This document shows positions 1 through 64,000 of a stretch of DNA of 64,000 bases, one piece after another; position 1 is the first letter of the stretch; each line of letters starts with the position of its first letter. A model generated the notes under the pieces. That model was not told the DNA's origin and did not search any database. It saw nothing but the letters and a program-made list of their open reading frames with translations. Where the stretch lies: assembly GCA_003597995.1 (NCBI GenBank), contig QZJY01000030.1, positions 1-64,000 of the forward strand, given 5' to 3'. The translations under genes were made by a program, and so were the position numbers. Source of the stretch: Dehalococcoidia bacterium. GTDB taxonomy: Bacteria; Chloroflexota; Dehalococcoidia; Dehalococcoidales; UBA1222.

Positions 1-101
1 CCTCACCGGGCTATTGGAAAACTTCCGCCTTTGCGCTACTATTTGGATAACTTTGTCACTAACCCCCAAAAATCCAATATGTACTGGACTCTTACAATAG
101 C

Positions 102-130
102 TTGAAGCCAGCACCGTTCTCGGCTATAAT
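102..130 (+). promoter_or_regulatory. Sigma70-type promoter of aspS
   Basis: TTGAAG (102-107) and a perfect TATAAT (125-130) are 17 bases apart, about 30 bases before the aspS GTG start. The preceding 100 bases show no gene; the start of the window may carry the end of an upstream unit, but I see no coding evidence. Confidence 0.7.
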
Positions 131-161
131 TAGCGTTTAGTGTATTTCTTCGAGGTGCACC

Positions 162-1955
162 GTGCTTAGAACCCATAGCTCCCCCGAACTGAACGCGCGT
201 CTTGTCGGCCAGAAAGTGACCGTGGCCGGCTGGGTTGACCGCCGCCGCGACCACGGCGGGCTCATCTTTATTGATGTGCGCGACCGCTCCGGCCTGGTGC
301 AGGTGGTCTTCAATCCGGAAATCAACTCCGACTGCCATAAACTGGCAGGAGACCTGCGCAGCGAATTCGTGGTGCAGGTGACGGGACAGGTCTCGCGCCG
401 CCCGCCGGGCACCGAGAACTCAAAGCTCGCTACGGGAGAAATAGAAATCGTGGCCGAGGGCCTCAAAATACTCAACACCTCGGAAACACCGCCCTTCTAT
501 ATCAACGAGGACGTGGAGGTTGACGAAAACCTGCGCCTCAAGTACCGCTACCTGGACATGCGCCGCCCGCGCGTGCGCGATATACTCATGCTGCGCCATC
601 AGGTGGTGCGCTTCATACGCGGCTACTTCGACGAGCTGGGCTTCGTCGAGGTGGAGACGCCCATATTGGGCAAGAGTACGCCAGAGGGAGCGCGGGACTA
701 CCTGGTGCCCTCGCGCGTGCATCCGGGCAAATTTTATGCCCTGCCGCAATCGCCCCAGCAGATGAAACAGCTCCTCATGGTGGGAGGCCTGGAAAAATAT
801 TACCAGATAGCCAAGTGCTTCCGCGACGAAGATACGCGCGCCGATAGACAGCCGGAGTTCACCCAGCTCGACGTGGAGATGAGCTTCGTCACCGAAGAGG
901 ACGTCATGCGCGTCACCGAGGAGATGTTCACGCAGATGATGCGGAAGATGTGCCCTGAAAAGCGCGTACCGGTTCCCTTTCCCCGCATTACCTTCACCGA
1001 GGCCATGGAGCGCTACGGCTCGGATAAGCCTGACCTGCGCTTCGACATGCATATCGGCGACGTGTCGGACGTTGTGGCGCATACCGAGTTTGGCGTTTTC
1101 AAGAACACCGTTGAATCAGGCGGCAAGGTCAAGGCCATCGCCCTGCCCGGCTGCGGCGGCTATTCGCGCCAGGAGCTGGCGCACCTGACTGAGCTGGCGC
1201 AGAGTTTTGGGGCCAAAGGTCTTTTGAGCCTGGCGCTGTCCGGCGAACGTCCATCGATTGAAAACTTAACCATGGAAATGGTGAAGAGCGTGGCTGCTAA
1301 ATACCTCAATCTGGAACAGGTGAAGCAGATCGCTGTCAAAACCGGAGCCAGACCCGGAGATCTGATTGTTTTTGTGGCTGATACCGAAGCGGTCGTCTCC
1401 AGTGCGCTGGGCAAGCTGCGCCAGGAGATGGGGCTCAGGCTCGGCCTGGCCGCTCCCGACCTGTTTGCTTTCGCCTGGGTGGTGGACTTCCCGCTGCTGG
1501 AATGGAACAAGGACATGGGACGCTGGCAGGCGACGCACCATCCTTTTACCGCGCCTCTCGAAGCCGACATTCCGCTGCTGGATACCGAACCCTCCAGGGC
1601 GGGCTCGCGCGCCTACGACATCGTGCTCAATGGCTACGAAGTGGGCGGAGGCAGCATCCGCATCCACCAGGCCTGGCTACAGCGCAAGATATTCCAGGTG
1701 ATGAAGTACACAGAAGCCGAGATCGACGAGCGCTTCGGCCACCTGCTGGAGGCCTTCTCTTACGGCGCGCCGCCCCACGGCGGTATCGCGGTGGGCATCG
1801 ACAGGCTGGTGATGCTGCTCTCGAATGCGGGCAACATCCGCGAGGTAATACCCTTCCCCAAGAACCAGAATGCGGCGGATATGCTGTTCAACGCCCCTGC
1901 CCCGGTAACCGAGGAGCAGTTGAAAGAGTTGCATATCCGGCTGCGTGATGAATAA
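162..1955 (+). CDS. aspS: Aspartyl-tRNA synthetase
   Basis: Cytoplasmic class II synthetase charging tRNA-Asp (or tRNA-Asx in organisms that amidate Asp-tRNA-Asn). The 597 residues match the bacterial-type length. An N-terminal OB-fold anticodon-binding domain (about 1-105) is followed by the catalytic core with motif 2 (FRDED near residue 219, then PEFTQLD), a GAD insertion domain (about 290-420) and motif 3 (GIDR near 544). The start is GTG at 162, preceded by GAGGTG at 152-157. A good promoter lies just upstream and tig follows after 20 bases, so aspS-tig-clpP may be one transcript. Whether it is discriminating or non-discriminating cannot be decided here. Confidence 0.97.
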   Translation: MLRTHSSPELNARLVGQKVTVAGWVDRRRDHGGLIFIDVRDRSGLVQVVFNPEINSDCHKLAGDLRSEFVVQVTGQVSRRPPGTENSKLATGEIEIVAEGLKILNTSETPPFYINEDVEVDENLRLKYRYLDMRRPRVRDILMLRHQVVRFIRGYFDELGFVEVETPILGKSTPEGARDYLVPSRVHPGKFYALPQSPQQMKQLLMVGGLEKYYQIAKCFRDEDTRADRQPEFTQLDVEMSFVTEEDVMRVTEEMFTQMMRKMCPEKRVPVPFPRITFTEAMERYGSDKPDLRFDMHIGDVSDVVAHTEFGVFKNTVESGGKVKAIALPGCGGYSRQELAHLTELAQSFGAKGLLSLALSGERPSIENLTMEMVKSVAAKYLNLEQVKQIAVKTGARPGDLIVFVADTEAVVSSALGKLRQEMGLRLGLAAPDLFAFAWVVDFPLLEWNKDMGRWQATHHPFTAPLEADIPLLDTEPSRAGSRAYDIVLNGYEVGGGSIRIHQAWLQRKIFQVMKYTEAEIDERFGHLLEAFSYGAPPHGGIAVGIDRLVMLLSNAGNIREVIPFPKNQNAADMLFNAPAPVTEEQLKELHIRLRDE

Positions 1956-1975
1956 GAATCAGGAGTAAAGGCAAC

Positions 1976-3259
1976 ATGAAGGTACTGGACCGCAAGAACG
2001 AGAACCACCAGGAGATTTTCAAGGTCGAGCTGGATGAAGCCGAGACCGATGCCGCTATGGAAGCGGCCTACGAGCACCTGGTGAAAGAGGTTAATATCGA
2101 CGGCTTTCGCAAGGGCAAGGTGCCCCGCGATGTGCTGGAACACCGTGTCGGCAAGGACGCCATCTTCGATGAGGCTATGAAGCGTGCGCTACCCGACCTC
2201 ATCGACGGCATGCTGGTGGAAAACAAGGTACGCGCCTATGCCACACCTATGGTGCGCGTCACCACCCGAGAGCCGGTTATTTTCGAAGCCACCGTGCCGC
2301 TGCCGCCTGACATTACTCTGGGCGATTACAACGCCATCAAAATGAAGCCCAACCCGGTTGTCATCGAGGACAAGGCGGTCGAAGATATTCTGGAGCGCGC
2401 CCAGCACCAGACGGCCGACTGGGAACCCACCGGCGCCCCCGCCGAGCTCAAGGATATGGCTGTTCTGGACATCGAGAGCGATGTTGAAGGGACGCCTTAC
2501 GTCGTGGAGAAGGAGGCCGACTTCCAGTTATTGCCGGGCTGGCGCTTCCCCGTGCCCGGTTTCGCCGAGGAACTGGTGGGAATGAAGGCCGGCGATGAGC
2601 GCGAGTTCAGTCTCAAGATGCCGGACACTTATCCCGACAAGGCCAAGGCTGGCAAGGACGTACATTTCAAAGTGAAAGTAAGCGATATCCGCCGCGAGAA
2701 GATGCCAGAGCTTAACGATGAGTTCGCACAGAAGGTAGCCCCCGGCTGCGGGGGCATCGAGAAGCTGCGCGAGGCGCTCAAGGCCGACCTTCAGCACCGG
2801 GCGCAGGACACCGAGGACAAGGCCTTCGAGGAAAAGGTCATTGACACCCTGGTGGAAAAGAGCCAGATAGAATTTCCTCCTCTGCTGACGGAAAACGAAG
2901 CCGGGCGCATGGTGCAGGAGTATGTGGACCGCGTGCGGAGTACGACGCAGAACGAGGAGGAATTCAAGTCCGTGCTCAAAATGACCTCCGAGGAAAAGCT
3001 GCTCGAGACCTACCGCCCGCAGGCGGAGCAGCGCGTCAAGCGCAACCTGGTAATCTCCAAGCTCATCGAGTCTGAGAAACTGGAAGTCGACGATGCGGAC
3101 GTGGACCTGCAGATTGCCGCCCTCACTGCTGAGGCGGGGGACAAGGTGCAGGAGCAGACCACCTACCTCAACAAGCCGGAGAACCGCGATACACTGCGCT
3201 GGTGGCTCAAGACGGGCAAGGCCAAAAAGCTGCTTGTGGAGAAAGCCCAGGCGGACTAA
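1976..3259 (+). CDS. tig: Trigger factor (ribosome-associated chaperone, PPIase)
   Basis: Folding chaperone that binds at the ribosome exit tunnel. The 427 residues match the family. The N-terminal ribosome-binding domain carries the signature GFRKGKVPRDV (about residues 43-53), followed by an FKBP-like peptidyl-prolyl isomerase domain (about 150-245) and a helical C-terminal substrate cradle. It sits 20 bases after aspS and 27 bases before the ClpP start, the usual tig-clpP pairing. clpX, which often follows, is absent here. Confidence 0.96.
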   Translation: MKVLDRKNENHQEIFKVELDEAETDAAMEAAYEHLVKEVNIDGFRKGKVPRDVLEHRVGKDAIFDEAMKRALPDLIDGMLVENKVRAYATPMVRVTTREPVIFEATVPLPPDITLGDYNAIKMKPNPVVIEDKAVEDILERAQHQTADWEPTGAPAELKDMAVLDIESDVEGTPYVVEKEADFQLLPGWRFPVPGFAEELVGMKAGDEREFSLKMPDTYPDKAKAGKDVHFKVKVSDIRREKMPELNDEFAQKVAPGCGGIEKLREALKADLQHRAQDTEDKAFEEKVIDTLVEKSQIEFPPLLTENEAGRMVQEYVDRVRSTTQNEEEFKSVLKMTSEEKLLETYRPQAEQRVKRNLVISKLIESEKLEVDDADVDLQIAALTAEAGDKVQEQTTYLNKPENRDTLRWWLKTGKAKKLLVEKAQAD

Positions 3260-3286
3260 AATATTACCTACAGGAGGTTGCTGAAT

Positions 3287-3904
3287 ATGGATTTCAAGAA
3301 TGTTGTTCCCATGGTTATCGAGAGCGGGGCGCGCGGGGAGCGGGCTTACGACATCTACTCGCTGCTGCTTAAGGAGCGCATTATAATACTGGGCACGCCC
3401 ATCAACGACCAGGTGGCCAACAGCATCGTAGCCCAGTTGCTATTCCTCGACCGCGAGGACCCGGACAAGGACATCAACCTGTACATCAACTCGCCGGGCG
3501 GCGTCATCAACTCTGGACTCGCCATCTACGATACCATGCAGCTCATCCGCCCGCCTGTATCGACCATCTGCATGGGTCTGGCTGCCAGCATGGCCACCGT
3601 GCTGCTGTGCTCCGGGGCCAAGGGCAAGCGCTTCGCGCTGCCCAACTCCACCATCCATATGCACCAGGCCATCGGCGGGGCGCAGGGACAGGCGACCGAT
3701 ATCGAGATAGCCGCCCGCGAAATACTGCGCGTGCAGGAAATCATACGCAATATCCTAGCCAAGAATACCGGCCAGACGATGGAGAGGATAGTCCACGACA
3801 CGGACCGTGACTTTTATCTGAATCCGGTATCGGCGGTGGAGTACGGCCTGATAGACGAGATTTTGACCAAGCCGGAGCCCAAAGAGGTCAAGGGCAAGAA
3901 GTAG
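3287..3904 (+). CDS. clpP: ATP-dependent Clp protease proteolytic subunit
   Basis: Serine peptidase subunit that forms the barrel of ClpXP/ClpAP. The catalytic serine lies in GLAASMA (about residue 100), the histidine in HMHQAIGG (about 125) and the aspartate near 174 in the DRDFYLNP segment. I chose ATG at 3287 because AGGAGG at 3272-3277 stands 9 bases before it; the in-frame TTG at 3278 directly abuts that Shine-Dalgarno sequence and is unlikely. Length 205 residues, normal for ClpP. A bidirectional terminator lies about 130 bases downstream. Confidence 0.96.
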
Positions 3905-3933
3905 CCGAAAGCCTGGAAATTCAATTATCAAAT

Positions 3934-4027
3934 CTCTCTCCCCTTGCGGGAGAGATGTAAGTGAGGGGGAAAGTCTTGAATCCAAAGTCTCACCCTCACC
4001 TTAATCCTCTCCCATCAAGGGAGAGGG
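3934..4027. repeat. Paired CTCTCCC/GGGAGAG intergenic repeat
   Basis: Two related pyrimidine-rich/purine-rich blocks (3934-3976 and 3988-4027) with the recurrent text GTGAGGG...AAAGTC and TCACCCTCACCTTAA lie head to head. Each contains a small CTCTCCC/GGGAGAG hairpin. Diverged copies occur at 59110-59220 and 62551-62587, with fragments near 18080 and 58341. They occupy only gaps between genes and carry no open frame. Confidence 0.7.
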
Positions 4028-4035
4028 AATTAGGA

Positions 4036-4069
4036 AAAAACTCCTCTCCATTAATGGAGAGGAGTTTTT
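4036..4069. terminator. Bidirectional intrinsic terminator between clpP and the PfkB gene
   Basis: A perfect palindrome with 17-base arms (4036-4052 and 4053-4069), core CTCCTCTCCATT, carries an A-run on one side and a T-run on the other. It can therefore end both the plus-strand clpP transcript and the converging minus-strand operon. Confidence 0.85.
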
Positions 4070-4158
4070 AATTTCATTGTCGAGCTCGACCTGGCAGACT
4101 CAGGTCTAAAGATTCATCGGGGCAAATGCGGGAGAGGTAAGTGAAAGGGCGTTTGGTG

Positions 4159-5130
4159 TTACTCGCTCTTTCCGTAGAGCTTTAAGAAATGTTGTTCGAG
4201 CTGGCGCCGGGTGGGGAGTCCCCCCCTGGCGCCGCTGCATTTAAGGCTGAGACGCGCCGCGCAGTGGCCCAGCCTGCCGCAGGTCTCATGAGGCTTGCCC
4301 TCAAGCAGGCCGAAGAGGAATCCGGCGGCAAAGGCATCACCCGCCCCCGTAGTGTCGACTACTTTTGCACGTGACGGCTTTCCCGCGTCGATGAACCATT
4401 CGTTCCGGTTATCGCGTATGTAGGCCACAACCGTCCGGCCATCGAGTTTCACACCCCTGCCAAGGGTCACAGCCACCGCCTTGCACCCGGCCTTGAGGCA
4501 TGCGCCGGCAGCCTTCTGATAATCTAATCCGGTAAGCTTTTCTATTTCATCTCGATTGATGAAGATGATGTGGGTGCGCATAAAGAACGGTTTAAGGGCC
4601 TTCATGCCTCTCGCTACGTAAAGCGCGCCTGGAGAGAAACTCAATTTGACCTTCGGCGACAGCCTCTCCACAATCTTTTGAGAGAGGCCAAACTGGGCGT
4701 CGTCCACAAATGACGAGAGATGCAGATATTCAGCGTGATTGATATAGGCCAGGTCGATGTCTTGCAGGCTGAGCGAGCCATTGGCTCCGGCGAGGACATA
4801 CAGGGAGCGCTTGCGAGGGGCGCTCAGACAGAAAACGGTGCCGCTGGAAACTCCTGGCAATGTTATGATGTGGCTTGTATCGGCGCCGACTTTTTTGAAG
4901 TCGGCGAGGAGCAGCCTGCCATTTGAGTCATCGCCAACCGCACCGCAGACACCCGTCGTAACGCCGAGCCTTGATAGTCCATAGATGGTATTGGCGGCGG
5001 AACCTCCGGCAAATGAGCCGCCGTCCTCGATAGCGCTTTCCCCATCGGCCAGCAGGCGCTCCACACGGAAAATGCGGTCAACGTTGAGCGCACCCAGACC
5101 GACCACGCGTGGAAATGTGTTTTTAACCAT
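4159..5130 (-). CDS. PfkB-family carbohydrate or nucleoside kinase
   Basis: ATP-dependent kinase of the ribokinase/PfkB family, 323 residues. GGSAANT (about residue 40) and the C-terminal signature DTTGAGDAFAAGF with its catalytic aspartate (about 255-267) are intact. The start ATG overlaps the stop codon of the upstream HAD gene by one base (TGATG), so the two are translationally coupled. It is the last gene of the long minus-strand run before the terminator at 4036. The substrate cannot be assigned; with a HAD protein and a formyltransferase beside it, a small sugar or nucleoside salvage role is possible but is only inference. Confidence 0.88.
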   Translation of the reverse strand: MVKNTFPRVVGLGALNVDRIFRVERLLADGESAIEDGGSFAGGSAANTIYGLSRLGVTTGVCGAVGDDSNGRLLLADFKKVGADTSHIITLPGVSSGTVFCLSAPRKRSLYVLAGANGSLSLQDIDLAYINHAEYLHLSSFVDDAQFGLSQKIVERLSPKVKLSFSPGALYVARGMKALKPFFMRTHIIFINRDEIEKLTGLDYQKAAGACLKAGCKAVAVTLGRGVKLDGRTVVAYIRDNRNEWFIDAGKPSRAKVVDTTGAGDAFAAGFLFGLLEGKPHETCGRLGHCAARLSLKCSGARGGLPTRRQLEQHFLKLYGKSE

Positions 5131-6161
5131 CAGCCCAGCTCTCCGGCTTTTTCGCGCACTATTTTCCTCAATCTGCGGTGCAGTGAAATGATGTCGTAGA
5201 TGTCGCTACCCTTTTCCGCCAGCCAGTGGAAGTTGCGACGGTTGGAGTCGGCTTCAATCACCGTCTCCTTGACCAGCTTCTCCACCTCGCCGCGCCCGCA
5301 GCTCCTCCAGGTTCCCAGGATGGGAGCCAGGTCGCTCAGGTGTGTGGAAGCCAGCGACATGGTAGCATACGGTAAGGCATACTGGTTGGCGTTGAAGCCT
5401 ATAGCCAAACCTCCCGCCTGATTCACGGCCTTGAGCATCTTGAAATCAGTGATGCTGTCGGCCACCACCACCCATCCTTCGAACGGTTGCGAGTTTTCCA
5501 GTGAGAAACGTGTCAGCGCCTCTACCTTGCGCTGGCCGCCCACGGGTTTGACGGAGCGAATGAGCTTGCCCATAGGGGTTTGCGGCAGCCTGCCCCAGAA
5601 GAAATCATCCAGCTTGCTCTTGATGAGATGATCGTCGGTGGACTGGCTGAGCTTGAGGAATTCCTCTTCAGCCCGTTGTAACAGAACTATATCCTCTTTG
5701 GAAAGTTCCTGGTTGAACTTGTCCAGCGGGAAGGGTGTGGACGCCACGTGTTCGATGGATATGCCGAGACCGCCGGCGATATGGTGGGCGTATTGTTCGT
5801 AGGTTGTAGAGATGCAGAATATCTGCCATCCCTGAGTTTTGAGGTCTCGGATAAGCTCTCCGGCGCCCTGCGTGCGGCTGGCATGGTGGGCCAGAGTAGA
5901 GATATCTGCCTCCTGGATTTTGTGCAACAGCAGGAAAGGCACGATGAGGGCCAGCGTATCGCCGGGCTCGTAGTCTTCCCGGGCATCCATAGTGAGCAGG
6001 TCGTCATAGCGGCTGATGAGCTCGAAAAGGCTGCCGCCCTGCGGGATGAGCTTCATCAGGTCGTAGGCGTTGTCCTGGGGCGAGAGCGGGCCTTCCAGGT
6101 CGAAACAGATAAAGTTGTTGATGTTCAACTCCTCGTCAGGCTTTAGAAACCAGCCTGTCAA
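5130..6161 (-). CDS. HAD-superfamily hydrolase-like protein, atypical motif I
   Basis: A 343-residue protein with a haloacid-dehalogenase-like frame. Motif I reads FDLEGPLS near the N terminus, so the nucleophilic Asp is present but the usual second Asp is Glu. A late acidic motif is visible in VVADSITDFKML. The middle is helical and looks like a cap domain. The chosen ATG at 6161 lies 26 bases inside the upstream formyltransferase gene; a start nearer to the NINNFICF segment is possible. It is coupled by TGATG to the PfkB kinase downstream. A small-molecule phosphatase is likely, but the Glu change leaves the activity open. Confidence 0.7.
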   Translation of the reverse strand: MTGWFLKPDEELNINNFICFDLEGPLSPQDNAYDLMKLIPQGGSLFELISRYDDLLTMDAREDYEPGDTLALIVPFLLLHKIQEADISTLAHHASRTQGAGELIRDLKTQGWQIFCISTTYEQYAHHIAGGLGISIEHVASTPFPLDKFNQELSKEDIVLLQRAEEEFLKLSQSTDDHLIKSKLDDFFWGRLPQTPMGKLIRSVKPVGGQRKVEALTRFSLENSQPFEGWVVVADSITDFKMLKAVNQAGGLAIGFNANQYALPYATMSLASTHLSDLAPILGTWRSCGRGEVEKLVKETVIEADSNRRNFHWLAEKGSDIYDIISLHRRLRKIVREKAGELG

Positions 6162-6951
6162 TCTCGCGCGTCAGGTCGTAACCCGGGATAATTTTACCAT
6201 GAGAGTCTATCACTTTGCCTGCCTCCACTCGGACCCGGCGTTCGCTGAAGGCCTTGATGGTGGCGATTATCAGCGGGAATTCGCGCTTGAGCCCCTCGGC
6301 GCGAATAAGCCTGAAGAGAGGGTTACACTCGCCGTCCGTCTTCTTGATATCGGAGACGCTTTTGCCTTTCATCTGACTCCAGAGTGTATCGAATTCCCCG
6401 CCGCGTATCGAGAAGCGGCAGTAACTCGCCACAGGGCCGCGGTCGAGCTCCGGCGTGACCAGGTGCATCATGACGCCTGTTTCGGATGCCTTCTGCTCGA
6501 TGAGCTGCCAGACAACCTCCTGCCAGGTGCCGGTGGGACCGGAGGGTAAAGCGGGGTGCAGGTTTATCATAGTATAGCGCGTGCACATCTCCGGGCCGAC
6601 GATGAGCATGTAGCCCGCCAGCACGCACAGGTCGGGGCATAAATCACCGAGGCGCGACATGACCTCGCGGTCATAGGTCAGCCGCCATGATGGAAATGAG
6701 CCAGACGGCGGCGTGTCCGCTGGCGTTCTGGCTTTAAATCTCTGGTAAGAGTAGCAAACCAGAGGCAGACCATAACGCTCTACCTGTTCTATAAAAGCGT
6801 CGCTCTCGGGGGACTCGCCGGGCTCGCGGCTGCAAAAGACGAATTCAATAACAGCCTTGACCTCGCCGTTTTTAATAGCTTCGACAGCCGCTGCCAGCAG
6901 GTTGCGGGCGGCCTCGTCCCGTCCAGTAGAAAACCAGCCTATACGATACAT
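6136..6951 (-). CDS. PurN-like formyltransferase-family protein
   Basis: A 271-residue protein of the formyl-THF-dependent formyltransferase fold. The catalytic triad expected of glycinamide ribonucleotide transformylase is visible: Asn and His in INLHPALPSG and Asp in ELDRGP. It differs from typical PurN (about 200 residues) by a longer middle section and an added C-terminal tail of about 60 residues (VEAGKVIDSHGKIIPGYDL). It starts one base after the PHP gene ends and overlaps the HAD gene by 26 bases. Formyl-THF is also the product of Fhs encoded at 19 kb. It could be a true GAR transformylase or a relative acting on another amine; no other pur genes are near. Confidence 0.75.
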   Translation of the reverse strand: MYRIGWFSTGRDEAARNLLAAAVEAIKNGEVKAVIEFVFCSREPGESPESDAFIEQVERYGLPLVCYSYQRFKARTPADTPPSGSFPSWRLTYDREVMSRLGDLCPDLCVLAGYMLIVGPEMCTRYTMINLHPALPSGPTGTWQEVVWQLIEQKASETGVMMHLVTPELDRGPVASYCRFSIRGGEFDTLWSQMKGKSVSDIKKTDGECNPLFRLIRAEGLKREFPLIIATIKAFSERRVRVEAGKVIDSHGKIIPGYDLTREIDRLVSKA

Positions 6952-6952
6952 G

Positions 6953-7612
6953 CTAACGCCTGCTCCGGAACAGCTTTTTGATGCGCCGTGACAGGCTCCT
7001 CACGTAAATGAAAGGACTGTGGTGTTGGGCATGGATTTGCGCCTGCGCCATGGCCTTGAGGAAATCGTCGCGCCCCTCGAAATCCGGGATAGTGACATAG
7101 GCCCGCCCGACCTCCGCCGCCGAATGCGAATCGCTGCCAGCGCCTTTAAGCAGTTTGTGGGACTCTGCAAACTTGCCCGGCAGCGAGAGGTCTTGCGCCG
7201 GTATGCTGCGGGCGTTGAAGACCTCTACAATATCTATCTGTCCGGCGATGCGCTCCAGCGTGGCTGCCTGCATGGCTGACGAGCGGTAGCGGTCGAACGG
7301 ATGGGGTACGCACACCAGACCGCCCTGCTGGCGGATGCGCTTGATAGTCTCCTCCGGCGACAGGCCGCCGGGGATGCTCTCCTTGAGAAATAGCCCGATT
7401 ATCTCGCCTTCTGTGGAGGCCACTTCCTCTCCCACGATGACCTTGAAGGGTAAGACCTGTCTGGCGAGCGCCAGCGCACCCTCGGCGGTGTCGTGGTCGG
7501 TTACGGCGATGGCGCCCAGTCCCATCGTTTTGCAGCGCTCCACCAGTTTTTCGAATGTAGTGTCGGAATCCCCTGAGTAACGCGTGTGGACGTGGAGGTC
7601 GGCTTTAATCAA
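6953..7612 (-). CDS. PHP-domain metal-dependent phosphoesterase
   Basis: Short (219-residue) PHP-family protein like TrpH/YciV. Metal-binding motifs are DLHVHTRYSGDSD at the N terminus, DHDTAEG (about 40-46), CVPHPFDR (about 100-107) and GSDSHSAAE (about 160). The start is TTG at 7612, with AAGGA about nine bases upstream on the minus strand. It lies inside the minus-strand operon, one base before the formyltransferase. Relatives hydrolyse small nucleotide phosphates such as 3',5'-nucleotides or remove 5' nucleotides from RNA; the substrate here is not determined. Confidence 0.85.
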   Translation of the reverse strand: MIKADLHVHTRYSGDSDTTFEKLVERCKTMGLGAIAVTDHDTAEGALALARQVLPFKVIVGEEVASTEGEIIGLFLKESIPGGLSPEETIKRIRQQGGLVCVPHPFDRYRSSAMQAATLERIAGQIDIVEVFNARSIPAQDLSLPGKFAESHKLLKGAGSDSHSAAEVGRAYVTIPDFEGRDDFLKAMAQAQIHAQHHSPFIYVRSLSRRIKKLFRSRR

Positions 7613-7645
7613 TAATCTGGTTTCCTTTCGATGCAGGGATGCCCG

Positions 7646-8713
7646 CTACTTTCGCGACTTGGACAGCACTCTTATTTTACCATGTTTGAGCACGACCGTA
7701 TCCTCAATGCGCACGCCGCCCCATTCGGGCAGGTAGATGCCGGGCTCGACGGTGAAGACCATGCCGTCAGCCAGCACATCTTTGGAGGTGACTCCCACGT
7801 ACGGCTTTTCATGTATCACCAGCCCGAGCCCGTGTCCCAGGCCGTGGCCGTACTTGTCGCCGTAGCCGGCGCTTTCGATGATGTTGCGGGCGATGGCATC
7901 GGCCTCGCTCCCGCTCATGCCTGAGCGTATTTGCTCCTCAGCCGTCGTTTGGGCTTCCAAAACGATTCCATGAATCCGGCGGAACTGTTTGTCTTCTTTT
8001 CCAAGGCCGATGGTGCGCGTCAGGTCGCTGACGTAACCTTCGCACTTTGCGCCAATGTCGATAATAATGGGTTCTCCCGCCTGGACGACATAGTAGGACG
8101 GGCGGTGGTGGGGTAAAGCGGCGTTTTTACCCGCGGCCACGATGACCTCGAAGGGCACGGTCTGGCTGCCGTGCTCGCGCATGTATTTTTCTATTTTCCA
8201 GGCCATCTGAATCTCGGTCATGCCGGGGCGGGCGGCCCGGCGTATGTGCTCGATGGCGGCGTCGCTGACGGCCACCGCCTGCTCGATGAGGGCTATTTCG
8301 CCCGGCTCTTTGACGGCGCGCATGGCCCCCACCAGGCCGCTGGAGGGCTTGAGTTTGATACCCAGAGGGGCGATTATCTTCTTGAGTTTGCTGTACCTGT
8401 CGAAGGTGATGTCCTCGGATTCGAAAAACAACTCTTTTAGACCGAGCCCGGAGATGAACGCAGGAAACCAGGCGGACATCTCGCCTTTTATCTCGAAAAG
8501 GCTGAAACCGGGCGACTGCCGCTTCACCTGCTCAATATAACGGAAATCGGTAGCCAGAATCTGTTTCTCCTGCGTGATAAGCAGATAACCGGCCGAGCCG
8601 CTGAAGCAGGAGAGATAGTAGCGGTTTTCTGGCTGCGAAATCAGTATGGCCGGAATGTTTTTTTCAGATAGAGTAGTCCTCAGTTTTTGCAGGCGCTTCT
8701 GCGTCGTTTTCAT
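7646..8713 (-). CDS. M24 family Xaa-Pro aminopeptidase
   Basis: Cytoplasmic metallopeptidase of the PepQ/PepP type, 355 residues. It has an N-terminal creatinase-like domain (RLQKLRTTLSEKNIPAILIS) and a C-terminal pita-bread domain with all metal ligands: Asp residues in IDIGAKCEGYVSD, His in GHGLGHGLGL, and Glu residues in VEPGIYLPEWGG and VRIEDTVVL. Its start overlaps the 3' end of the Xer gene by 50 bases, so the two are coupled. It probably trims peptides ending in an X-Pro N terminus. Confidence 0.92.
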   Translation of the reverse strand: MKTTQKRLQKLRTTLSEKNIPAILISQPENRYYLSCFSGSAGYLLITQEKQILATDFRYIEQVKRQSPGFSLFEIKGEMSAWFPAFISGLGLKELFFESEDITFDRYSKLKKIIAPLGIKLKPSSGLVGAMRAVKEPGEIALIEQAVAVSDAAIEHIRRAARPGMTEIQMAWKIEKYMREHGSQTVPFEVIVAAGKNAALPHHRPSYYVVQAGEPIIIDIGAKCEGYVSDLTRTIGLGKEDKQFRRIHGIVLEAQTTAEEQIRSGMSGSEADAIARNIIESAGYGDKYGHGLGHGLGLVIHEKPYVGVTSKDVLADGMVFTVEPGIYLPEWGGVRIEDTVVLKHGKIRVLSKSRK

Positions 8714-9656
8714 TTTCTTTATCCTTCAACCCGGCCATGGGGTGCGAGCCCATATAGACCCGGCGGGCCTGTGTCTGCGTTACATGGGTATAAATCTGAG
8801 TGGTGGATAAACTGGCGTGCCCTAAAAGGTCCTGCACCACTCTAAGGTCGGCCCCGCCGTCCAGCAGGTGCGTGGCGAAGGTGTGGCGCAGGATGTGGGG
8901 ATGCACCTTTTTCAGCAGCCCGGCGTTATGCGCATATTTGATCAGCAACTTCTGCAGCCAGCGTTCGGTGAGCCGCCCGCCTTTATAATTAAGGAATACG
9001 GCGCTGCCCGACCCTTTGATGGCAAGCTTAGGCCGGGTCTGCCGCAGGTACGTCTCCAGCGCCTGCGCCGCCGGAAGTCCTATGATGACCACGCGCTCTT
9101 TATTGCCCTTGCCCACCACGCGTATCTCGCGCGAGTCCATGTCCATCTGTCTAATGTTGAGCCCAGCCATCTCGCTGACGCGCATACCCGCCGCGTAAAA
9201 CAGCTCCAGGATGGCCCGGTCTCGAATGCCCAGGGGGGTACTCACATCCGGCATTCTGAGCAGTCGGTCCATCTCGTCTATTGTGAGAAACTCCGGCAGG
9301 TGGTGGTCCAGTTTGGGGGAAACCGTGAGCGCGGTAGGGTTGCGTTCTATAATGTGCTCGCGCAGCAGGTAGCGGTAGAAGGAGCGTATGGCCGAGAGCT
9401 TGCGCGCCAGGCTCACCTTGGCCACGCGCTGGTCCACCAGGTAGCCCAGGTATTCGCGCATGACGCGCTTGTCCACTGCTTCCAGCGAGGTGATGCCGCG
9501 CTGGTCGAGGAACTGGAAGAAGCCCTTTTGCGAGCCGTGCTGCAGGTTGCCCACCAGGTCGCTCTTATAGTTGCGCACAGTATAGGGCGAGGCGTGTTTT
9601 TCGGCCTCGAGGTAGTCCACGAAGCGGTCCACGTAGCTTAAAACAGCTTGCTGCAT
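8664..9656 (-). CDS. Tyrosine recombinase of the XerC/XerD type
   Basis: Site-specific recombinase of 330 residues, likely the chromosome-dimer resolvase. An N-terminal SAM-like core-binding domain (about 1-105) is followed by the catalytic domain with the complete set: Arg in MRVSEMAGL, Lys in GKGNKERVV, HILRHTFATH, LGHAS and the Tyr nucleophile in TTQIYTHV. The C-terminal tail after the Tyr is about 30 residues and acidic. It sits five bases after topA within the dprA-topA-xer run, a housekeeping setting, so it is probably chromosomal rather than a phage integrase. I cannot decide between XerC, XerD and a single-recombinase XerA-like role. Confidence 0.92.
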   Translation of the reverse strand: MQQAVLSYVDRFVDYLEAEKHASPYTVRNYKSDLVGNLQHGSQKGFFQFLDQRGITSLEAVDKRVMREYLGYLVDQRVAKVSLARKLSAIRSFYRYLLREHIIERNPTALTVSPKLDHHLPEFLTIDEMDRLLRMPDVSTPLGIRDRAILELFYAAGMRVSEMAGLNIRQMDMDSREIRVVGKGNKERVVIIGLPAAQALETYLRQTRPKLAIKGSGSAVFLNYKGGRLTERWLQKLLIKYAHNAGLLKKVHPHILRHTFATHLLDGGADLRVVQDLLGHASLSTTQIYTHVTQTQARRVYMGSHPMAGLKDKENENDAEAPAKTEDYSI

Positions 9657-9661
9657 GCGGT

Positions 9662-11773
9662 CTACTCCGCTTTTTTGCCCCGGTATTTGCAGCTGGTGCA
9701 GCGCACTCCTTTGCCCGCTTCAATCAGCAGCTTGCCACACTCCGGGCAGGGTTCCTTCAAAGGCCTGGCATTGATGGCGAATTTGTGCTTGGGATAGGCG
9801 CTGCAGCCGTAAAAAATCTTGCCTTTTTTGTTGAAGCGGCCCACCATCTCGCCCCCCTCCGGGCAATCCGGACAGGGAACGCCGGTCTTGATGCGGAAGT
9901 TGGTGTGGTACTTGCACTCGGGATAGTTGGAGCAGGCGATGAACTTGCCGAAGCGCCCCATCTTGATGACCAGCGGCTTGCCGCAGTCGGGGCAGGATTC
10001 CCCGGTCTTCTCATCCTCGAGCTTGACCTTTTCGATGCCTTCAGAGGCTTTCTCGAGGTCCTTTTCGAGCGGGCCGTAAAAGTCTCGCACTACGCCGACC
10101 CACTCCATCTCATTGTTAGCGATTTTATCGAGCTCATCCTCCATGCGGGCGGTGTACTCCACGTTGATAATGTTGCCGAAGTTTTCCACCAGCATGTCGG
10201 TCACCACGAAGCCCAGCTCGGTGGGCTGGAAGGCCCCGGCCGTCTTGTGGACGTATTCGCGGTCCTGTATAGTGGCCAGGATGGGGGCATAGGTGGACGG
10301 GCGCCCGATGCCGTTCTGTTCCAGCATCTTGATTAGGGTGGCCTCGGTAAAACGCGGCGGCGGCTTGGTGAACTGCTGTTCGGTCTGGATGGGAGGCAGC
10401 AGCTTGAGAGCGTCGCCCTTTTCCAGCTTCGGCAGGGCAGAGGCTTTTTTCTCCTCCTCGTCCTCTTCGTCCTTCTGCTCGGTATATAAAGTGATGAAGC
10501 CGGGGAAGATGTTCACCGAGGTTTGCGTGCGCAAAAGGTAATTGGTTTTTGCGGCTTTGCTTTTAGCCTCCACGTCCAGTGTGGTGTTATCGAAAACAGC
10601 CTCGGCCATTTGTGAGGCCACCATGCGCTGCCAGATGAGCTGGTAGAGTCTGTTCTGGTCGAGGCTCAGGAATGATTTAATTGCCTGCGGCTCGCGTTTG
10701 ACGGACGTGGGGCGGATGGCCTCGTGGGCCTCCTGCGCCCCCTTCACCTTGCCGGCGAAGACGCGGGGTTTGGCCGGCAGATAGTCCGCGCCGTACTTGC
10801 CGCTTATGTACTCGCGCGCCTCGGCGATGGCCTGTGTGGCCACATGCGTCGAGTCGGTGCGCATGTAGGTGATGAGGCCGACGCTGCCCTCGTCGCCCAC
10901 GGAAAGCCCTTCGTAGAGCTGCTGCGCCAGCGCCATGGTCTTCTTGGCGGAATAGTGAAAGCGCCGCCAGGCCTCCTGCTGCAGCGTGCTAGTGATGAAG
11001 GGCGGGGCGGGGGCTCGTTTGACTTGCTTGGTGGCTATCTTGAAAACTGAGTACTCGGCCTTTTCCAGCTCGCCCTTGACGGCTTCTGCCGTCTTCTTGT
11101 CCGATACGGGCAGTTTCTTGCCATCCGCCAGCCCCACCAGCGTCGCCCGGAACTGGGGTTTTGTTGTGCCGTGCTTTAAAAGCTCGGCGGCGATGGTCCA
11201 ATATTCCACGGGCACGAACTTTTCTATCTCGCGCTCGCGGTCCACCACGATCTTGACCGCCACCGACTGCACCCGTCCCGCCGAGAGCCCGCGGCGCACC
11301 TTACTCCACAGCAGGGGCGAGAGCTTGTAGCCCAAAAGCCGGTCGACGATGCGCCGCGCCTGCTGGGCGTCCACCAGGTGCATGTCAATGTCGCGCGGGT
11401 GTTTGAAAGCCTCCTCGATGGCATCCGAAGTAATTTCGTGGAAGACGACGCGGCGGAAGTTGGTTTTATCGACGCGCGTAGCCTCCGCCAGGTGCCAGGC
11501 GATGGCTTCTCCTTCGCGGTCGGGGTCGGTTGCCAGATAGACGGTGGAAGCGTCTTTCACCGCTTCTTTAAGCTCTTTGACCGTCTTGCTCTTGTCGCGC
11601 GACACGACGTACTTGGGTTCGAAGTCGTGCTCGATATCCACCCCGATGCGGCTCTTGGGCAGGTCGCGCACATGCCCCAGCGAGGCCTTGATGATATAGC
11701 TTTTTCCCAGCATGCGGGCCAGCGTTTTGGCCTTGGCCGGGGATTCCACGATAACCAGACTGTGTTTTGCCAT
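9662..11773 (-). CDS. topA: DNA topoisomerase I
   Basis: Type IA topoisomerase that relaxes negative supercoils, 703 residues. The N-terminal Toprim domain begins VIVESPAKAKT with the DPDREGEAIAWHL acidic motif. The active-site Tyr is in GLITYMRTDSTH (about residue 305). Three C-terminal zinc-ribbon units follow: CPDCGKP...CSNYPEC, then CPDCPEG...GCSAYPKHK in which the last cysteine is replaced, then CPECGKL...CTSC. It lies 12 bases after dprA. Confidence 0.96.
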   Translation of the reverse strand: MAKHSLVIVESPAKAKTLARMLGKSYIIKASLGHVRDLPKSRIGVDIEHDFEPKYVVSRDKSKTVKELKEAVKDASTVYLATDPDREGEAIAWHLAEATRVDKTNFRRVVFHEITSDAIEEAFKHPRDIDMHLVDAQQARRIVDRLLGYKLSPLLWSKVRRGLSAGRVQSVAVKIVVDREREIEKFVPVEYWTIAAELLKHGTTKPQFRATLVGLADGKKLPVSDKKTAEAVKGELEKAEYSVFKIATKQVKRAPAPPFITSTLQQEAWRRFHYSAKKTMALAQQLYEGLSVGDEGSVGLITYMRTDSTHVATQAIAEAREYISGKYGADYLPAKPRVFAGKVKGAQEAHEAIRPTSVKREPQAIKSFLSLDQNRLYQLIWQRMVASQMAEAVFDNTTLDVEAKSKAAKTNYLLRTQTSVNIFPGFITLYTEQKDEEDEEEKKASALPKLEKGDALKLLPPIQTEQQFTKPPPRFTEATLIKMLEQNGIGRPSTYAPILATIQDREYVHKTAGAFQPTELGFVVTDMLVENFGNIINVEYTARMEDELDKIANNEMEWVGVVRDFYGPLEKDLEKASEGIEKVKLEDEKTGESCPDCGKPLVIKMGRFGKFIACSNYPECKYHTNFRIKTGVPCPDCPEGGEMVGRFNKKGKIFYGCSAYPKHKFAINARPLKEPCPECGKLLIEAGKGVRCTSCKYRGKKAE

Positions 11774-11785
11774 AAAACTTTCTTC

Positions 11786-12907
11786 CTACTCTATCGTCAC
11801 CGCGTAGTTCTCGCGTGATTCTCGCACTAAAGCATAATTCATGGCGCCCACCTGCTTCACCATGCCTTTGAGCTCCATCATGGCCAGCGTGCCGCTGACG
11901 GTGTGGGCGGGCAGGCAGCTCACCTGGCAAATCTCATCTATATGAATCGGGGCAGCACCCAGGTATTTAAGCAGCGCCGCCTCCGTGTCGCTGGCCGGCA
12001 ATACCACTTTCATTTCCATCTGGTGGGCCGCCGCCGTCAGGTTCAACTCCTCCAGTATATCACTCACCCGCAGGACGCACTTAGCCCCGGCCTGGATGAG
12101 CTTGTTGGTGCCGCTCGAGGCGTTAGACAATATGCTGCCCGGGATGGCGAACACCTCGCGGTTCTGTTCGAGAGCCAGTTGCGCCGTGATTAGAGCGCCG
12201 CTGCCCTCGGCTGCCTCCACCACCAGCACCCCCAGGCACAGCCCCGAAAGTATGCGGTTGCGCCGTGGGAAATTCTCCGGGCGCGGGCGCGTGCCGGGCG
12301 GGTACTCGCTTATTATAGCCCCGTGCTCTATGATGCGCTTCGCCAGCTCCGTATTCTCTGACGGATAGACGCTGTCGAGACCCCCTCCCACCACTGCCAG
12401 CGTGCGCCCCCCGGCTTCGAGCGCCGCTTTGTGGCTGATGGCGTCGATGCCTTTGGCCAGGCCGCTGACTACGGTAATACGGCTGGCGGCCAGCCCGGCG
12501 GATATTTCCTCGGCCACCTGCCGCCCGTAGATGGTGGGCTGCCGGGTGCCGACGATGGACACGCACCACTCGTCCTCAGTCTTTATCTCACCTTTTATAA
12601 AGAGGAGCGCCGGCCTGTTGTATATTTCCTTAAGCCGCGCCGGATAGGCCTTGTCGTGATGGGTTATCAGGCGTATATCCAGCTTCTCCAGTTTACCCCA
12701 CTCGGCGTCGAGGTCGAGCTTGGGTCTAGTCTGATTGATGCTCTTTACGGCGTTATCGTCCAGCCCCGCCTGTTTGAGTTCGGGGGGTCCGGCTTGCCAG
12801 GCAGCTTCGAGCGTCTTGAAGGCAGCCTCAAGCTGGCCGAACCTGACCGGGCCGATGCCGGGGGTCAGGCTGAAACCGAGCCAGTATTTGAGGTCGCGCT
12901 TGTCCAT
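11786..12907 (-). CDS. dprA: DNA-processing protein A (DprA/Smf)
   Basis: Protein that loads RecA onto incoming single-stranded DNA during transformation; also widely conserved in non-competent bacteria. It shows an N-terminal helical region, the Rossmann-type DNA-binding core (SIVGTRQPTIYG, SGLAKGIDAISHKAAL, GSGALITAQLALEQ) and a C-terminal winged-helix DprA domain (GAAPIHIDEIC). I chose ATG at 12907 (MDKRDLKYWLG); an upstream in-frame start at 12994 would add 29 residues that resemble no DprA N terminus. It heads the minus-strand run, and the AT-rich gap beyond it probably holds its promoter. Confidence 0.93.
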   Translation of the reverse strand: MDKRDLKYWLGFSLTPGIGPVRFGQLEAAFKTLEAAWQAGPPELKQAGLDDNAVKSINQTRPKLDLDAEWGKLEKLDIRLITHHDKAYPARLKEIYNRPALLFIKGEIKTEDEWCVSIVGTRQPTIYGRQVAEEISAGLAASRITVVSGLAKGIDAISHKAALEAGGRTLAVVGGGLDSVYPSENTELAKRIIEHGAIISEYPPGTRPRPENFPRRNRILSGLCLGVLVVEAAEGSGALITAQLALEQNREVFAIPGSILSNASSGTNKLIQAGAKCVLRVSDILEELNLTAAAHQMEMKVVLPASDTEAALLKYLGAAPIHIDEICQVSCLPAHTVSGTLAMMELKGMVKQVGAMNYALVRESRENYAVTIE

Positions 12908-13004
12908 CGAGTTGAATATTCTAACACGGGGTGAGCATAGTGGCAATTTGAGAGTGATGAAGGGTATGATTAACCCATTATCCGACAAAAACACATTTAA
13001 TGCA

Positions 13005-13018
13005 GTGTTATAATTCCA
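13005..13018. repeat. 14-bp direct repeat, left copy (flanks DUF4238 gene)
   Basis: GTGTTATAATTCCA occurs here and again identically at 14146-14159, bracketing the AT-rich DUF4238 gene. The motif includes a TATAAT -10 element, which may serve the gene to its right. Confidence 0.7.
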
Positions 13019-13064
13019 CTAATAATTAATTCCCGTCTGAAGTTTTAGTTGAAACTGAAGTAAT

Positions 13065-14099
13065 ATGACTGAGTTTAAGTCTTGGAATGAGCCAAATTTG
13101 AGCTTTACTGAGGTTAGGCGTCAGCATTATGTGCCCCAACTCTTACTACGTGAATTTGTAGTAGATAACAAGATTCGTGTATTTGATCTTGACGAAAATA
13201 CCGAATTTAGAACATCCACAGTAAATGCGGCAGTTGCGAATCAATTTTATGATGAGCATATCGCAGACTATCATCTTTCCACTGAAACTTGGCTTGCAAA
13301 CCTAGAAAATGAAGCAGCACCAATTATTAAAAAGTTGTTGGACAACCCAGACACCTTATCGTCTCTATCTACTGAAAACGAAGTTTCTTTCTCTAGGTTT
13401 CTTGCCGCGCTTCGATTTCGTACCCCGGCATTTAGAGAAAGAATGGAAAAAACATTTGCTGATATGCTAACAGAAATAAAGAAGATGGGTAAAAGGCAAA
13501 TTTATGCTCAATTTGATAAAGCAGAGGCAGACTATCACTGGGCGGATATTGAAAATAAACCAGATTCATGGTGGTTTCAAGAAACAGAACCTCACCAGCA
13601 GACTAACATTACTAATCATATGCTTGGGGAAATTCAAGGATATGCGAATCTTCTCCGAGCCGCTCCCTGGCGAATTGGGCGTGTACCAGATTCTTGTCGT
13701 CTCTATTCGTCAGACAATCCAATTTCGGGTTATCTTCAACCAGTTCGTCTAGTTGGTGAAGGCGGTGCTTTTTCTTCGTTTACTTATTATGTTCCTTTAT
13801 CTCCTAAATTACTCTTAGAAATAATGCGTAGACCAGACAATAATGATAAAGAGAGCTTACAGCCTCGTGGTGGAAGAAAATGTAAAAATTTTTCGGAATG
13901 GGAAATAGCATTCGCAAGAAACGTAATCACGAACGACGCTCGTAGGTATCTGTTTGGAGATGGGACAATAGTGCTCAAGAATGAGGCTAATGACTTTTTG
14001 GAGAGGATAGGTAAAGTCCAAATAGAGTTCTCCATTCGGTATTTCGGCTACAACCCTTCCTCCTTTCACCAGATGGGGAACAATATTATGCGCCTATAA
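13065..14099 (+). CDS. DUF4238 domain protein, accessory
   Basis: A 344-residue protein with the DUF4238 hallmark near the N terminus (RRQHYVPQLLLREF, then VFDLDE and AVANQFYD). The family has no established function, although members are scattered across accessory regions of bacteria. Base composition and codon use are far more AT-rich than dprA on the left and the flavoprotein on the right. No strong Shine-Dalgarno sequence precedes the ATG. The 14-bp direct repeats on both sides (1,141 bases apart) suggest a recent insertion between dprA and the flavoprotein gene. A defence or stress role is speculation. Confidence 0.8.
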   Translation: MTEFKSWNEPNLSFTEVRRQHYVPQLLLREFVVDNKIRVFDLDENTEFRTSTVNAAVANQFYDEHIADYHLSTETWLANLENEAAPIIKKLLDNPDTLSSLSTENEVSFSRFLAALRFRTPAFRERMEKTFADMLTEIKKMGKRQIYAQFDKAEADYHWADIENKPDSWWFQETEPHQQTNITNHMLGEIQGYANLLRAAPWRIGRVPDSCRLYSSDNPISGYLQPVRLVGEGGAFSSFTYYVPLSPKLLLEIMRRPDNNDKESLQPRGGRKCKNFSEWEIAFARNVITNDARRYLFGDGTIVLKNEANDFLERIGKVQIEFSIRYFGYNPSSFHQMGNNIMRL

Positions 14100-14145
14100 T
14101 GCTCCTCACATTGGGCATAGAAAATCGGCTAGAAAACGCGTTTCC

Positions 14146-14159
14146 GTGTTATAATTCCA
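14146..14159. repeat. 14-bp direct repeat, right copy; includes -10 of next gene
   Basis: Identical to 13005-13018 (GTGTTATAATTCCA). TATAAT at 14150-14155 lies 29 bases before the ATG of the flavoprotein gene and probably is its -10 box. If the island between the copies were removed, one copy would remain as the promoter of the downstream gene. Confidence 0.65.
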
Positions 14160-14183
14160 TGAGATAGACTATTTCAACAAAAA

Positions 14184-15389
14184 ATGAACCGTTACGATTT
14201 TCTGGTGGTGGGCGGTGGCCCTATCGGCTGCCGGGCGGCGTATAAACTGTCCAAAGCCGGGTACCAGGTGGCTGTCCTGGAGAAGAACCCCTCCGTGGGA
14301 GGTCCCGTCTGCTGCACGGGCATCGTCAGCCGCGAGTGCCTCAGGCGTTTCAGCATACCACCTGAACTGGTCTTGAAAGAGCTTAACAGTGCCTCTGTAT
14401 TCTCTCCATCCGGTAAATCGCTCAGGCTCGAACGTTCCGAAGTACAGGCCGCCGTCATCGACCGCGGCGCATTTAACGCCTGGATGGCGCGTCAGGCTCA
14501 GGACGAGGGGGTTGATTATAAACTGGCACATAACGTCACGGATGTCATGATTAATCCCGATGGAGTGATGCTTAAGGCCGACCGCCGAGGCAAAGAGGAG
14601 CATTTCGAAGCTCACGCGCTGGTGTTAGCCTGTGGCTTCGGCTCGCGGCTCCCCGAGAAACTGGGCTTTGACCGGGCGCGGGACTGGACGGTCGGCGCGC
14701 AGGCGGAGGTGGAGGCCCCTGACCTCGCTGAGGTCGAGGGGTATCTCGGCCGGGATGTCGCGCCGGGTTTCTTCGGCTGGCTGGTGCCGTCGGGCGGCTC
14801 CACGGCGCTGGCCGGGCTGATGGCTGGAAAAGAGGCCGGCACCCGCCTGGAAGCCTTCCTGGCTTTGCTCAAAAAGCAAGGGAGGATAAAGGCCGTCACG
14901 GGAAAACCAGCGTATCGTGGTATAACGCTCACGACTCCCCGACAGACATATGCCAATCGGATACTCCTCGCGGGCGACGCCGCCGGGCAGGTCAAGCCTC
15001 TGACGGGCGGGGGCCTTTTCTTCGGCCTGCTGTGCGCCGACATAGCCGCCGACACGCTGCACTCCGCACTGGAAAAAGGGGACTTCTCCGCTTCACGTTT
15101 ATCCTCGTACCAGAAAGAGTGGAAACGTCTGCTGGGGTGGGAACTGCGCCTGGGTGGCTGGGCGCACCGGCTCTACGGGAGGCTATCGGATGCGCGCCTG
15201 GAATGGCTCGTGGCTCTGGCCGAGCGCAAAGGGCTGGCCGCCCGGCTGTCCGCATCAAGCGGGATTGGCTTCGACTGGCATGGAAGTGCTATGCTTCATA
15301 TCGTGAAACAGGTGGTGTGGCCGTCCGCTAGAAGGCCCTCCCCGGGCACTCCCGCTAATAATCCGCAAGAAGAGAGGTCTCATGTCTGA
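14184..15389 (+). CDS. Geranylgeranyl reductase-family FAD-dependent oxidoreductase
   Basis: A 401-residue flavoprotein. The N-terminal Rossmann motif is LVVGGGPIGCRAAYKLS, followed by VGGPVCCTGIVS, the cysteine-bearing segment typical of GGR-like reductases, and the second FAD motif LLAGDAAGQVKPLTGGG (about residues 260-277). Relatives reduce isoprenoid chains of lipids, quinones or pigments, or act as general oxidoreductases; the substrate is unknown. Eight bases overlap the following GreA-like gene, so the two are coupled. No clear Shine-Dalgarno sequence precedes the ATG, while a TATAAT lies only 29 bases upstream. Confidence 0.85.
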   Translation: MNRYDFLVVGGGPIGCRAAYKLSKAGYQVAVLEKNPSVGGPVCCTGIVSRECLRRFSIPPELVLKELNSASVFSPSGKSLRLERSEVQAAVIDRGAFNAWMARQAQDEGVDYKLAHNVTDVMINPDGVMLKADRRGKEEHFEAHALVLACGFGSRLPEKLGFDRARDWTVGAQAEVEAPDLAEVEGYLGRDVAPGFFGWLVPSGGSTALAGLMAGKEAGTRLEAFLALLKKQGRIKAVTGKPAYRGITLTTPRQTYANRILLAGDAAGQVKPLTGGGLFFGLLCADIAADTLHSALEKGDFSASRLSSYQKEWKRLLGWELRLGGWAHRLYGRLSDARLEWLVALAERKGLAARLSASSGIGFDWHGSAMLHIVKQVVWPSARRPSPGTPANNPQEERSHV

Positions 15390-16188
15390 AAATACCCCGG
15401 GGATGACTTTGAATGACGCCGCCGGCAAGTTTTTGAGAGGACTGCCGCCCGATATCGCCAGGGCTTCCGCGCCTGAAGTGAGGCACTTCGTGAGCTGGTT
15501 TCGCGGCGAGAAGCTTATTGAAAGCCTGACGCCACTGGACGTCGCCGGATATTCGGAACGCTTTTCCGCCTCCGATACCGACCACGCGCGCAAGCTCGAG
15601 ATACTGCGCAAGTTTCTGACCTGCGCCAAAAAAGAGGGCTGGACGGAGAGCAACCTGTCGGTACATCTCAAGGCCAGAAAAGATAAGACGCTGCCCGCAG
15701 CCCGCACGCCACAGACGCAAACCGATATGGGCGTGGTGACTCAGCAGGGATACGACGACATTCAAAAAGAACTGATTTTGCTCAGGAGCCAGCGCCCGAC
15801 GGTGCTGGAGGACATCCGCCGCGCCGCCGCCGATAAAGACTTCCGCGAGAACGCTCCGCTGCATGCCGCGCGCGAACAGCTGGGGCACATCGACGGGCGT
15901 ATCAAGGAACTCGAAGCCATCGTTAAAACGGCCACTATCATCGACCAGTCCGACAAATCCAGGTCGCGTGTGGCAGTGGGCAATACGGTGGTGCTGGTGG
16001 CGATGAACACGGGCAAGACGCAGACATACAAAATCGTCGGCCCCAAAGAGTCCGACCCGTCTAAGGGAAAAATTTCCCACGTTTCACCCATCGGCAAGGC
16101 CATCATCGGGAAGAAACAGGGCGAGACCGTCGAGGTGGTCGTGCCTTCTGGCAAAATCCATTACCGCATAGACAAAGTGGAAAATTAA
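15382..16188 (+). CDS. GreA-type transcript cleavage factor with an N-terminal recombinase-like SAM domain
   Basis: The C-terminal 155 residues or so are a GreA/GreB factor. A coiled coil (about 120-185) carries the tip motif DFRENAPLHAAREQ, which keeps the Asp (153) and Glu (156) that bind the catalytic metal in RNA polymerase. An FKBP-like domain with SPIGKAIIGKKQGETVEVVVPSGKIHY follows. Residues 1-100 look like the core-binding SAM-like domain of tyrosine recombinases (FLRGLP, LTPLDVAGYSERF, ARKLEILRKFLTCAKKEGW) with no catalytic domain. At 268 residues it is about 110 longer than ordinary GreA. It overlaps the flavoprotein gene by 8 bases. It should rescue backtracked polymerase; the N-terminal domain may add DNA or protein contacts. 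Confidence 0.88.
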   Translation: MSENTPGMTLNDAAGKFLRGLPPDIARASAPEVRHFVSWFRGEKLIESLTPLDVAGYSERFSASDTDHARKLEILRKFLTCAKKEGWTESNLSVHLKARKDKTLPAARTPQTQTDMGVVTQQGYDDIQKELILLRSQRPTVLEDIRRAAADKDFRENAPLHAAREQLGHIDGRIKELEAIVKTATIIDQSDKSRSRVAVGNTVVLVAMNTGKTQTYKIVGPKESDPSKGKISHVSPIGKAIIGKKQGETVEVVVPSGKIHYRIDKVEN

Positions 16189-16210
16189 CCCCTTCTTAAC
16201 GCAAAATCTA

Positions 16211-16239
16211 TTGACACGCGCTTGCGGTGGGTATATCTT
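16211..16239 (+). promoter_or_regulatory. Promoter of the DUF4870 gene
   Basis: A perfect TTGACA (16211-16216) is followed after 17 bases by TATCTT (16234-16239), 31 bases before the ATG of the DUF4870 gene. Confidence 0.7.
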
Positions 16240-16254
16240 AAGCAATATCTTAAG
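16233..16254 (+). repeat. Tandem ATATCTTAAG repeat over the -10/leader region
   Basis: ATATCTTAAG occurs twice (16233-16242 and 16245-16254) with a 12-base period, each containing the palindrome CTTAAG. The pair overlaps the -10 box and runs into the ribosome-binding site. It may be an operator for a regulator. Confidence 0.5.
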
Positions 16255-16269
16255 AGGAGGGAATATTTG

Positions 16270-16590
16270 ATGGCCGACAATTCTAATGGTCTGCAAGAAA
16301 ACGTAGCGGGTTTATTATGCTATTTGTTTAGCTGGGTTTCAGGCCTTATCTTCTTCCTTATCGATAAGAGACCTACCGTACGATTCAACGCCATGCAATC
16401 GATCATACTGGGCGCGGCGTACTTTATCATTATTCTTATTTTAACTTTCACAGGTGTTGGGCTATTCGTAATACCGATATTCTGGATTCTGTTTATAGTT
16501 CTATCGATAATATTGATGGTAAGGGCTTACCAAGGAAATTCATGGAAATTACCCTTGCTTGGCAATCTCGCGGAGAAATGGGCCAAGTAA
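16270..16590 (+). CDS. DUF4870 domain membrane protein
   Basis: A 106-residue integral membrane protein of the DUF4870/TIC20-like type. It contains LLCYLFSWVSGLIFFLID, the charged loop KRPTVRFNAMQSII and two or more further hydrophobic segments ending in ILFIVLSIILMVRAY. The ATG at 16270 follows AGAGGAGG by nine bases; an in-frame upstream start at 16222 overlaps the promoter and is rejected. A strong terminator follows at 16624, so it is a monocistronic unit with its own promoter. The family function is not known. Confidence 0.85.
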   Translation: MADNSNGLQENVAGLLCYLFSWVSGLIFFLIDKRPTVRFNAMQSIILGAAYFIIILILTFTGVGLFVIPIFWILFIVLSIILMVRAYQGNSWKLPLLGNLAEKWAK

Positions 16591-16623
16591 GCAGACACTC
16601 AATATTCTGACTGGTAAACTGAT

Positions 16624-16676
16624 AAACAGAGCACCCAGCGTCCGCCCAAAATGGCGTGACGCTGGGTGCTCTGTTT
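16624..16676 (+). terminator. Intrinsic terminator after the DUF4870 gene
   Basis: A perfect 19-bp stem (16624-16642 with 16658-16676, core GCACCCAGCG) encloses a 15-base loop that itself can form CGCC/GGCG pairs. It ends in TTTTA. It can act on both strands. Confidence 0.85.
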
Positions 16677-16850
16677 TAGTCAGGAATACTTTAGACCCCT
16701 GGAGGCATGTCAGCTATGTGGGATTGCATCCGGCATCAACGATAGAGATATTTCGCTACAGCCGCTCGTGAAGCGCAAGAAATCTTTAGCTGAACCAACC
16801 ACTGTAAGAGGCTGGCCAAACTCATCGAAATGCACCTGTAACGAAGGGTG

Positions 16851-17057
16851 TTAGACAGTGCGGTAGTGGATATTCCACTTGAGGCATAGCATATCCACGT
16901 AGTGTTTGACATCCGGGTTTGGTGCCTTGTACAGGTCGGATAGGAACCCGTGAAGCAGTTCGCCTCCGGTCATGCCGGGCGAGGGTTCATCTGGCCCGGG
17001 AAGGTTGACGAACACTATCTCCGTGAGGACTTTTTCGTAATCAATAGCAACGCCCAT
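16851..17057 (-). CDS. Small protein of unknown function (68 residues)
   Basis: I do not recognise this protein. It starts MGVAIDYEKVL, is acidic to neutral, has no membrane segment, and contains the stretch NLPGPDEPSPGMTGGELLHGFLSDLYKA. A strong ribosome-binding site (AGGGAGGGA on the minus strand) stands directly before the ATG, which supports translation. It lies alone on the minus strand in a gene-poor region between the DUF4870 and cooC1 units. Confidence 0.55.
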   Translation of the reverse strand: MGVAIDYEKVLTEIVFVNLPGPDEPSPGMTGGELLHGFLSDLYKAPNPDVKHYVDMLCLKWNIHYRTV

Positions 17058-17687
17058 TAAATCCCTCCCTCTAAGTTTTTAACGGATTCTTCTTTATTCA
17101 AATATACTCGCATCAGAGGATATTGTCTACGGAGGAAGCGGATTTCAGACAGTGTATTACGTTTCTATCGTTCCAGGCTAAAAGAGTTTGCCCGCCCTCT
17201 TGCTGTGTCTTCTCCTGCGAACAGTTCCAAAGTTGGTTCTCAAAAGATTTCCAGGCACAGGCTCTTGCCCCGTGGTGTATCAGAAGTTATACTCCTGCTA
17301 GCATCAAAGGCAGCCGAGCATGTAATGAAAAAAATCAGAAAGCTTTTCCTTAAGATGGCTAAGGATATAACCGAGGAACTCAAGGAGATTGAAAAGTAAG
17401 CTTTGAGCTCCTGCCAGGCTTCTACAAAGAGACAGACACCCGGATAATCTAAAGCCTTGGTAATGAGTAAAGCCGTTCCTGTCTTTGACAAGAGCTATAA
17501 GTATTAGCCAACAATATCCCAATGTTCGTTCAATGGCAATGAGCGTAACTGAGATGGTTCATCGTACCTGTAAACGATAAAACCTGCCAATAAGCGGGTA
17601 TTGACATTGGTGATAAAATACTATAGGGGTAGTATTCGTATTCGACTATCAACTGGCAGGTAATAGTCAAGTAAATAAGGAGAAATA
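17058..17687. other. Gene-poor spacer
   Basis: No convincing gene is seen. Short plus-strand frames at 17123-17353 and 17205-17399 lack ribosome-binding sites and family features. TTGACA at 17601-17606 with TATAGG at 17622-17627 (15-base spacing) could be the promoter of the microprotein at 17688. Confidence 0.5.
17647..17663 (+). repeat. 17-bp near-identical direct repeat, left of the microprotein gene
   Basis: TATCAACTGGCAGGTAA here and TATCAACTGGCGGGTAA at 17834-17850 differ at one base and bracket the 47-residue gene with a 187-base period. A looser pair, AATATCCC-AxGTT-CAATGG, lies further out at about 17512 and 17949. This suggests an old duplication or insertion. Confidence 0.5.
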
Positions 17688-17831
17688 ATGAACATAACAA
17701 TCGACCTGGTTCTGCTAATCTGTGGGTTTATCTGTTTTCTCCTGGCCACTTTTGGTGTAGGTGCCAAAATCAAAAATATCAACCTTGTTGCCTTAGGGCT
17801 AGCATTCTGGATTTTGACAGCCATAATTTAA
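17688..17831 (+). CDS. 47-residue hydrophobic membrane microprotein
   Basis: An ATG at 17688 preceded by AAGGAGA (17677-17683) opens a 47-codon frame ending in TAA at 17831. The product begins MNITIDLVLLICGF, forms one hydrophobic segment (about 6-25), a short basic turn (GAKIKNIN) and a second hydrophobic segment (about 32-47). It is therefore likely a two-helix hairpin in the membrane. It is too short for family assignment. Near-identical 17-bp repeats flank it. Confidence 0.55.
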   Translation: MNITIDLVLLICGFICFLLATFGVGAKIKNINLVALGLAFWILTAII

Positions 17832-18232
17832 GGTATCAACTGGCGGGTAAAAAGGCTTTCATGTGCCGTAGCCACTGATGAGAAATTAGTTCCTTTTTCA
17901 TATATTCAGAGGCCATGTTATTTATCGGCTAGCGTACGCGTGGAATGGCAAATATCCCGACGTTTGCCCAATGGTATGACCATAGACCCCGCTTTCGCCC
18001 GAATGACACTCTGTAGGAAGTCAGGGGTGGCATCGGGATGACCGTGAGGGCCTTTACCGGATAGGGCGCTTTCAAACCCTCTCCCCCACCATCATTATTC
18101 ATCGCTAAATAGTCTTGACTATCGTTTAATCAATCCGTTATACTATTAACCTAACCTGACCTCCTGATAACCTCAAAACCGGGTTAGCCAGTTTTCCAAG
18201 CTCTGATTTCAGTTAGCGGGAGAACTATTTTT
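17832..18232. other. Intergenic region before the Wood-Ljungdahl cluster
   Basis: Holds the right-hand repeat of the microprotein gene, a fragment of the CCCTCTCCC repeat near 18080, and the promoter at 18115-18144. The transcript leader to cooC1 would be about 80 bases. I see no riboswitch or gene. Confidence 0.5.
18115..18144 (+). promoter_or_regulatory. Promoter at the head of the Wood-Ljungdahl cluster
   Basis: TTGACT (18115-18120) and TATACT (18139-18144) are 18 bases apart and lie about 90 bases before cooC1. This is the only good promoter visible before cooC1-fhs. Confidence 0.7.
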
Positions 18233-19039
18233 ATGCTCCCGTCGGTGAGGAACTTATTGAAGCTGGCAATTAGCGGCAAAGGCGGGGTAGGCAAAACTCT
18301 TCTCTCAGCCATGCTGGCCAAAACAATGGCGCAGGCAGGCTACTCCGTCACGGCTATAGACGCCGACCCCGACGCCAATCTGGCCCTCGCCCTGGGCTTC
18401 CCCGACGCGGATAAAATCACCCCTATTTCCGAGATGAAAGAACTCATCCAGGAGCGCACCGGCACGCAGCCCGGCGCAAGCTCCCCCTACTTCAAGATTA
18501 ATCCCCGCGTGGACGACATCCCCGAGAAGTATTCCGTCAAGCATCAGGGCATCCGCCTGCTGGTGATGGGGCGTCCCAAGGCCGGCGGTGCCGGCTGCTA
18601 CTGCCCGGAGAACGCCGTGCTGGCCGCTCTCATGGCACACCTGCTGCTGGCGCGTAACGAGATGGTGGTCATGGACATGGCGGCAGGCATAGAGCACCTC
18701 AGCCGGGGCACGGCCAGAGCAGTGGATAAGCTGATTATCGTGGTAGAGCCGGGACGCGCCAGCATAGACACCGCCGGGCGCATAGCTCAGCTCGCTAAGG
18801 ACCTGGGTATCACGAGCCTCGCCGTGGTGGGCAACAAGGTGCATAACGCCGCCGAGAGAGATTTCATCGCCTCATCCCTGCCCGGTTTCGACATTCTGGG
18901 CTTCATCCCTTACGACGCTTCCATAATTCAAGCCGACCTGCAGAATAGCCCCGGGTTAGATGCGAGCCCGCAGATGATGCTGGCCGTCAAAGAAATTTTC
19001 AACAGGCTGACGCGGCAATCTATCCCTCACAGGGCGTAG
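18233..19039 (+). CDS. cooC: CooC/AcsF-type nickel-insertion ATPase, copy 1
   Basis: MinD/SIMIBI-class ATPase that matures the nickel centres of CO dehydrogenase or acetyl-CoA synthase. The 268-residue protein has a deviant Walker A ([10 protein letters not shown]), [13 protein letters not shown], and the CxC nickel-binding motif in [12 protein letters not shown] (about residues 121-132), followed by [17 protein letters not shown] at 18233 is used here; GTG at 18245 would also fit. It is the first gene of the pathway operon and lies 32 bases before fhs. The second copy at 22893 suggests that one serves CooS and the other AcsB. Confidence 0.9.
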
Positions 19040-19071
19040 ATAATAAAGAATCGAGAAGGAGAAAGCCAAGC

Positions 19072-20853
19072 ATGCCCAAATTCGACATCACCACCCTCGA
19101 TCCCACCAAGCTGGCCGACTGGCAGGTAGCCGAAGAAGTCGAAAAGCACATGACGCCGGTTACGGAACTGGCCGATAAATGGGGCATCCTCAAAGAGGAA
19201 CTGCTGCCCTACGGCCACTACATCGGCAAAATAGACTTCGCCGCCGTGCTCAAAAGGCTTGAGAAGCGGCCCAACGGTAAATACATAGACGTCACCGCCA
19301 TCACCCCCACGCCCCTGGGCGAGGGCAAGAGCACCACCACCATGGGGCTGGTGCAGGGGTTGGGCAAACTGGGCAAGAACGTCTCCGGTGCTATCCGCCA
19401 GCCTTCAGGCGGACCTACTTTCAACATCAAGGGCAGCGCCGCCGGGGGCGGTCTCTCGCAATGCATCCCGCTGACTCCTTTCTCACTCGGCCTTACAGGA
19501 GACATAGATAACGTCACCAACGCCCATAACCTGGCCATGGTGGCCCTCACCGCCAGAATCCAGCACGAGTTCATCAATACCGACGAGTTTCTGGCCAAAC
19601 GCAAGCTTAAGCGGCTCGACATCGACCCGCGCAACGTGCAGATGAAGTGGATAATGGACTTCTGCGCCCAGGCGCTGCGCGACATGGTCATAGGCCTCGG
19701 CGGCGAGATGGACGGCTTCATGATGCGCTCGGGATTCGCCATCTCGGTGAGTTCCGAAGTGATGGCCATACTGGCCGTCTTCAAAGACCTCAAGGATATG
19801 CGGGCGCGCATGGGCCGCATCGTGGTGGCCTACGACAAGCAGGGCAATCCCGTCACCACGCGCGACCTCGAGGTGGATGGAGCCATGACCGCCTGGATGG
19901 TGCGCGCCGCCAACCCCAACCTGATGCAGTCGCTGGAAGGCCAGCCTGTAATGGTGCACGCCGGGCCTTTCGCCAACATCGCCGTAGGGCAGTCCTCTAT
20001 CGTGGCCGACCAGGTGGCCCTCAAGCTCTCGGACTACCACGTTACGGAGAGCGGTTTCGGCGCCGATATCGGCTTCGAGAAGTTCTGGGACATCAAGAGC
20101 CGCCTTTCCGGCCTGACACCCAACTGCGCCGTGGTGGTAGCCACCGTACGCGCCCTCAAAATGCACGGCGGCGGGCCGAAAGTGGTGCCCGGCAAACCGC
20201 TGGACGATGCCTATACCAAGCCCAATCCCGGCCTTGTCGAGAAAGGCGTGGCGAACCTGGTGGCGCACATCGAGACGGTCAAAAAGAGCGGCATCAAGCC
20301 GGTGGTGTGCATCAACAGCTTCTATACCGACGGCAAGGACGAGACCGAGGTCATCCGCCGTGCCGCCGAGACAGCCGGCGCGCGCGTGGCTGTATCTCAA
20401 CACTGGCTGAAGGGAGGGGCGGGAGCCACCGAGCTCGCCGAGGCCGTCATGGATGCCTGCAAGGAGAAGGTGGACTTCAAGCTGCTTTACCCCAACACCA
20501 TGCCGCTCAGGCAGCGCATCGAAACCATTGCCAGAGAGGTTTACGGCGCCGACGGCGTGAGTTATTCATCCGAAGCGCTGGCCAAGGCCGAGAGACTGGA
20601 AAAAGAACCCAACGCCAACGATATGTGCACCTGCATGGTAAAGACGCATTTAAGCCTGTCACACGACCCCACGTTAAAGAACCGTCCGAAAGGCTGGACG
20701 CTGCCCATCCGCGATATCCTCACCTATGCCGGTGCCGGCTTTGTCGTACCGGTGGCCGGAGACATCAAGCTCATGCCGGGAACGTCTTCCGACCCGGCTT
20801 TCAGGCGAGTTGACGTGGACACTGAGACAGGTAAAGTCAAAGGATTGTTCTAA
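19072..20853 (+). CDS. fhs: Formate-tetrahydrofolate ligase
   Basis: Activates formate with ATP to 10-formyl-THF, the first folate step of the methyl branch of the Wood-Ljungdahl pathway. 593 residues, slightly longer than the usual 555-560, with the ATP loop [16 protein letters not shown] (about residues 76-91), [19 protein letters not shown] and the FTHFS signature [20 protein letters not shown] stands before the ATG. A repeat-filled gap of about 125 bases separates it from the RACo-like gene. No formate dehydrogenase is encoded in the window. Confidence 0.97.
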
Positions 20854-20860
20854 GGATGGG

Positions 20861-20979
20861 AAATACTAAATTCTAATATCTAAATACTAAATAAGTTCAA
20901 ATCAACAACATCAAAAAATCGTTTCGAATTTGGGATTTAGTGCTTATTTAGTATTTGGTGCTTGGTGCTTAGGATTTAT
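20861..20979. repeat. AT-rich inverted repeat, copy 1 (fhs / RACo-like gap)
   Basis: Left arm CTAAATTCTAATATCTAAA and right arm ATTTAGTGCTTATTTAGTAT with GTGCTTAGGATTT form a long imperfect hairpin. Related copies lie at 24786, 30511, 31992 and, in part, 33565. Confidence 0.8.
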
Positions 20980-22896
20980 ATGTCTGCTGATTGCAAATTG
21001 AAATATAAGGTGCATTTTGAGCCCGACAACGTGGATGTTGTTGTGGATGAGGGCGCGAATTTGATGCAGTCCGCCATTGCGGCGGGCGTGCATATCAACG
21101 CCAATTGCGGTGGAACCGGCACCTGCGGCACGTGCAACGTACTGGTGAAAGAGGGGCATGTCGAAAGTCACCAGACCAGCAAAGTCTCCGCCGCCGACTA
21201 TAAGAGAGGCATGAGACAATCCTGTCAAACTAAAGTAATGTCGGACATGGTGGTTGAAGTACCTGTTGAGTCGCGCCTTGAAACTTCGGTGTTGACCCAG
21301 GAGAAACTGACCACCGCCGCCATAGGGCAGACGCTGGCTACGGGATGGCGCTTTGCCCCGCCCGTTGAAAAACGACTGCTTGAGCTCACGCCGCCCAGTC
21401 TGGAAGACAACGCCAGCGACCTCAGCCGCCTTTTACGCTGCATAGAAAAAAGCTGCGGCCCGACAAACATCGAGGTTGATTTTGGAGCAGTCAACAAGCT
21501 TGCCAAGGTTGTGCGGGCCGCTGACTGGAAAGTGACCGCCACTTTCCTGGATAACAACGGCCTGCGCAGGCTCATAAATATCGAACCGGGGGATACCCGC
21601 GGAACCAATTATTCTCTGGCTTTCGATATCGGCACCACCGCCGTGCGCGGGCAATTGCTCGACCTTGCGCGCGGAAGCGTGCTGGCGCAGGCCATCGACT
21701 ATAACGGACAGATAAGCTACGGGGCGGACGTCATTTCCCGTATCGCCCAGCGCGGCAAACCCGGCGGCCGGGAGAAGCTGCAGAAGGCCGTGGTGGAAAC
21801 CCTTAACAAGCTGATTAAGGAGATGGTCGGGCAGGCTGAAGTCGGCATCGATAACGTCAACCACGTGGTGGTGGCTGCCAATACGGTCATGGTGCACCTG
21901 CTGCTCGGGCTCGACCCGCAGTATCTCAGGCTCTCGCCCTACGTGCCGACGGTCAGCAATCCGCCGCTGGTCAAGGCACAAGAGTTGGGAATTGATGTCG
22001 CGCAGCATGTTTATCTCTATGCCGTGCCTTCTGTAGCCAGCTATGTGGGCGGCGATATCGTGGCCGGCATACTCGGCAGCGGCATCTACCAGCGTCCCAA
22101 AGTTACCCTGTACATAGACATCGGCACCAACGGTGAGATAGTCGTGGGCAACCGCGACTGGATGGTCACTTCAGCCGCCTCCGCCGGGCCAACCTTCGAG
22201 GGGGGTGGCATAAAATGCGGCATGCTGGCCACCACCGGCGCTATTGAAGATTTCGAGCTGAAGGCCAAAAACGGAGAGCCGGGACTGAGCGTCATCGGCG
22301 GGGGAAAGCCGAAAGGCATCTGCGGCTCAGGCATAATCAACATGGCTGCCGTTATGCTGAGGACCGGGCTGGTAAGCCAGGACGGCAAGTTCAACACCGC
22401 CGCGACCCATCGTATCAGACAGGGCGACGACGGCTACGAGTACCTGCTTGTGCCTGCCGGAGAGAGCGCTACCGGCAAGGACATAGTTTTTACCGAGATA
22501 GACATGACCAACCTCATCCGCGCCAAGGCGGCCCTCTACGCCGGTTATCAAACACTGGTGAAGAGCGTGGGGAGCAGGATGGACAGCATCGACGAGGTAG
22601 TCATCGCCGGCACCTTCGGCAGCCGCCTCAATATCGAAAACGCTATCACCATCGGGCTGTTGCCGGACATGCCGCGAGATAAATTTATCTTCATCGGCAA
22701 CGGCTCGCTGCTGGGGGCGCGGCTAATCTCGTACTCCGCCGACCTGCTGCGCGAAAGCCGCCGGGTGGCCGCCATGATGACCAACCTGGAGCTTTCCGAG
22801 AGAGCCGACTTCATGACCAATTACACCGCCGCCATGTTCCTGCCACACACCGAGGCCGGCCTCTTCCCGTCTGTAAAAATAGGGGGCGTCAGATGA
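20980..22896 (+). CDS. RACo-like reductive activator of the corrinoid iron-sulfur protein
   Basis: ATP-dependent activator that re-reduces inactive Co(II) corrinoid to Co(I), expected to serve the AcsCD protein. An N-terminal 2Fe-2S ferredoxin domain has Cys43, Cys49, Cys52 and Cys82 (NCGGTGTCGTC, QSCQTK). A linker and a large ASKHA-type domain (DUF4445) follow, with FDIGTTAVRG (about 213) and YIDIGTNGEIVVGNRDW (about 385). ATG at 20980 gives 638 residues; TTG/GTG codons a few triplets upstream lie within the repeat and are unlikely. Its stop overlaps the next cooC start (ATGA). The fused ferredoxin matches the Moorella/Carboxydothermus activator family. Confidence 0.92.
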   Translation: MSADCKLKYKVHFEPDNVDVVVDEGANLMQSAIAAGVHINANCGGTGTCGTCNVLVKEGHVESHQTSKVSAADYKRGMRQSCQTKVMSDMVVEVPVESRLETSVLTQEKLTTAAIGQTLATGWRFAPPVEKRLLELTPPSLEDNASDLSRLLRCIEKSCGPTNIEVDFGAVNKLAKVVRAADWKVTATFLDNNGLRRLINIEPGDTRGTNYSLAFDIGTTAVRGQLLDLARGSVLAQAIDYNGQISYGADVISRIAQRGKPGGREKLQKAVVETLNKLIKEMVGQAEVGIDNVNHVVVAANTVMVHLLLGLDPQYLRLSPYVPTVSNPPLVKAQELGIDVAQHVYLYAVPSVASYVGGDIVAGILGSGIYQRPKVTLYIDIGTNGEIVVGNRDWMVTSAASAGPTFEGGGIKCGMLATTGAIEDFELKAKNGEPGLSVIGGGKPKGICGSGIINMAAVMLRTGLVSQDGKFNTAATHRIRQGDDGYEYLLVPAGESATGKDIVFTEIDMTNLIRAKAALYAGYQTLVKSVGSRMDSIDEVVIAGTFGSRLNIENAITIGLLPDMPRDKFIFIGNGSLLGARLISYSADLLRESRRVAAMMTNLELSERADFMTNYTAAMFLPHTEAGLFPSVKIGGVR

Positions 22897-23672
22897 CGTT
22901 TTCCATCGCCATCGCCGGCAAAGGTGGCAGCGGGAAGACCACCACCTGCAGCCTGATGATTCGAGAGCTGAAAAACCGCGGCCTTACCCCTATCCTGGCC
23001 GTGGACGCCGACGGCAACGCCAATCTTCACGAGAGTCTGGGGCTCAAACTGGGGACCACCATCGGTTCCATACTGGCCGAATTTAATTCGGATAAGGTCA
23101 GCATCCCCTCGGGCATGAACAAGGGGGCCTTCCTGCAGGTGCGCCTTAACCAGGCAATCGTCGAAAGCAGGGGCATTGACCTGATACCCATGGGGAGGGG
23201 AGAGGGTACCGGCTGTTACTGCTACCCCAACAGCGTTCTCAAGGAATTCATAGACAGGCTCAAGGGCAACTATAAGTACATGGTGATGGACAACGAGGCC
23301 GGCATGGAACACCTCAGCCGCCGCACCACCGAAAACATCGACGAGCTTCTGATTGCCTCGGACTATTCGGTAAAAGGTATCCGCACGGCGGACCGCATCC
23401 GTGAACTCGTAAACGAATTGAAGTTAGACGTCAAGCGTGTTTCTTTCATCCTCACTCGCGTTCCCGGCAAATTAGATGAACGTATCACTGGAGAGCTCGC
23501 AGAACTCCACATCGAGCCCATAGCGCTCATCCCGCTGGATGCCGAAATCCAGCGCTTCGACCTGGAGCAGCGCTCTCTACTGGACCTGCCCGATACATCA
23601 CCGGCAGTCCATGCGGTAAAAAAGCTGATGGACGAAGTATTAAAACCAAATCCGGTTGGGGGTGCGAGATGA
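22893..23672 (+). CDS. cooC: CooC/AcsF-type nickel-insertion ATPase, copy 2
   Basis: Second MinD-like maturation ATPase, 259 residues, with Walker A IAGKGGSGKTTTCSL, VDADGNANLHESLGL and the CxC motif in GTGCYCYPNSVL (about 107-118), then VMDNEAGMEHLSRRTTENID. It overlaps the RACo-like gene by 4 bases and folD by 4 bases, so all three are co-translated. It is clearly diverged from copy 1 (GKGGSGKTT against GKGGVGKT), which points to different client enzymes rather than a recent duplication. Confidence 0.9.
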   Translation: MTFSIAIAGKGGSGKTTTCSLMIRELKNRGLTPILAVDADGNANLHESLGLKLGTTIGSILAEFNSDKVSIPSGMNKGAFLQVRLNQAIVESRGIDLIPMGRGEGTGCYCYPNSVLKEFIDRLKGNYKYMVMDNEAGMEHLSRRTTENIDELLIASDYSVKGIRTADRIRELVNELKLDVKRVSFILTRVPGKLDERITGELAELHIEPIALIPLDAEIQRFDLEQRSLLDLPDTSPAVHAVKKLMDEVLKPNPVGGAR

Positions 23673-24556
23673 CAGCCAGAATTATCAGCGGCACCGAGAT
23701 TGCCCGTCAGATTATGGAGGAGGTACGCCAGGAGGTAGCCGAACTCAAGGCAAAACACGGCCTGACACCCGGCCTGGCAACAGTACTGGTGGGTTTGGAC
23801 CCTGCCTCGCAGGTGTATGTCGGCAGCAAAGTTAAAATGTGCCAGAGTCTGGGTATATATTCCGAGAGGCATGATATGCCGGCCGACACTCCGGAAGCCA
23901 AGCTGCTGGAGCTTGTTGACAAACTCAACCGCGACCCGCGCATTCACGGCATACTGGTTCAGGTGCCCCTCCCCAAACATATCAACGAGGGGAAAATTAT
24001 CTTCGCCATCGACCCGGCCAAAGACGTGGACGGCTTCCACCCTGTAAGCGTGGGGCGCATGGTAATAGGCGAGCCGGGATTCCTGCCCTGCACCCCGCAC
24101 GGCATACAGGTGCTGCTGGAGCGCAGCGGCGTCAAGACCGATGGAGTCGAGGTGGTGGTCGTAGGCCGCAGCAACATCGTGGGCAAGCCCATCGCCAATA
24201 TCATGCTTCAGAAAGCCAGAGGCGCTAACGCCACGGTCACCATCTGCCACAGCGCCACGAGGGATATCGCCAGCCACACGCGGCGGGCGGATATACTAAT
24301 CGCCGCTATCGGCAAGCCCAGATTTATCACCGCCGACATGGTCAAAGAAGGAGTGGTGGTCATAGACGTGGGCACTAACGAGGTCGGCAAAACAGCCGAG
24401 GGTAAGCGCATCCTGGCCGGCGATGTGGATTTCGAGGCGGTCAAGGAAAAGGCTGGCGCCATCACCCCGGTGCCGGGCGGCGTAGGCCCCATGACTATTA
24501 TTATGCTTATGTCAAACACAGTCAAAGCCGCCAGGATGGCTTGCGGACTGGATTGA
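23669..24556 (+). CDS. folD: Bifunctional methylene-THF dehydrogenase / methenyl-THF cyclohydrolase
   Basis: Converts 10-formyl-THF through methenyl-THF to 5,10-methylene-THF in the methyl branch. 295 residues. The catalytic region shows YVGSKVKMCQSLGI with the Lys of the active site, GILVQVPLPKHI, DVDGFHP, the nucleotide motif VVGRSNIVGKP and the C-terminal signature TPVPGGVGPMT. It starts inside the stop codon of cooC2 (ATGA). Because FolD has both activities, a separate FchA is not needed. The next step (MetF or MetVF) is not encoded in the window. Confidence 0.96.
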   Translation: MTARIISGTEIARQIMEEVRQEVAELKAKHGLTPGLATVLVGLDPASQVYVGSKVKMCQSLGIYSERHDMPADTPEAKLLELVDKLNRDPRIHGILVQVPLPKHINEGKIIFAIDPAKDVDGFHPVSVGRMVIGEPGFLPCTPHGIQVLLERSGVKTDGVEVVVVGRSNIVGKPIANIMLQKARGANATVTICHSATRDIASHTRRADILIAAIGKPRFITADMVKEGVVVIDVGTNEVGKTAEGKRILAGDVDFEAVKEKAGAITPVPGGVGPMTIIMLMSNTVKAARMACGLD

Positions 24557-24570
24557 AGGTAGAGGTAATT

Positions 24571-24783
24571 ATGAGCGATACATCCGAAACAAAATGCGCC
24601 GCGAACGGCGCGCCTGTGCTGGGCGAAACATTTGAGCCGGGCAAACCGGAGGGGAAGGACGACGGTCGCTGGCGACAAAAGCTAGGCACGCGCGCCGAGG
24701 AATTGAAATACCTGGAAACCGGCGAACGTTACTGGTACGGCAAGGACTGGCATGGAAGCGAGAAGCGCAAAATACCAGCTTAA
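24571..24783 (+). CDS. Small protein between folD and acsD (70 residues)
   Basis: I do not recognise this family. ATG at 24571 follows an AGAGG site by seven bases, and the frame starts 14 bases after folD. The hydrophilic product has one cysteine near the N terminus (TKCAANGAP), a glycine/proline linker, and an aromatic-charged end (LETGERYWYGKDWHGSEKRK). It has no signal or membrane segment. Its place inside the operon suggests a pathway-specific accessory or structural role with AcsC/AcsD, but this is inference from position alone. Confidence 0.7.
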   Translation: MSDTSETKCAANGAPVLGETFEPGKPEGKDDGRWRQKLGTRAEELKYLETGERYWYGKDWHGSEKRKIPA

Positions 24784-24785
24784 TA

Positions 24786-24873
24786 ACAAAAATCCTAAAT
24801 TCTAATATCTAAATCCTAAAGGATTTTGTGCTTAGGATTCTATTTAGTATTTGATGCTTAGTGCTTGGAATTT
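24786..24873. repeat. AT-rich inverted repeat, copy 2 (before acsD)
   Basis: The arm CCTAAATTCTAATATCTAAA is followed by a short loop and GTGCTTAGGATT...TTTAGTATTTGATGCTTAG. This is the shortest complete copy (about 88 bases). It lies 20 bases before the acsD start. Confidence 0.8.
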
Positions 24874-24893
24874 TCCATCAATAGGAGGCAGAT

Positions 24894-25841
24894 GTGGCTC
24901 TGGAACTACCCAAACAAAACTATAGCGGACAGATAAAAACAGTCACGTTAGGTACAGGTACAAAAGCCGCCATCGTAGGCGGCGAGACCTGTTACCCTTT
25001 CTTTACATTTGAAGGTTCTATGCCCAACCTGCCGAAAATCGCCATGGAGGTCTACGACATTCAGCCTGATGACTGGCCGCCGGCAGCGTTGGAACCATTC
25101 TCCGGCGTGACGCACGACCCGCTGGCCTGGGCGCAGAAATGCGTGGCGGACTACGGCGCCGAGATGCTGTGCCTTCAACTTGCCAGCACCGACCCCAACG
25201 GAGCCAACGCCGGGGCGGAGGCGGCAGCGGCAACAGTCAAAAGAGTGGCAGACGGCGTAAACGTACCCCTGATTGTCTGGGGCACAGCCAACCACGAAAA
25301 AGATACCGAGGTGCTGAAGCGCGTCTGCGAGGTATGCCAGGACAAGAAGCTCATCGTCGGCCCCGTGGAAGAGGGGGACTATAAAAAAATCGCCGCCGTA
25401 GCGCTGGGCTACGGTCATACTATTGCCGCCTCTTCGCCTATCGACATCAACCTGGCCAAGCAGCTTAACATTCTATTGGGAAACCTGGGCGTGCCCGACA
25501 GCCAGATTGTGCTCGACCCCACAGTTTCCAGCATCGGCTACGGCATCGAGTACTGTTATTCGGTGATAGAGCGCATCCGCATGGCGGCGCTCACCCAGCA
25601 GGACGAAAAGCTGGCCTCACCCATCATCGTGAACATTGCCCGCGAGACCTGGAAAAGCAAAGAGGCCAAGCTGCCGACAGAGCAGGACCCGAAACTGGGC
25701 GACGTCCGTGGGCGCGGCATCCTGCTGGAGGCCATGTCCGCCTGGGTGCTGCTTCTAGCCGGTGGCGATGTAGCCGTCATGCGCCATCCGGAGGCCATCA
25801 GGCTGGTCAAAGGCATGATAGCCGAAATATCTCAGGCCTAA
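24894..25841 (+). CDS. acsD: Corrinoid iron-sulfur protein small subunit
   Basis: Delta (small) subunit of the corrinoid iron-sulfur protein, a TIM-barrel protein that pairs with AcsC to carry the methyl group to acetyl-CoA synthase. 315 residues, normal for the family, with GGETCYPFFTFEGSMPN near the N terminus and LDPTVSSIGYGIEYCYSVIERIR (about residues 204-226). The start is GTG at 24894 after AGGAGG; the ATG two bases earlier is out of frame and soon stops. It is the last gene before the Fur promoter. Confidence 0.94.
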   Translation: MALELPKQNYSGQIKTVTLGTGTKAAIVGGETCYPFFTFEGSMPNLPKIAMEVYDIQPDDWPPAALEPFSGVTHDPLAWAQKCVADYGAEMLCLQLASTDPNGANAGAEAAAATVKRVADGVNVPLIVWGTANHEKDTEVLKRVCEVCQDKKLIVGPVEEGDYKKIAAVALGYGHTIAASSPIDINLAKQLNILLGNLGVPDSQIVLDPTVSSIGYGIEYCYSVIERIRMAALTQQDEKLASPIIVNIARETWKSKEAKLPTEQDPKLGDVRGRGILLEAMSAWVLLLAGGDVAVMRHPEAIRLVKGMIAEISQA

Positions 25842-25856
25842 AAAGGACCATCGTAT

Positions 25857-25886
25857 TTGACTATGTATAAATATTTATAATATAAT
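25857..25886 (+). promoter_or_regulatory. Promoter (and probable operator) of the fur-cooS-acsB unit
   Basis: TTGACT (25857-25862) and a perfect TATAAT (25881-25886) are 18 bases apart. The -10 region and start (TATTTATAATATAATCAG, ACTATTATCATTA) are very AT-rich and resemble Fur/PerR-type operators, so self-regulation by the encoded Fur protein is plausible. Confidence 0.75.
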
Positions 25887-25914
25887 CAGTAACTATTATC
25901 ATTAAAGAAAAGCT

Positions 25915-26337
25915 ATGAGCAGCCGCAACACCAAACAGAAAGAGGCCATCCTCAGAGTACTGAGGAAAACGCCGGACCACGCAGACGCGCGCTGGATACA
26001 CCTGCAGGTGCGCCGCTCGCTGCCTCACATCAGTCTGGGAACGGTTTATCGTAATCTCAAGGCACTGACGGAGGAAGGACACATATCCGCCCTTGACATG
26101 GGCAGCGGCAGCCGTTTCGACGGCAAACCGGGCAATCATGCCCACTTTCACTGCCAGAAATGCGGCGCGATTATCAACCTGGAGGAGACTTCAGACGCAT
26201 CCATGGATAAAAATGTCTCGGATAAACACCGCCTGTCGGTGGCATTCCACCGGCTGGATTTTTTCGGTTTATGCCCCGCCTGCCAGCGGGCTTCCACACC
26301 CCCCGTGAATAAAAAGAGTGGAGTACAACATGGCTGA
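25915..26337 (+). CDS. Fur-family transcriptional regulator
   Basis: Metal- or peroxide-responsive repressor, 140 residues. An N-terminal winged helix (KQKEAILRVLRK, SLGTVYRNLKALTEEGHI) precedes the metal-binding and dimerisation part with HAHFHCQKCGAI and CPAC, the two CxxC pairs of the structural zinc site. The charged C-terminal extension is short. Its last 8 bases overlap cooS, so regulator and enzyme are coupled. The PerR, Fur, Zur or Nur subtype cannot be told; a nickel or iron signal would suit a CODH operon. Confidence 0.9.
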   Translation: MSSRNTKQKEAILRVLRKTPDHADARWIHLQVRRSLPHISLGTVYRNLKALTEEGHISALDMGSGSRFDGKPGNHAHFHCQKCGAIINLEETSDASMDKNVSDKHRLSVAFHRLDFFGLCPACQRASTPPVNKKSGVQHG

Positions 26338-28297
26338 AGAAGAACGCCAGCATAGCATTGACCCTGCGACTGTCGAGATGATAGCCAAAGCCAAAGCCGA
26401 TGGCGCGTCTATCGTCTTCGAGCGCGCCGACAAGATGAAACCCTGCCCCATCGGACAGGAAGGCAGTTGCTGCCGCCAGTGCAGCATGGGGCCTTGCCGC
26501 GTGCCCATGGGTAAAAATAAAGAGGAAACAGCGGAGGAAAAAGCCAAACGCAAGGGTGTTTGCGGTGCCACCGCCGAGACCATCGCCGCGCGCCATTTCG
26601 CGCGTATGGTAGCCGCCGGTTCCGCCGCCCATAGCGACCATGCCCGCAAGTCGGTCGAGGCGTTTCTGCTGACAGCTGAAGGCAAAGCCCCCGGTTTCAG
26701 TATTAAAGACGAGCAGAAGTTGCTGGCGCTGGCCCTCGATTTCGGTGTTGAGATAGGCGAGCGCACCAATGAGGCCATCGCCGCTGACATCGGGAAGCTG
26801 GCTTTGCAGGAATTCGGGCAGCAAAACGGAGAACTGCGGCTGATGCGCAGAGCGCCGCTCAAGCGCCAGGAGTTGTGGCGCAAGCAGGAAGTAGCTCCGC
26901 GCGGCATAGACCGCGAAGTGGTGGAGAGCATGCACCGCACCCACATGGGCGTGGACCAGGACTATCACAGCCTGCTGGCCCAGAGCATGCGGACGGCTCT
27001 GGCCGACGGCTGGGGCGGCAGCATGATAGCCACCGAGCTGCAGGACGTCATGTTCGGCACGCCCGCGCCCGTGTTCAGCCAGATTAACCTGGGCGTACTA
27101 AAAGCGGATGAGGTCAATATCATCATCCACGGCCACGAGCCGCAGCTGGCCGAAATACTGGCGGTGATGGCCCAGGACCCCGAGCTGATTGCTTACGCCA
27201 GAAGCAAGGGTGCTAACGGCATCAACCTGGCGGGCATGTGCTGCACCGCCAACGAGATACTGATGCGCCACGGAATGCCAATAGCGGGCAACTTCCTGCA
27301 GCAGGAGCTGGCTATCGTGACTGGAGCGCTGGAAGCCCTGGTTGTTGATGTGCAGTGCATCATGCAGGGCATCCAGGGCGTGGCCCAGTGCTACCACACC
27401 AAGATTATCACCACTGACCCGCGCGCCCACATCGCGGAGGCCATGCACATCGAGTTCGACGAGCATAATGCCATCGAGACGGCTAAGAACATCTTGCGCA
27501 CAGCCATCGACAACTTCCCCAATAGAGGAAAGAATATACATATCCCACAGGAGAAGACCGACCTCATCGCCGGTTTCAGCCACGAGACCATCAACTACCT
27601 GCAGGGAGGCTTGTTCCGCGCTTCTTACCGCCCGCTAAATGAGAATATCATCAACGGGCGTATACGCGGCGTTGCCGGGGTGGTAGGCTGCAACAACGCC
27701 CGTGTCACCCACGACGACATGCACGTGCGGCTGGTTAAAGAACTTATCAAGAACGATGTGCTGGTGCTGCAGACGGGCTGCGCCGCCATGGCCTGCGCCA
27801 AGGTCGGGCTGATGCTGCCCGAAGCCGCCGCCGAAGCCGGACCGGGGTTACGTTCGGTATGTGAGGCGCTGGGCATCCCACCGGTGCTGCACCTGGGCTC
27901 CTGCGTGGACAACGCGCGTATCCTCATCGCCGCCACCGCCATGGTCAAGGACGGCGGCCTGGGCGACGACCTCTCCGACCTGCCGGTGGCCGGCGCCGCC
28001 CCCGAGTGGATGAGCGAGAAGGCACTCTCCATCGGGCAGTACTTCGTGGGTTCCGGCATCTTCACCGTCTTCGGCGTCAACTGGCCCACTATCGGCAGCA
28101 AAGAGGTGACCGATTTCCTCTTCAAAGACTATGAAAATTTGTACGGCGGTATGTGGGCCTTTGAGGCCGACCCCATTCAGATGGCGAAGCTGATGATCGA
28201 CCACATCGATAAAAAACGCAAAGCCCTGGGTATCGACAAGGCCCGCGAGCGCGTCCTCTTCGACATGGATATGCGCCGCTCTATGGAGGCAGTCTAG
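26330..28297 (+). CDS. cooS: Anaerobic carbon monoxide dehydrogenase catalytic subunit
   Basis: Nickel-iron-sulfur enzyme interconverting CO and CO2; with AcsB it supplies CO for acetyl-CoA. ATG at 26330 gives 655 residues. B and D cluster cysteines are in CPIGQEGSCCRQCSMGPC (from about residue 38). C-cluster ligands are visible in GMCCTANEIL, GVVGCNNARVTHD, QTGCAAMACAKVGL and LHLGSCVDNARI. The next start follows its TAG directly. The gene overlaps the Fur gene by 8 bases. Dehalococcoides mccartyi is known to lack cooS, so its presence separates this organism from that genus. Confidence 0.97.
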   Translation: MAEEERQHSIDPATVEMIAKAKADGASIVFERADKMKPCPIGQEGSCCRQCSMGPCRVPMGKNKEETAEEKAKRKGVCGATAETIAARHFARMVAAGSAAHSDHARKSVEAFLLTAEGKAPGFSIKDEQKLLALALDFGVEIGERTNEAIAADIGKLALQEFGQQNGELRLMRRAPLKRQELWRKQEVAPRGIDREVVESMHRTHMGVDQDYHSLLAQSMRTALADGWGGSMIATELQDVMFGTPAPVFSQINLGVLKADEVNIIIHGHEPQLAEILAVMAQDPELIAYARSKGANGINLAGMCCTANEILMRHGMPIAGNFLQQELAIVTGALEALVVDVQCIMQGIQGVAQCYHTKIITTDPRAHIAEAMHIEFDEHNAIETAKNILRTAIDNFPNRGKNIHIPQEKTDLIAGFSHETINYLQGGLFRASYRPLNENIINGRIRGVAGVVGCNNARVTHDDMHVRLVKELIKNDVLVLQTGCAAMACAKVGLMLPEAAAEAGPGLRSVCEALGIPPVLHLGSCVDNARILIAATAMVKDGGLGDDLSDLPVAGAAPEWMSEKALSIGQYFVGSGIFTVFGVNWPTIGSKEVTDFLFKDYENLYGGMWAFEADPIQMAKLMIDHIDKKRKALGIDKARERVLFDMDMRRSMEAV

Positions 28298-30502
28298 ATG
28301 TCTAAAATCATCGCTTCCGCCGCCATCCGGGGGGCCTATAAAATCATCGAGCGCGCCGAGGGCAAATATCAGGAAGCTCTAAAAAAATGGGGGCCGGACC
28401 AGGGGGTGGGTTTCCCCAACACGGCCTACTATCTCCCTATCATTTACGCCATTCTCGGTCTAAAGGTGGAGAAACTGGGGGACATGAAAGCCGTTCTCGA
28501 GCGCTGTCGCCGCTTGCTGCCTCCACTGGTGCGCGAGATTCATCCGCTGCCCTACCTGGCCCCGGCGCTGGATGCCGGCATGGCGACCCTGTTCGCCGAG
28601 GAGATTATCGAGGCCATCCGTTATCTTGAGACGCCTGACTTTTATACCAAAATGGAGGACCCCTCGGACGACAACCTCTGGCTGGGCGCCGCTGATGATG
28701 TCATCCTGCGCAAACGCGGCGTGGAGTTTGTGGACGGAACCGCGCCAGGATTCGCCGCCATACTGGGAGCAGCGCCCACCAAAGAAATCGCCGCCAAAAT
28801 CGCCGGCGAACTTCAGCAAAAAAACCTCTACGTCTTTATGTGCGCCGAAAACTGCGGCCAGCGTTTCTCCGAGCAACTGGTAAGCGCAGGCGTGCAGATA
28901 GGATGGCCGACGCGGCTCGTTCCGTTCGGGCCGGATGTGTCGGCCACCGTTTTCGCCATTGGTTTCGCCGCCCGCGTGGCCATGTCTTTCGGTAGTGTCA
29001 AGCCCGGCGATTACAGGGCCAACCTGATATACAACAAGGACCGCACCTTCGCCTTCGCCATGCCCCTGGGCTATGTCAGCGACGAGTGGTACGCCAATGC
29101 CGCCGGGGCTATTAATTTCGGCTTCCCCACTATCGCCGACACTCCTATTCCCGAGGTGCTTCCCAGCGGTATCTGCAGCTACGAGCATGTGGTATCCAAT
29201 GTTCCGCATGACAAAATAGTGACGCGGGCGCTGGAAGTACGCGGCCTCAAGGTTAACGTGGCCGAGGTGCCCGTCCCGGTGGCTTACGGCCCGGCTTATG
29301 AAGGAGAGCGCGTCAGGGGAGACGACATTTACCTGGAATGCGGCGGAGGCCGCACCCAGATGGTTGAATGGATCACCTCCAGGCGCATGGACGAGGTGGA
29401 AGACGGCCGGATTGAGGTCATAGGCCCGGAAATCACCGACGTGCCGGCAGGCTCCAAGCTGCCGATGGCTATCGCAGTGGAGGTGGCCGGACGACAGATG
29501 CAGGAGGACTACGAACCCATACTGGAGCGTCAGGTGCATCACCTGATCAATTACGCCCAGGGCGTGATGCACATCGGCCAACGCGACATCGCCTGGATCA
29601 GGATAAGCAAGTCCGCCGTAGAAAAGGGCTTCCGCCTGCGTGACATCGGGGTCATACTGCACTCCAAGCTGCACCAGGATTTCGGGCGCATCTTCGACAA
29701 GCTTCAGGTAAAAATCTACACCACCGATGACAAAGTCAAAGAGGTCGCGGCCACGGCCAAGGCCATTTATGCAGTGCGCGACGCCCGCATCGAGGGCATG
29801 ACAGACGAGACCACCGATACTTATTATTCTTGCCTGCTGTGCCAGTCCTTCGCCCCCAGCCACGTGTGCGTGGTCTCGCCGGAGCGCACCGGCTTGTGCG
29901 GCTCCTACAACTGGATGGACTGCAAGGCCTCTTTCGAAATCAATCCCACCGGCCCCAACCAGCCCGTTCCCAAGGGCGAGCCTATCGATGCCCGCCTGGG
30001 GCAGTGGAAGGGGGTCAACGAGTTTATCTTCAAAGCCTCGCGCGGCAAGATGCCCTCATATAACTTCTACAGCATCATCGTCGACCCGGCCACCGCCTGC
30101 GGCTGCATGGAGTGCATCGCCGCCATACTGCCCATGTGCAACGGCGTCATGACGGTCAACCGCGAGTTCGCCGGCATGACCCCATCGGGCATGAAATTCA
30201 CCACCCTGGCAGGTACGGTAGGCGGGGGCATCAGTACGCCGGGCTTCGTGGGCCACAGCAAATACAATATCGCCCAGCGCAAGTTCCTGGCTGCCGAAGG
30301 CGGTATCAAGCGCCTGGTGTGGATGCCGAAGATGCTCAAGGAGGAATTAAGGGACAGATTTAACGCCCGGGCTCAGGAGATAGGCATACCCAACCTGCTG
30401 GACATGATAGCCGACGAATCGGTAGGCGACACCGAAGAGGCTATCCTGACATTCCTCACGGAAAAAGGCCATCCCGCGCTGACTATGGAACCAATAATGT
30501 AG
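28298..30502 (+). CDS. acsB: Acetyl-CoA synthase (CODH/ACS beta subunit)
   Basis: Joins the methyl group from the corrinoid protein, CO and CoA to acetyl-CoA at the nickel A-cluster. 734 residues is full bacterial length, including the N-terminal domain that docks on CooS. The 4Fe-4S ligands are Cys512, Cys515, Cys524 and Cys534 (spacing C-x2-C-x8-C-x9-C), and the distal nickel is bound by the CGC motif at Cys601-Cys603, all as in Moorella ACS. The ATG abuts the cooS stop codon with no gap. An AT-rich repeat follows before acsC. Confidence 0.97.
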   Translation: MSKIIASAAIRGAYKIIERAEGKYQEALKKWGPDQGVGFPNTAYYLPIIYAILGLKVEKLGDMKAVLERCRRLLPPLVREIHPLPYLAPALDAGMATLFAEEIIEAIRYLETPDFYTKMEDPSDDNLWLGAADDVILRKRGVEFVDGTAPGFAAILGAAPTKEIAAKIAGELQQKNLYVFMCAENCGQRFSEQLVSAGVQIGWPTRLVPFGPDVSATVFAIGFAARVAMSFGSVKPGDYRANLIYNKDRTFAFAMPLGYVSDEWYANAAGAINFGFPTIADTPIPEVLPSGICSYEHVVSNVPHDKIVTRALEVRGLKVNVAEVPVPVAYGPAYEGERVRGDDIYLECGGGRTQMVEWITSRRMDEVEDGRIEVIGPEITDVPAGSKLPMAIAVEVAGRQMQEDYEPILERQVHHLINYAQGVMHIGQRDIAWIRISKSAVEKGFRLRDIGVILHSKLHQDFGRIFDKLQVKIYTTDDKVKEVAATAKAIYAVRDARIEGMTDETTDTYYSCLLCQSFAPSHVCVVSPERTGLCGSYNWMDCKASFEINPTGPNQPVPKGEPIDARLGQWKGVNEFIFKASRGKMPSYNFYSIIVDPATACGCMECIAAILPMCNGVMTVNREFAGMTPSGMKFTTLAGTVGGGISTPGFVGHSKYNIAQRKFLAAEGGIKRLVWMPKMLKEELRDRFNARAQEIGIPNLLDMIADESVGDTEEAILTFLTEKGHPALTMEPIM

Positions 30503-30510
30503 AAGGAGAT

Positions 30511-30617
30511 AAAATCCTAAATTCTAATATCTAAATACTAAACGGATTTTGGATTTGTATTTTTGGTATTATTTAGGATTTAGTACTTAGTGCTTAGTAT
30601 TTGGTGCTCAGGATTTA
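30511..30617. repeat. AT-rich inverted repeat, copy 3 (acsB / acsC gap)
   Basis: The arm CCTAAATTCTAATATCTAAA and the returning arm ATTTAGGATTTAGTACTTAG, ending GGTGCTCAGGATTT, form an imperfect hairpin. It fills nearly the whole gap before the ribosome-binding site of acsC. Confidence 0.8.
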
Positions 30618-30636
30618 TCATTAAGGGAGATATACC

Positions 30637-31983
30637 ATGCCATTATCCGGGATAGAGATATTCAAGCTGCTGCCCAAGACCAACTGCGGCAAGTGCGGCG
30701 TGCCCACCTGCCTGGCTTTCGCCATGAGCCTGGCTGCCGGCAAGGCTGAGCTGGCTGCCTGCCCGTTCGTGACCGCCGAAGCCAAGACAAAACTGGAGGA
30801 AGCCTCGGCTCCTCCCATCCGCCCCATCGTTATTGGCAGCGGCGAGCGCATGCTCAAGGTCGGCGGCGAAACAGTGCTCTTCCGCCACGAGAAGCGCTTC
30901 GAGAATCCGCCCGGTTTGGCCATCCTCATCAGCGACAATATGGAAGATGCCGAGGTCGGGGCAAGGCTGAAGCGCTTCAAAGAGCTTTCGTACGTCAGGG
31001 TCGGCCTCAAGCTGAGACCGGAGCTGATAGCGCTAAGGTGCGATTCAAACGACGCCGCGAAGTTCACCGCCCTGGTATCGAGAGTCAAAGCGGGGAGCGA
31101 CGGCGGCATTATCCTCATGACATTAAACCCTGATGTTATGGCATCGGCGCTGAAGGTTTGCGCAGAACGAAAGCCGCTACTCTATGCGGCCAACATGGAC
31201 AATGCGGATAAGATGGCCAACCTGGCGAAAGAAGCCGGTTGCCCCCTTGTAGCCAAGTCGTCCGGACTGGATGAACTGGCTGCCCTCACTGAAAAGCTGA
31301 CACAACTCGGAGTAAAGGACATCGTTATCGACTCCGGCGCGCGCAAGATCAAACAGGCCTTGCAGGACCAGGTGATGATACGCCGTCTGGCGCTCAATAA
31401 AAAATTCCGCCCGCTGGGCTTCCCCACCATCATACTGGCAAACGAGATGACGAACGACCCCATGCAGGAGGCGCTGGTGGCCGCCACCTTCATCGCCAAG
31501 TACGGCGGCATCATCGTGCTGTCGGATTTCCAGGGCGAGACTCTTTTCCCGCTGCTCGTGCTGCGCATGAACCTGTATTCCGACCCGCAGCGCCCGCTGG
31601 CCACCACCGAGGGCATATACGACATCGGCGGGCCCGGCGAAAATTCACCGGTGCTGGTCACCTCCAACTTTTCGCTGACCTATTTCATCGTTTCCGGCGA
31701 GATTGAAAACTCGCGCGTGCCCACATACCTTATAGTCAAAGATACCGAAGGCCTTTCAGTCATGACCGCCTGGGCCGCCGGCAAGTTCGCCGCCGACAAC
31801 ATCGCGGCGCTGGTGAAAAAGAGCGGCATCGCCGACAAGGTCAAGCACCGCAAGATAGTAATCCCCGGCTACATCGCTTCCGAGAGCGGCGGCCTGGAAG
31901 AAGAATTGCCCGGTTGGCAGGTGCTGGTAGGTCCACGCGAGGGGGCGCACATACCTCCATATCTAAAGAATTGGAAAGTATAG
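30637..31983 (+). CDS. acsC: Corrinoid iron-sulfur protein large subunit
   Basis: Gamma subunit of the corrinoid iron-sulfur protein. The N-terminal 4Fe-4S domain carries LPKTNCGKCGVPTCLAF...AACPF (cysteines at about residues 19, 22, 27 and 44). It is followed by a TIM barrel and the C-terminal B12-binding domain (about 330-448, including GENSPVLVTSNFSLTYF). 448 residues, normal for the family. GGGAGA precedes the ATG. AcsC and AcsD are encoded apart, separated by fur-cooS-acsB, and each has a repeat just upstream. Confidence 0.96.
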   Translation: MPLSGIEIFKLLPKTNCGKCGVPTCLAFAMSLAAGKAELAACPFVTAEAKTKLEEASAPPIRPIVIGSGERMLKVGGETVLFRHEKRFENPPGLAILISDNMEDAEVGARLKRFKELSYVRVGLKLRPELIALRCDSNDAAKFTALVSRVKAGSDGGIILMTLNPDVMASALKVCAERKPLLYAANMDNADKMANLAKEAGCPLVAKSSGLDELAALTEKLTQLGVKDIVIDSGARKIKQALQDQVMIRRLALNKKFRPLGFPTIILANEMTNDPMQEALVAATFIAKYGGIIVLSDFQGETLFPLLVLRMNLYSDPQRPLATTEGIYDIGGPGENSPVLVTSNFSLTYFIVSGEIENSRVPTYLIVKDTEGLSVMTAWAAGKFAADNIAALVKKSGIADKVKHRKIVIPGYIASESGGLEEELPGWQVLVGPREGAHIPPYLKNWKV

Positions 31984-31991
31984 GAGGATAC

Positions 31992-32126
31992 AAAATCCTA
32001 AGCACTAAATGCTAAATACTAAACAAGCACGAATTTCAAAGCACTAATGCTCAAAACATTTGGTTCATTGACATTTGGATTTTGGTATTTTTTAGGATTT
32101 AGATATTAGAATTTAGGATTTGCTTA
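31992..32126. repeat. AT-rich inverted repeat, copy 4 (acsC / acsE gap)
   Basis: Here the right arm (TTTAGGATTTAGATATTAG then AATTTAGGATTT) is the reverse complement of the left arm of copies 1-3, so the element is inverted relative to them. The whole gap of about 135 bases is filled by the repeat. Confidence 0.8.
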
Positions 32127-32170
32127 GAGTTTAAATAGTCGAATTTTGAATCTTGTTCCAGGAGAAGATG

Positions 32171-33049
32171 ATGATACTGCTTGGCGAAAACATTAATATT
32201 ATGTCCCAGACTATCGGCCCGGCCATGAAGGAGCGCCAGGGAGAGCCTATCCTCAAGATGGCCGCCGAAGAAAATAAGGCCGACATAGACTATCTGGAGC
32301 TCAACATAGGCCCGGCTAAAAAGACGGGGGCTGAACTTATGCCCTGGCTGGTCCAGACAGTACAGGCGGTTACGGACAAACCCCTGTCGCTGGATACCAC
32401 CAATCCCGAGGCTATCGAAGCCGGGCTTAAATTGTGCAAAAAACGCGCTCTTATCAATTCCATATCGTTACAGCCGGAACGGCTGGAGAAAACCCTGCCG
32501 CTGGTAACCAGATATCACGCCGAGATGATAGGCCTGCTGTGGGGCGTGGAGGGCATGCCGCGCGACGTCAACGAACGCTGCATGCACACCGTAGACCTGG
32601 TGTACAAAGCCAGCGAGTGCGGCATCCCCAACGAGGACATCTGGATCGACCCCATCGCCACTCCTGTAAGCGGCGAAATCAGCCAGGTAAAGGCCTGTCT
32701 GGAGTTTTTGCAGATGCTGCCGGAGATTGCCCCGGGCTGCAAGTCAATCGTCGGCCTGTCCAATGTCTCTAACGGGACGCCGTCCCACCTCAGGCCATAC
32801 CTCAACCGCACCTACCTGACGATGCTGGCGCGCTACGGCCTGTATTCAGCCATAGTCGATGCCCTGGATGCCGAACTGATTCAGATGGCGCGCGGTCGGA
32901 AGCCGGAAATAGTCTCTCTAATCTACAAGGCCATGGACGGAGAGCCGATAGACATGGCTGCCCTCGGCGCGGAGGAAGCCAAATACGTCAAGACTGTGCG
33001 CGTGCTCACGGGAGAGGCGCTGTATTCCAACGCATGGCTTGAAGCGTAA
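32171..33049 (+). CDS. acsE: Methyl-THF:corrinoid iron-sulfur protein methyltransferase
   Basis: Moves the methyl group from 5-methyl-THF to the cobalt of AcsCD. A pterin-binding TIM barrel of about 292 residues, with MILLGENINI at the start, DYLELNIGPAK, PLSLDTTNPEAIEAGL and NSISLQ, as in MeTr. AGGAG at 32160-32164 supports ATG 32171; ATG 32168 is also possible, and the upstream TTG at 32153 is not. The C terminus (EEAKYVKTVRVLTGEALYSNAWLEA) is longer than in Moorella MeTr (about 262 residues). Confidence 0.95.
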   Translation: MILLGENINIMSQTIGPAMKERQGEPILKMAAEENKADIDYLELNIGPAKKTGAELMPWLVQTVQAVTDKPLSLDTTNPEAIEAGLKLCKKRALINSISLQPERLEKTLPLVTRYHAEMIGLLWGVEGMPRDVNERCMHTVDLVYKASECGIPNEDIWIDPIATPVSGEISQVKACLEFLQMLPEIAPGCKSIVGLSNVSNGTPSHLRPYLNRTYLTMLARYGLYSAIVDALDAELIQMARGRKPEIVSLIYKAMDGEPIDMAALGAEEAKYVKTVRVLTGEALYSNAWLEA

Positions 33050-33104
33050 AGCACAAAATATTAAACAATATCAAAAGTTCTAAATTTTTTGTAAGGAGGC
33101 TCAA

Positions 33105-33554
33105 ATGAAAGGGATAACTTTTCTTTTAGCCCTCTGTGCGGTATTTTTATTCTCTTGTTCGGTTCCACAGACTGTCACCATATCCAAGGTTATGACGACT
33201 ACGGCTGTAAATACCGCCAAGCCACCAAAAACTTATAGTAGCTTCCTGCTTGAAAGCAGTTTAACATTCACGGCGGCTTCGGGCGATAGAGTGGTTTGCG
33301 AGATACAGGATAGTCAAATCAATAAAACAGCCTTATTTTTCATAAAAGACCCGTACGGGAATACAGTGGTTGAATCTGCTAGGAAAACAGTCAAATATTA
33401 TTATTCTAATGACATGATGACCACCAGTACTCAGCAATACCCTTGGACTTATTCCTTTTTTGCTACAAGCGATGGACAATACACATTGGGAATATCTAAT
33501 TCGGAGAATGGGTGGAGATTCACGAGCGTCACAATTACGGTGTACCCAAAATGA
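33105..33554 (+). CDS. Small predicted lipoprotein in the CODH/ACS cluster
   Basis: A 149-residue exported protein. The signal peptide MKGITFLLALCAVFLFSC ends in a lipobox (LFSC, Cys at about residue 18), followed by a Thr-rich linker and a beta-rich domain with many aromatic residues (VKYYYSNDMM, YPWTYSFFATSDGQYTLGI). This resembles bacterial pre-peptidase or emp24/GOLD-like jelly-roll domains that end in a YTLxI strand. AAGGAGG stands before the ATG. Codon use is more AT-rich than the neighbours. It lies between acsE and the DUF3786 gene; no pathway role can be claimed. Confidence 0.75.
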   Translation: MKGITFLLALCAVFLFSCSVPQTVTISKVMTTTAVNTAKPPKTYSSFLLESSLTFTAASGDRVVCEIQDSQINKTALFFIKDPYGNTVVESARKTVKYYYSNDMMTTSTQQYPWTYSFFATSDGQYTLGISNSENGWRFTSVTITVYPK

Positions 33555-33564
33555 GCCATCGCCA

Positions 33565-33652
33565 AATTTTTGTATTTTTAAATTTGGAATTATTTAGGAT
33601 TTAGATATTAGAATTTTGAATTTGTTTCGTTTTTCGATATTCGAATTTCGAG
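33565..33652. repeat. AT-rich repeat, partial copy 5 (before DUF3786 gene)
   Basis: Contains TTTAGGATTTAGATATTAG, shared with copy 4, plus TTTCGATATTCGAATTTCGA. The matching left arm is degenerate. A further fragment (CACAAAATATTAAACAATATC) lies just after acsE at about 33051. Confidence 0.65.
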
Positions 33653-33662
33653 TTTATATCGT

Positions 33663-34313
33663 ATGGATAGACAAGAATCTCCCCAACCAGCCAGGCGCGG
33701 TTTCGATGAGGCTTACCAGCAAGCCTACCAACTGGCAAGCCGAAGGCTGAAGGACACCGCCGACCTCCATGCCCTGTGCCGCCGGAGCGACGCCACGCTG
33801 GCAGAAGAAGCGGGAGAAAAGATTATCTCGTTGGATTACCTTGGCCGGTCCTGCCGTGTCATTCTGCCGGATGTAGAGGCCTCCGTTACGAACGGAGAGC
33901 CGCTCTCTCCCCGCGACAAGCTCATAATCCTGCATTACCTCAACACGGCTGACGGCAGCCCCCTTACGGACAGGCTTATCACCTTCAAGGAATTGCCGGA
34001 GGGCGCTGTTTATTACCCGACTTATGTCAAGCGCACCATCAAGCCGCTGCTGGATAAATTCGCCGACAGGCCGGAAGCTCTGATGGTCGCCGCCGGGGAT
34101 ATTGGCGGGATTAAGGCCGAAACGGGCGATTTCTCTTTCCGCCTGAATCCCCTGCCCCGCGTGCCGCTTACCTTCACCTTGTGGCTGGGCGACGAGGAAC
34201 TGCCTCCCGAAGGGAATATCCTTTTCGACAGCTCCATCACGGGCTACCTGCCTACCGAAGACATCACCGTCCTGTGCGAAATACTGGCCTGGAAGCTGGT
34301 CAGATTGGGTTGA
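33663..34313 (+). CDS. DUF3786 domain protein
   Basis: A 216-residue cytoplasmic protein of the DUF3786 family, found mostly in anaerobes with CODH/ACS or other corrinoid pathways. Typical features are the LSPRDKLIILHYLNTADG motif (about residues 80-97) and ITFKELPEGAVYYPTYVKRTIKPL (about 104-127). No cofactor motif is visible. Its place at the end of the CODH/ACS cluster supports a pathway-linked role, but the biochemical function is not known. Confidence 0.85.
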   Translation: MDRQESPQPARRGFDEAYQQAYQLASRRLKDTADLHALCRRSDATLAEEAGEKIISLDYLGRSCRVILPDVEASVTNGEPLSPRDKLIILHYLNTADGSPLTDRLITFKELPEGAVYYPTYVKRTIKPLLDKFADRPEALMVAAGDIGGIKAETGDFSFRLNPLPRVPLTFTLWLGDEELPPEGNILFDSSITGYLPTEDITVLCEILAWKLVRLG

Positions 34314-34393
34314 CGCGCGTCATTAAGCCTTGCGAGGTTGCGGCTTTGGTCGGAAACATTCGTAGTTGATAGTGATAATTTTAAGCACAAAAG

Positions 34394-34420
34394 TTGACAC
34401 CCAAAATGCAATTCTATACC
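34394..34420 (+). promoter_or_regulatory. Promoter of the thioredoxin gene
   Basis: A perfect TTGACA (34394-34399) and TATACC (34415-34420), spaced by 15 bases, lie 34 bases before the GTG start. The short spacing lowers confidence. Confidence 0.5.
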
Positions 34421-34453
34421 ATAGAATCAAAGACGGATTAAAGGAGAAGACAA

Positions 34454-34780
34454 GTGTTAATAGACGTTACCGACCAGAGTTTCGACGCTGAAGTATTAAA
34501 GGCCAACCTGCCTGTTTTGATAGATATGTGGGCGCCGTGGTGCGGCCCTTGCCGCATGGTCGAGCCCATTCTAAAAAAGCTTTCCGACAAGTACCAGGGC
34601 AAGGTCAAGTTCTGCCGCATGAACGTGGACGAGAACCAGAAAACACCCTCCCAGTACCGCGTCATGTCCATCCCCAATATGCTGTTCATCAAGAGCGGCA
34701 AGGTGATAGATACCGCCGTAGGCGCCATGCCGGAAGCCGCCTTGCAGAGCAAAGTGGATGCCCTGCTGGCCGCCAAGTAA
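34454..34780 (+). CDS. trxA: Thioredoxin
   Basis: Cytoplasmic disulfide reductase of 108 residues with the classic WCGPC site (Cys30, Cys33) and cis-Pro in SIPNMLF. The start is GTG at 34454 after AAGGAGAAG. It has its own promoter and a strong terminator, so it is monocistronic. No thioredoxin reductase is nearby. Confidence 0.95.
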   Translation: MLIDVTDQSFDAEVLKANLPVLIDMWAPWCGPCRMVEPILKKLSDKYQGKVKFCRMNVDENQKTPSQYRVMSIPNMLFIKSGKVIDTAVGAMPEAALQSKVDALLAAK

Positions 34781-34799
34781 AACCATACCTCATAATATC

Positions 34800-34833
34800 A
34801 AACGAGGAGGAGACCGCGGTCTCCTCCTCGTTT
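34800..34833. terminator. Bidirectional terminator between trxA and the B12 importer
   Basis: A perfect 16-bp stem (34800-34815 with 34818-34833, core CGAGGAGGAGACC) closed by two bases, with A- and T-runs outside. It serves trxA and the converging btu operon. Confidence 0.85.
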
Positions 34834-34860
34834 TAGTTTCCCCAGATTGATTGCAGATTC

Positions 34861-35652
34861 TCAATGAGCGTTCAGGCTGGCGCCAGCCCTGGGCAGGATG
34901 GCCGGCAGGCCGTCGATGCTGTAAACAGCGCTCCCCGCCCCGTACACCTCGCTGATGTTCTCCTGGGTGACCACCTGCGCCGGTGTCCCTTCGGCCTTGA
35001 TGACGCCGTCATGCAGCAGGATAAGCCGGTCGCAGTACTGCACCGCCAGGTTGAGGTCGTGCAGCGCCACACCCACCGTCAGACCCTGTTTGCGGCACAT
35101 CTCTTTCATCAGGTCGAGCACCTCTATCTGCCGCCCGATGTCCAAGTTGGAAGTGGGCTCATCCAGCAGTATGCCCTCGGTCTGCTGCGCCAGCACACGC
35201 GCTATGACGACGCTCTGTATCTCACCACCGGAAAGCTCACCTATCCTGCGATTTGAAAGATGATGCGTGCGCGTCTTCTCCATGGCCTGCCGCGCGATTT
35301 CCATATCGCGCCCACCCTCGTACTGAAAAAGACCCAGGTGCGGGTTGCGCCCCATCAGCACCACCTCGAAGGCGGTGAAATTGCTGGGCAGCAGCGGTAT
35401 CTGCGGCACCACACCCACCAGGCGCGCCATCTCCATGTGCGGGATATGCGACACGTCCCTCCCATTGAGGGTAACGCTGCCGGAGGCGGGAGCCATGACG
35501 CGACTGATAGCCTTGACGATAGTGGATTTGCCGCAGCCGTTAGGCCCCACCAGCCCGGTCATACGCCCCGGTTCAAGCGTGAAACTGATGTCGCGCACCA
35601 CCACATTGTGACCGTAACTCAGTGTCAGATTATTGACTTCGATTTTCAGCAT
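34861..35652 (-). CDS. btuD: Cobalamin ABC transporter ATP-binding protein
   Basis: ATPase of a FecCD/BtuCD-type importer, 263 residues. Walker A is GPNGCGKST (about residues 36-44), the signature is LSGGEIQSVVIARVLAQ and Walker B is GILLDEPTSNLD, with the switch His in ALHDLNLAVQY. It starts 7 bases after the permease gene ends. Assignment to cobalamin (not siderophore or haem) rests on the B12 riboswitch upstream of this operon. Confidence 0.92.
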   Translation of the reverse strand: MLKIEVNNLTLSYGHNVVVRDISFTLEPGRMTGLVGPNGCGKSTIVKAISRVMAPASGSVTLNGRDVSHIPHMEMARLVGVVPQIPLLPSNFTAFEVVLMGRNPHLGLFQYEGGRDMEIARQAMEKTRTHHLSNRRIGELSGGEIQSVVIARVLAQQTEGILLDEPTSNLDIGRQIEVLDLMKEMCRKQGLTVGVALHDLNLAVQYCDRLILLHDGVIKAEGTPAQVVTQENISEVYGAGSAVYSIDGLPAILPRAGASLNAH

Positions 35653-35659
35653 AGCGGCC

Positions 35660-36748
35660 TCAGAAGAGCATCCTGGCCTTGCGCCTGAGAAGATATAGAA
35701 AGAAGGGCGCCCCAGCCAGTGCGGTTATCACGCCTATGGGTATCTCGGAAGGCGCCAGCATGGTGCGCGCCAGCAGGTCTCCCAGGATTAAGAAGATGGC
35801 GCCGCAGAGCATGGCAAGCGGCAGCAGGAAGCGGTAGTCCGGACCCCATACGAGGCGCACGGCGTGCGGTATGATGATGCCTACGAAACCGATAATGCCG
35901 ACGAAAGAAACAGCCGCCGCCGTAATGAGCGTGGCAACTATGAGCAGCACCAGTTTGAGCCGTTCCACGTTGACGCCGAGTTGCTTGGCCTGCTCTTCAT
36001 CCAGTTGCATGATGTTGAGCGGCCGTCCGAACAGCAGTATGAAACACGAACCGATGAGAGTGATAGGCAAAACCAACTGCAGCTCCGACCACTGGCTGAG
36101 CGAGAAGCTGCCCGACAGCCAGAACATGATGCTGCGCATCACCTGCCCGCTGGTGATGGTAAGGTAGGCCACCACCGCCCCCAGCAAAGCCCCCAGAGCT
36201 ACGCCCGCCAGTATGAGGGTGGACATGGGCAGCGTTTTACCCACCCGCGCCAGGCTGTAGACCATCATGACGCTAGCGAGCGCCCCGGCGAAAGCCAGGG
36301 CGGGAATCAGCCCGTAGGTGACCCCCAAGCCCGTCACCGGCAGCAAAAAGCCGATGACCGCCCCCAGCGCAGCGCCCTGCGCCACGCCTATGAGGTAAGG
36401 GTCGGCCAGCGGGTTACGGAACAACCCCTGGTAAGTGGCTCCGGCCACCGAGAGCGCCATGCCGACGGTCCCCGCCAGCAATACGCGCGGCAGCCGGATG
36501 TCCCAGACTATGGTCTGAGTGCCAATGCTCCAGTCAGGAGTAATACTGATAAACGGCAGCCTGTCGATGAGTATGCGCCATGTATCCCCCAGCGGAATTT
36601 TGACGCTTCCGATGGAAGTGGCCAGAACTATAACCAGAGTGAGAAGGAGAAACAGTCCAGCCAGAGAGAGCAGGCGGCTGCGCCAGTGAGCCGGGCCCGT
36701 CACCTGCTCCTGACCTGTCCTCGATTTCAAAACTCGTTGATGAGTCAA
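35660..36748 (-). CDS. btuC: Cobalamin ABC transporter permease (FecCD family)
   Basis: Integral membrane permease of 362 residues with about ten transmembrane segments, for example LFLLLTLVIVLATSIG near the N terminus. The conserved family segments RLPRVLLAGTVGMALSVAGATYQGLFRNPLADPYLIGVAQGAALGA and GFVGIIIPHAVRLVWGPDYR are visible in parts. It lies between the ATPase and the binding protein in the order btuF-btuC-btuD. Confidence 0.93.
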   Translation of the reverse strand: MTHQRVLKSRTGQEQVTGPAHWRSRLLSLAGLFLLLTLVIVLATSIGSVKIPLGDTWRILIDRLPFISITPDWSIGTQTIVWDIRLPRVLLAGTVGMALSVAGATYQGLFRNPLADPYLIGVAQGAALGAVIGFLLPVTGLGVTYGLIPALAFAGALASVMMVYSLARVGKTLPMSTLILAGVALGALLGAVVAYLTITSGQVMRSIMFWLSGSFSLSQWSELQLVLPITLIGSCFILLFGRPLNIMQLDEEQAKQLGVNVERLKLVLLIVATLITAAAVSFVGIIGFVGIIIPHAVRLVWGPDYRFLLPLAMLCGAIFLILGDLLARTMLAPSEIPIGVITALAGAPFFLYLLRRKARMLF

Positions 36749-36766
36749 TCAGGTCTCTCTTCTGGA

Positions 36767-37804
36767 TTATTTAGATGTGGTGGTCGTTCCCATGTATTTG
36801 GTGACAAACTGCGGGAACAGCTCCGGATGAATCATGGCCGCCATCCACTCAAAACCCTGTATGATGCGCGGCACAGGCCGGTTGGTGAGCGAGGCGTTGA
36901 TGCCGAAGACCTTGCCGGACACCCGCGCGGCTATCGTTTTCAGGCGCGGCTCGGTCTGTACGAAAACGAGCGGAGCGTCGCCGCCGGGAAAGGCGTAGTC
37001 CACGTTGCAGATGACCACCTGCGGATTGGCATCGATCACCGACTCCAGCGAAAGGGTAGGGAAGCCGGTCTGGGTCTGCACGATGCTGTTGCCCCCCGCC
37101 TTGGTGATCATCTCATAGATGGGCGTATCTGTGCCTGATGACATCAGCGGCTCCTGCCAGAGGACGTAGAGCACGCGCGGTTTCTGAGCATCCGTCAGAT
37201 TGAGAGTCTTGTCCGTGATGGCCTTGATGCGTTTCTGCATATCGGCTACGATAGATTTAGCCTCTTTGCTCGTGCCGGTGAGCCGTCCGATGGTTGAAAC
37301 AGAGTCCGTTATCTCAGTCAGGTTGTGCGGCACCAGCGCATAAACCTTGAACCCCAGTCTCTCCAGCGCTGGAATGACCTCCGCCTTGTGGATGTCCTCC
37401 GCCAGGATGAGGTCGGGGGTCAGGCTGACCACTTTTTCGATGTCGATATCCGAATAGCCACCTATCTTTGGTTTGGATTTGGCGGCTTCAGGATAGTCGC
37501 AGTAGAGGGTGTCACCCACTACCCTGTCGCCCAGACCCAGGTCGAAAAGGATTTCCGTGTTGCTGGGCGCCAGTGAGACGATACGCTGCGGAGCCTTATC
37601 GATGGTAATGGTGCGCCCCAGGTCATCGCTGACGGTCATGGGGAAGGTAGTGCTGAGCGGAGCAACACCGGTGGTGTCTGCGGTTTTGGCGCAGCCGATG
37701 CCCAGCACGCTAGAGGCTGTCAAAACAAGAATCAGCAGCAAGCCTAACGTCTTTGAAATGACACCAAGTCCAAAAAAATTACGTAATTGCCTGAATTTAG
37801 GCAC
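36767..37804 (-). CDS. btuF: Cobalamin ABC transporter substrate-binding lipoprotein
   Basis: Extracytoplasmic binding protein of the BtuF/FepB type, 345 residues. A hydrophobic signal ends in a lipobox (GIGC, about residue 38). The helical-backbone protein has RIVSLAPSNTEILFDLGLGDRVVGDT and LTPDLILAEDI, typical of the PF01497 family. The start is GTG at 37804 with GAGGAG upstream on the minus strand. It is the first gene after the riboswitch. Confidence 0.92.
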   Translation of the reverse strand: MPKFRQLRNFFGLGVISKTLGLLLILVLTASSVLGIGCAKTADTTGVAPLSTTFPMTVSDDLGRTITIDKAPQRIVSLAPSNTEILFDLGLGDRVVGDTLYCDYPEAAKSKPKIGGYSDIDIEKVVSLTPDLILAEDIHKAEVIPALERLGFKVYALVPHNLTEITDSVSTIGRLTGTSKEAKSIVADMQKRIKAITDKTLNLTDAQKPRVLYVLWQEPLMSSGTDTPIYEMITKAGGNSIVQTQTGFPTLSLESVIDANPQVVICNVDYAFPGGDAPLVFVQTEPRLKTIAARVSGKVFGINASLTNRPVPRIIQGFEWMAAMIHPELFPQFVTKYMGTTTTSK

Positions 37805-37846
37805 AATATTCTCTCCTCACTTATTTTTCAAGCGGCTTAAAATGAA

Positions 37847-37873
37847 AATCCCCTGCTTCGTGGGCAGGGGATT
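37847..37873 (-). terminator. Attenuator-type terminator after the B12 riboswitch
   Basis: On the minus strand AATCCCCTGC pairs with GCAGGGGATT across a 7-base loop, followed by TTTCATTTT. It lies between the riboswitch and btuF, where an expression-platform terminator is expected. Confidence 0.75.
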
Positions 37874-37904
37874 GCTCGTCATGTGGACATGCCTGTACCT
37901 CCTG

Positions 37905-38065
37905 GTCCCGCGGAGACGACACCCAAGGCTCTGGCGTTCTGACTTGCCCGGTCGCTACCGGGATTACAGCAGGCGGTACTGTGTCGGGATTTCACCGACT
38001 TGCCTTCCAGACCTACCCGCCCACGCTTGCAACTTGCGAAGCGCATGCGGCGGGCCTCGGGGTTG
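37905..38065 (-). ncRNA. Cobalamin (B12) riboswitch
   Basis: Read on the minus strand, the leader contains the conserved core GGTGAAATCCCGACACAG, CCGCCTGCTGTAA and the B12-box segment AAGTCAGAACGCCAG (plus-strand 37933-37947), in the canonical order. It sits upstream of btuFCD and is followed by a terminator hairpin, so bound cobalamin should shut down importer expression. A three-codon frame with AGGAGG (ATG TCC ACA TGA, plus-strand 37879-37890) lies between aptamer and terminator. Confidence 0.92.
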
Positions 38066-38082
38066 CCTATTAAATTAGAACT

Positions 38083-38112
38083 AGACTACTACAACAGGGA
38101 GAAGCGTGTCAA
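38083..38112 (-). promoter_or_regulatory. Promoter of the riboswitch-btuFCD transcript
   Basis: On the minus strand a perfect TTGACA (38107-38112) is followed after 18 bases by TAGTCT (38083-38088), just upstream of the riboswitch. The -10 match is weak. Confidence 0.5.
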
Positions 38113-38173
38113 GCTTTTTGGCTTTCAGCTTCGAGAGACAGCCTTTAGCCTTTCCTGATATAATAATCCATAC

Positions 38174-38866
38174 ATGGAAAACGTCACTGTCTGGTACGCC
38201 TTTGGCGCTGGTGTCGCTTCATTTGTAACCCCCTGCGTCTTGCCGATGGTGCCTATCTATCTTGCCAGTCTGGCTGGTCCAGAGATACTTGAAAGCGGCT
38301 ATTCTCACCGTTGGCTGTTGTTCCTGCACTCCTTGAGTTTCGTGGTTGGCATGGGACTGGTTTTTACCCTCGCCGGAGCGCTGGCAGGACTGGCAGGCAT
38401 AAACATCAATCCCAATTCCCCGTTGGCCCGTAACATTTCGGGCGGGCTGCTTATCTTTTTTGGGCTCTTCATGTTAGGGTCGGCCTTCATTCCCTGGCTT
38501 AATTTCGAGAAACATCTCTCGCCAAAAGCCAGTCTCAGAAGCGGCTACGCGCGTTCTTTTCTTGTCGGGGCAGCCTTCACTGTGGCATGGACTCCATGTG
38601 TCGGCCCGGTACTTGGCAGCGTGTTGACTTTGGCAGTTAACGCGGAGACAGTGGGGCGCGGGGCATTCCTCCTTGCAGTATATTCGCTTGGCCTGGGGCT
38701 GCCGTTTTTATTGATAGGCGCTTTCTTCAGCACGCTAATGCCACTTCTCAAGCGCATCGGACGATTCAGCCGCTGGATATATTTGGCCAGTGGAGCGCTG
38801 CTGGTGATTGCTGGTATACTGATACTGCTGGGCAAGCTCAGCTTCCTTTATCTTAATAGTTGGTAA
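38174..38866 (+). CDS. ccdA: CcdA-family thiol-disulfide electron transporter
   Basis: Inner-membrane protein of 230 residues with six predicted transmembrane segments; it passes electrons from cytoplasmic thioredoxin to outside thiol proteins. The two redox cysteines are in FVTPCVLPMVPIYL (about residue 21) and AWTPCVGPVLGS (about residue 143). A TATAAT at 38159-38164 lies 9 bases before the ATG. The partner TlpA-like lipoprotein with a UxxC motif follows after 13 bases, and cytoplasmic TrxA is encoded at 34.5 kb. Confidence 0.92.
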   Translation: MENVTVWYAFGAGVASFVTPCVLPMVPIYLASLAGPEILESGYSHRWLLFLHSLSFVVGMGLVFTLAGALAGLAGININPNSPLARNISGGLLIFFGLFMLGSAFIPWLNFEKHLSPKASLRSGYARSFLVGAAFTVAWTPCVGPVLGSVLTLAVNAETVGRGAFLLAVYSLGLGLPFLLIGAFFSTLMPLLKRIGRFSRWIYLASGALLVIAGILILLGKLSFLYLNSW

Positions 38867-38879
38867 GGATGAAAATGTT

Positions 38880-39401
38880 ATGTTAAATAAAATGATGGCT
38901 GTTGCGCTGGCAGTCTTTCTTATGCTGACGCTTGTAGCGGGATGCGCCAAATCGGATGGCAATGCGAACTTCGGTAACGCCGTCGGTAGTCGCGCTTACG
39001 ATTTCTCGATGCCTGATTTGAAGGGCAATACGGTTACCTTATCCGACCTGAGCGGACGCCCGGTATTCCTCAACTTCTGGTATGCCGGCTGACCCTACTG
39101 CGTAGAGGAGTTTCCTCTCATAGAGTCTATTTACAAACAGGAAGCAGCCAAAGCCGATGGCGCTGTAATTCTGACGGTCGACATCCGGGATTCCCTCGAA
39201 GGGGCAACGGCCTTTATGAATTCTCGCGGTTATACCGTGCCGGTGCTTCTCGATGCGCATTACGGCAATTCGATGCTGTATGGAGTGTCCGGGGTTCCTA
39301 TGACGGTCTTTATCGACAGGAAAGGCATTATCAGATACATCAAGTTGGGTCCGTTTAAAAGCCTGTCCGAGATTCAGAACGGCCTTGGCAAGATAACCTG
39401 A
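38880..39401 (+). CDS. TlpA/ResA-like lipoprotein, predicted selenoprotein (UxxC, in-frame UGA)
   Basis: Extracytoplasmic thioredoxin-fold oxidoreductase, 173 residues if UGA at 39090-39092 is read as selenocysteine 71. Upstream are a lipoprotein signal (LTLVAGC) and the AhpC/TlpA start (FSMPDLKGNTVTLSDLSGRPVFLNFWYAG). The frame then continues without a break as PYCVEEFPLIESIY, with cis-Pro in GVSGVPMTVFIDRKG and a normal C terminus to TGA at 39399. The UGA falls exactly on the first, nucleophilic Cys of CxxC (WYAG-U-PYC). A SECIS-like hairpin follows. CcdA, 13 bases upstream, would reduce it. A plain nonsense mutation is the alternative; the intact frame after it argues against decay. Confidence 0.82.
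39090..39118 (+). promoter_or_regulatory. UGA codon with bacterial SECIS-like hairpin
   Basis: After the UGA (39090-39092), AGAGGA (39104-39109) pairs with UCCUCU (39113-39118) across the loop GUU. The loop begins with G and lies 17 bases after the UGA. A short stem with a G in the first loop positions, 16-37 bases after UGA, is the known bacterial SECIS pattern read by SelB. Confidence 0.7.
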
Positions 39402-39438
39402 GCGAAGCGAGATTAAGAAGGATTTCAGGATAAACGGA

Positions 39439-40830
39439 TTACAGGTTTTTTGTCATATATCCTGAATTGAATTCATACCCCAGCTCGGCGTAATACTGCC
39501 GCGCCCCCACCCCACTGAGCACCGCCACGAGCGATGCGCCGAACTCCTCGACGGCTATGCGCTCGGCTTCAGCCAGCAGAGCCCTGCCCAGACCGTGATG
39601 CTGTGCGGCTTTATCCTCACGCTTACCCAGCGCCAGCTCGGAGCCGAATACGTGCAACTCGCGAACGAGCGCCAACGGAGATTTAACTCCTAGTGATTTT
39701 ATAGGTTCAGGTTCAATCCTCAGTCTCAGCAGGCCGAAGAGCGTCTCGTGCTCGTCCTCGAAGGAGAGGAATATCTCACGGCCATGCGCCGCTTCATAAT
39801 CCAATCTGGACAATCGCGGCTGGCCCACTTTCCAGCCGGTCTTTATGCGGTGCCCGTACTCGCGGCAGCGGATGCAGCGGCAGTCGTCGCCCCGCGCCGC
39901 CATCACCTCTTTGACGGTGGAACGCACGGATTCTTTCAGCCCTCCCACGATGTACCGGGCCGGTATGTCGCGCAGCACGCGCGAGATGCGCACATATTCG
40001 GGAACAATAGACTTTATATCAGCCATGAGATTTACCATGACATCGTTGGCATATGGCTGGTAGCGGCCTTCCTTGAACCACTGTTCGAGTATTGTCCCCT
40101 CTACCACCATCGTAGGATAAAGCTTGAGGCCGTCGGGGCGGTAATCCGGATTGTCGAACAGCTCGCGCGACATTTCGAGGTCGTGCTCAGGGGATGAACC
40201 TGGGAGGCCAGGCATCCAGTGGTAGTGCACCTTAAGGCCGCTGCGTTTGAGGATGGCCGTGGCACGCGCTACATCGGCCACAGAGTGCCCGCGCTGCACC
40301 TCGGCGTAGATTCGGTCGTCCAGCGCCTGCACGCCCAGCTCAACGCGCGTGGTGCCGAACTCTATCATGCGCGACACCTCAGCTTCGCCGCAGACGTCCG
40401 GGCGCGTCTCCACGCACAGCCCCACGCAGTGCCGTGCCGCCGTCTCGTTCAATTTTTGAGCCTCGACCAGAGAGGATGAAATAACGCCGTTCATGGCGTC
40501 GTAGCAGTCCTTGACGAACTGGTACTGATATTCGATGGGAATGGCTAAAAAGGTGCCGCCCATAATGATAAGCTCGACCTTGTCGGTAGGATGCCCCATG
40601 TCGGCCAGCACGTTGAGCCGGCGTTGCACCTGGCGGAACGCATCATAATCACACCCCCTGGCGCGGATGACAGCCGGGGATTCAGGCGTGTAGCTCTGCG
40701 GAGTGGCGCCATAGGTGGGACAATAGACGCAGCGGCCGGGACAGCCAGAGGGTCTGGTCATGACGGCCACCGGCGTTACGCCCGATATTGTGCGCGACAG
40801 TTTTCTCATGTAAGGACTCAACGAATACAC
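39439..40830 (-). CDS. elp3: Elp3-family tRNA uridine-34 carboxymethyl-forming radical SAM/acetyltransferase
   Basis: Bacterial Elongator subunit 3, 463 residues. The N-terminal radical SAM domain has PSGCPGRCVYCP with the three cluster cysteines (about residues 29-37), the TRVELGVQALDD motif, and PGLPGSSPEHDLEMSRELF. The C-terminal GNAT domain (about 370-463) ends LLAEAERIAVEEFGASLVAVLSGVGARQYYAELGYEF. Stand-alone Elp3 occurs in archaea and few bacteria, and the Dehalococcoides mccartyi enzyme has been structurally studied. It should install cm5U-type modification in tRNA anticodons. A Trm9-like methyltransferase is encoded 1 kb away. Confidence 0.94.
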   Translation of the reverse strand: MYSLSPYMRKLSRTISGVTPVAVMTRPSGCPGRCVYCPTYGATPQSYTPESPAVIRARGCDYDAFRQVQRRLNVLADMGHPTDKVELIIMGGTFLAIPIEYQYQFVKDCYDAMNGVISSSLVEAQKLNETAARHCVGLCVETRPDVCGEAEVSRMIEFGTTRVELGVQALDDRIYAEVQRGHSVADVARATAILKRSGLKVHYHWMPGLPGSSPEHDLEMSRELFDNPDYRPDGLKLYPTMVVEGTILEQWFKEGRYQPYANDVMVNLMADIKSIVPEYVRISRVLRDIPARYIVGGLKESVRSTVKEVMAARGDDCRCIRCREYGHRIKTGWKVGQPRLSRLDYEAAHGREIFLSFEDEHETLFGLLRLRIEPEPIKSLGVKSPLALVRELHVFGSELALGKREDKAAQHHGLGRALLAEAERIAVEEFGASLVAVLSGVGARQYYAELGYEFNSGYMTKNL

Positions 40831-41042
40831 TTTCAGGATTGCGGAGTGTCTAAAACAATTATAACATTGTCCAGGCTATTTGACCTTGATCTCCCTAGTT
40901 AAACCTCTTACCCTTCTAACAGAATGTTGCAAAAGCCATTGCAAGGGACAATAATTGCTTTATATAATAAGTGCAGCCATAAAAGATAATAATAGACCGG
41001 AGAATAATTATAATTGATGGAACTCTGTTTAAAGGAACCTTT

Positions 41043-41762
41043 ATGAACTTTAAAAATCCTATCACGCTAATTTGTGTTCTTTTCTCAGTCGTAGGCGCAT
41101 TACTAATAGCTCTTAAACTCTTTCTCCATATTGAATGGATGTTGGAAATAGGCGCAATACTTTTCGGTGCAGGTATGGTTGAAATTGTGATTCGTTACTA
41201 TGCTTCAGACGAATTAGTAAACAAAACTACCCAACGAGTACTTAAAGGCATAAATATGCCCATAAGTGAATTCTATATAAGCAGGAAGGATTTACCAAAT
41301 CTGAATGATGAGTTAAGCGCTGTTGATGAGCTGTGGGTTGCTTGGCATGTGGGGAGCTATGCTCAACTCTATGATTTTTTCCCTGGTATTCGCAAAGGTC
41401 GGGTCATAATAACAAACTTCAAGAGTCCACAAATCGAAATGCTGGGAAAAATAAGCACTAAGAGTGCTTCATCAATGATATCGGATATCAAAGAATTGAA
41501 GAAAACTTATTCAAAAGAAATTAAGAAGAATGTCGAACTGAAGATGTTTGATGGCTCAATATGTAATAGCATACTTATAGCCAACCCAACTAAACCTACT
41601 GCCTGGGCGAGAGTTGAAATTATTATTCCTAACAAAGAAACCCCAGATATAAGGCCTAACTTTGTTGTTAGGAAAAAAGATTCGGAGGAACTTTTCAATA
41701 ATTTGTTTAATAGTTATGAGTGGCTCTGGCAAAATTCAAAAGAACCTGAAGGTATAGAATAG
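41043..41762 (+). CDS. Two-helix membrane-anchored protein with PLD-like domain, accessory
   Basis: A 239-residue protein, visibly AT-rich compared with elp3 and the methyltransferase beside it. Two N-terminal hydrophobic segments (about residues 8-27 and 33-50) anchor a cytoplasmic domain of about 180 residues. The pattern DELWVAWHVGSYAQLYDFFPGI, GRVIITNFKSP and a late NPTKPTAWARVEIIIP segment resembles degenerate phospholipase-D-like domains of small effector proteins, without an HKD motif I can identify. Function unknown; single-gene accessory or defence roles are possible. Confidence 0.6.
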   Translation: MNFKNPITLICVLFSVVGALLIALKLFLHIEWMLEIGAILFGAGMVEIVIRYYASDELVNKTTQRVLKGINMPISEFYISRKDLPNLNDELSAVDELWVAWHVGSYAQLYDFFPGIRKGRVIITNFKSPQIEMLGKISTKSASSMISDIKELKKTYSKEIKKNVELKMFDGSICNSILIANPTKPTAWARVEIIIPNKETPDIRPNFVVRKKDSEELFNNLFNSYEWLWQNSKEPEGIE

Positions 41763-41853
41763 TCTTTCATTCATCCTGTTTTGAAATGATGAATAAAGGA
41801 GCCAAGCGCCTCCGCCTTTTGCAGGCTTCCTTTACACATATGAGCAACACGTC

Positions 41854-42528
41854 ATGAGCAATCAAAACAATAGTCCCGAATCCCCGCCCTCGGCCTTCGA
41901 CGCCATCGCGCCCGCATGGTACAACATCCGCCATCACACCATTTTCAAGGTTGAGCTTGAAGCGCTGTCGCAGCGCTGGGGAAAAGGCGACCTTTTAAAC
42001 CTGGGCTGCGGGCACGGCGCGGATTTCCTGCCCTTTAAAAGCGAGTTCAAGCTCTTCGGCGTGGACTATTCGGCGGGCATGCTGCAGCTGGCCAGGAAGT
42101 TCGCCCAGAAACACGGCTTCGAGGTTAAACTCTCCCAAGCCGACCTGAGACAGCTTCCCTACCCCAACGCCTGCTTCGACTGGGCCATTGCTGTAGCGAG
42201 CCTCCACCATCTGAAAGGACATTCCGCACAACTCAAGGCACTCGTAGAACTAAGGCGCGTCCTCAATCCCGGTGGCGAGGCTTTCGTCACCGTCTGGAAC
42301 AAATGGCAGCCGCGTTTCTGGTTCAAACCCAAAGAGGCGCTTATTCCATTCAAAATCGGAGACGAGATTATCCAGCGCTATTATTATCTATTCTCTTATG
42401 GCGAAATTGAGCGCCTGGCGCGCCAAGCCGGTTTCGAGATTCTGAAGTCGTCTCCTGAGAGCCGTTACCATTTCCCTGTGCGCTCTTTCTCGCGCAATAT
42501 CTGCCTCTTGCTAAAAAAAACAAACTAG
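41854..42528 (+). CDS. Class I SAM-dependent methyltransferase, Trm9-like
   Basis: A 224-residue methyltransferase. SAM-binding motif I is LLNLGCGHGADF (about residues 47-58), followed by FGVDYSAGML, QADLRQLPYPNACFDWAIAVASLHHL and RRVLNPGGEAFVTVWNKWQ. The N terminus FDAIAPAWYNIRH and the layout resemble Trm9/ALKBH8-type wobble-uridine carboxymethyl methyltransferases, which finish the modification begun by Elp3. With elp3 only 1 kb away, formation of mcm5U is a reasonable inference, not a certainty. Other small-molecule substrates remain possible. Confidence 0.8.
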   Translation: MSNQNNSPESPPSAFDAIAPAWYNIRHHTIFKVELEALSQRWGKGDLLNLGCGHGADFLPFKSEFKLFGVDYSAGMLQLARKFAQKHGFEVKLSQADLRQLPYPNACFDWAIAVASLHHLKGHSAQLKALVELRRVLNPGGEAFVTVWNKWQPRFWFKPKEALIPFKIGDEIIQRYYYLFSYGEIERLARQAGFEILKSSPESRYHFPVRSFSRNICLLLKKTN

Positions 42529-42616
42529 AGTAGTCTATTTGAAAACTTATGTTTTTCCATAGTCAAATATCATTTTGACATGAGATAAACTGAAGAAGTA
42601 TGGAGGCGCCCCGGCT

Positions 42617-42844
42617 ATGAGCATGGTTAAGATTACCTGCCCCAAGTGCAATATTGACGGCATGATGTCCCTGCTGGACTCAAGATACGAGGGACCTTAC
42701 CGCTGCTGGAAATGCCATGAGAATTTCCTGCTCATTATGAATAATAACGCCGTTCAAAGCTGCACACCCATGAGCCAGGAAGAGTTCGACAGGCAGCGCG
42801 AGCTCAAAAAGCAGCGCGACCGCATGAGGGGCGGCGCTGACTAG
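42617..42844 (+). CDS. Small zinc-ribbon protein
   Basis: A 75-residue protein with a zinc ribbon (ITCPKCNIDG, then YRCWKCHENF) and a basic, charged helical tail (QEEFDRQRELKKQRDRMRGG). ATG at 42617 is used; ATG 42623 is also possible. It probably binds zinc and perhaps nucleic acid. It is followed by the tautomerase gene after 23 bases. Confidence 0.75.
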   Translation: MSMVKITCPKCNIDGMMSLLDSRYEGPYRCWKCHENFLLIMNNNAVQSCTPMSQEEFDRQRELKKQRDRMRGGAD

Positions 42845-42867
42845 TTACACACCTTCAAGGAGGAGCT

Positions 42868-43053
42868 ATGCCCGTCGTTACCGTTGAGATGTGGCAGGGA
42901 CGCACCATCGAGCAGAAGAAACAGCTTGTCGAAGGCATCGCCGAAGCCTTCGTAAAGATAGGCACGCCCAGAGAGAAAGTGACCGTCATCCTCAAGGATA
43001 ACGCAAAACACAACTGGGGAGAAGGCGGTAAGCTGGCCTCGGAAGAGGCTTAG
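42868..43053 (+). CDS. 4-oxalocrotonate tautomerase-family protein
   Basis: A 61-residue tautomerase. The catalytic proline follows the initiator Met (MPVVTVEMWQGRT), and the family pattern KKQLVEGIAEAFVKI and VTVILKDNAKHNWG is clear. AAGGAGG precedes the ATG. The physiological substrate of such stand-alone proteins is usually unknown. Its stop codon overlaps the converging rimI stop. Confidence 0.9.
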   Translation: MPVVTVEMWQGRTIEQKKQLVEGIAEAFVKIGTPREKVTVILKDNAKHNWGEGGKLASEEA

Positions 43054-43616
43054 TCCGCGAGCTTTTCGACCGTCCCCCGCTCCCGCGCATACTCGTCTTT
43101 GAGCCTCTGAAAAACCTCTTGATAAGACGATGATGCCATTTCATCCAGCGTCATGATGACCGCATCCTCGCGGTTGTCCAGATAGTAGGCGCGGCGGACA
43201 CCCCTCTCCGAAAAGCCGTACTTGGAGTACAGTTCCTGCGCTGCCAGGTTGGAGACGCGCACCTCAAGCGTGATGAGGATGGCCTTAAGCTCTACCGACA
43301 GCTCAATGGCATGTATCAGTAATATCTCGCCGATGCCTTTGTGCCTGTAATCCGGATGCACCGCCAGGTTGATTACATGCATCTCGCTGGCCATATACCA
43401 CAGCCCGATAAACCCCACAACCAACTGATTCTGGTTTCCCGGGTCGTTCATGACCGCGAGCTGTGAATCGTCATAAGCCACCAGGTAGTGCGCCATGGGG
43501 TTGATGAACTCGGTCTTGTAATTGGTGGGAGGCAGCATGGTGGGAAAACAGGTGAGGTCGATGCCACGCACCTGCTCCACATCCTCCCAGCGCATCTTGC
43601 GCACGCGATAAGTCAT
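43050..43616 (-). CDS. rimI: GNAT acetyltransferase, RimI-type
   Basis: N-acetyltransferase of 188 residues. Acetyl-CoA-binding motif A is NLAVHPDYRHKGIGEILL (about 93-110), followed by LEVRVSNLAAQELYSKYGF and RRAYYLDNREDAVIMTLD, the pattern of ribosomal-protein-alanine acetyltransferase. It has an N-terminal YRVRKMRWEDVEQV start and an extra 25-residue tail. The ribosomal S18 target is inferred from family similarity only. Confidence 0.85.
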   Translation of the reverse strand: MTYRVRKMRWEDVEQVRGIDLTCFPTMLPPTNYKTEFINPMAHYLVAYDDSQLAVMNDPGNQNQLVVGFIGLWYMASEMHVINLAVHPDYRHKGIGEILLIHAIELSVELKAILITLEVRVSNLAAQELYSKYGFSERGVRRAYYLDNREDAVIMTLDEMASSSYQEVFQRLKDEYARERGTVEKLAD

Positions 43617-43694
43617 AATATCATCTCTTTTAATATCTCATCCTGAGCGTAGCGAAGGATCTCACTCGAATTGTCAGACGGGGAAACATTCAAT

Positions 43695-44243
43695 TTATTC
43701 CTTGTGCTCTGAACCCTGCTCCGCATATCTCTCGTACTCGCTGTATATGCAGCCGCAGTACTGCTGGCGGTAAAGCTCCATGGGCTTGGTGATATGCCGG
43801 CTGTCGGAGTAACGCTTGCGCAGGTCGGCATACAAGAAACTGATTCCAGCCTCCAGCGCGACTTTTTCCCCGATTTCTTTAGCCAGTTCATGCTTCTGGT
43901 GCGGGCTGATGAGCAGGCTGGAGGTAAAGGACTCGATGCCCAGCTCTTTAGCCTTCTTCGCCACTCTGTCGAGACGCAACTCGAAACAATATCCGCAGCG
44001 CTCGTCCTCATGCCCTGCGACCCGACGGAAATACTCTTTGAAATCGTACCCGTCAACCACCACCAGCGGGAAATTCATGTTCCGCGACAGGTTTTTCATG
44101 GCTTCCAGGCGCAGGTTGTGTTCCGTAAAAGGGTGGATGTTGGGATTGTACCACAAGGCCGTGACATCGTAACCTTCCCTGCGCCAGTGCTCGATGGTAT
44201 AAGCGGTGCAGTGGGCGCAGCAGGCATGAATTAGAACCCTCAT
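43695..44243 (-). CDS. queH: Epoxyqueuosine reductase QueH
   Basis: Cobalamin-independent enzyme (DUF208 family) making queuosine at tRNA position 34 from epoxyqueuosine. The family cysteines are all present: HACCAHCTAYTIEHW, DERCGYCFELRL and QYCGCIYSEYE, binding a 4Fe-4S cluster and a second metal. 182 residues, normal length. Together with Elp3 it marks a second wobble-base modification enzyme within 5 kb. No QueG is seen in the window. A fragment of a repeat (TCCTGAGCGTAGCGAAGGAT) lies in the gap to rimI. Confidence 0.93.
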   Translation of the reverse strand: MRVLIHACCAHCTAYTIEHWRREGYDVTALWYNPNIHPFTEHNLRLEAMKNLSRNMNFPLVVVDGYDFKEYFRRVAGHEDERCGYCFELRLDRVAKKAKELGIESFTSSLLISPHQKHELAKEIGEKVALEAGISFLYADLRKRYSDSRHITKPMELYRQQYCGCIYSEYERYAEQGSEHKE

Positions 44244-44249
44244 ATGGTG

Positions 44250-45047
44250 CTACTGTGTTAAGATTGCCAGTTTTTCCTGTCCGGAGCCGTCGGGCAGGGT
44301 AATCAGGTTAAGGTTGTCAGGATAGATATAATAGGTAGCTGTTCCGAGTCCTTTTGGCCATGCTTGAGCAGTAAAGCCAATAGCTCTTGTCTGCAACGTT
44401 TTGGCTATGGGCTGCCCCCGATTAACACTGACAAGGAGAGAGTCTTCATTAAGATTTATCTGACCGGTCAGGAAAGGCTTTTCATCGATTAAGGCTTGGA
44501 AGGGACCGCCAATCAAAAGTTGATGAACTGCGCCGTCCGGGGCAAAATAGAAAAGATTAGCCATTTCACACACTCCCGCGGCGTCAGAGGGATTTGCATA
44601 AAATTCAATTTGCCCGTCAAAAGGAGCAATAATCACCGTGTCTTTCGGCACATTCTCAAAAATTATATTATTTTTTATATTCTGGTCTTTGGCATTGCTA
44701 AGTTCGCCGGGGTTAAAATCTCCCCCAAAATTTTTATTATAAGCAATATTGACACCGGACGGAATATTCTGGAAGGGCGTCAGCAAATAGATGTCATGCT
44801 TTGGGGTCGCAACAGAGGGGAGAGTGGGAACTTTGTCCAGTGTGGCCGCATCAATTTTTATCTCGTTATTACTTCCTATCGCGCCACTCACCTGTGCGTT
44901 GTCAAATGTAGGGGGAACTACAATCTCCTTGCGTAGAAAGGGGATACGGTCACGGTTCTGGTATGTCCCAAAACCCAGCGCTCCCAAAGCAGCTGCTCCC
45001 ACAGCGCCTCCGGCCAATTTAAGGAACGTTCTTCGGGTCATGCCCAT
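44250..45047 (-). CDS. Tat-exported protein of unknown function
   Basis: The N terminus MGMTRRTFLKLAGGAVGAAALGAL is a clear twin-arginine signal. The chosen ATG at 45047 follows AAGGA by nine bases; upstream in-frame ATGs (to 45080) are less likely. The mature part (about 235 residues) is beta-rich and includes VIIAPFDGQIEFYA, reminiscent of the beta-sandwich of M23/LytM or biotinyl-type folds, but the M23 zinc-site motifs are not visible. Tat export suggests folding or cofactor binding before export, yet no cofactor motif is seen. Codon use is more AT-rich than in ruvB next to it. Confidence 0.75.
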   Translation of the reverse strand: MGMTRRTFLKLAGGAVGAAALGALGFGTYQNRDRIPFLRKEIVVPPTFDNAQVSGAIGSNNEIKIDAATLDKVPTLPSVATPKHDIYLLTPFQNIPSGVNIAYNKNFGGDFNPGELSNAKDQNIKNNIIFENVPKDTVIIAPFDGQIEFYANPSDAAGVCEMANLFYFAPDGAVHQLLIGGPFQALIDEKPFLTGQINLNEDSLLVSVNRGQPIAKTLQTRAIGFTAQAWPKGLGTATYYIYPDNLNLITLPDGSGQEKLAILTQ

Positions 45048-45123
45048 TCGGTCATATCCTTCTTCTCTCATGTTGTGCAATGCTTCCAGAAGCCCGACAA
45101 TGAGAGAATGGAAACTTTCACGG

Positions 45124-46140
45124 CTAGAACAGCCCGGGCTGGCTCTTCTTGTCGTAGGGGATGCCGAGGTGCTTGTAGGCCAGCGGCATCACCGTGCGTC
45201 CCCGCGGCGTTCGGTCGAGAAAACCGAGTTGCAACAGATACGGCTCGTAGACGTCCATAATGGTATCGGCTTCCTCGCTTATGGAAGCGGCGATGGTCTC
45301 CAGCCCTACCGGCCCGCCGCCAAATTTCTCGATGATGCTGCGCAGCAGGCGGTGGTCTATCTCATCCAGCCCGATGGGATCCACCTCCAGCCGCCCCAGC
45401 GCAGTCAGAGCAATCTCGCGCGTTATAGCGCCGTCGGCTTTCACCTGGGCATAATCGCGCACGCGCTTGAGCAGGCGGTTAGCCACACGTGGTGTTCCCC
45501 TGGCGCGGCAGGCAATCTCATGCAACCCCTCAGCCTCCGCCTGTACTCCGAGGAGATGGGCGGAGCGCTTGACGATGGATTCCATGGACGGCACGTCGTA
45601 GAAGTCCATGCGGTAAACCGAGCCGAAGCGGTCGCGCAATGGCGCGCTGAGCTGGGCGAAGCGCGTGGTGGCGCCGATGAGAGTGAAGGCCGGCAGCTTG
45701 AGGCGCAGGCTCTTGGCGGTCGGCCCCTTGCCGATGACAATGTCCAGTGCCCGTTCTTCCATAGCCGGGTAAAGCACCTCTTCGACAGGACGCCCCAGGC
45801 GGTGTATCTCGTCTATAAACAGTATGTCCTGCGCGTGGAGGTTGGTGAGGATGGCCGCCAGGTCGCCGCTCCTCTCGATGGCCGGGCCCGAGGTGATGCG
45901 GATGCTGACGCCCATCTCGATGGCGATGATGTTGGCGAGGGTCGTTTTGCCCAGGCCAGGCGGGCCGTAGAGCAGCACATGGTCGAGGGCTTCGCCGCGC
46001 GCTCTGGCCGCCGAGATGGCGATACCCAGGTTATCTTTTATCTTGGCCTGCCCTATGAACTCCGCCAGGCTTTTAGGGCGCAGGTTGGAGTCCAGCGAGA
46101 CGTCTTCAGCCAGCGGCTTGCCCGTAATTATGCGCGCTAT
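45124..46140 (-). CDS. ruvB: Holliday junction branch migration helicase RuvB
   Basis: AAA+ motor that drives branch migration with RuvA. Walker [10 protein letters not shown] (about 58-66), Walker [10 protein letters not shown], sensor 1 in [17 protein letters not shown] and the C-terminal winged helix ending [17 protein letters not shown] are all present. The start is unclear. The conserved N terminus begins at an ATA codon (46138-46140) with GAGGAG six bases before it. The only other in-frame candidate, TTG at 46182, lies upstream of a TATAAT (46170-46175) and would add 14 odd residues. RuvA and RuvC are not in the window. Confidence 0.93.
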
Positions 46141-46199
46141 GGTACTCTCCTCTTCGGATGATTTGAGGCTATTATAGCACAAGCGTTCAGAGATATTAG

Positions 46200-46228
46200 T
46201 GTCATTGCGGGCTTGACCCGCAATCCAG
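46200..46228. repeat. Palindromic repeat left of GIY-YIG gene 1
   Basis: TGTCATTGCGGGCTTGACCC then GCAATCCAG contains the 8-bp hairpin ATTGCGGG/CCCGCAAT. Related text recurs at 46600-46616, 56454-56497 and 58452-58480. Confidence 0.7.
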
Positions 46229-46250
46229 GACAGCTTAAGATTTGCTTGCC

Positions 46251-46553
46251 ATGCATCGAAACGACAAACAATATTATGTCTACATCATGGCCAACAAGCG
46301 CAACGGCACTCTGTATACTGGTGTAACAAACAATCTCGCGCGCAGAGTCTATGAACATCGTAACGACCTATTCGAATGTTTCACAAGACGCTACAAAACT
46401 CATTTGCTCGTCTATTATGAACAGACCGGCGACGTCAATGAAGCGTTGAATCGCGAGAAGCAGCTCAAAAATTGGCACAGAAAGTGGAAGCTAGAACTAA
46501 TCGAGAGTATGAATCCTGACTGGAAAGACCTATGGGATGAAATCTTGGGATAA
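46251..46553 (+). CDS. GIY-YIG domain protein, copy 1
   Basis: Small stand-alone GIY-YIG nuclease-fold protein (about 100 residues, COG2827 type). The motif is seen as [29 protein letters not shown], with the catalytic Arg in the latter part, then [21 protein letters not shown] at 46251 is used; TTG 46242 is also in frame. Palindromic repeats lie on both sides (46200 and 46565). Members of this group are often found alone in repeat-rich spacers; their role is not settled. Confidence 0.88.
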
Positions 46554-46555
46554 TG

Positions 46556-46616
46556 GAGTCTCTGGATTCCGGCTTTCGCCGGAATGACACTATCACACTG
46601 TCATTGCGGCTTGACC
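46556..46616. repeat. Palindromic repeats right of GIY-YIG gene 1
   Basis: ATTCCGGC/GCCGGAAT (46566-46585) forms an 8-bp hairpin with the loop TTTC, followed by another TGTCATTGCGGCTTGACC unit at about 46600. Confidence 0.7.
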
Positions 46617-46778
46617 AGCTTGAGAGGGCATCAGTTAGGCTCATAAGTCCCCACTCCCCATCTTCAATACGCCCCCTTCGGCCAGTATAAAACTCTACTA
46701 TAATACCGTTGACGCTCCGACGTATATAATCTAAAGTAATAGCAGAACGGGTCGTGGATAACAAAAAGGAGAAACGAG

Positions 46779-47198
46779 ATGTACTGCAACAATTGCGGCG
46801 TACCAAACCCGGATGAAAGTTCATTTTGTAATAAGTGCGGCAGCAGGCTCGTGCCACAGCAGAGCATGACTCAGCAGCCTCAAGTGGCGGCAACGCCCGC
46901 CCGTAAAACAAGCGGCCTGGCCATTGCCGCTCTCGTCCTGGGTATTGCCGGATTCATCCCTCCCCTCGCCATCTGTTCCATCCCGGCGATAATCCTGGGC
47001 GCTATCGCCCTCAACCAGATAAAGAAAGAGCCTGCCATTGAAGGCAGGGGCATGGCTCTGGCCGGTATCATCTGCGGGTCCATCGCGCTGTTCCTGTGGA
47101 TATGCCTGATAATCTTCTGGACGGTTTTAGTTATCACAAATACTTCAACCTCGTACGACTTCTGGGTCTCCGCCGTCACGATTTCAACACTGGCCTAA
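46779..47198 (+). CDS. Zinc-ribbon and DUF4190 membrane protein
   Basis: A 139-residue protein that opens with a zinc ribbon (MYCNNCGVPNPDESSFCNKCGSRL is the region, cysteines at about 3, 6, 17 and 20), a Gln-rich linker, and a DUF4190 module with two hydrophobic segments (LAIAALVLGIAGFIPPLAIC and GIICGSIALFLWICLIIFW). GGAG stands before the ATG. Such proteins are common membrane proteins of unknown role. It converges on rpoC with a shared terminator. Confidence 0.85.
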   Translation: MYCNNCGVPNPDESSFCNKCGSRLVPQQSMTQQPQVAATPARKTSGLAIAALVLGIAGFIPPLAICSIPAIILGAIALNQIKKEPAIEGRGMALAGIICGSIALFLWICLIIFWTVLVITNTSTSYDFWVSAVTISTLA

Positions 47199-47222
47199 GC
47201 GGCCTGGTGTTCGCCATAAGAA

Positions 47223-47252
47223 AAAGGGAGCGACCTAAAAGTCGCTCCCTTT
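47223..47252. terminator. Bidirectional terminator between DUF4190 gene and rpoC
   Basis: A perfect 12-bp stem AAAGGGAGCGAC/GTCGCTCCCTTT (47223-47234 with 47241-47252) and a 6-base loop, with flanking A and T tracts. It ends the rpoBC transcript and the opposing DUF4190 transcript. Confidence 0.88.
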
Positions 47253-47270
47253 GATTTCCTGGGTTTCTCC

Positions 47271-51195
<3,925 letters not shown>

Positions 51196-51209
<14 letters not shown>

Positions 51210-54200
51210 TATCTTTTTCTCCCTCGTGAGCTTCCGCCGTATGATCGACCAGCAGGGATGCCGCGCTGTCCAGAGTGGGGAGCTCCCTCTCAGGTTCGCC
51301 GGCCTCTTTGACCTTGTCGGCCGATACGGCCTTTTCTTCTTCGTTGAGGACCTCGACGGAAAGGCCTAGACTCTGAAGTTCCTTTACCAGGACCTTGAAA
51401 GATTCCGGCACGCCCGGCGGCAGAATGTCGTCGCCCTTGACGATAGCCTCGTAGGTCTTGGAACGGCCGGTGACGTCGTCGGACTTGGTGGTGAGCATCT
51501 CTTGAAGATTATGGGCCGCGCCGTAAGCCTCGAGCGACCAGACTTCCATTTCGCCGAAACGCTGGCCGCCGAACTGTGCCTTGCCGCCCAGCGGTTGCTG
51601 CGAGATGAGCGAATAGGGGCCGGTGGCGCGGGCGTGGACCTTATCCTCCACCAGATGGATGAGTTTCATCATATAGATGTTACCTACCGTCACAGGCTGG
51701 TCGAACATTTCGCCGGTGCGCCCGTCGCGCAACTGGACCTTGCCTCCGATGGGCGAGGGCAGATTCTTTTCTTCGCTTAGCTGGCGCACCTGTTTTTCCA
51801 CTTCTTTAATGCCCAGCTTGTGGCTGGCGACACCCTGGTCTTCAAGCCACAGCTTGAGGCAGATTAAGCGCGCTTCGCCGCGGTGTTCGCGGTCGAAGGC
51901 CTTTTCGGCATCATAGCCTCGGCCATTTATCCAGGCCTTGGTTTTTACCAGATCAAAAGAGGAGAGCTGGTTATCCGGGTCCATTGCCAGCGCCTTAGCT
52001 TGCTGGGCCATCCAGACGCGAGCCAGGCCGTCCTCAATATCGATATCAGTAGCGCCGTCAAACACCGGCGTAACCGCTTTGAAACCCAGTAATTGGCCAA
52101 CCCATCCCAGGTGAGTCTCCAGAATCTGCCCCAGGTTCATGCGGGAGGGCACGCCGATGGGGTTGAGCACGATGTCGACAGGTGTGCCGTCGGGCAGGTA
52201 GGGCATATCCTCGACAGGGGCTACGATGGAGATGACTCCCTTGTTGCCGTGGCGTCCTGCCAGCTTGTCGCCCACCGATATCTTGCGTTTCTGCGCCACC
52301 CACACCTGAACCCACTTATTGACGCGCACTGGCAGCTCGTCGCCGTCCTCGCGCGAGAAGATGCGCACATTGATGACCTTGCCAGACTCCCCATGCGGCA
52401 CGCGCAGTGAGGTGTCTTTTACCTCACGGGCTTTTTCGCCGAAGATGGCGCGCAGCAGTTTTTCTTCGGCGGAGAGTTCGGTCTCGCCCTTGGGTGTAAT
52501 CTTGCCCACCAGTATATCGCCGGGTTCCACCTCGGCCCCCACGCGGATGATGCCGAACTCGTCGAGCTCACGCAGGTTCTCCTCGCCCACGTTGGGTATA
52601 TCGCGCGTTATCTCTTCAGGGCCCAGTTTAGTGTCCCGCGCTTCCACTTCGTGCTTGGAAATATGGATGGAGGTGAATTTGTCGCGTTCCACCAGCCGGT
52701 CGCTGACGATGATGGCGTCTTCATAGTTGTAGCCGCCCCAGCTCATGAAAGCCGCTACTACGTTCTGTCCCAACGCCAGTTCGCCGCGCTCGGTGGCCGA
52801 GCTGTCGGCCAGCACCTGCCCGTACTTTACCTTCTCGCCCTTGCTGACGATGGGACGCTGGTTGATGCAGGTGCCCTGGTTGGTGCGCACGAACTTCTTA
52901 AGCTGGTACACCTCATCGCGGCCATCACCGGTGGCGACAGTGATTTCGGAACTCGTGACGGAGGCTATCGTGCCGTCCGCCTTACTGAAGAGCACCTGCC
53001 CGCTGTAACGGGCGGCCTCGGTCTCCATGCCCGTAGCCACCAGTGGCGACTCGGGTAGCACCAGGGGAACACCCTGGCGCTGCATGTTGGCGCCCATCAG
53101 CGCGCGGTTGGCATCGTCGTGTTCCAGGAAGGGGATGAGGGAGGCGGCCACGCTGAATATCTGCTTGGGCGAAACGTCCATGTATTCTATCTTCGAGGGC
53201 GGCAGGAAGAGGTACTGGTCGGCAAAACGCGCCTCCACACGCTCTTCGGTGAACTCGCCCAGTTCATCGAGTTTGGCGTTGGCCTGCGCGATGGTGTATT
53301 TATCCTCGGTATCGGCCTGCATATACTCCGCCTCAACTGAGACGAAGGGCGTGACCTTGACCGAACGGGCGGCTAGCTTGGCCAGCTTGGCTAAAGCCTC
53401 CTTAGTGACCGTAACGCCCGCTTCAAGCAACACCTTGCCTTTGCTGTCTTTGACTTCTTCCAGCGGTTTGCGCCCCACCAGCTCGGCACTGCGAGTATCC
53501 AGCTCGCTTTTCACCTTACGGTAGGGTGTTTCAATAAAACCATAGCGGTTGATGCGGCCGTAGGTGGCCAAGCTACCGATGAGTCCGATGTTGGGGCCTT
53601 CAGGCGTCTCGATGGGACAGATGCGGCCGTAGTGCGAGAAATGAACGTCGCGCACATCGAATCCGGCGCGTTCGCGTGACAGACCGCCGGGGCCCATGGC
53701 CGACAGGCGGCGCTTGTGCGTCAGCTCGGCCAGCGGGTTGGTCTGGTCCATGAACTGTGAAAGCTGCGAACCCCCGAAAAACTCGCGCACCGCCGATACC
53801 ACCGGGCGGATATTGACCAGGGCGCCTGGAGTCAGGGCTTCGGCTGAAAGGATGCTCATGCGCTCGCGCGCCACCCTCTCCAGCCTCATCAGGCCCAGGC
53901 GGAACTGGTTCTGTATCAGCTCGCCGACGGTGCGGATGCGGCGGTTGCCCAGGTGGTCTATATCGTCCGAGTGATCCTGGCCGTTATTCACCATGATGAT
54001 ATGGCGCACAATCTCGGCCATGTCCTCGCGGGTGAGGGCGCGGCCTTCGCCCTCGGCCTGGGGGGGCAGTCCCAGCCGGCGGTTGAGCTTGTAGCGCCCC
54101 ACCAGTCCCAGGTCATAATGTTCGGGGTTGAAGAACATATTCTGCAGGAGCTTCCTGGCATTTTCCAGGTTCGGCGGGTCGCCCGGGCGCACCTTGCGGT

Positions 54201-54945
54201 ATATATCCATCAGGGCGGCGTTTTCGTCGCGGATAGACGGGTCGCGGTCAATGGTGGACTTGATGAACTGATGGTCGGGAGAGTCGTCCTCTGCGGCAAA
54301 CATGGAGAGCAGCTCCTCGTCCGAGGCAAATCCGATGGCGCGCAGCAGCGTGGTAATGGGTATCTTGCGTTTGCCGTCTATCTTGACGGAGATGACGTCG
54401 CGCGTGCTGGTCTCGAAATCAAGCCAAGCTCCCCTGCTGGGGATGAGATTGGCATTGCACATACGCCGCCCGCTGACGGCATCCTCGGCCAGGGTGAAAT
54501 AGACGCCAGGCGAGCGCAGCAGTTGGCTTACGATAACACGCTCCGTGCCGCTGGTGATAAACGTTCCCTGGGCGGTCATCATGGGCATGTCGCCGAAAAA
54601 CAGGTCGAACGGCTCTTTGATTTCACCCGTGCCCTTCACCAGAAGGCGCGCCTTAACGTACAGTGTTATGGAATAGGTCTGGTCGCGCTGGGTGCACTCC
54701 TGTTCGGAGAGACGCGGTTCCCTGAACTCGAAATCCACGAAGCTGAGCTCCAGGCGGTTGCCGGTGAAGTCCTTGATGGGCGAGAGCTCTTCCAGGAGTT
54801 GCTTGATGCCGTCCTCCTGAAGCCACTGGAAAGAGGCTAGCTGGAGGTCGATGAGATTGGGCACTTCGACCACTTGTGAGATGTGGGCATAGGACTGTTG
54901 CGGCATGGGTGCTCTAGTTCCGACGGGGAAAATTGCTTGTTCCAA
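51196..54945 (-). CDS. rpoB: DNA-directed RNA polymerase subunit beta
   Basis: Second catalytic subunit, 1,249 residues. The rifampicin region ([29 protein letters not shown] region, about 405-435) keeps the usual drug-contact residues as far as can be read. Further landmarks are [32 protein letters not shown] and [24 protein letters not shown]. The start is TTG at 54945 with AAGGAG nine bases upstream on the minus strand. A promoter lies about 130 bases upstream. No rplJL or rpsLG genes adjoin, so rpoBC stands apart from the ribosomal operons. Confidence 0.98.
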
Positions 54946-55073
54946 AGACGCTCACTCCTTAATAAAAACCTGAGGAAAAGGGGCAAAATTTGGCCGTAGT
55001 TCTACAACCAAAAGTCTGTGTGCGGGAAATGGAAATAAAAGGACGAATAGACGGAAGTCATAAGCAAGCTAGA

Positions 55074-55103
55074 ATCATACCATATCTATATGAGGCCTGT
55101 CAA
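55074..55103 (-). promoter_or_regulatory. Promoter of rpoBC
   Basis: On the minus strand TTGACA (55098-55103) and TATGAT (55074-55079) are 18 bases apart, giving a leader of about 120 bases before the rpoB TTG. Confidence 0.75.
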
Positions 55104-55442
55104 CAATATTTCCCGTCCAGGCACAACAAAGTCTCTCCAAGTTCGATACTTCATGCCTGATTGCCTGAAAGATATGGGAGGAAAATGCGTTTGAGATATA
55201 TAATATTATAGCATGGGTGGCCTATGGCTGGCAATTCCATGTATGCGGCTCCGCGAGACAGTCTTGGATTTGCCCAGCACTTGTCACAGGCATGTTTCTT
55301 TACACAATGCTGTAGCGGGGCTATAATAAGCGCCATTTACTAAAAAGGGCCCTATTTGGACGAGTATATTGACGACAGGCATGGCTACCATCGAAACCGG
55401 TAAACTCACCAGTAATATGGCAATGTACGCCGCGACCTAAGC

Positions 55443-55448
55443 GTATAA
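55443..55448 (+). promoter_or_regulatory. -10 box of ribF, near-leaderless
   Basis: A perfect TATAAT lies 11 bases before the ATG, so the transcript would begin about 5 bases before the start codon. No clear -35 box is seen. Confidence 0.45.
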
Positions 55449-55459
55449 TCCTTAGACAT

Positions 55460-56389
55460 ATGTTTAGAACGATAGGAAAAGAACTGAGCGGCCTTACCCC
55501 GACACGGGACACGCTGGTCTCCATCGGAGTCTTCGACGGCTTGCATCTCGGACATCAGACACTCATAAAAGAACTGGTGGACCAGGCCAGGGTAAAAAAA
55601 ATGCTCAGCGCCGTCATCACCTTCAGACAGCACCCCATGGCGCTGCTCGCGCCCGGCGAGACCGTGCCGTCGCTCACCAGCCTGACCGAGCGCATCCGAT
55701 TGATAAAGGAGATGGGCGTCGATATCGTCATCACCCTTACTTTTTCCCACGAGCTGGCGGAGCTGGGGGCGCAGCCCTTCGTGCTGTTGCTGCAACAGTA
55801 CCTCAAGATGCAGGGCATGATACTGGGCTGGGACTTCGCCCTGGGACGCCACCGCGAGGGCTCGCTGGAAGCCCTGCACGAGATGGGTAAAAAGCTGGGG
55901 TTCAGCACCGAGGTGGTCGGTCCGGTCAAATACATGGGCGAGATTATCTCCAGCACAGCTATACGCCAGGCTTTATCGGACGGAGACATGGCCAAGGCCA
56001 ACGCCATGCTGAGGCGTCCCTTCAGCCTGGAGGGCAGCGTCATCGCCGGCGAGGGGCGCGGAACGGAGCTGGGCTTCCCCACCGCCAATCTCGACCTCGA
56101 CCCGCATCAGGCGCTGCCATTAGACGGAGTTTATGCCGCCGTGGCTCATTTCGATGGCAAGGCACATCCCGCCGCCACCTTCATCGGCCACCGCCCCACC
56201 TTTAGCGGCGTGGAGCGCATCGTGGAGGCGCACGTGCTGGACTTCACCGGCGACCTATACCGCAAGAGCCTCAAAATTGATATAATAGAGCGACTGCGCG
56301 GCGAGCAGAAGTTCCCTGACGCCGAAGCGCTCAAGACGCAGATGGAAAAAGACGTCTTGACGATAAGAAAGAAGCTGGCGCATAGCTGA
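55460..56389 (+). CDS. ribF: Bifunctional riboflavin kinase / FAD synthetase
   Basis: Makes FMN and FAD from riboflavin. 309 residues with both domains: the N-terminal nucleotidyltransferase (SIGVFDGLHLGHQTLI near residue 21, ISSTAIRQALSDGD near 160) and the C-terminal riboflavin kinase (GRGTELGFPTANL near 200, DGVYAA, FIGHRPTF). It follows rpoB divergently and is followed by tyrS on the same strand. No Shine-Dalgarno sequence is apparent, which fits a near-leaderless message. Confidence 0.95.
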   Translation: MFRTIGKELSGLTPTRDTLVSIGVFDGLHLGHQTLIKELVDQARVKKMLSAVITFRQHPMALLAPGETVPSLTSLTERIRLIKEMGVDIVITLTFSHELAELGAQPFVLLLQQYLKMQGMILGWDFALGRHREGSLEALHEMGKKLGFSTEVVGPVKYMGEIISSTAIRQALSDGDMAKANAMLRRPFSLEGSVIAGEGRGTELGFPTANLDLDPHQALPLDGVYAAVAHFDGKAHPAATFIGHRPTFSGVERIVEAHVLDFTGDLYRKSLKIDIIERLRGEQKFPDAEALKTQMEKDVLTIRKKLAHS

Positions 56390-56408
56390 GTATTGATAAG
56401 TGCATGTC

Positions 56409-56443
56409 ATCGGGTAAGTGAGCTTTTGCTCACTTTACCCGAT
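56409..56443 (+). terminator. Hairpin after ribF
   Basis: ATCGGGTAAGTGAGC pairs with GCTCACTTTACCCGAT (one bulged T) across a TTTT loop. It has no long U-tract, so it may be a terminator or an mRNA-stabilising hairpin. Confidence 0.55.
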
Positions 56444-56449
56444 ACTACA

Positions 56450-56497
56450 CCGTCATTGCGAGGAGTCCCGCCGTGAGCGGGACGACGAAGCAATCTC
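56450..56497. repeat. CATTGCGAGGAG...GAAGCAATCTC interspersed repeat
   Basis: Contains the hairpin GTCCCGC/GCGGGAC inside CATTGCGAGGAG and GACGAAGCAATCTC. It is related to the units at 46200, 46600 and 58452. Confidence 0.6.
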
Positions 56498-56549
56498 TAC
56501 AGAATAGTCTTACGGGGATAGGAGAGACTGGACGCAATCCAGAAGTAAC

Positions 56550-57737
56550 ATGGAAAAGAACATCGATTTCAACCGCCTGCTCAAGCGCGGCGTGGCCGAG
56601 ATAATCGTCGAGGAGGAGCTGGTATCTCGCCTCAAAAAGGGCGACCGGCTGCGCCTCAAGGAAGGCTTCGACCCCTCCTCCCCCGATATCCACCTGGGGC
56701 ACATGGTGGGCCTGCGCAAGCTGCGCCAGTTCCAGGAGATGGGGCACCAGGTCGTGCTTATCGTGGGCGACTGGACGGCGCAAATCGGCGACCCCAGCGG
56801 CGTGAGCGTCACCCGCCCCATGCTCACCTACGAGCAGGTGAAGGCCAACGCCGAGACCTACATGCAGCAGTTCTTCAAGATAGTTGACCGCAGCCGCACC
56901 GAGGTAAGATGGCAAAGCGAGTGGTTCGGCAAGTTCAGCCTGGCGGACGTGCTGAAACTCACCAGCCGCTTCACCATCGCCCAGTTCCTGGCGCGCGAGG
57001 ACTTCAACAAGCGCTTCACGGCAGGCAAGCCCATAACGCTCACCGAGTTCATGTATCCCCTTTTGCAGGCCTACGACTCAGTCAAGATAGAGTCCGACAT
57101 GGAGTTCGGCGGAACCGACCAGAAGTTCAACCTGCTGGTGGGGCGCGAGCTGCAGGGCATGGTGGGACAGCGCCCGCAGCAGGTGTTCCTGACGCCGCTG
57201 CTGGTCGGCACCGACGGCACGCACAAGATGAGCAAGAGCCTGGGCAACTATATTGGCGTGGCCGAACCCCCGGAGCAGATATTCGGCAAGGTTATGTCAA
57301 TCCCCGACCAGTTAATCATGGACTATTTTACGTTAGTGACCGATGTTTCTGACACCGAGCTTGTAGAGTTCCGCAAAGAGATAGAATGCGGCGCCAACCC
57401 CATGCAGCTTAAAAAGCGCCTGGCGAGAGAGATTATCACGCAGCTTTACGACAACGCCGCCGCGAATACCGCGGAAGATGCCTTCGTGCGCGTGGTGCAG
57501 AACAAGGAAGCCCCGGACGAGATAGCCGAGTTCCGCATCGCCGGGGGCGTCGTGTCCATCCCGCAGGTTATGGTGGACGCGGGGCTGGCCAAGAGCAAGA
57601 GCGAGGCGTCGCGCCTCATCGCGCAGGGCGGGGTGGAGCTGGACGGGGTGAAGGTGGAAGCGCCCAGCTGCGAGGTAAAGAGCGGGGCGGTCCTCAAGGT
57701 GGGCAAGCGCCGCTTCGTGAGGCTGGTGACAGGCTAA
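56550..57737 (+). CDS. tyrS: Tyrosyl-tRNA synthetase
   Basis: Class I synthetase, 395 residues, TyrZ/TyrRS2-like (with DIHLGHMVGLRKL as the HIGH-type motif near residue 49 and KMSKSLGNY as KMSKS near residue 228). The C-terminal S4 RNA-binding domain (KSKSEASRLIAQGGVELDGVKVE, about 345-370) is present. It follows ribF after a repeat-containing gap of 160 bases. No T-box is seen in that gap. Repeat block A starts three bases after its stop codon. Confidence 0.96.
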   Translation: MEKNIDFNRLLKRGVAEIIVEEELVSRLKKGDRLRLKEGFDPSSPDIHLGHMVGLRKLRQFQEMGHQVVLIVGDWTAQIGDPSGVSVTRPMLTYEQVKANAETYMQQFFKIVDRSRTEVRWQSEWFGKFSLADVLKLTSRFTIAQFLAREDFNKRFTAGKPITLTEFMYPLLQAYDSVKIESDMEFGGTDQKFNLLVGRELQGMVGQRPQQVFLTPLLVGTDGTHKMSKSLGNYIGVAEPPEQIFGKVMSIPDQLIMDYFTLVTDVSDTELVEFRKEIECGANPMQLKKRLAREIITQLYDNAAANTAEDAFVRVVQNKEAPDEIAEFRIAGGVVSIPQVMVDAGLAKSKSEASRLIAQGGVELDGVKVEAPSCEVKSGAVLKVGKRRFVRLVTG

Positions 57738-57739
57738 AT

Positions 57740-57838
57740 CCATGCTGGAAGCCGCAACAGGCGGCTGAAGCATCTGGCGGGGTAGGGAAATCCCCCTCCA
57801 CCGGATTCTTCAGTCATCCTTCATTGCCTCCAGAATGG
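57740..57838. repeat. Repeat blocks A and B, left of GIY-YIG gene 2
   Basis: Block A (57740-57783: CATGCTGGAAGCCGCAAC, GGCGGCTGAAGCATCTGG) and block B (57789-57838: GATTCTTC...CATCC...GCCTCCAGAATGG) recur in swapped order on the far side of the GIY-YIG gene at 58226-58333, in the same orientation. Confidence 0.75.
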
Positions 57839-57841
57839 CCG

Positions 57842-58144
57842 TCAAGCGACCAGCCCGTCATATAAATCCAGCCATTGCGGGTTTTGTCCGCTAATGAGGT
57901 CAATTTTCTTTTGTCTGAGGAATCCTTTGATCTGTTTCTCTCGCGTTAGTGCCGATTCGCGGCTCTCGCAAACCTCATAGTACACAAGAATATTAACGTT
58001 GTATTTGCTCGTGAATCCATCAGCCAATTTATTCTTATGTTGGTAAATCCTTCCCGCCAAGTCACCAGTAAACCCCGTATACAGCAACGTTCTGCTCTTA
58101 TTGCTCACGATATAAACGTAATATTGATCGTCTTTGGTAATCAT
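57842..58144 (-). CDS. GIY-YIG domain protein, copy 2
   Basis: Stand-alone GIY-YIG protein of 100 residues: YYVYIVSNKSRTLLYTGFTGDLAGRIYQH, then ALTREKQIKGFLRQKKIDLI. It is clearly related to copy 1 at 46251 but diverged, and sits on the opposite strand. Its stop codon lies four bases from repeat block B, and blocks B and A recur upstream of its start. More AT-rich than tyrS. Catalytic Tyr and Arg positions are kept, so nuclease activity is possible. Confidence 0.88.
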   Translation of the reverse strand: MITKDDQYYVYIVSNKSRTLLYTGFTGDLAGRIYQHKNKLADGFTSKYNVNILVYYEVCESRESALTREKQIKGFLRQKKIDLISGQNPQWLDLYDGLVA

Positions 58145-58225
58145 CCAGTTATCGAATATGAATTAAATTAAGATAAAGTGCCTTCCTCGTGGCCTATTAT
58201 ACTCCCATTCACGCATGAGGCGAGG

Positions 58226-58333
58226 ATTCCCCACTCCTCCAGATTCTTCGGCCATCCACCATGGCCTCCAGAATGGACACCCTTGAATTCCATGCTGGAA
58301 GCCGCAACGGGCGGCTGAAGCATCTGGTGGGGC
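58226..58333. repeat. Repeat blocks B' and A', right of GIY-YIG gene 2
   Basis: B' (58226-58276) and A' (58290-58333) match the left-hand blocks with few differences, in the order B'-A' instead of A-B. Confidence 0.75.
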
Positions 58334-58339
58334 GGTATT

Positions 58340-58558
58340 GTTTCCCCTCTCCCTTTCGCAAAAGGGAGACCTCGGCAGAATTGCCGAGGAGAGGGATTTT
58401 CCCACAGGGCACGGCGCGCCGTGCCCCTACCTTTTCTCACATCACGGTGTCATTGCGAGCGAGGAACGAGCGTGGCAATCCCGTTCCCAAACATCTCTCC
58501 CTTGAGGGGAGTTGCTTTGCCATTGCTGGCGCTTTTCCTTTGCCAGAAAACGCCGTCC
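58340..58558. repeat. Dense palindrome cluster
   Basis: Short hairpins follow each other: CTCTCCCTTT/AAAGGGAG near 58347-58368, CCTCGGCA/TGCCGAGG (58370-58377 with 58382-58389), and the perfect 20-base palindrome GGGCACGGCGCGCCGTGCCC (58407-58426). A CATTGCGAGCGAGGAACGAG unit follows at about 58452, then a CTCTCCCTTGAGGGGAG unit. No gene is seen between the GIY-YIG and RelE genes. Confidence 0.75.
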
Positions 58559-58822
58559 CTACTTGCTCCGGTAAACATCCTTGCGGCTGGCAATCTTCAC
58601 TATCCAGACAGTGAGCGCATAGTCCTGAATCGAATATACAATGCGAAACGCGCCCTGGCGTATGCGGTAACGCTCCTGCCCGGTCAACTTTTCGCAGCCG
58701 CGCGGGCGCGCATCCAGTGCCAGTGATTTAATGCGCTGCAGGATACGCCTGGCGTCCTTTTGGGGTATAGCGCGAAAATCTTTTTCTACCGAAGCCTTGA
58801 AAAAGATTTTATATGCGGCCAT
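58559..58822 (-). CDS. RelE/ParE-family toxin
   Basis: An 87-residue toxin of the RelE type, a ribosome-dependent mRNA interferase or gyrase poison. It shows KDFRAIPQKDARRILQRIKSL, the central REL fold strand YRIRQGAFRIVYSI and the basic end KIASRKDVYR, matching active RelE proteins. It overlaps the upstream antitoxin gene by 14 bases, the normal toxin-antitoxin arrangement. Confidence 0.9.
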   Translation of the reverse strand: MAAYKIFFKASVEKDFRAIPQKDARRILQRIKSLALDARPRGCEKLTGQERYRIRQGAFRIVYSIQDYALTVWIVKIASRKDVYRSK

Positions 58823-59042
58823 CTTGCTTGAGCCTTTTGACCATGTCCTCGTAGCTCAATAGCGGCTCAGCCGCGCGTTCTTCAAAGGCGGCGATGTCTT
58901 CGGCGTCTTCGGCCAGCGCTACTTTCACCGCCTCGTTGATGATGTCGGAAACGGACCTCGACACCTCCACCGACTTCAAACGCAGGGCTTTATGCAAATC
59001 GGGGTCAAGATAGATGGTGGTTCTTTTAGTTACACCAGGCAT
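58809..59042 (-). CDS. Ribbon-helix-helix antitoxin
   Basis: A 77-residue antitoxin partner. The N terminus TKRTTIYLDPDLHKALRLKSVEVSRSVSDIINEAV is a CopG/Arc-type ribbon-helix-helix DNA-binding domain. The acidic C terminus (AEDAEDIAAFEERAAEPLLSYEDMVKRLK) should wrap the toxin. It lies first in the operon and probably represses it. GGGAGG stands before the ATG on the minus strand. Confidence 0.88.
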   Translation of the reverse strand: MPGVTKRTTIYLDPDLHKALRLKSVEVSRSVSDIINEAVKVALAEDAEDIAAFEERAAEPLLSYEDMVKRLKQDGRI

Positions 59043-59109
59043 AGATTGCCTCCCGCTTTATTTATACAAACATTATAACATCACAACATACTGATGTCTA
59101 CACCAATCA

Positions 59110-59220
59110 TCTCGCCCTTGAGGGGAGAGATAAGAGTGAGGGTGAAAGTCTGGGTCTACCCCTCACACATTCGCTTCGCTCAGTGCAGGCTCTTAATCCT
59201 CTCCCCCAAGGGGAGAGGAG
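59110..59220. repeat. Paired CTCGCCCTTGAGGGGAGAG repeat
   Basis: Same family as 3934-4027: two arms, CCCTTGAGGGGAGAG...GTGAGGGTGAAAGTC and CTTAATCCTCTCCCCCAAGGGGAGAGG, separated by about 55 bases. Confidence 0.7.
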
Positions 59221-59585
59221 ATAATTGATTCGTTTTGCGCAAAGATATTTTTTTGATGAAACAATCCACTTTCCCCGTGCCTGGTCTCTGCGTAATAATT
59301 GTTTTTAATTCCGTTTTGTGTCGGGCAGGATAACCTGTTCTATTTGAGCCAAAATGCCCCGAAATTCCTCATTTTTGCACCATTTTCGGCTGATTTATCA
59401 CCATTCGTTCCGCGCCCGTTTTACTTATAGTCTTTGGCCATAACGGGAAATGATAGCACAGCGGTTTGGGGTAGTCGAGGGGTGTTTGTCGTGTTTTCAC
59501 CATTAAAGGCACTCTGCGGTGAGGCCGTTCGGCATTAATACTCTTCCCGTCGATTCGTATTTGGGTATCAACAAAAAATGGATTC

Positions 59586-59614
59586 TTGACAATTGTTCGT
59601 AGCTGGCATACATT
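59586..59614 (+). promoter_or_regulatory. Promoter of the SIR2 gene
   Basis: TTGACA (59586-59591) and TACATT (59609-59614) are 17 bases apart, about 75 bases before the TTG start. Confidence 0.6.
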
Positions 59615-59690
59615 TTCTGAAATAAGATAATTCGCATATAGGTGATTTCATCAACTAGGTCTAGCAAAACAGCCCTAATGGAGGTGACGC

Positions 59691-62417
59691 TTGGATTCCA
59701 GATTGATTGAATACCTTAACTCAGGAAAAGCTTGGCTTCTAGTCGGTTCTGGGCCTTCTATAGACATGGGATACCCAACTTGGAAAGAACTCGCATCTAC
59801 AGCAATAGAAGAGTTGACCCTCCTTGGTAACAACCCCAACCTTACTGCTGCCAAGTCTTGCTTCGCCAAATTTGATTACCCCGGCGTATTTGAAGCTACT
59901 AAAGCTGGCTTGGGCAGCCAACGATTGCTAGAATTGTTGAGAAATAAACTAAAACCCATAAGACAGAGCAAGATTTATGAAATTATGGCGAGATGGCCAA
60001 TACCTGTTTACATGACTACCAATTATGACAATGAACTGCAAAACCATCTATCGCATCTTGGCGAACCATACCTAACTTATTCGAATTCGCGCGACCATAT
60101 GAACCAACTAGCTTCTGATTCTTCCGGTTTTATCGTTAAATTACACGGTGACCTAACATCAGAAGATGGCCTCATTCTTACTACTGGACAATATAAATCA
60201 ATCACGCATGGAAGCCAGTGGGATTATTGGCGTTCTAAAATGGCAGCTATCTTCACAATGCATCGAGTGATTGTAATTGGGCATTCACTTTCAGACAAGA
60301 ATATTGTGCATGTGCTTGAGACTGCAAAGAAAGGGTCAGGTTTCGAGCATCCTGCTATATGGATAACGCCCGACCCGCCTTCATACCAGGAGAGAACTAA
60401 ATTCGAAGCTGATTATCGTGTTAGCATCATTGGATATCCTGGGGGTGAGAATGGGCACACGAATCTTCTGAGGATTCTTGAGAGTATCAGCGATTGTGTT
60501 CCACCACGGACAATAGTGCGTCTCCAGCAACAGATCCCTGTAGTGACATCTCATGAATCCGCAGCCGGTTTTTTCGTTTTCAACGAACTGGTAGGGCAGC
60601 AAGACTACGAAAACAAAAGAAGAGACATCATAGTAAGTGCAATCGAAGCCAAATTACCTGCCCTCAAGGGAATCGAGGGATTCACCATTCATCGAGCCAT
60701 ACAAGAGGCCGGTTGGCCCCCGGATGTAACCGTTGAATCCCACTTCCTGTCCCAAGTCGAACAACGTTCGGTTGAGCGTGGCATATTATCAAGACGCCCT
60801 GATGGCAGCTTGGCCGTGCCTGAGAAAGCACTCCAGCAATCCCAATCCAAGCGCGAGGTTTTCGAACACGCCCGAGCCTTGTTTAGACAGTCCCTTGAAC
60901 TTAGAATACGCCGCGACTTTACAGATTTGAATGACGCACAATTAAAATCGTTAGTTTCTGACATTGATACTTCATTAACTACGTACTTTGAAAAAGGGGG
61001 CTTGACATTCGCGAGCCTATTATTTTCAAAAAATGTAACCAAATTCGTCCCTCAGTCAATCTTGCATTTCATTTTAGTTGCAAGCACTAAATATGACAAT
61101 CTGGTTATGCGCTTGGCTTTTTTCAAAGCTTCACTCGACTCTTTTGTCCGCGCCGAAGCTGCCCAGCGAGACTATCTGGGGCGAATCGCTCAAGGGTACT
61201 TCGGGTTCCATGCGTTAGGTGTATTTGGGGATTTGGCTGTTGAGAGAATTAAAATAGCCAAAGAAACATTATGGTTGATCGACTCAGACACACAAATCCA
61301 TACGCTTGCTTTGGGCTCTTTGACAAACCAGTCCTATCGCGAGTCATTGAAGAAGCTTAACAGCATGGATGTCCGACTATTCACAATTGATAGCCTTCTC
61401 GATGAAACTAGAGAGCATTTGTATTTTGCCGATAAAAGGATCGAAGAAAATGGCGCTAGCTCACCCGTTATTATTGCTGCAGCTAGAGGAGACGCCCCCT
61501 TCGAAAAATCAAATGCATTCTTAGAAGGTTTCATCCGATGGCAAGCTGCTGGAAATCCATGCAGTTGGCAAAGTTATCTGTATCAAGCTCTAGGTATGCC
61601 TGGCGACATAGGTAAGGAAGTAATCGCCCAAGCTTTAATGAAACATGGGATTGAAGTTGTTGAGCCGAGTGCTTGGCCTGGCTTTGATGATTCACACTAT
61701 TCAGCAATCGATAGTTATAGTAAGAAGATTGTAGAGTTGCGGCAGGGTACACAACACATACTACCTGGAGTTTCCGGACAGGCACAACAGAATGACCCGC
61801 TTGAGAAGGCTAAGCCGGAGGCAGAGGCCTATAATATTGTGTTGAGGGAACGGAGTGGGGAATATCACATGCTATCTCAAGCTGCCTCACAGTCGTGGTT
61901 CATTAGCAATACTTCAATCCTCAATCTCATTGGAGGAAAGCCAATCACATGGCAACCGGACGCGTTCTTGAGCTTTATATCAACTTTAGGCACTATCACT
62001 CGTGCAGATTTAGTCGAGGAGGCTTTTGAACGAATTATCTATGGACTCGCCGAGTCAGGCTTAAGTCTTTTAGATGAAGAAACTGTTTCGCGCGTTTTTG
62101 GTGGAATAATTGATCAAGCCAAGCTCAGCATTGAAGAACTCAGAGATCAATACGATTCGACTATTGGGAACAAATACGGTGAACCGTTAGACGCAATTCT
62201 CTCACGTATGAGACCCAGTCAATTGCCATTAGCAGCGGCACAGCTTTCTTCTGAAATTGCCCATGTCGAAGCAGAAAAACGACGGCAAGCAGAAACTATT
62301 GCAAAGGAAGCAACTGCACGGGCTGAACAAAGCGAAAGGGAACTTGCCAAGTTACAAAAATTCAAGGCAAAAATGTTAAAAAAACAGAACTCGCGAAAGA
62401 AGAAAAAAAAGAAATGA
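59691..62417 (+). CDS. Large SIR2-domain protein, probable antiphage NADase
   Basis: A 908-residue protein, AT-rich against its surroundings, so likely acquired. The N-terminal SIR2-like domain (about 1-265) keeps the NAD-binding GSGPS (19-23), TTNYD with the catalytic Asn111, KLHGD with His152 and IGHSLSD. Residues about 310-370 look like a winged helix (GFTIHRAIQEAGWPPD...RRPDG). Residues 526-640 resemble a PIN-type nuclease (LWLIDSD with Asp531 and Asp533; LLDETREHL with Glu572 and Glu575). The end is a coiled coil with a poly-Lys tail. The start is TTG with GGAGGTG just upstream. SIR2 domains of this kind deplete NAD during phage infection; the role here is inference. Confidence 0.82.
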   Translation: MDSRLIEYLNSGKAWLLVGSGPSIDMGYPTWKELASTAIEELTLLGNNPNLTAAKSCFAKFDYPGVFEATKAGLGSQRLLELLRNKLKPIRQSKIYEIMARWPIPVYMTTNYDNELQNHLSHLGEPYLTYSNSRDHMNQLASDSSGFIVKLHGDLTSEDGLILTTGQYKSITHGSQWDYWRSKMAAIFTMHRVIVIGHSLSDKNIVHVLETAKKGSGFEHPAIWITPDPPSYQERTKFEADYRVSIIGYPGGENGHTNLLRILESISDCVPPRTIVRLQQQIPVVTSHESAAGFFVFNELVGQQDYENKRRDIIVSAIEAKLPALKGIEGFTIHRAIQEAGWPPDVTVESHFLSQVEQRSVERGILSRRPDGSLAVPEKALQQSQSKREVFEHARALFRQSLELRIRRDFTDLNDAQLKSLVSDIDTSLTTYFEKGGLTFASLLFSKNVTKFVPQSILHFILVASTKYDNLVMRLAFFKASLDSFVRAEAAQRDYLGRIAQGYFGFHALGVFGDLAVERIKIAKETLWLIDSDTQIHTLALGSLTNQSYRESLKKLNSMDVRLFTIDSLLDETREHLYFADKRIEENGASSPVIIAAARGDAPFEKSNAFLEGFIRWQAAGNPCSWQSYLYQALGMPGDIGKEVIAQALMKHGIEVVEPSAWPGFDDSHYSAIDSYSKKIVELRQGTQHILPGVSGQAQQNDPLEKAKPEAEAYNIVLRERSGEYHMLSQAASQSWFISNTSILNLIGGKPITWQPDAFLSFISTLGTITRADLVEEAFERIIYGLAESGLSLLDEETVSRVFGGIIDQAKLSIEELRDQYDSTIGNKYGEPLDAILSRMRPSQLPLAAAQLSSEIAHVEAEKRRQAETIAKEATARAEQSERELAKLQKFKAKMLKKQNSRKKKKKK

Positions 62418-62819
62418 TGTTGGGCTTAATAAACCTTCATTATTATGACTTTATACCAACTCGGGGCAAAAAGAATTAATAATGATATTTGGGGGACTCC
62501 GATCACCTGAACCCCATTCAGGTGCGCTAGAAAGCTGTTCTAAAACCGAACTCTCACCCTCACCTTAACCCTCTCCCCTCAACGGAGTTGGTTGATATAG
62601 AACGACAGGCAGAGGGCAGGTTCGAAACCTGCCCTAAACCCCTCGTTTCAGTAACCCCAGGACATGTAAGAGCAAGCACAACCTGAGATTACCGCCTTCG
62701 TTTCGTTTCCACCAACGCGGCCTTTTCGGGGTCGGAGCATTTTTATGGGTTGTTTATTGGGCGCTTTTTGAGCTATAATCTTTATCCACAAATAAATCAT
62801 AGCTTTTGAAGGAGCCTAC
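62418..62819. other. Intergenic region with repeat fragment and hairpin
   Basis: Contains CTCACCCTCACCTTAACC (repeat family of 3934) at 62551-62587, and a 9-bp hairpin GGGCAGGTT-CGA-AACCTGCCC (62614-62634) that recalls a tRNA T-arm but has no tRNA around it. The aminotransferase promoter lies at 62750-62779. Confidence 0.55.
62750..62779 (+). promoter_or_regulatory. Promoter of the aminotransferase-serA unit
   Basis: A perfect TATAAT (62774-62779) is preceded after 18 bases by a weak TTGTTT (62750-62755). The leader is about 35 bases, with GAAGGAG before the ATG. Confidence 0.55.
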
Positions 62820-63914
62820 ATGACCAACCTTAGAATCCCCGGCCCCACTCCCTGCCCGCCCGAGGTGCTGGAAGCCATGAGCCGCCAGATGATCAACCAC
62901 CGCGGCGGCGAGTTCCAGAAGATGCTGCTGGAAGTCACCGACAAGCTAAAAAAACTCTTCATAACCAAAAATGACGTTTACCTGCTGACCGGCTCCGGTA
63001 CCGGCGGCCTGGAAGCGGCCGTGGTGAACTCCTTCTCGCCGGGCGACAAGGTGCTGGCCGTGTCCATCGGCGTTTTCGGCGACCGCCTGGCCAACATCGC
63101 CAAGACCTACGGCGCTGATGTAACGGTTCTCAAATACGAGTGGGGCAAGGCCGCCGACCCGGCCGCCATAAAGGCCGCGCTCGAGCGGGACCCCGCCATC
63201 AAGGCGGTCATGGTCACTCATAACGAGACCTCGACCGGCGTCACCAACCCCCTCAAGGAAATCGCCAGCACAGTCAAGCCCTTCGACAAGCTGTTCATAG
63301 TGGACGCCATCTCCAGCATCGGCTCAATCGAGCTGCCGGTGGACGAGTGGGGCGTGGACGTGATGGTCACCGGCTCGCAGAAGAGCTGGATGGTGCCCCC
63401 CGGCATGGCCATGGTGGCTATATCCGAGAAGGCCTGGAAGGCCAATGCCGCTGCCAAAATACCGCGCTTCTACTGGGACTTCGGCAAGGCCAAGAAATAT
63501 TTTGAAAAGGGCGGCCAGACACCCTGGACCCCGGCCGTCTCCATCGTTTTCGCGTTGAACGTGGCCCTCGACATGATGCTCAAAGAGGGGCTGTCAAATA
63601 TCATCGCCCGCCACCAGAAAATCGGCAAGATGACCCGCGAGGGAGTCAAGGCGCTGGGCTTAAAACTTTTCGCCGACGAGGCGCACGCCTCCAACACCGT
63701 CACCTCCATACTGGGCACCGAGGGGCTGGATGCCAAGACGCTCAACAAAATTATGCGCGAGGAGTACGATATTATCCTCTCCGGCGGCCAGATGGAGCTG
63801 GAGGGTAAAATCTTCCGCATCGGCCACCTGGGCTGGGTTAACGAGAAGGACATTAAAGCCGTGCTGGACGCGCTCAAGGTGGCGCTGCCCAAGGCCGGCT
63901 TTCGGAGCAAGTAG
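62820..63914 (+). CDS. Class V aminotransferase (serine-pyruvate / alanine-glyoxylate type)
   Basis: A 364-residue PLP enzyme. The N terminus RIPGPTPCPPEVLEAMSRQMINHRG is typical of the AGXT/SPT family. The PLP-binding Lys is in VTGSQKSWMVPPG (about residue 187), and GSGTGGLEAAVVN and VDAISSIGS are present. The first codon of serA follows its stop directly, so it probably makes the transamination step of serine formation in this organism, in place of a classical SerC; this is inferred from the pairing. Confidence 0.9.
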   Translation: MTNLRIPGPTPCPPEVLEAMSRQMINHRGGEFQKMLLEVTDKLKKLFITKNDVYLLTGSGTGGLEAAVVNSFSPGDKVLAVSIGVFGDRLANIAKTYGADVTVLKYEWGKAADPAAIKAALERDPAIKAVMVTHNETSTGVTNPLKEIASTVKPFDKLFIVDAISSIGSIELPVDEWGVDVMVTGSQKSWMVPPGMAMVAISEKAWKANAAAKIPRFYWDFGKAKKYFEKGGQTPWTPAVSIVFALNVALDMMLKEGLSNIIARHQKIGKMTREGVKALGLKLFADEAHASNTVTSILGTEGLDAKTLNKIMREEYDIILSGGQMELEGKIFRIGHLGWVNEKDIKAVLDALKVALPKAGFRSK

Positions 63915-64000
63915 ATGAAAATGAACGTGCTGGTGGCCGACCCCCTGGCTCAGGAGGGCATCGACATACTCAAGCAGTATGCCAACGTGGACGTCAAGAC
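63915..64000 (+). CDS. serA: D-3-phosphoglycerate dehydrogenase, 5' end only
   Basis: Only 28 codons are in the window (MKMNVLVADPLAQEGIDILKQ...). The opening VLVADPLAQEGIDIL matches the first strand and helix of SerA-type 2-hydroxyacid dehydrogenases. The ATG abuts the TAG of the aminotransferase, and the gene runs off the window end. Confidence 0.8.
   Translation, partial: MKMNVLVADPLAQEGIDILKQYANVDVK

Follow-up and report, generated by a model that had tools for sequence, protein, structure and literature searches.

Bacterial selenoproteins with a TlpA/Redoxin-type thioredoxin fold, selenocysteine (Sec) in the first position of a UxxC motif and a bacterial SECIS (bSECIS) element after the UGA have been catalogued before. 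Reviews list Thiol-disulfide isomerase-like/TlpA-like proteins (cd02966), Redoxin (PF08534), Prx-like thiol:disulfide oxidoreductases (PF00578) and related UxxC selenoproteins (PMC1088965, PMC2398784, PMC9312934, PMC13188914). Because such UxxC proteins are already listed, a TlpA/Redoxin protein carrying Sec in place of Cys is of a known kind. Compared by family description, the protein reported here shares the features named above; unlike it, the catalogued families are tabulated in the reviews without operon context, whereas here we find a ccdA partner and a genome with apparently no other reductant of this type. In open-access text we found no description of a selenoprotein that is paired with CcdA, is a ResA or is linked to cytochrome c. 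The passages found in PMC2397514 compare eukaryotic SelP with TlpA/ResA and contain no bacterial ResA selenoprotein.

Two further selenoprotein models share Sec and the general fold but differ in the Sec motif. The ResA-like WAxxUGC selenoprotein (NF041054, ResA-like/redoxin fold) gave 48 of 300 bits with our protein, and the TUGYCR redoxin (NF053656, redoxin fold) gave 20 of 100 bits with one of its two paralogues in a genome of the same genus (G001), both far short of the cut-off. Among curated models, ResA, StoA and DsbE come nearest by sequence, all under their cut-offs. ResA serves a system II cytochrome pathway, whereas the genome described here has a ccm cluster of the system I type. 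CcmG/DsbE belongs to the same superfamily and would be the functional equivalent beside a ccm cluster, but it is the weaker match (51.9 of 123 bits to TIGR00385, cut-off not reached), and our gene adjoins ccdA, outside the ccm cluster.

The gene lies in the window, a stretch of 64,000 nucleotides from the assembly of a Dehalococcoidia bacterium (GCA_003597995.1, contig QZJY01000030.1; genome G000), and the features of the locus are collected in Table 1. The frame opened by its ATG contains a single TGA, which replaces the first Cys of a CxxC motif (FWYAG-UGA-PYC); beyond it the frame is open for another 102 codons, with no other lesion, up to a stop TGA at 39399-39401. Standard gene calling returns a 70-aa ORF (38880-39092) and a separate 61-aa ORF (39216-39401). 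When fused, the protein aligned to the Pfam Redoxin and AhpC-TSA families across the UGA (E about 1e-22), covering Redoxin profile positions 2-146 of 148. An earlier note, made from the letters of the DNA, had described a frame open through one UGA at the first CxxC Cys, its division by ordinary callers into pieces of 70 and 61 residues, TlpA-family landmarks persisting past the UGA and a ccdA gene 13 bases upstream. We recovered the same frame at the same position and the two ORFs of the predicted lengths, the landmarks are borne out by the profile match and an invariant P140, and the neighbouring gene matches PF02683 where the note had placed it.

Table 1. Features of the ccdA-lipoprotein locus, in positions of the 64,000-nucleotide window.
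Feature	Coordinates	Strand	Remarks
ccdA, transmembrane thiol carrier (DsbD_TM)	38174..38866	+	Pfam PF02683, E 2.8e-21
Predicted Sec-containing ResA/TlpA-like lipoprotein gene	38880..39401	+	173 residues with Sec71, plus stop
Predicted signal peptide and lipobox LVAG-C	38880..38945	+	by eye from the translation: MLNKMMAVALAVFLMLTLVAGC
UGA, predicted Sec71, first position of UxxC (U-P-Y-C74)	39090..39092	+	homologue column is Cys or TGA
Stem-loop of bacterial SECIS type, AGAGGA-GUU-UCCUCU	39104..39118	+	loop 17 nt from the UGA and opening with G

Most full-length homologues aligned have a Cys at the predicted lipobox position (Cys22), which is predicted to be the lipid anchor of an extracytoplasmic lipoprotein. 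An AlphaFold model built with 22 aligned sequences (pLDDT 88.9) placed U71 just before a long helix (72-89) and P140 before a strand (141-145). The protein thus combines a Redoxin/AhpC-TSA fold, UxxC at a helix start and Pro at the cis-Pro position, as in TlpA/ResA-like reductases. ResA led the structure matches, with a target-normalised TM of 0.94 over the ResA domain, an rmsd of 1.1-1.3 A and 34% identity; the PDB sequence list was headed by a Geobacter thioredoxin-family protein, followed by solved ResA structures. The best structural match, ResA of Bacillus subtilis (PDB 1st9, 1su9), is likewise a membrane-anchored CxxC reductase, and E77 here follows C74 by three residues as E80 follows C77 in ResA. 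The two differ in that ResA has CEPC where this protein has U-P-Y-C, and in the anchor, for which a lipobox is predicted here. The structural neighbours further include surface thioredoxin-fold lipoproteins such as Etrx2. By sequence and predicted fold the protein appears nearest to ResA, but because it scored under the cut-off of the ResA subfamily model NF002854 (86 of 170 bits) we call it ResA-like, not ResA.

The end of ccdA and the start codon of the lipoprotein gene are 13 bases apart, and the two genes probably form one operon. Among the five genes with TGA at this site (Sec genes), ccdA is directly upstream in four, namely the gene described here, both G001 paralogues and a gene from another genome of the same order (G041); the fifth, from a further genome of that order (G035), has no adjacent ccdA. 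It is also upstream of most Cys homologues, and 45 of the 52 homologous loci counted (a few entered twice) have ccdA alongside. The ccdA-tlpA pair therefore looks old, in both its Sec and Cys versions. Given this adjacency to a DsbD_TM gene and what is known of the family, electrons are expected to flow from CcdA to the TlpA-type protein. Elsewhere in the window are a probable cobalamin riboswitch (RF00174, 37910-38074, minus strand; E 1.6e-5, with 28.9 bits slightly short of the gathering score, 31.5), which sits upstream of a minus-strand btuF-like gene, between that gene and ccdA, and a carbon monoxide dehydrogenase gene of the Prismane/CO dehydrogenase family (26306-28297, plus strand), which may belong to a Wood-Ljungdahl gene region.

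We propose that SelB and tRNA-Sec from the same genome, aided by the adjoining stem-loop, would decode the UGA at 39090, and that the product would be an extracytoplasmic, lipid-anchored, ResA-like thiol-disulfide reductase with Sec as its attacking residue. CcdA would carry electrons from cytoplasmic thioredoxin over the membrane and reduce the Sec-Cys bond. The reduced protein would then reduce disulfides outside, the likeliest substrates being the CxxCH cysteines of apocytochrome c, as for ResA and CcmG. We hold it very probable that the UGA encodes Sec, and the entire proposal, from a CcdA-fed Sec reductase to a role with cytochrome c, somewhat more probable than its opposite.

The substrate was approached through the gene content of the genome. 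The lipoprotein is the only match found there to PF00578 and the only one to PF08534, and ccdA is the only match found to PF02683. Another contig carries a ccm cluster (L168:5641-11219) encoding CcmE and CcmF, then an ABC ATPase at the CcmA position, then CcmB and a CcmC-like protein; its neighbours include a cytochrome b561-type protein and proteins with CxxCH, and the 17 kb examined there showed no ccmG. In G001, a gene for a cytochrome c domain protein lies some 2 kb from one of the two copies, a hint in the same direction. Because the lipoprotein is the only AhpC/Redoxin protein found, its partner is the only CcdA found and the ccm cluster comes without a detected ccmG, the lipoprotein is the strongest candidate to act as reductant of apocytochrome c. 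The assembly (1.80 Mb) is in 71 contigs and 95.5% complete, and may therefore lack a further reductant; we put a role in apocytochrome c thiol reduction, reached by elimination from gene content in an incomplete genome, at a little better than an even chance. Other secreted disulfides are possible substrates.

The likeliest alternative is a selenoprotein without a cytochrome c role, acting as a general reductase of disulfides (or peroxides) outside the cytoplasm, with CcdA as its electron source. The commonness of ccdA-tlpA pairs across the class, the sub-threshold ResA subfamily score and the Etrx2-like surface lipoproteins among the structural neighbours would all suit such an enzyme. Against it, no other protein of this type and no other CcdA was found in the genome, where a ccm cluster and CxxCH proteins occur but ccmG was not seen. 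We consider a general reductase possible, and less likely than one that acts on apocytochrome c.

A second alternative denies the selenoprotein itself: the UGA would be a real stop, in a recent pseudogene or through a sequencing error that changed TGC to TGA, and nothing would be made past residue 70. A single base separates TGA from TGC or TGT, the assembly that contains the window is incomplete and in many contigs, and SECIS-like stems are common, but the homologues speak strongly against a stop. TGA stands at the same alignment column, in intact frames, in four homologues from three related genomes: the two G001 paralogues and one gene each in G035 and G041. Four further in-frame TGAs on one column are beyond chance. 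The other 44 homologues compared, including one from a genome of the same family (G005), have Cys at that column (TGC or TGT), so that the UGA occupies a functional position at which Sec (five genes) and Cys are exchanged. Alignment to the homologues persists past the UGA, and C74, E77 and P140 are invariant in the 22 aligned sequences. We found neither a TGG nor a frameshift in the relatives, and nothing that points to an isolated sequencing error. With no other lesion in the frame past the UGA and the Sec machinery described below, a real stop is very unlikely.

Several wider searches returned no additional cases. Class- and order-wide searches yielded no further TGA-bearing gene of the ResA/TlpA-like type among the matches listed, and a contig scan for relatives retrieved distant ones only, mostly actinobacterial and none from this lineage. 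A plasmid search retrieved only relatives with <60% identity. Among other open frames with a single TGA in the window, ten were compared with Pfam and none had a domain across a TGA.

All four genes for Sec decoding are present in the genome and lie on one contig (C26) in the order tRNA-Sec, selD, selA, selB. The tRNA-Sec scored 75.3 bits and has the anticodon TCA, selB reached 371 bits (cut-off 242), and selA matched PF03841 with 447 bits. The selD gene (L054:1477-2523), just downstream of tRNA-Sec, is itself a selenoprotein gene, with an in-frame UGA (SRYSG-UGA-GAKLSPG) followed by a 7-bp stem-loop with a 5-nt loop, and serves as an internal positive control. SelB over its cut-off and a tRNA-Sec above 70 bits were found in all four genomes that bear the TGA gene; selB exceeded its cut-off in 32 of the 61 genomes overall. 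Near-cognate decoding or a reassigned code, by which UGA would be read as another amino acid and likewise give a full-length product, is the least probable reading of all, as the site is the catalytic Cys column, dedicated Sec machinery is present and both this gene and selD end in a TGA used as a stop.

The earlier note had placed the stem-loop 17 bases after the UGA. Its sequence, its place and the G that opens its loop are as described there, but 17 nt is the distance to the start of the loop; the stem starts at 11 nt. Published bSECIS constraints comprise a loop of 3-9 nt with G in its first two positions, a stem of 4-16 bp, a distance of 16-37 nt from the UGA and an MFE of at most -7.5 (PMC13188914). 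The element falls within these limits (loop GUU, 6 bp, 17 nt, -9.3 kcal/mol), which have low specificity: of the 1937 TGA triplets in the window, 103 to 200 (5-10%) passed a comparable test that required 6 bp or more of stem, and 1.5% passed when the spacing was set to 16-18 nt and the stem to 5 bp or more. Under synonymous shuffling, 1.6% of trials reached both the stem and the energy observed in this gene; among the four other Sec genes the figure ranged from 0.5% to 6.6%.

The mean stem was 6.4 bp in the five Sec genes against 3.5 bp in the Cys homologues (Mann-Whitney p about 5e-4, uncorrected for shared ancestry), and the register of the stem-loop is common to four of the five. In G041 the distance from the UGA to the loop is 15 nt, one below the published minimum. 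Two stem pairs are altered on both sides among the relatives, with a covariation count that exceeded only 437 of 500 shuffles. The Rfam model SECIS_1 (RF00031) matched nothing in this genome but nothing in any control genome either, so that search is void. The stem-loop is consistent with a SECIS element and not decisive; taken alone, it is near chance. Together, the machinery, the Sec/Cys exchange and a stem-loop common to the relatives support what the earlier note had proposed, a selenoenzyme with Sec at its active site.

In a maximum-likelihood tree with moderate support, the Sec genes of G000 and G001 group with the Cys gene of G005, and those of G035 and G041 lie apart. The best tree requires two Sec/Cys changes; Sec may have arisen here twice, as in that tree, or once. 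Three of the loci (G000, one G001 copy, designated G001b, and G041) have neighbours in common, namely uptake genes of the btu type and an Elp3-like radical SAM/GNAT gene (ORFs identified by inspection). Because these neighbours are shared, the Sec form may be older than the genus.

The relatives also contain other AhpC-type frames with in-frame TGA. In G001, the sister species, all three PF00578 proteins found have one; among them is a second kind of UxxC selenoprotein candidate (L170:1454-1984, plus strand; NRGFF-UGA-PYCRKHM), SelL-related/AhpC-TSA with 64.7 bits (below cut-off), which adjoins a thioredoxin-reductase-like frame. It is resembled by an AhpC-type frame in G054 (L040:2156-2548, minus strand; NRGFG-UGA-PYCRRHM). 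An AhpC-TSA-like frame in G035 (L171, minus strand; LGSFT-UGA-PPFRR) may encode a deiodinase-like selenoprotein.

Ordinary annotation would cut the gene described here into two fragments and lose what is apparently the only ResA/CcmG-type protein of the genome. Its pairing with CcdA and its standing as the only protein of its kind found there make it a useful new example among UxxC selenoproteins, and a testable case of Sec/Cys exchange inside a conserved ccdA operon. We suggest tentatively, at somewhat less than an even chance, that the sole extracytoplasmic CcmG/ResA-type reductant in the genus is a CcdA-fed selenoprotein and that assembly of c-type cytochromes there needs selenium. If the role we infer is right, selenium supply would be tied to cytochrome c assembly in these organisms.
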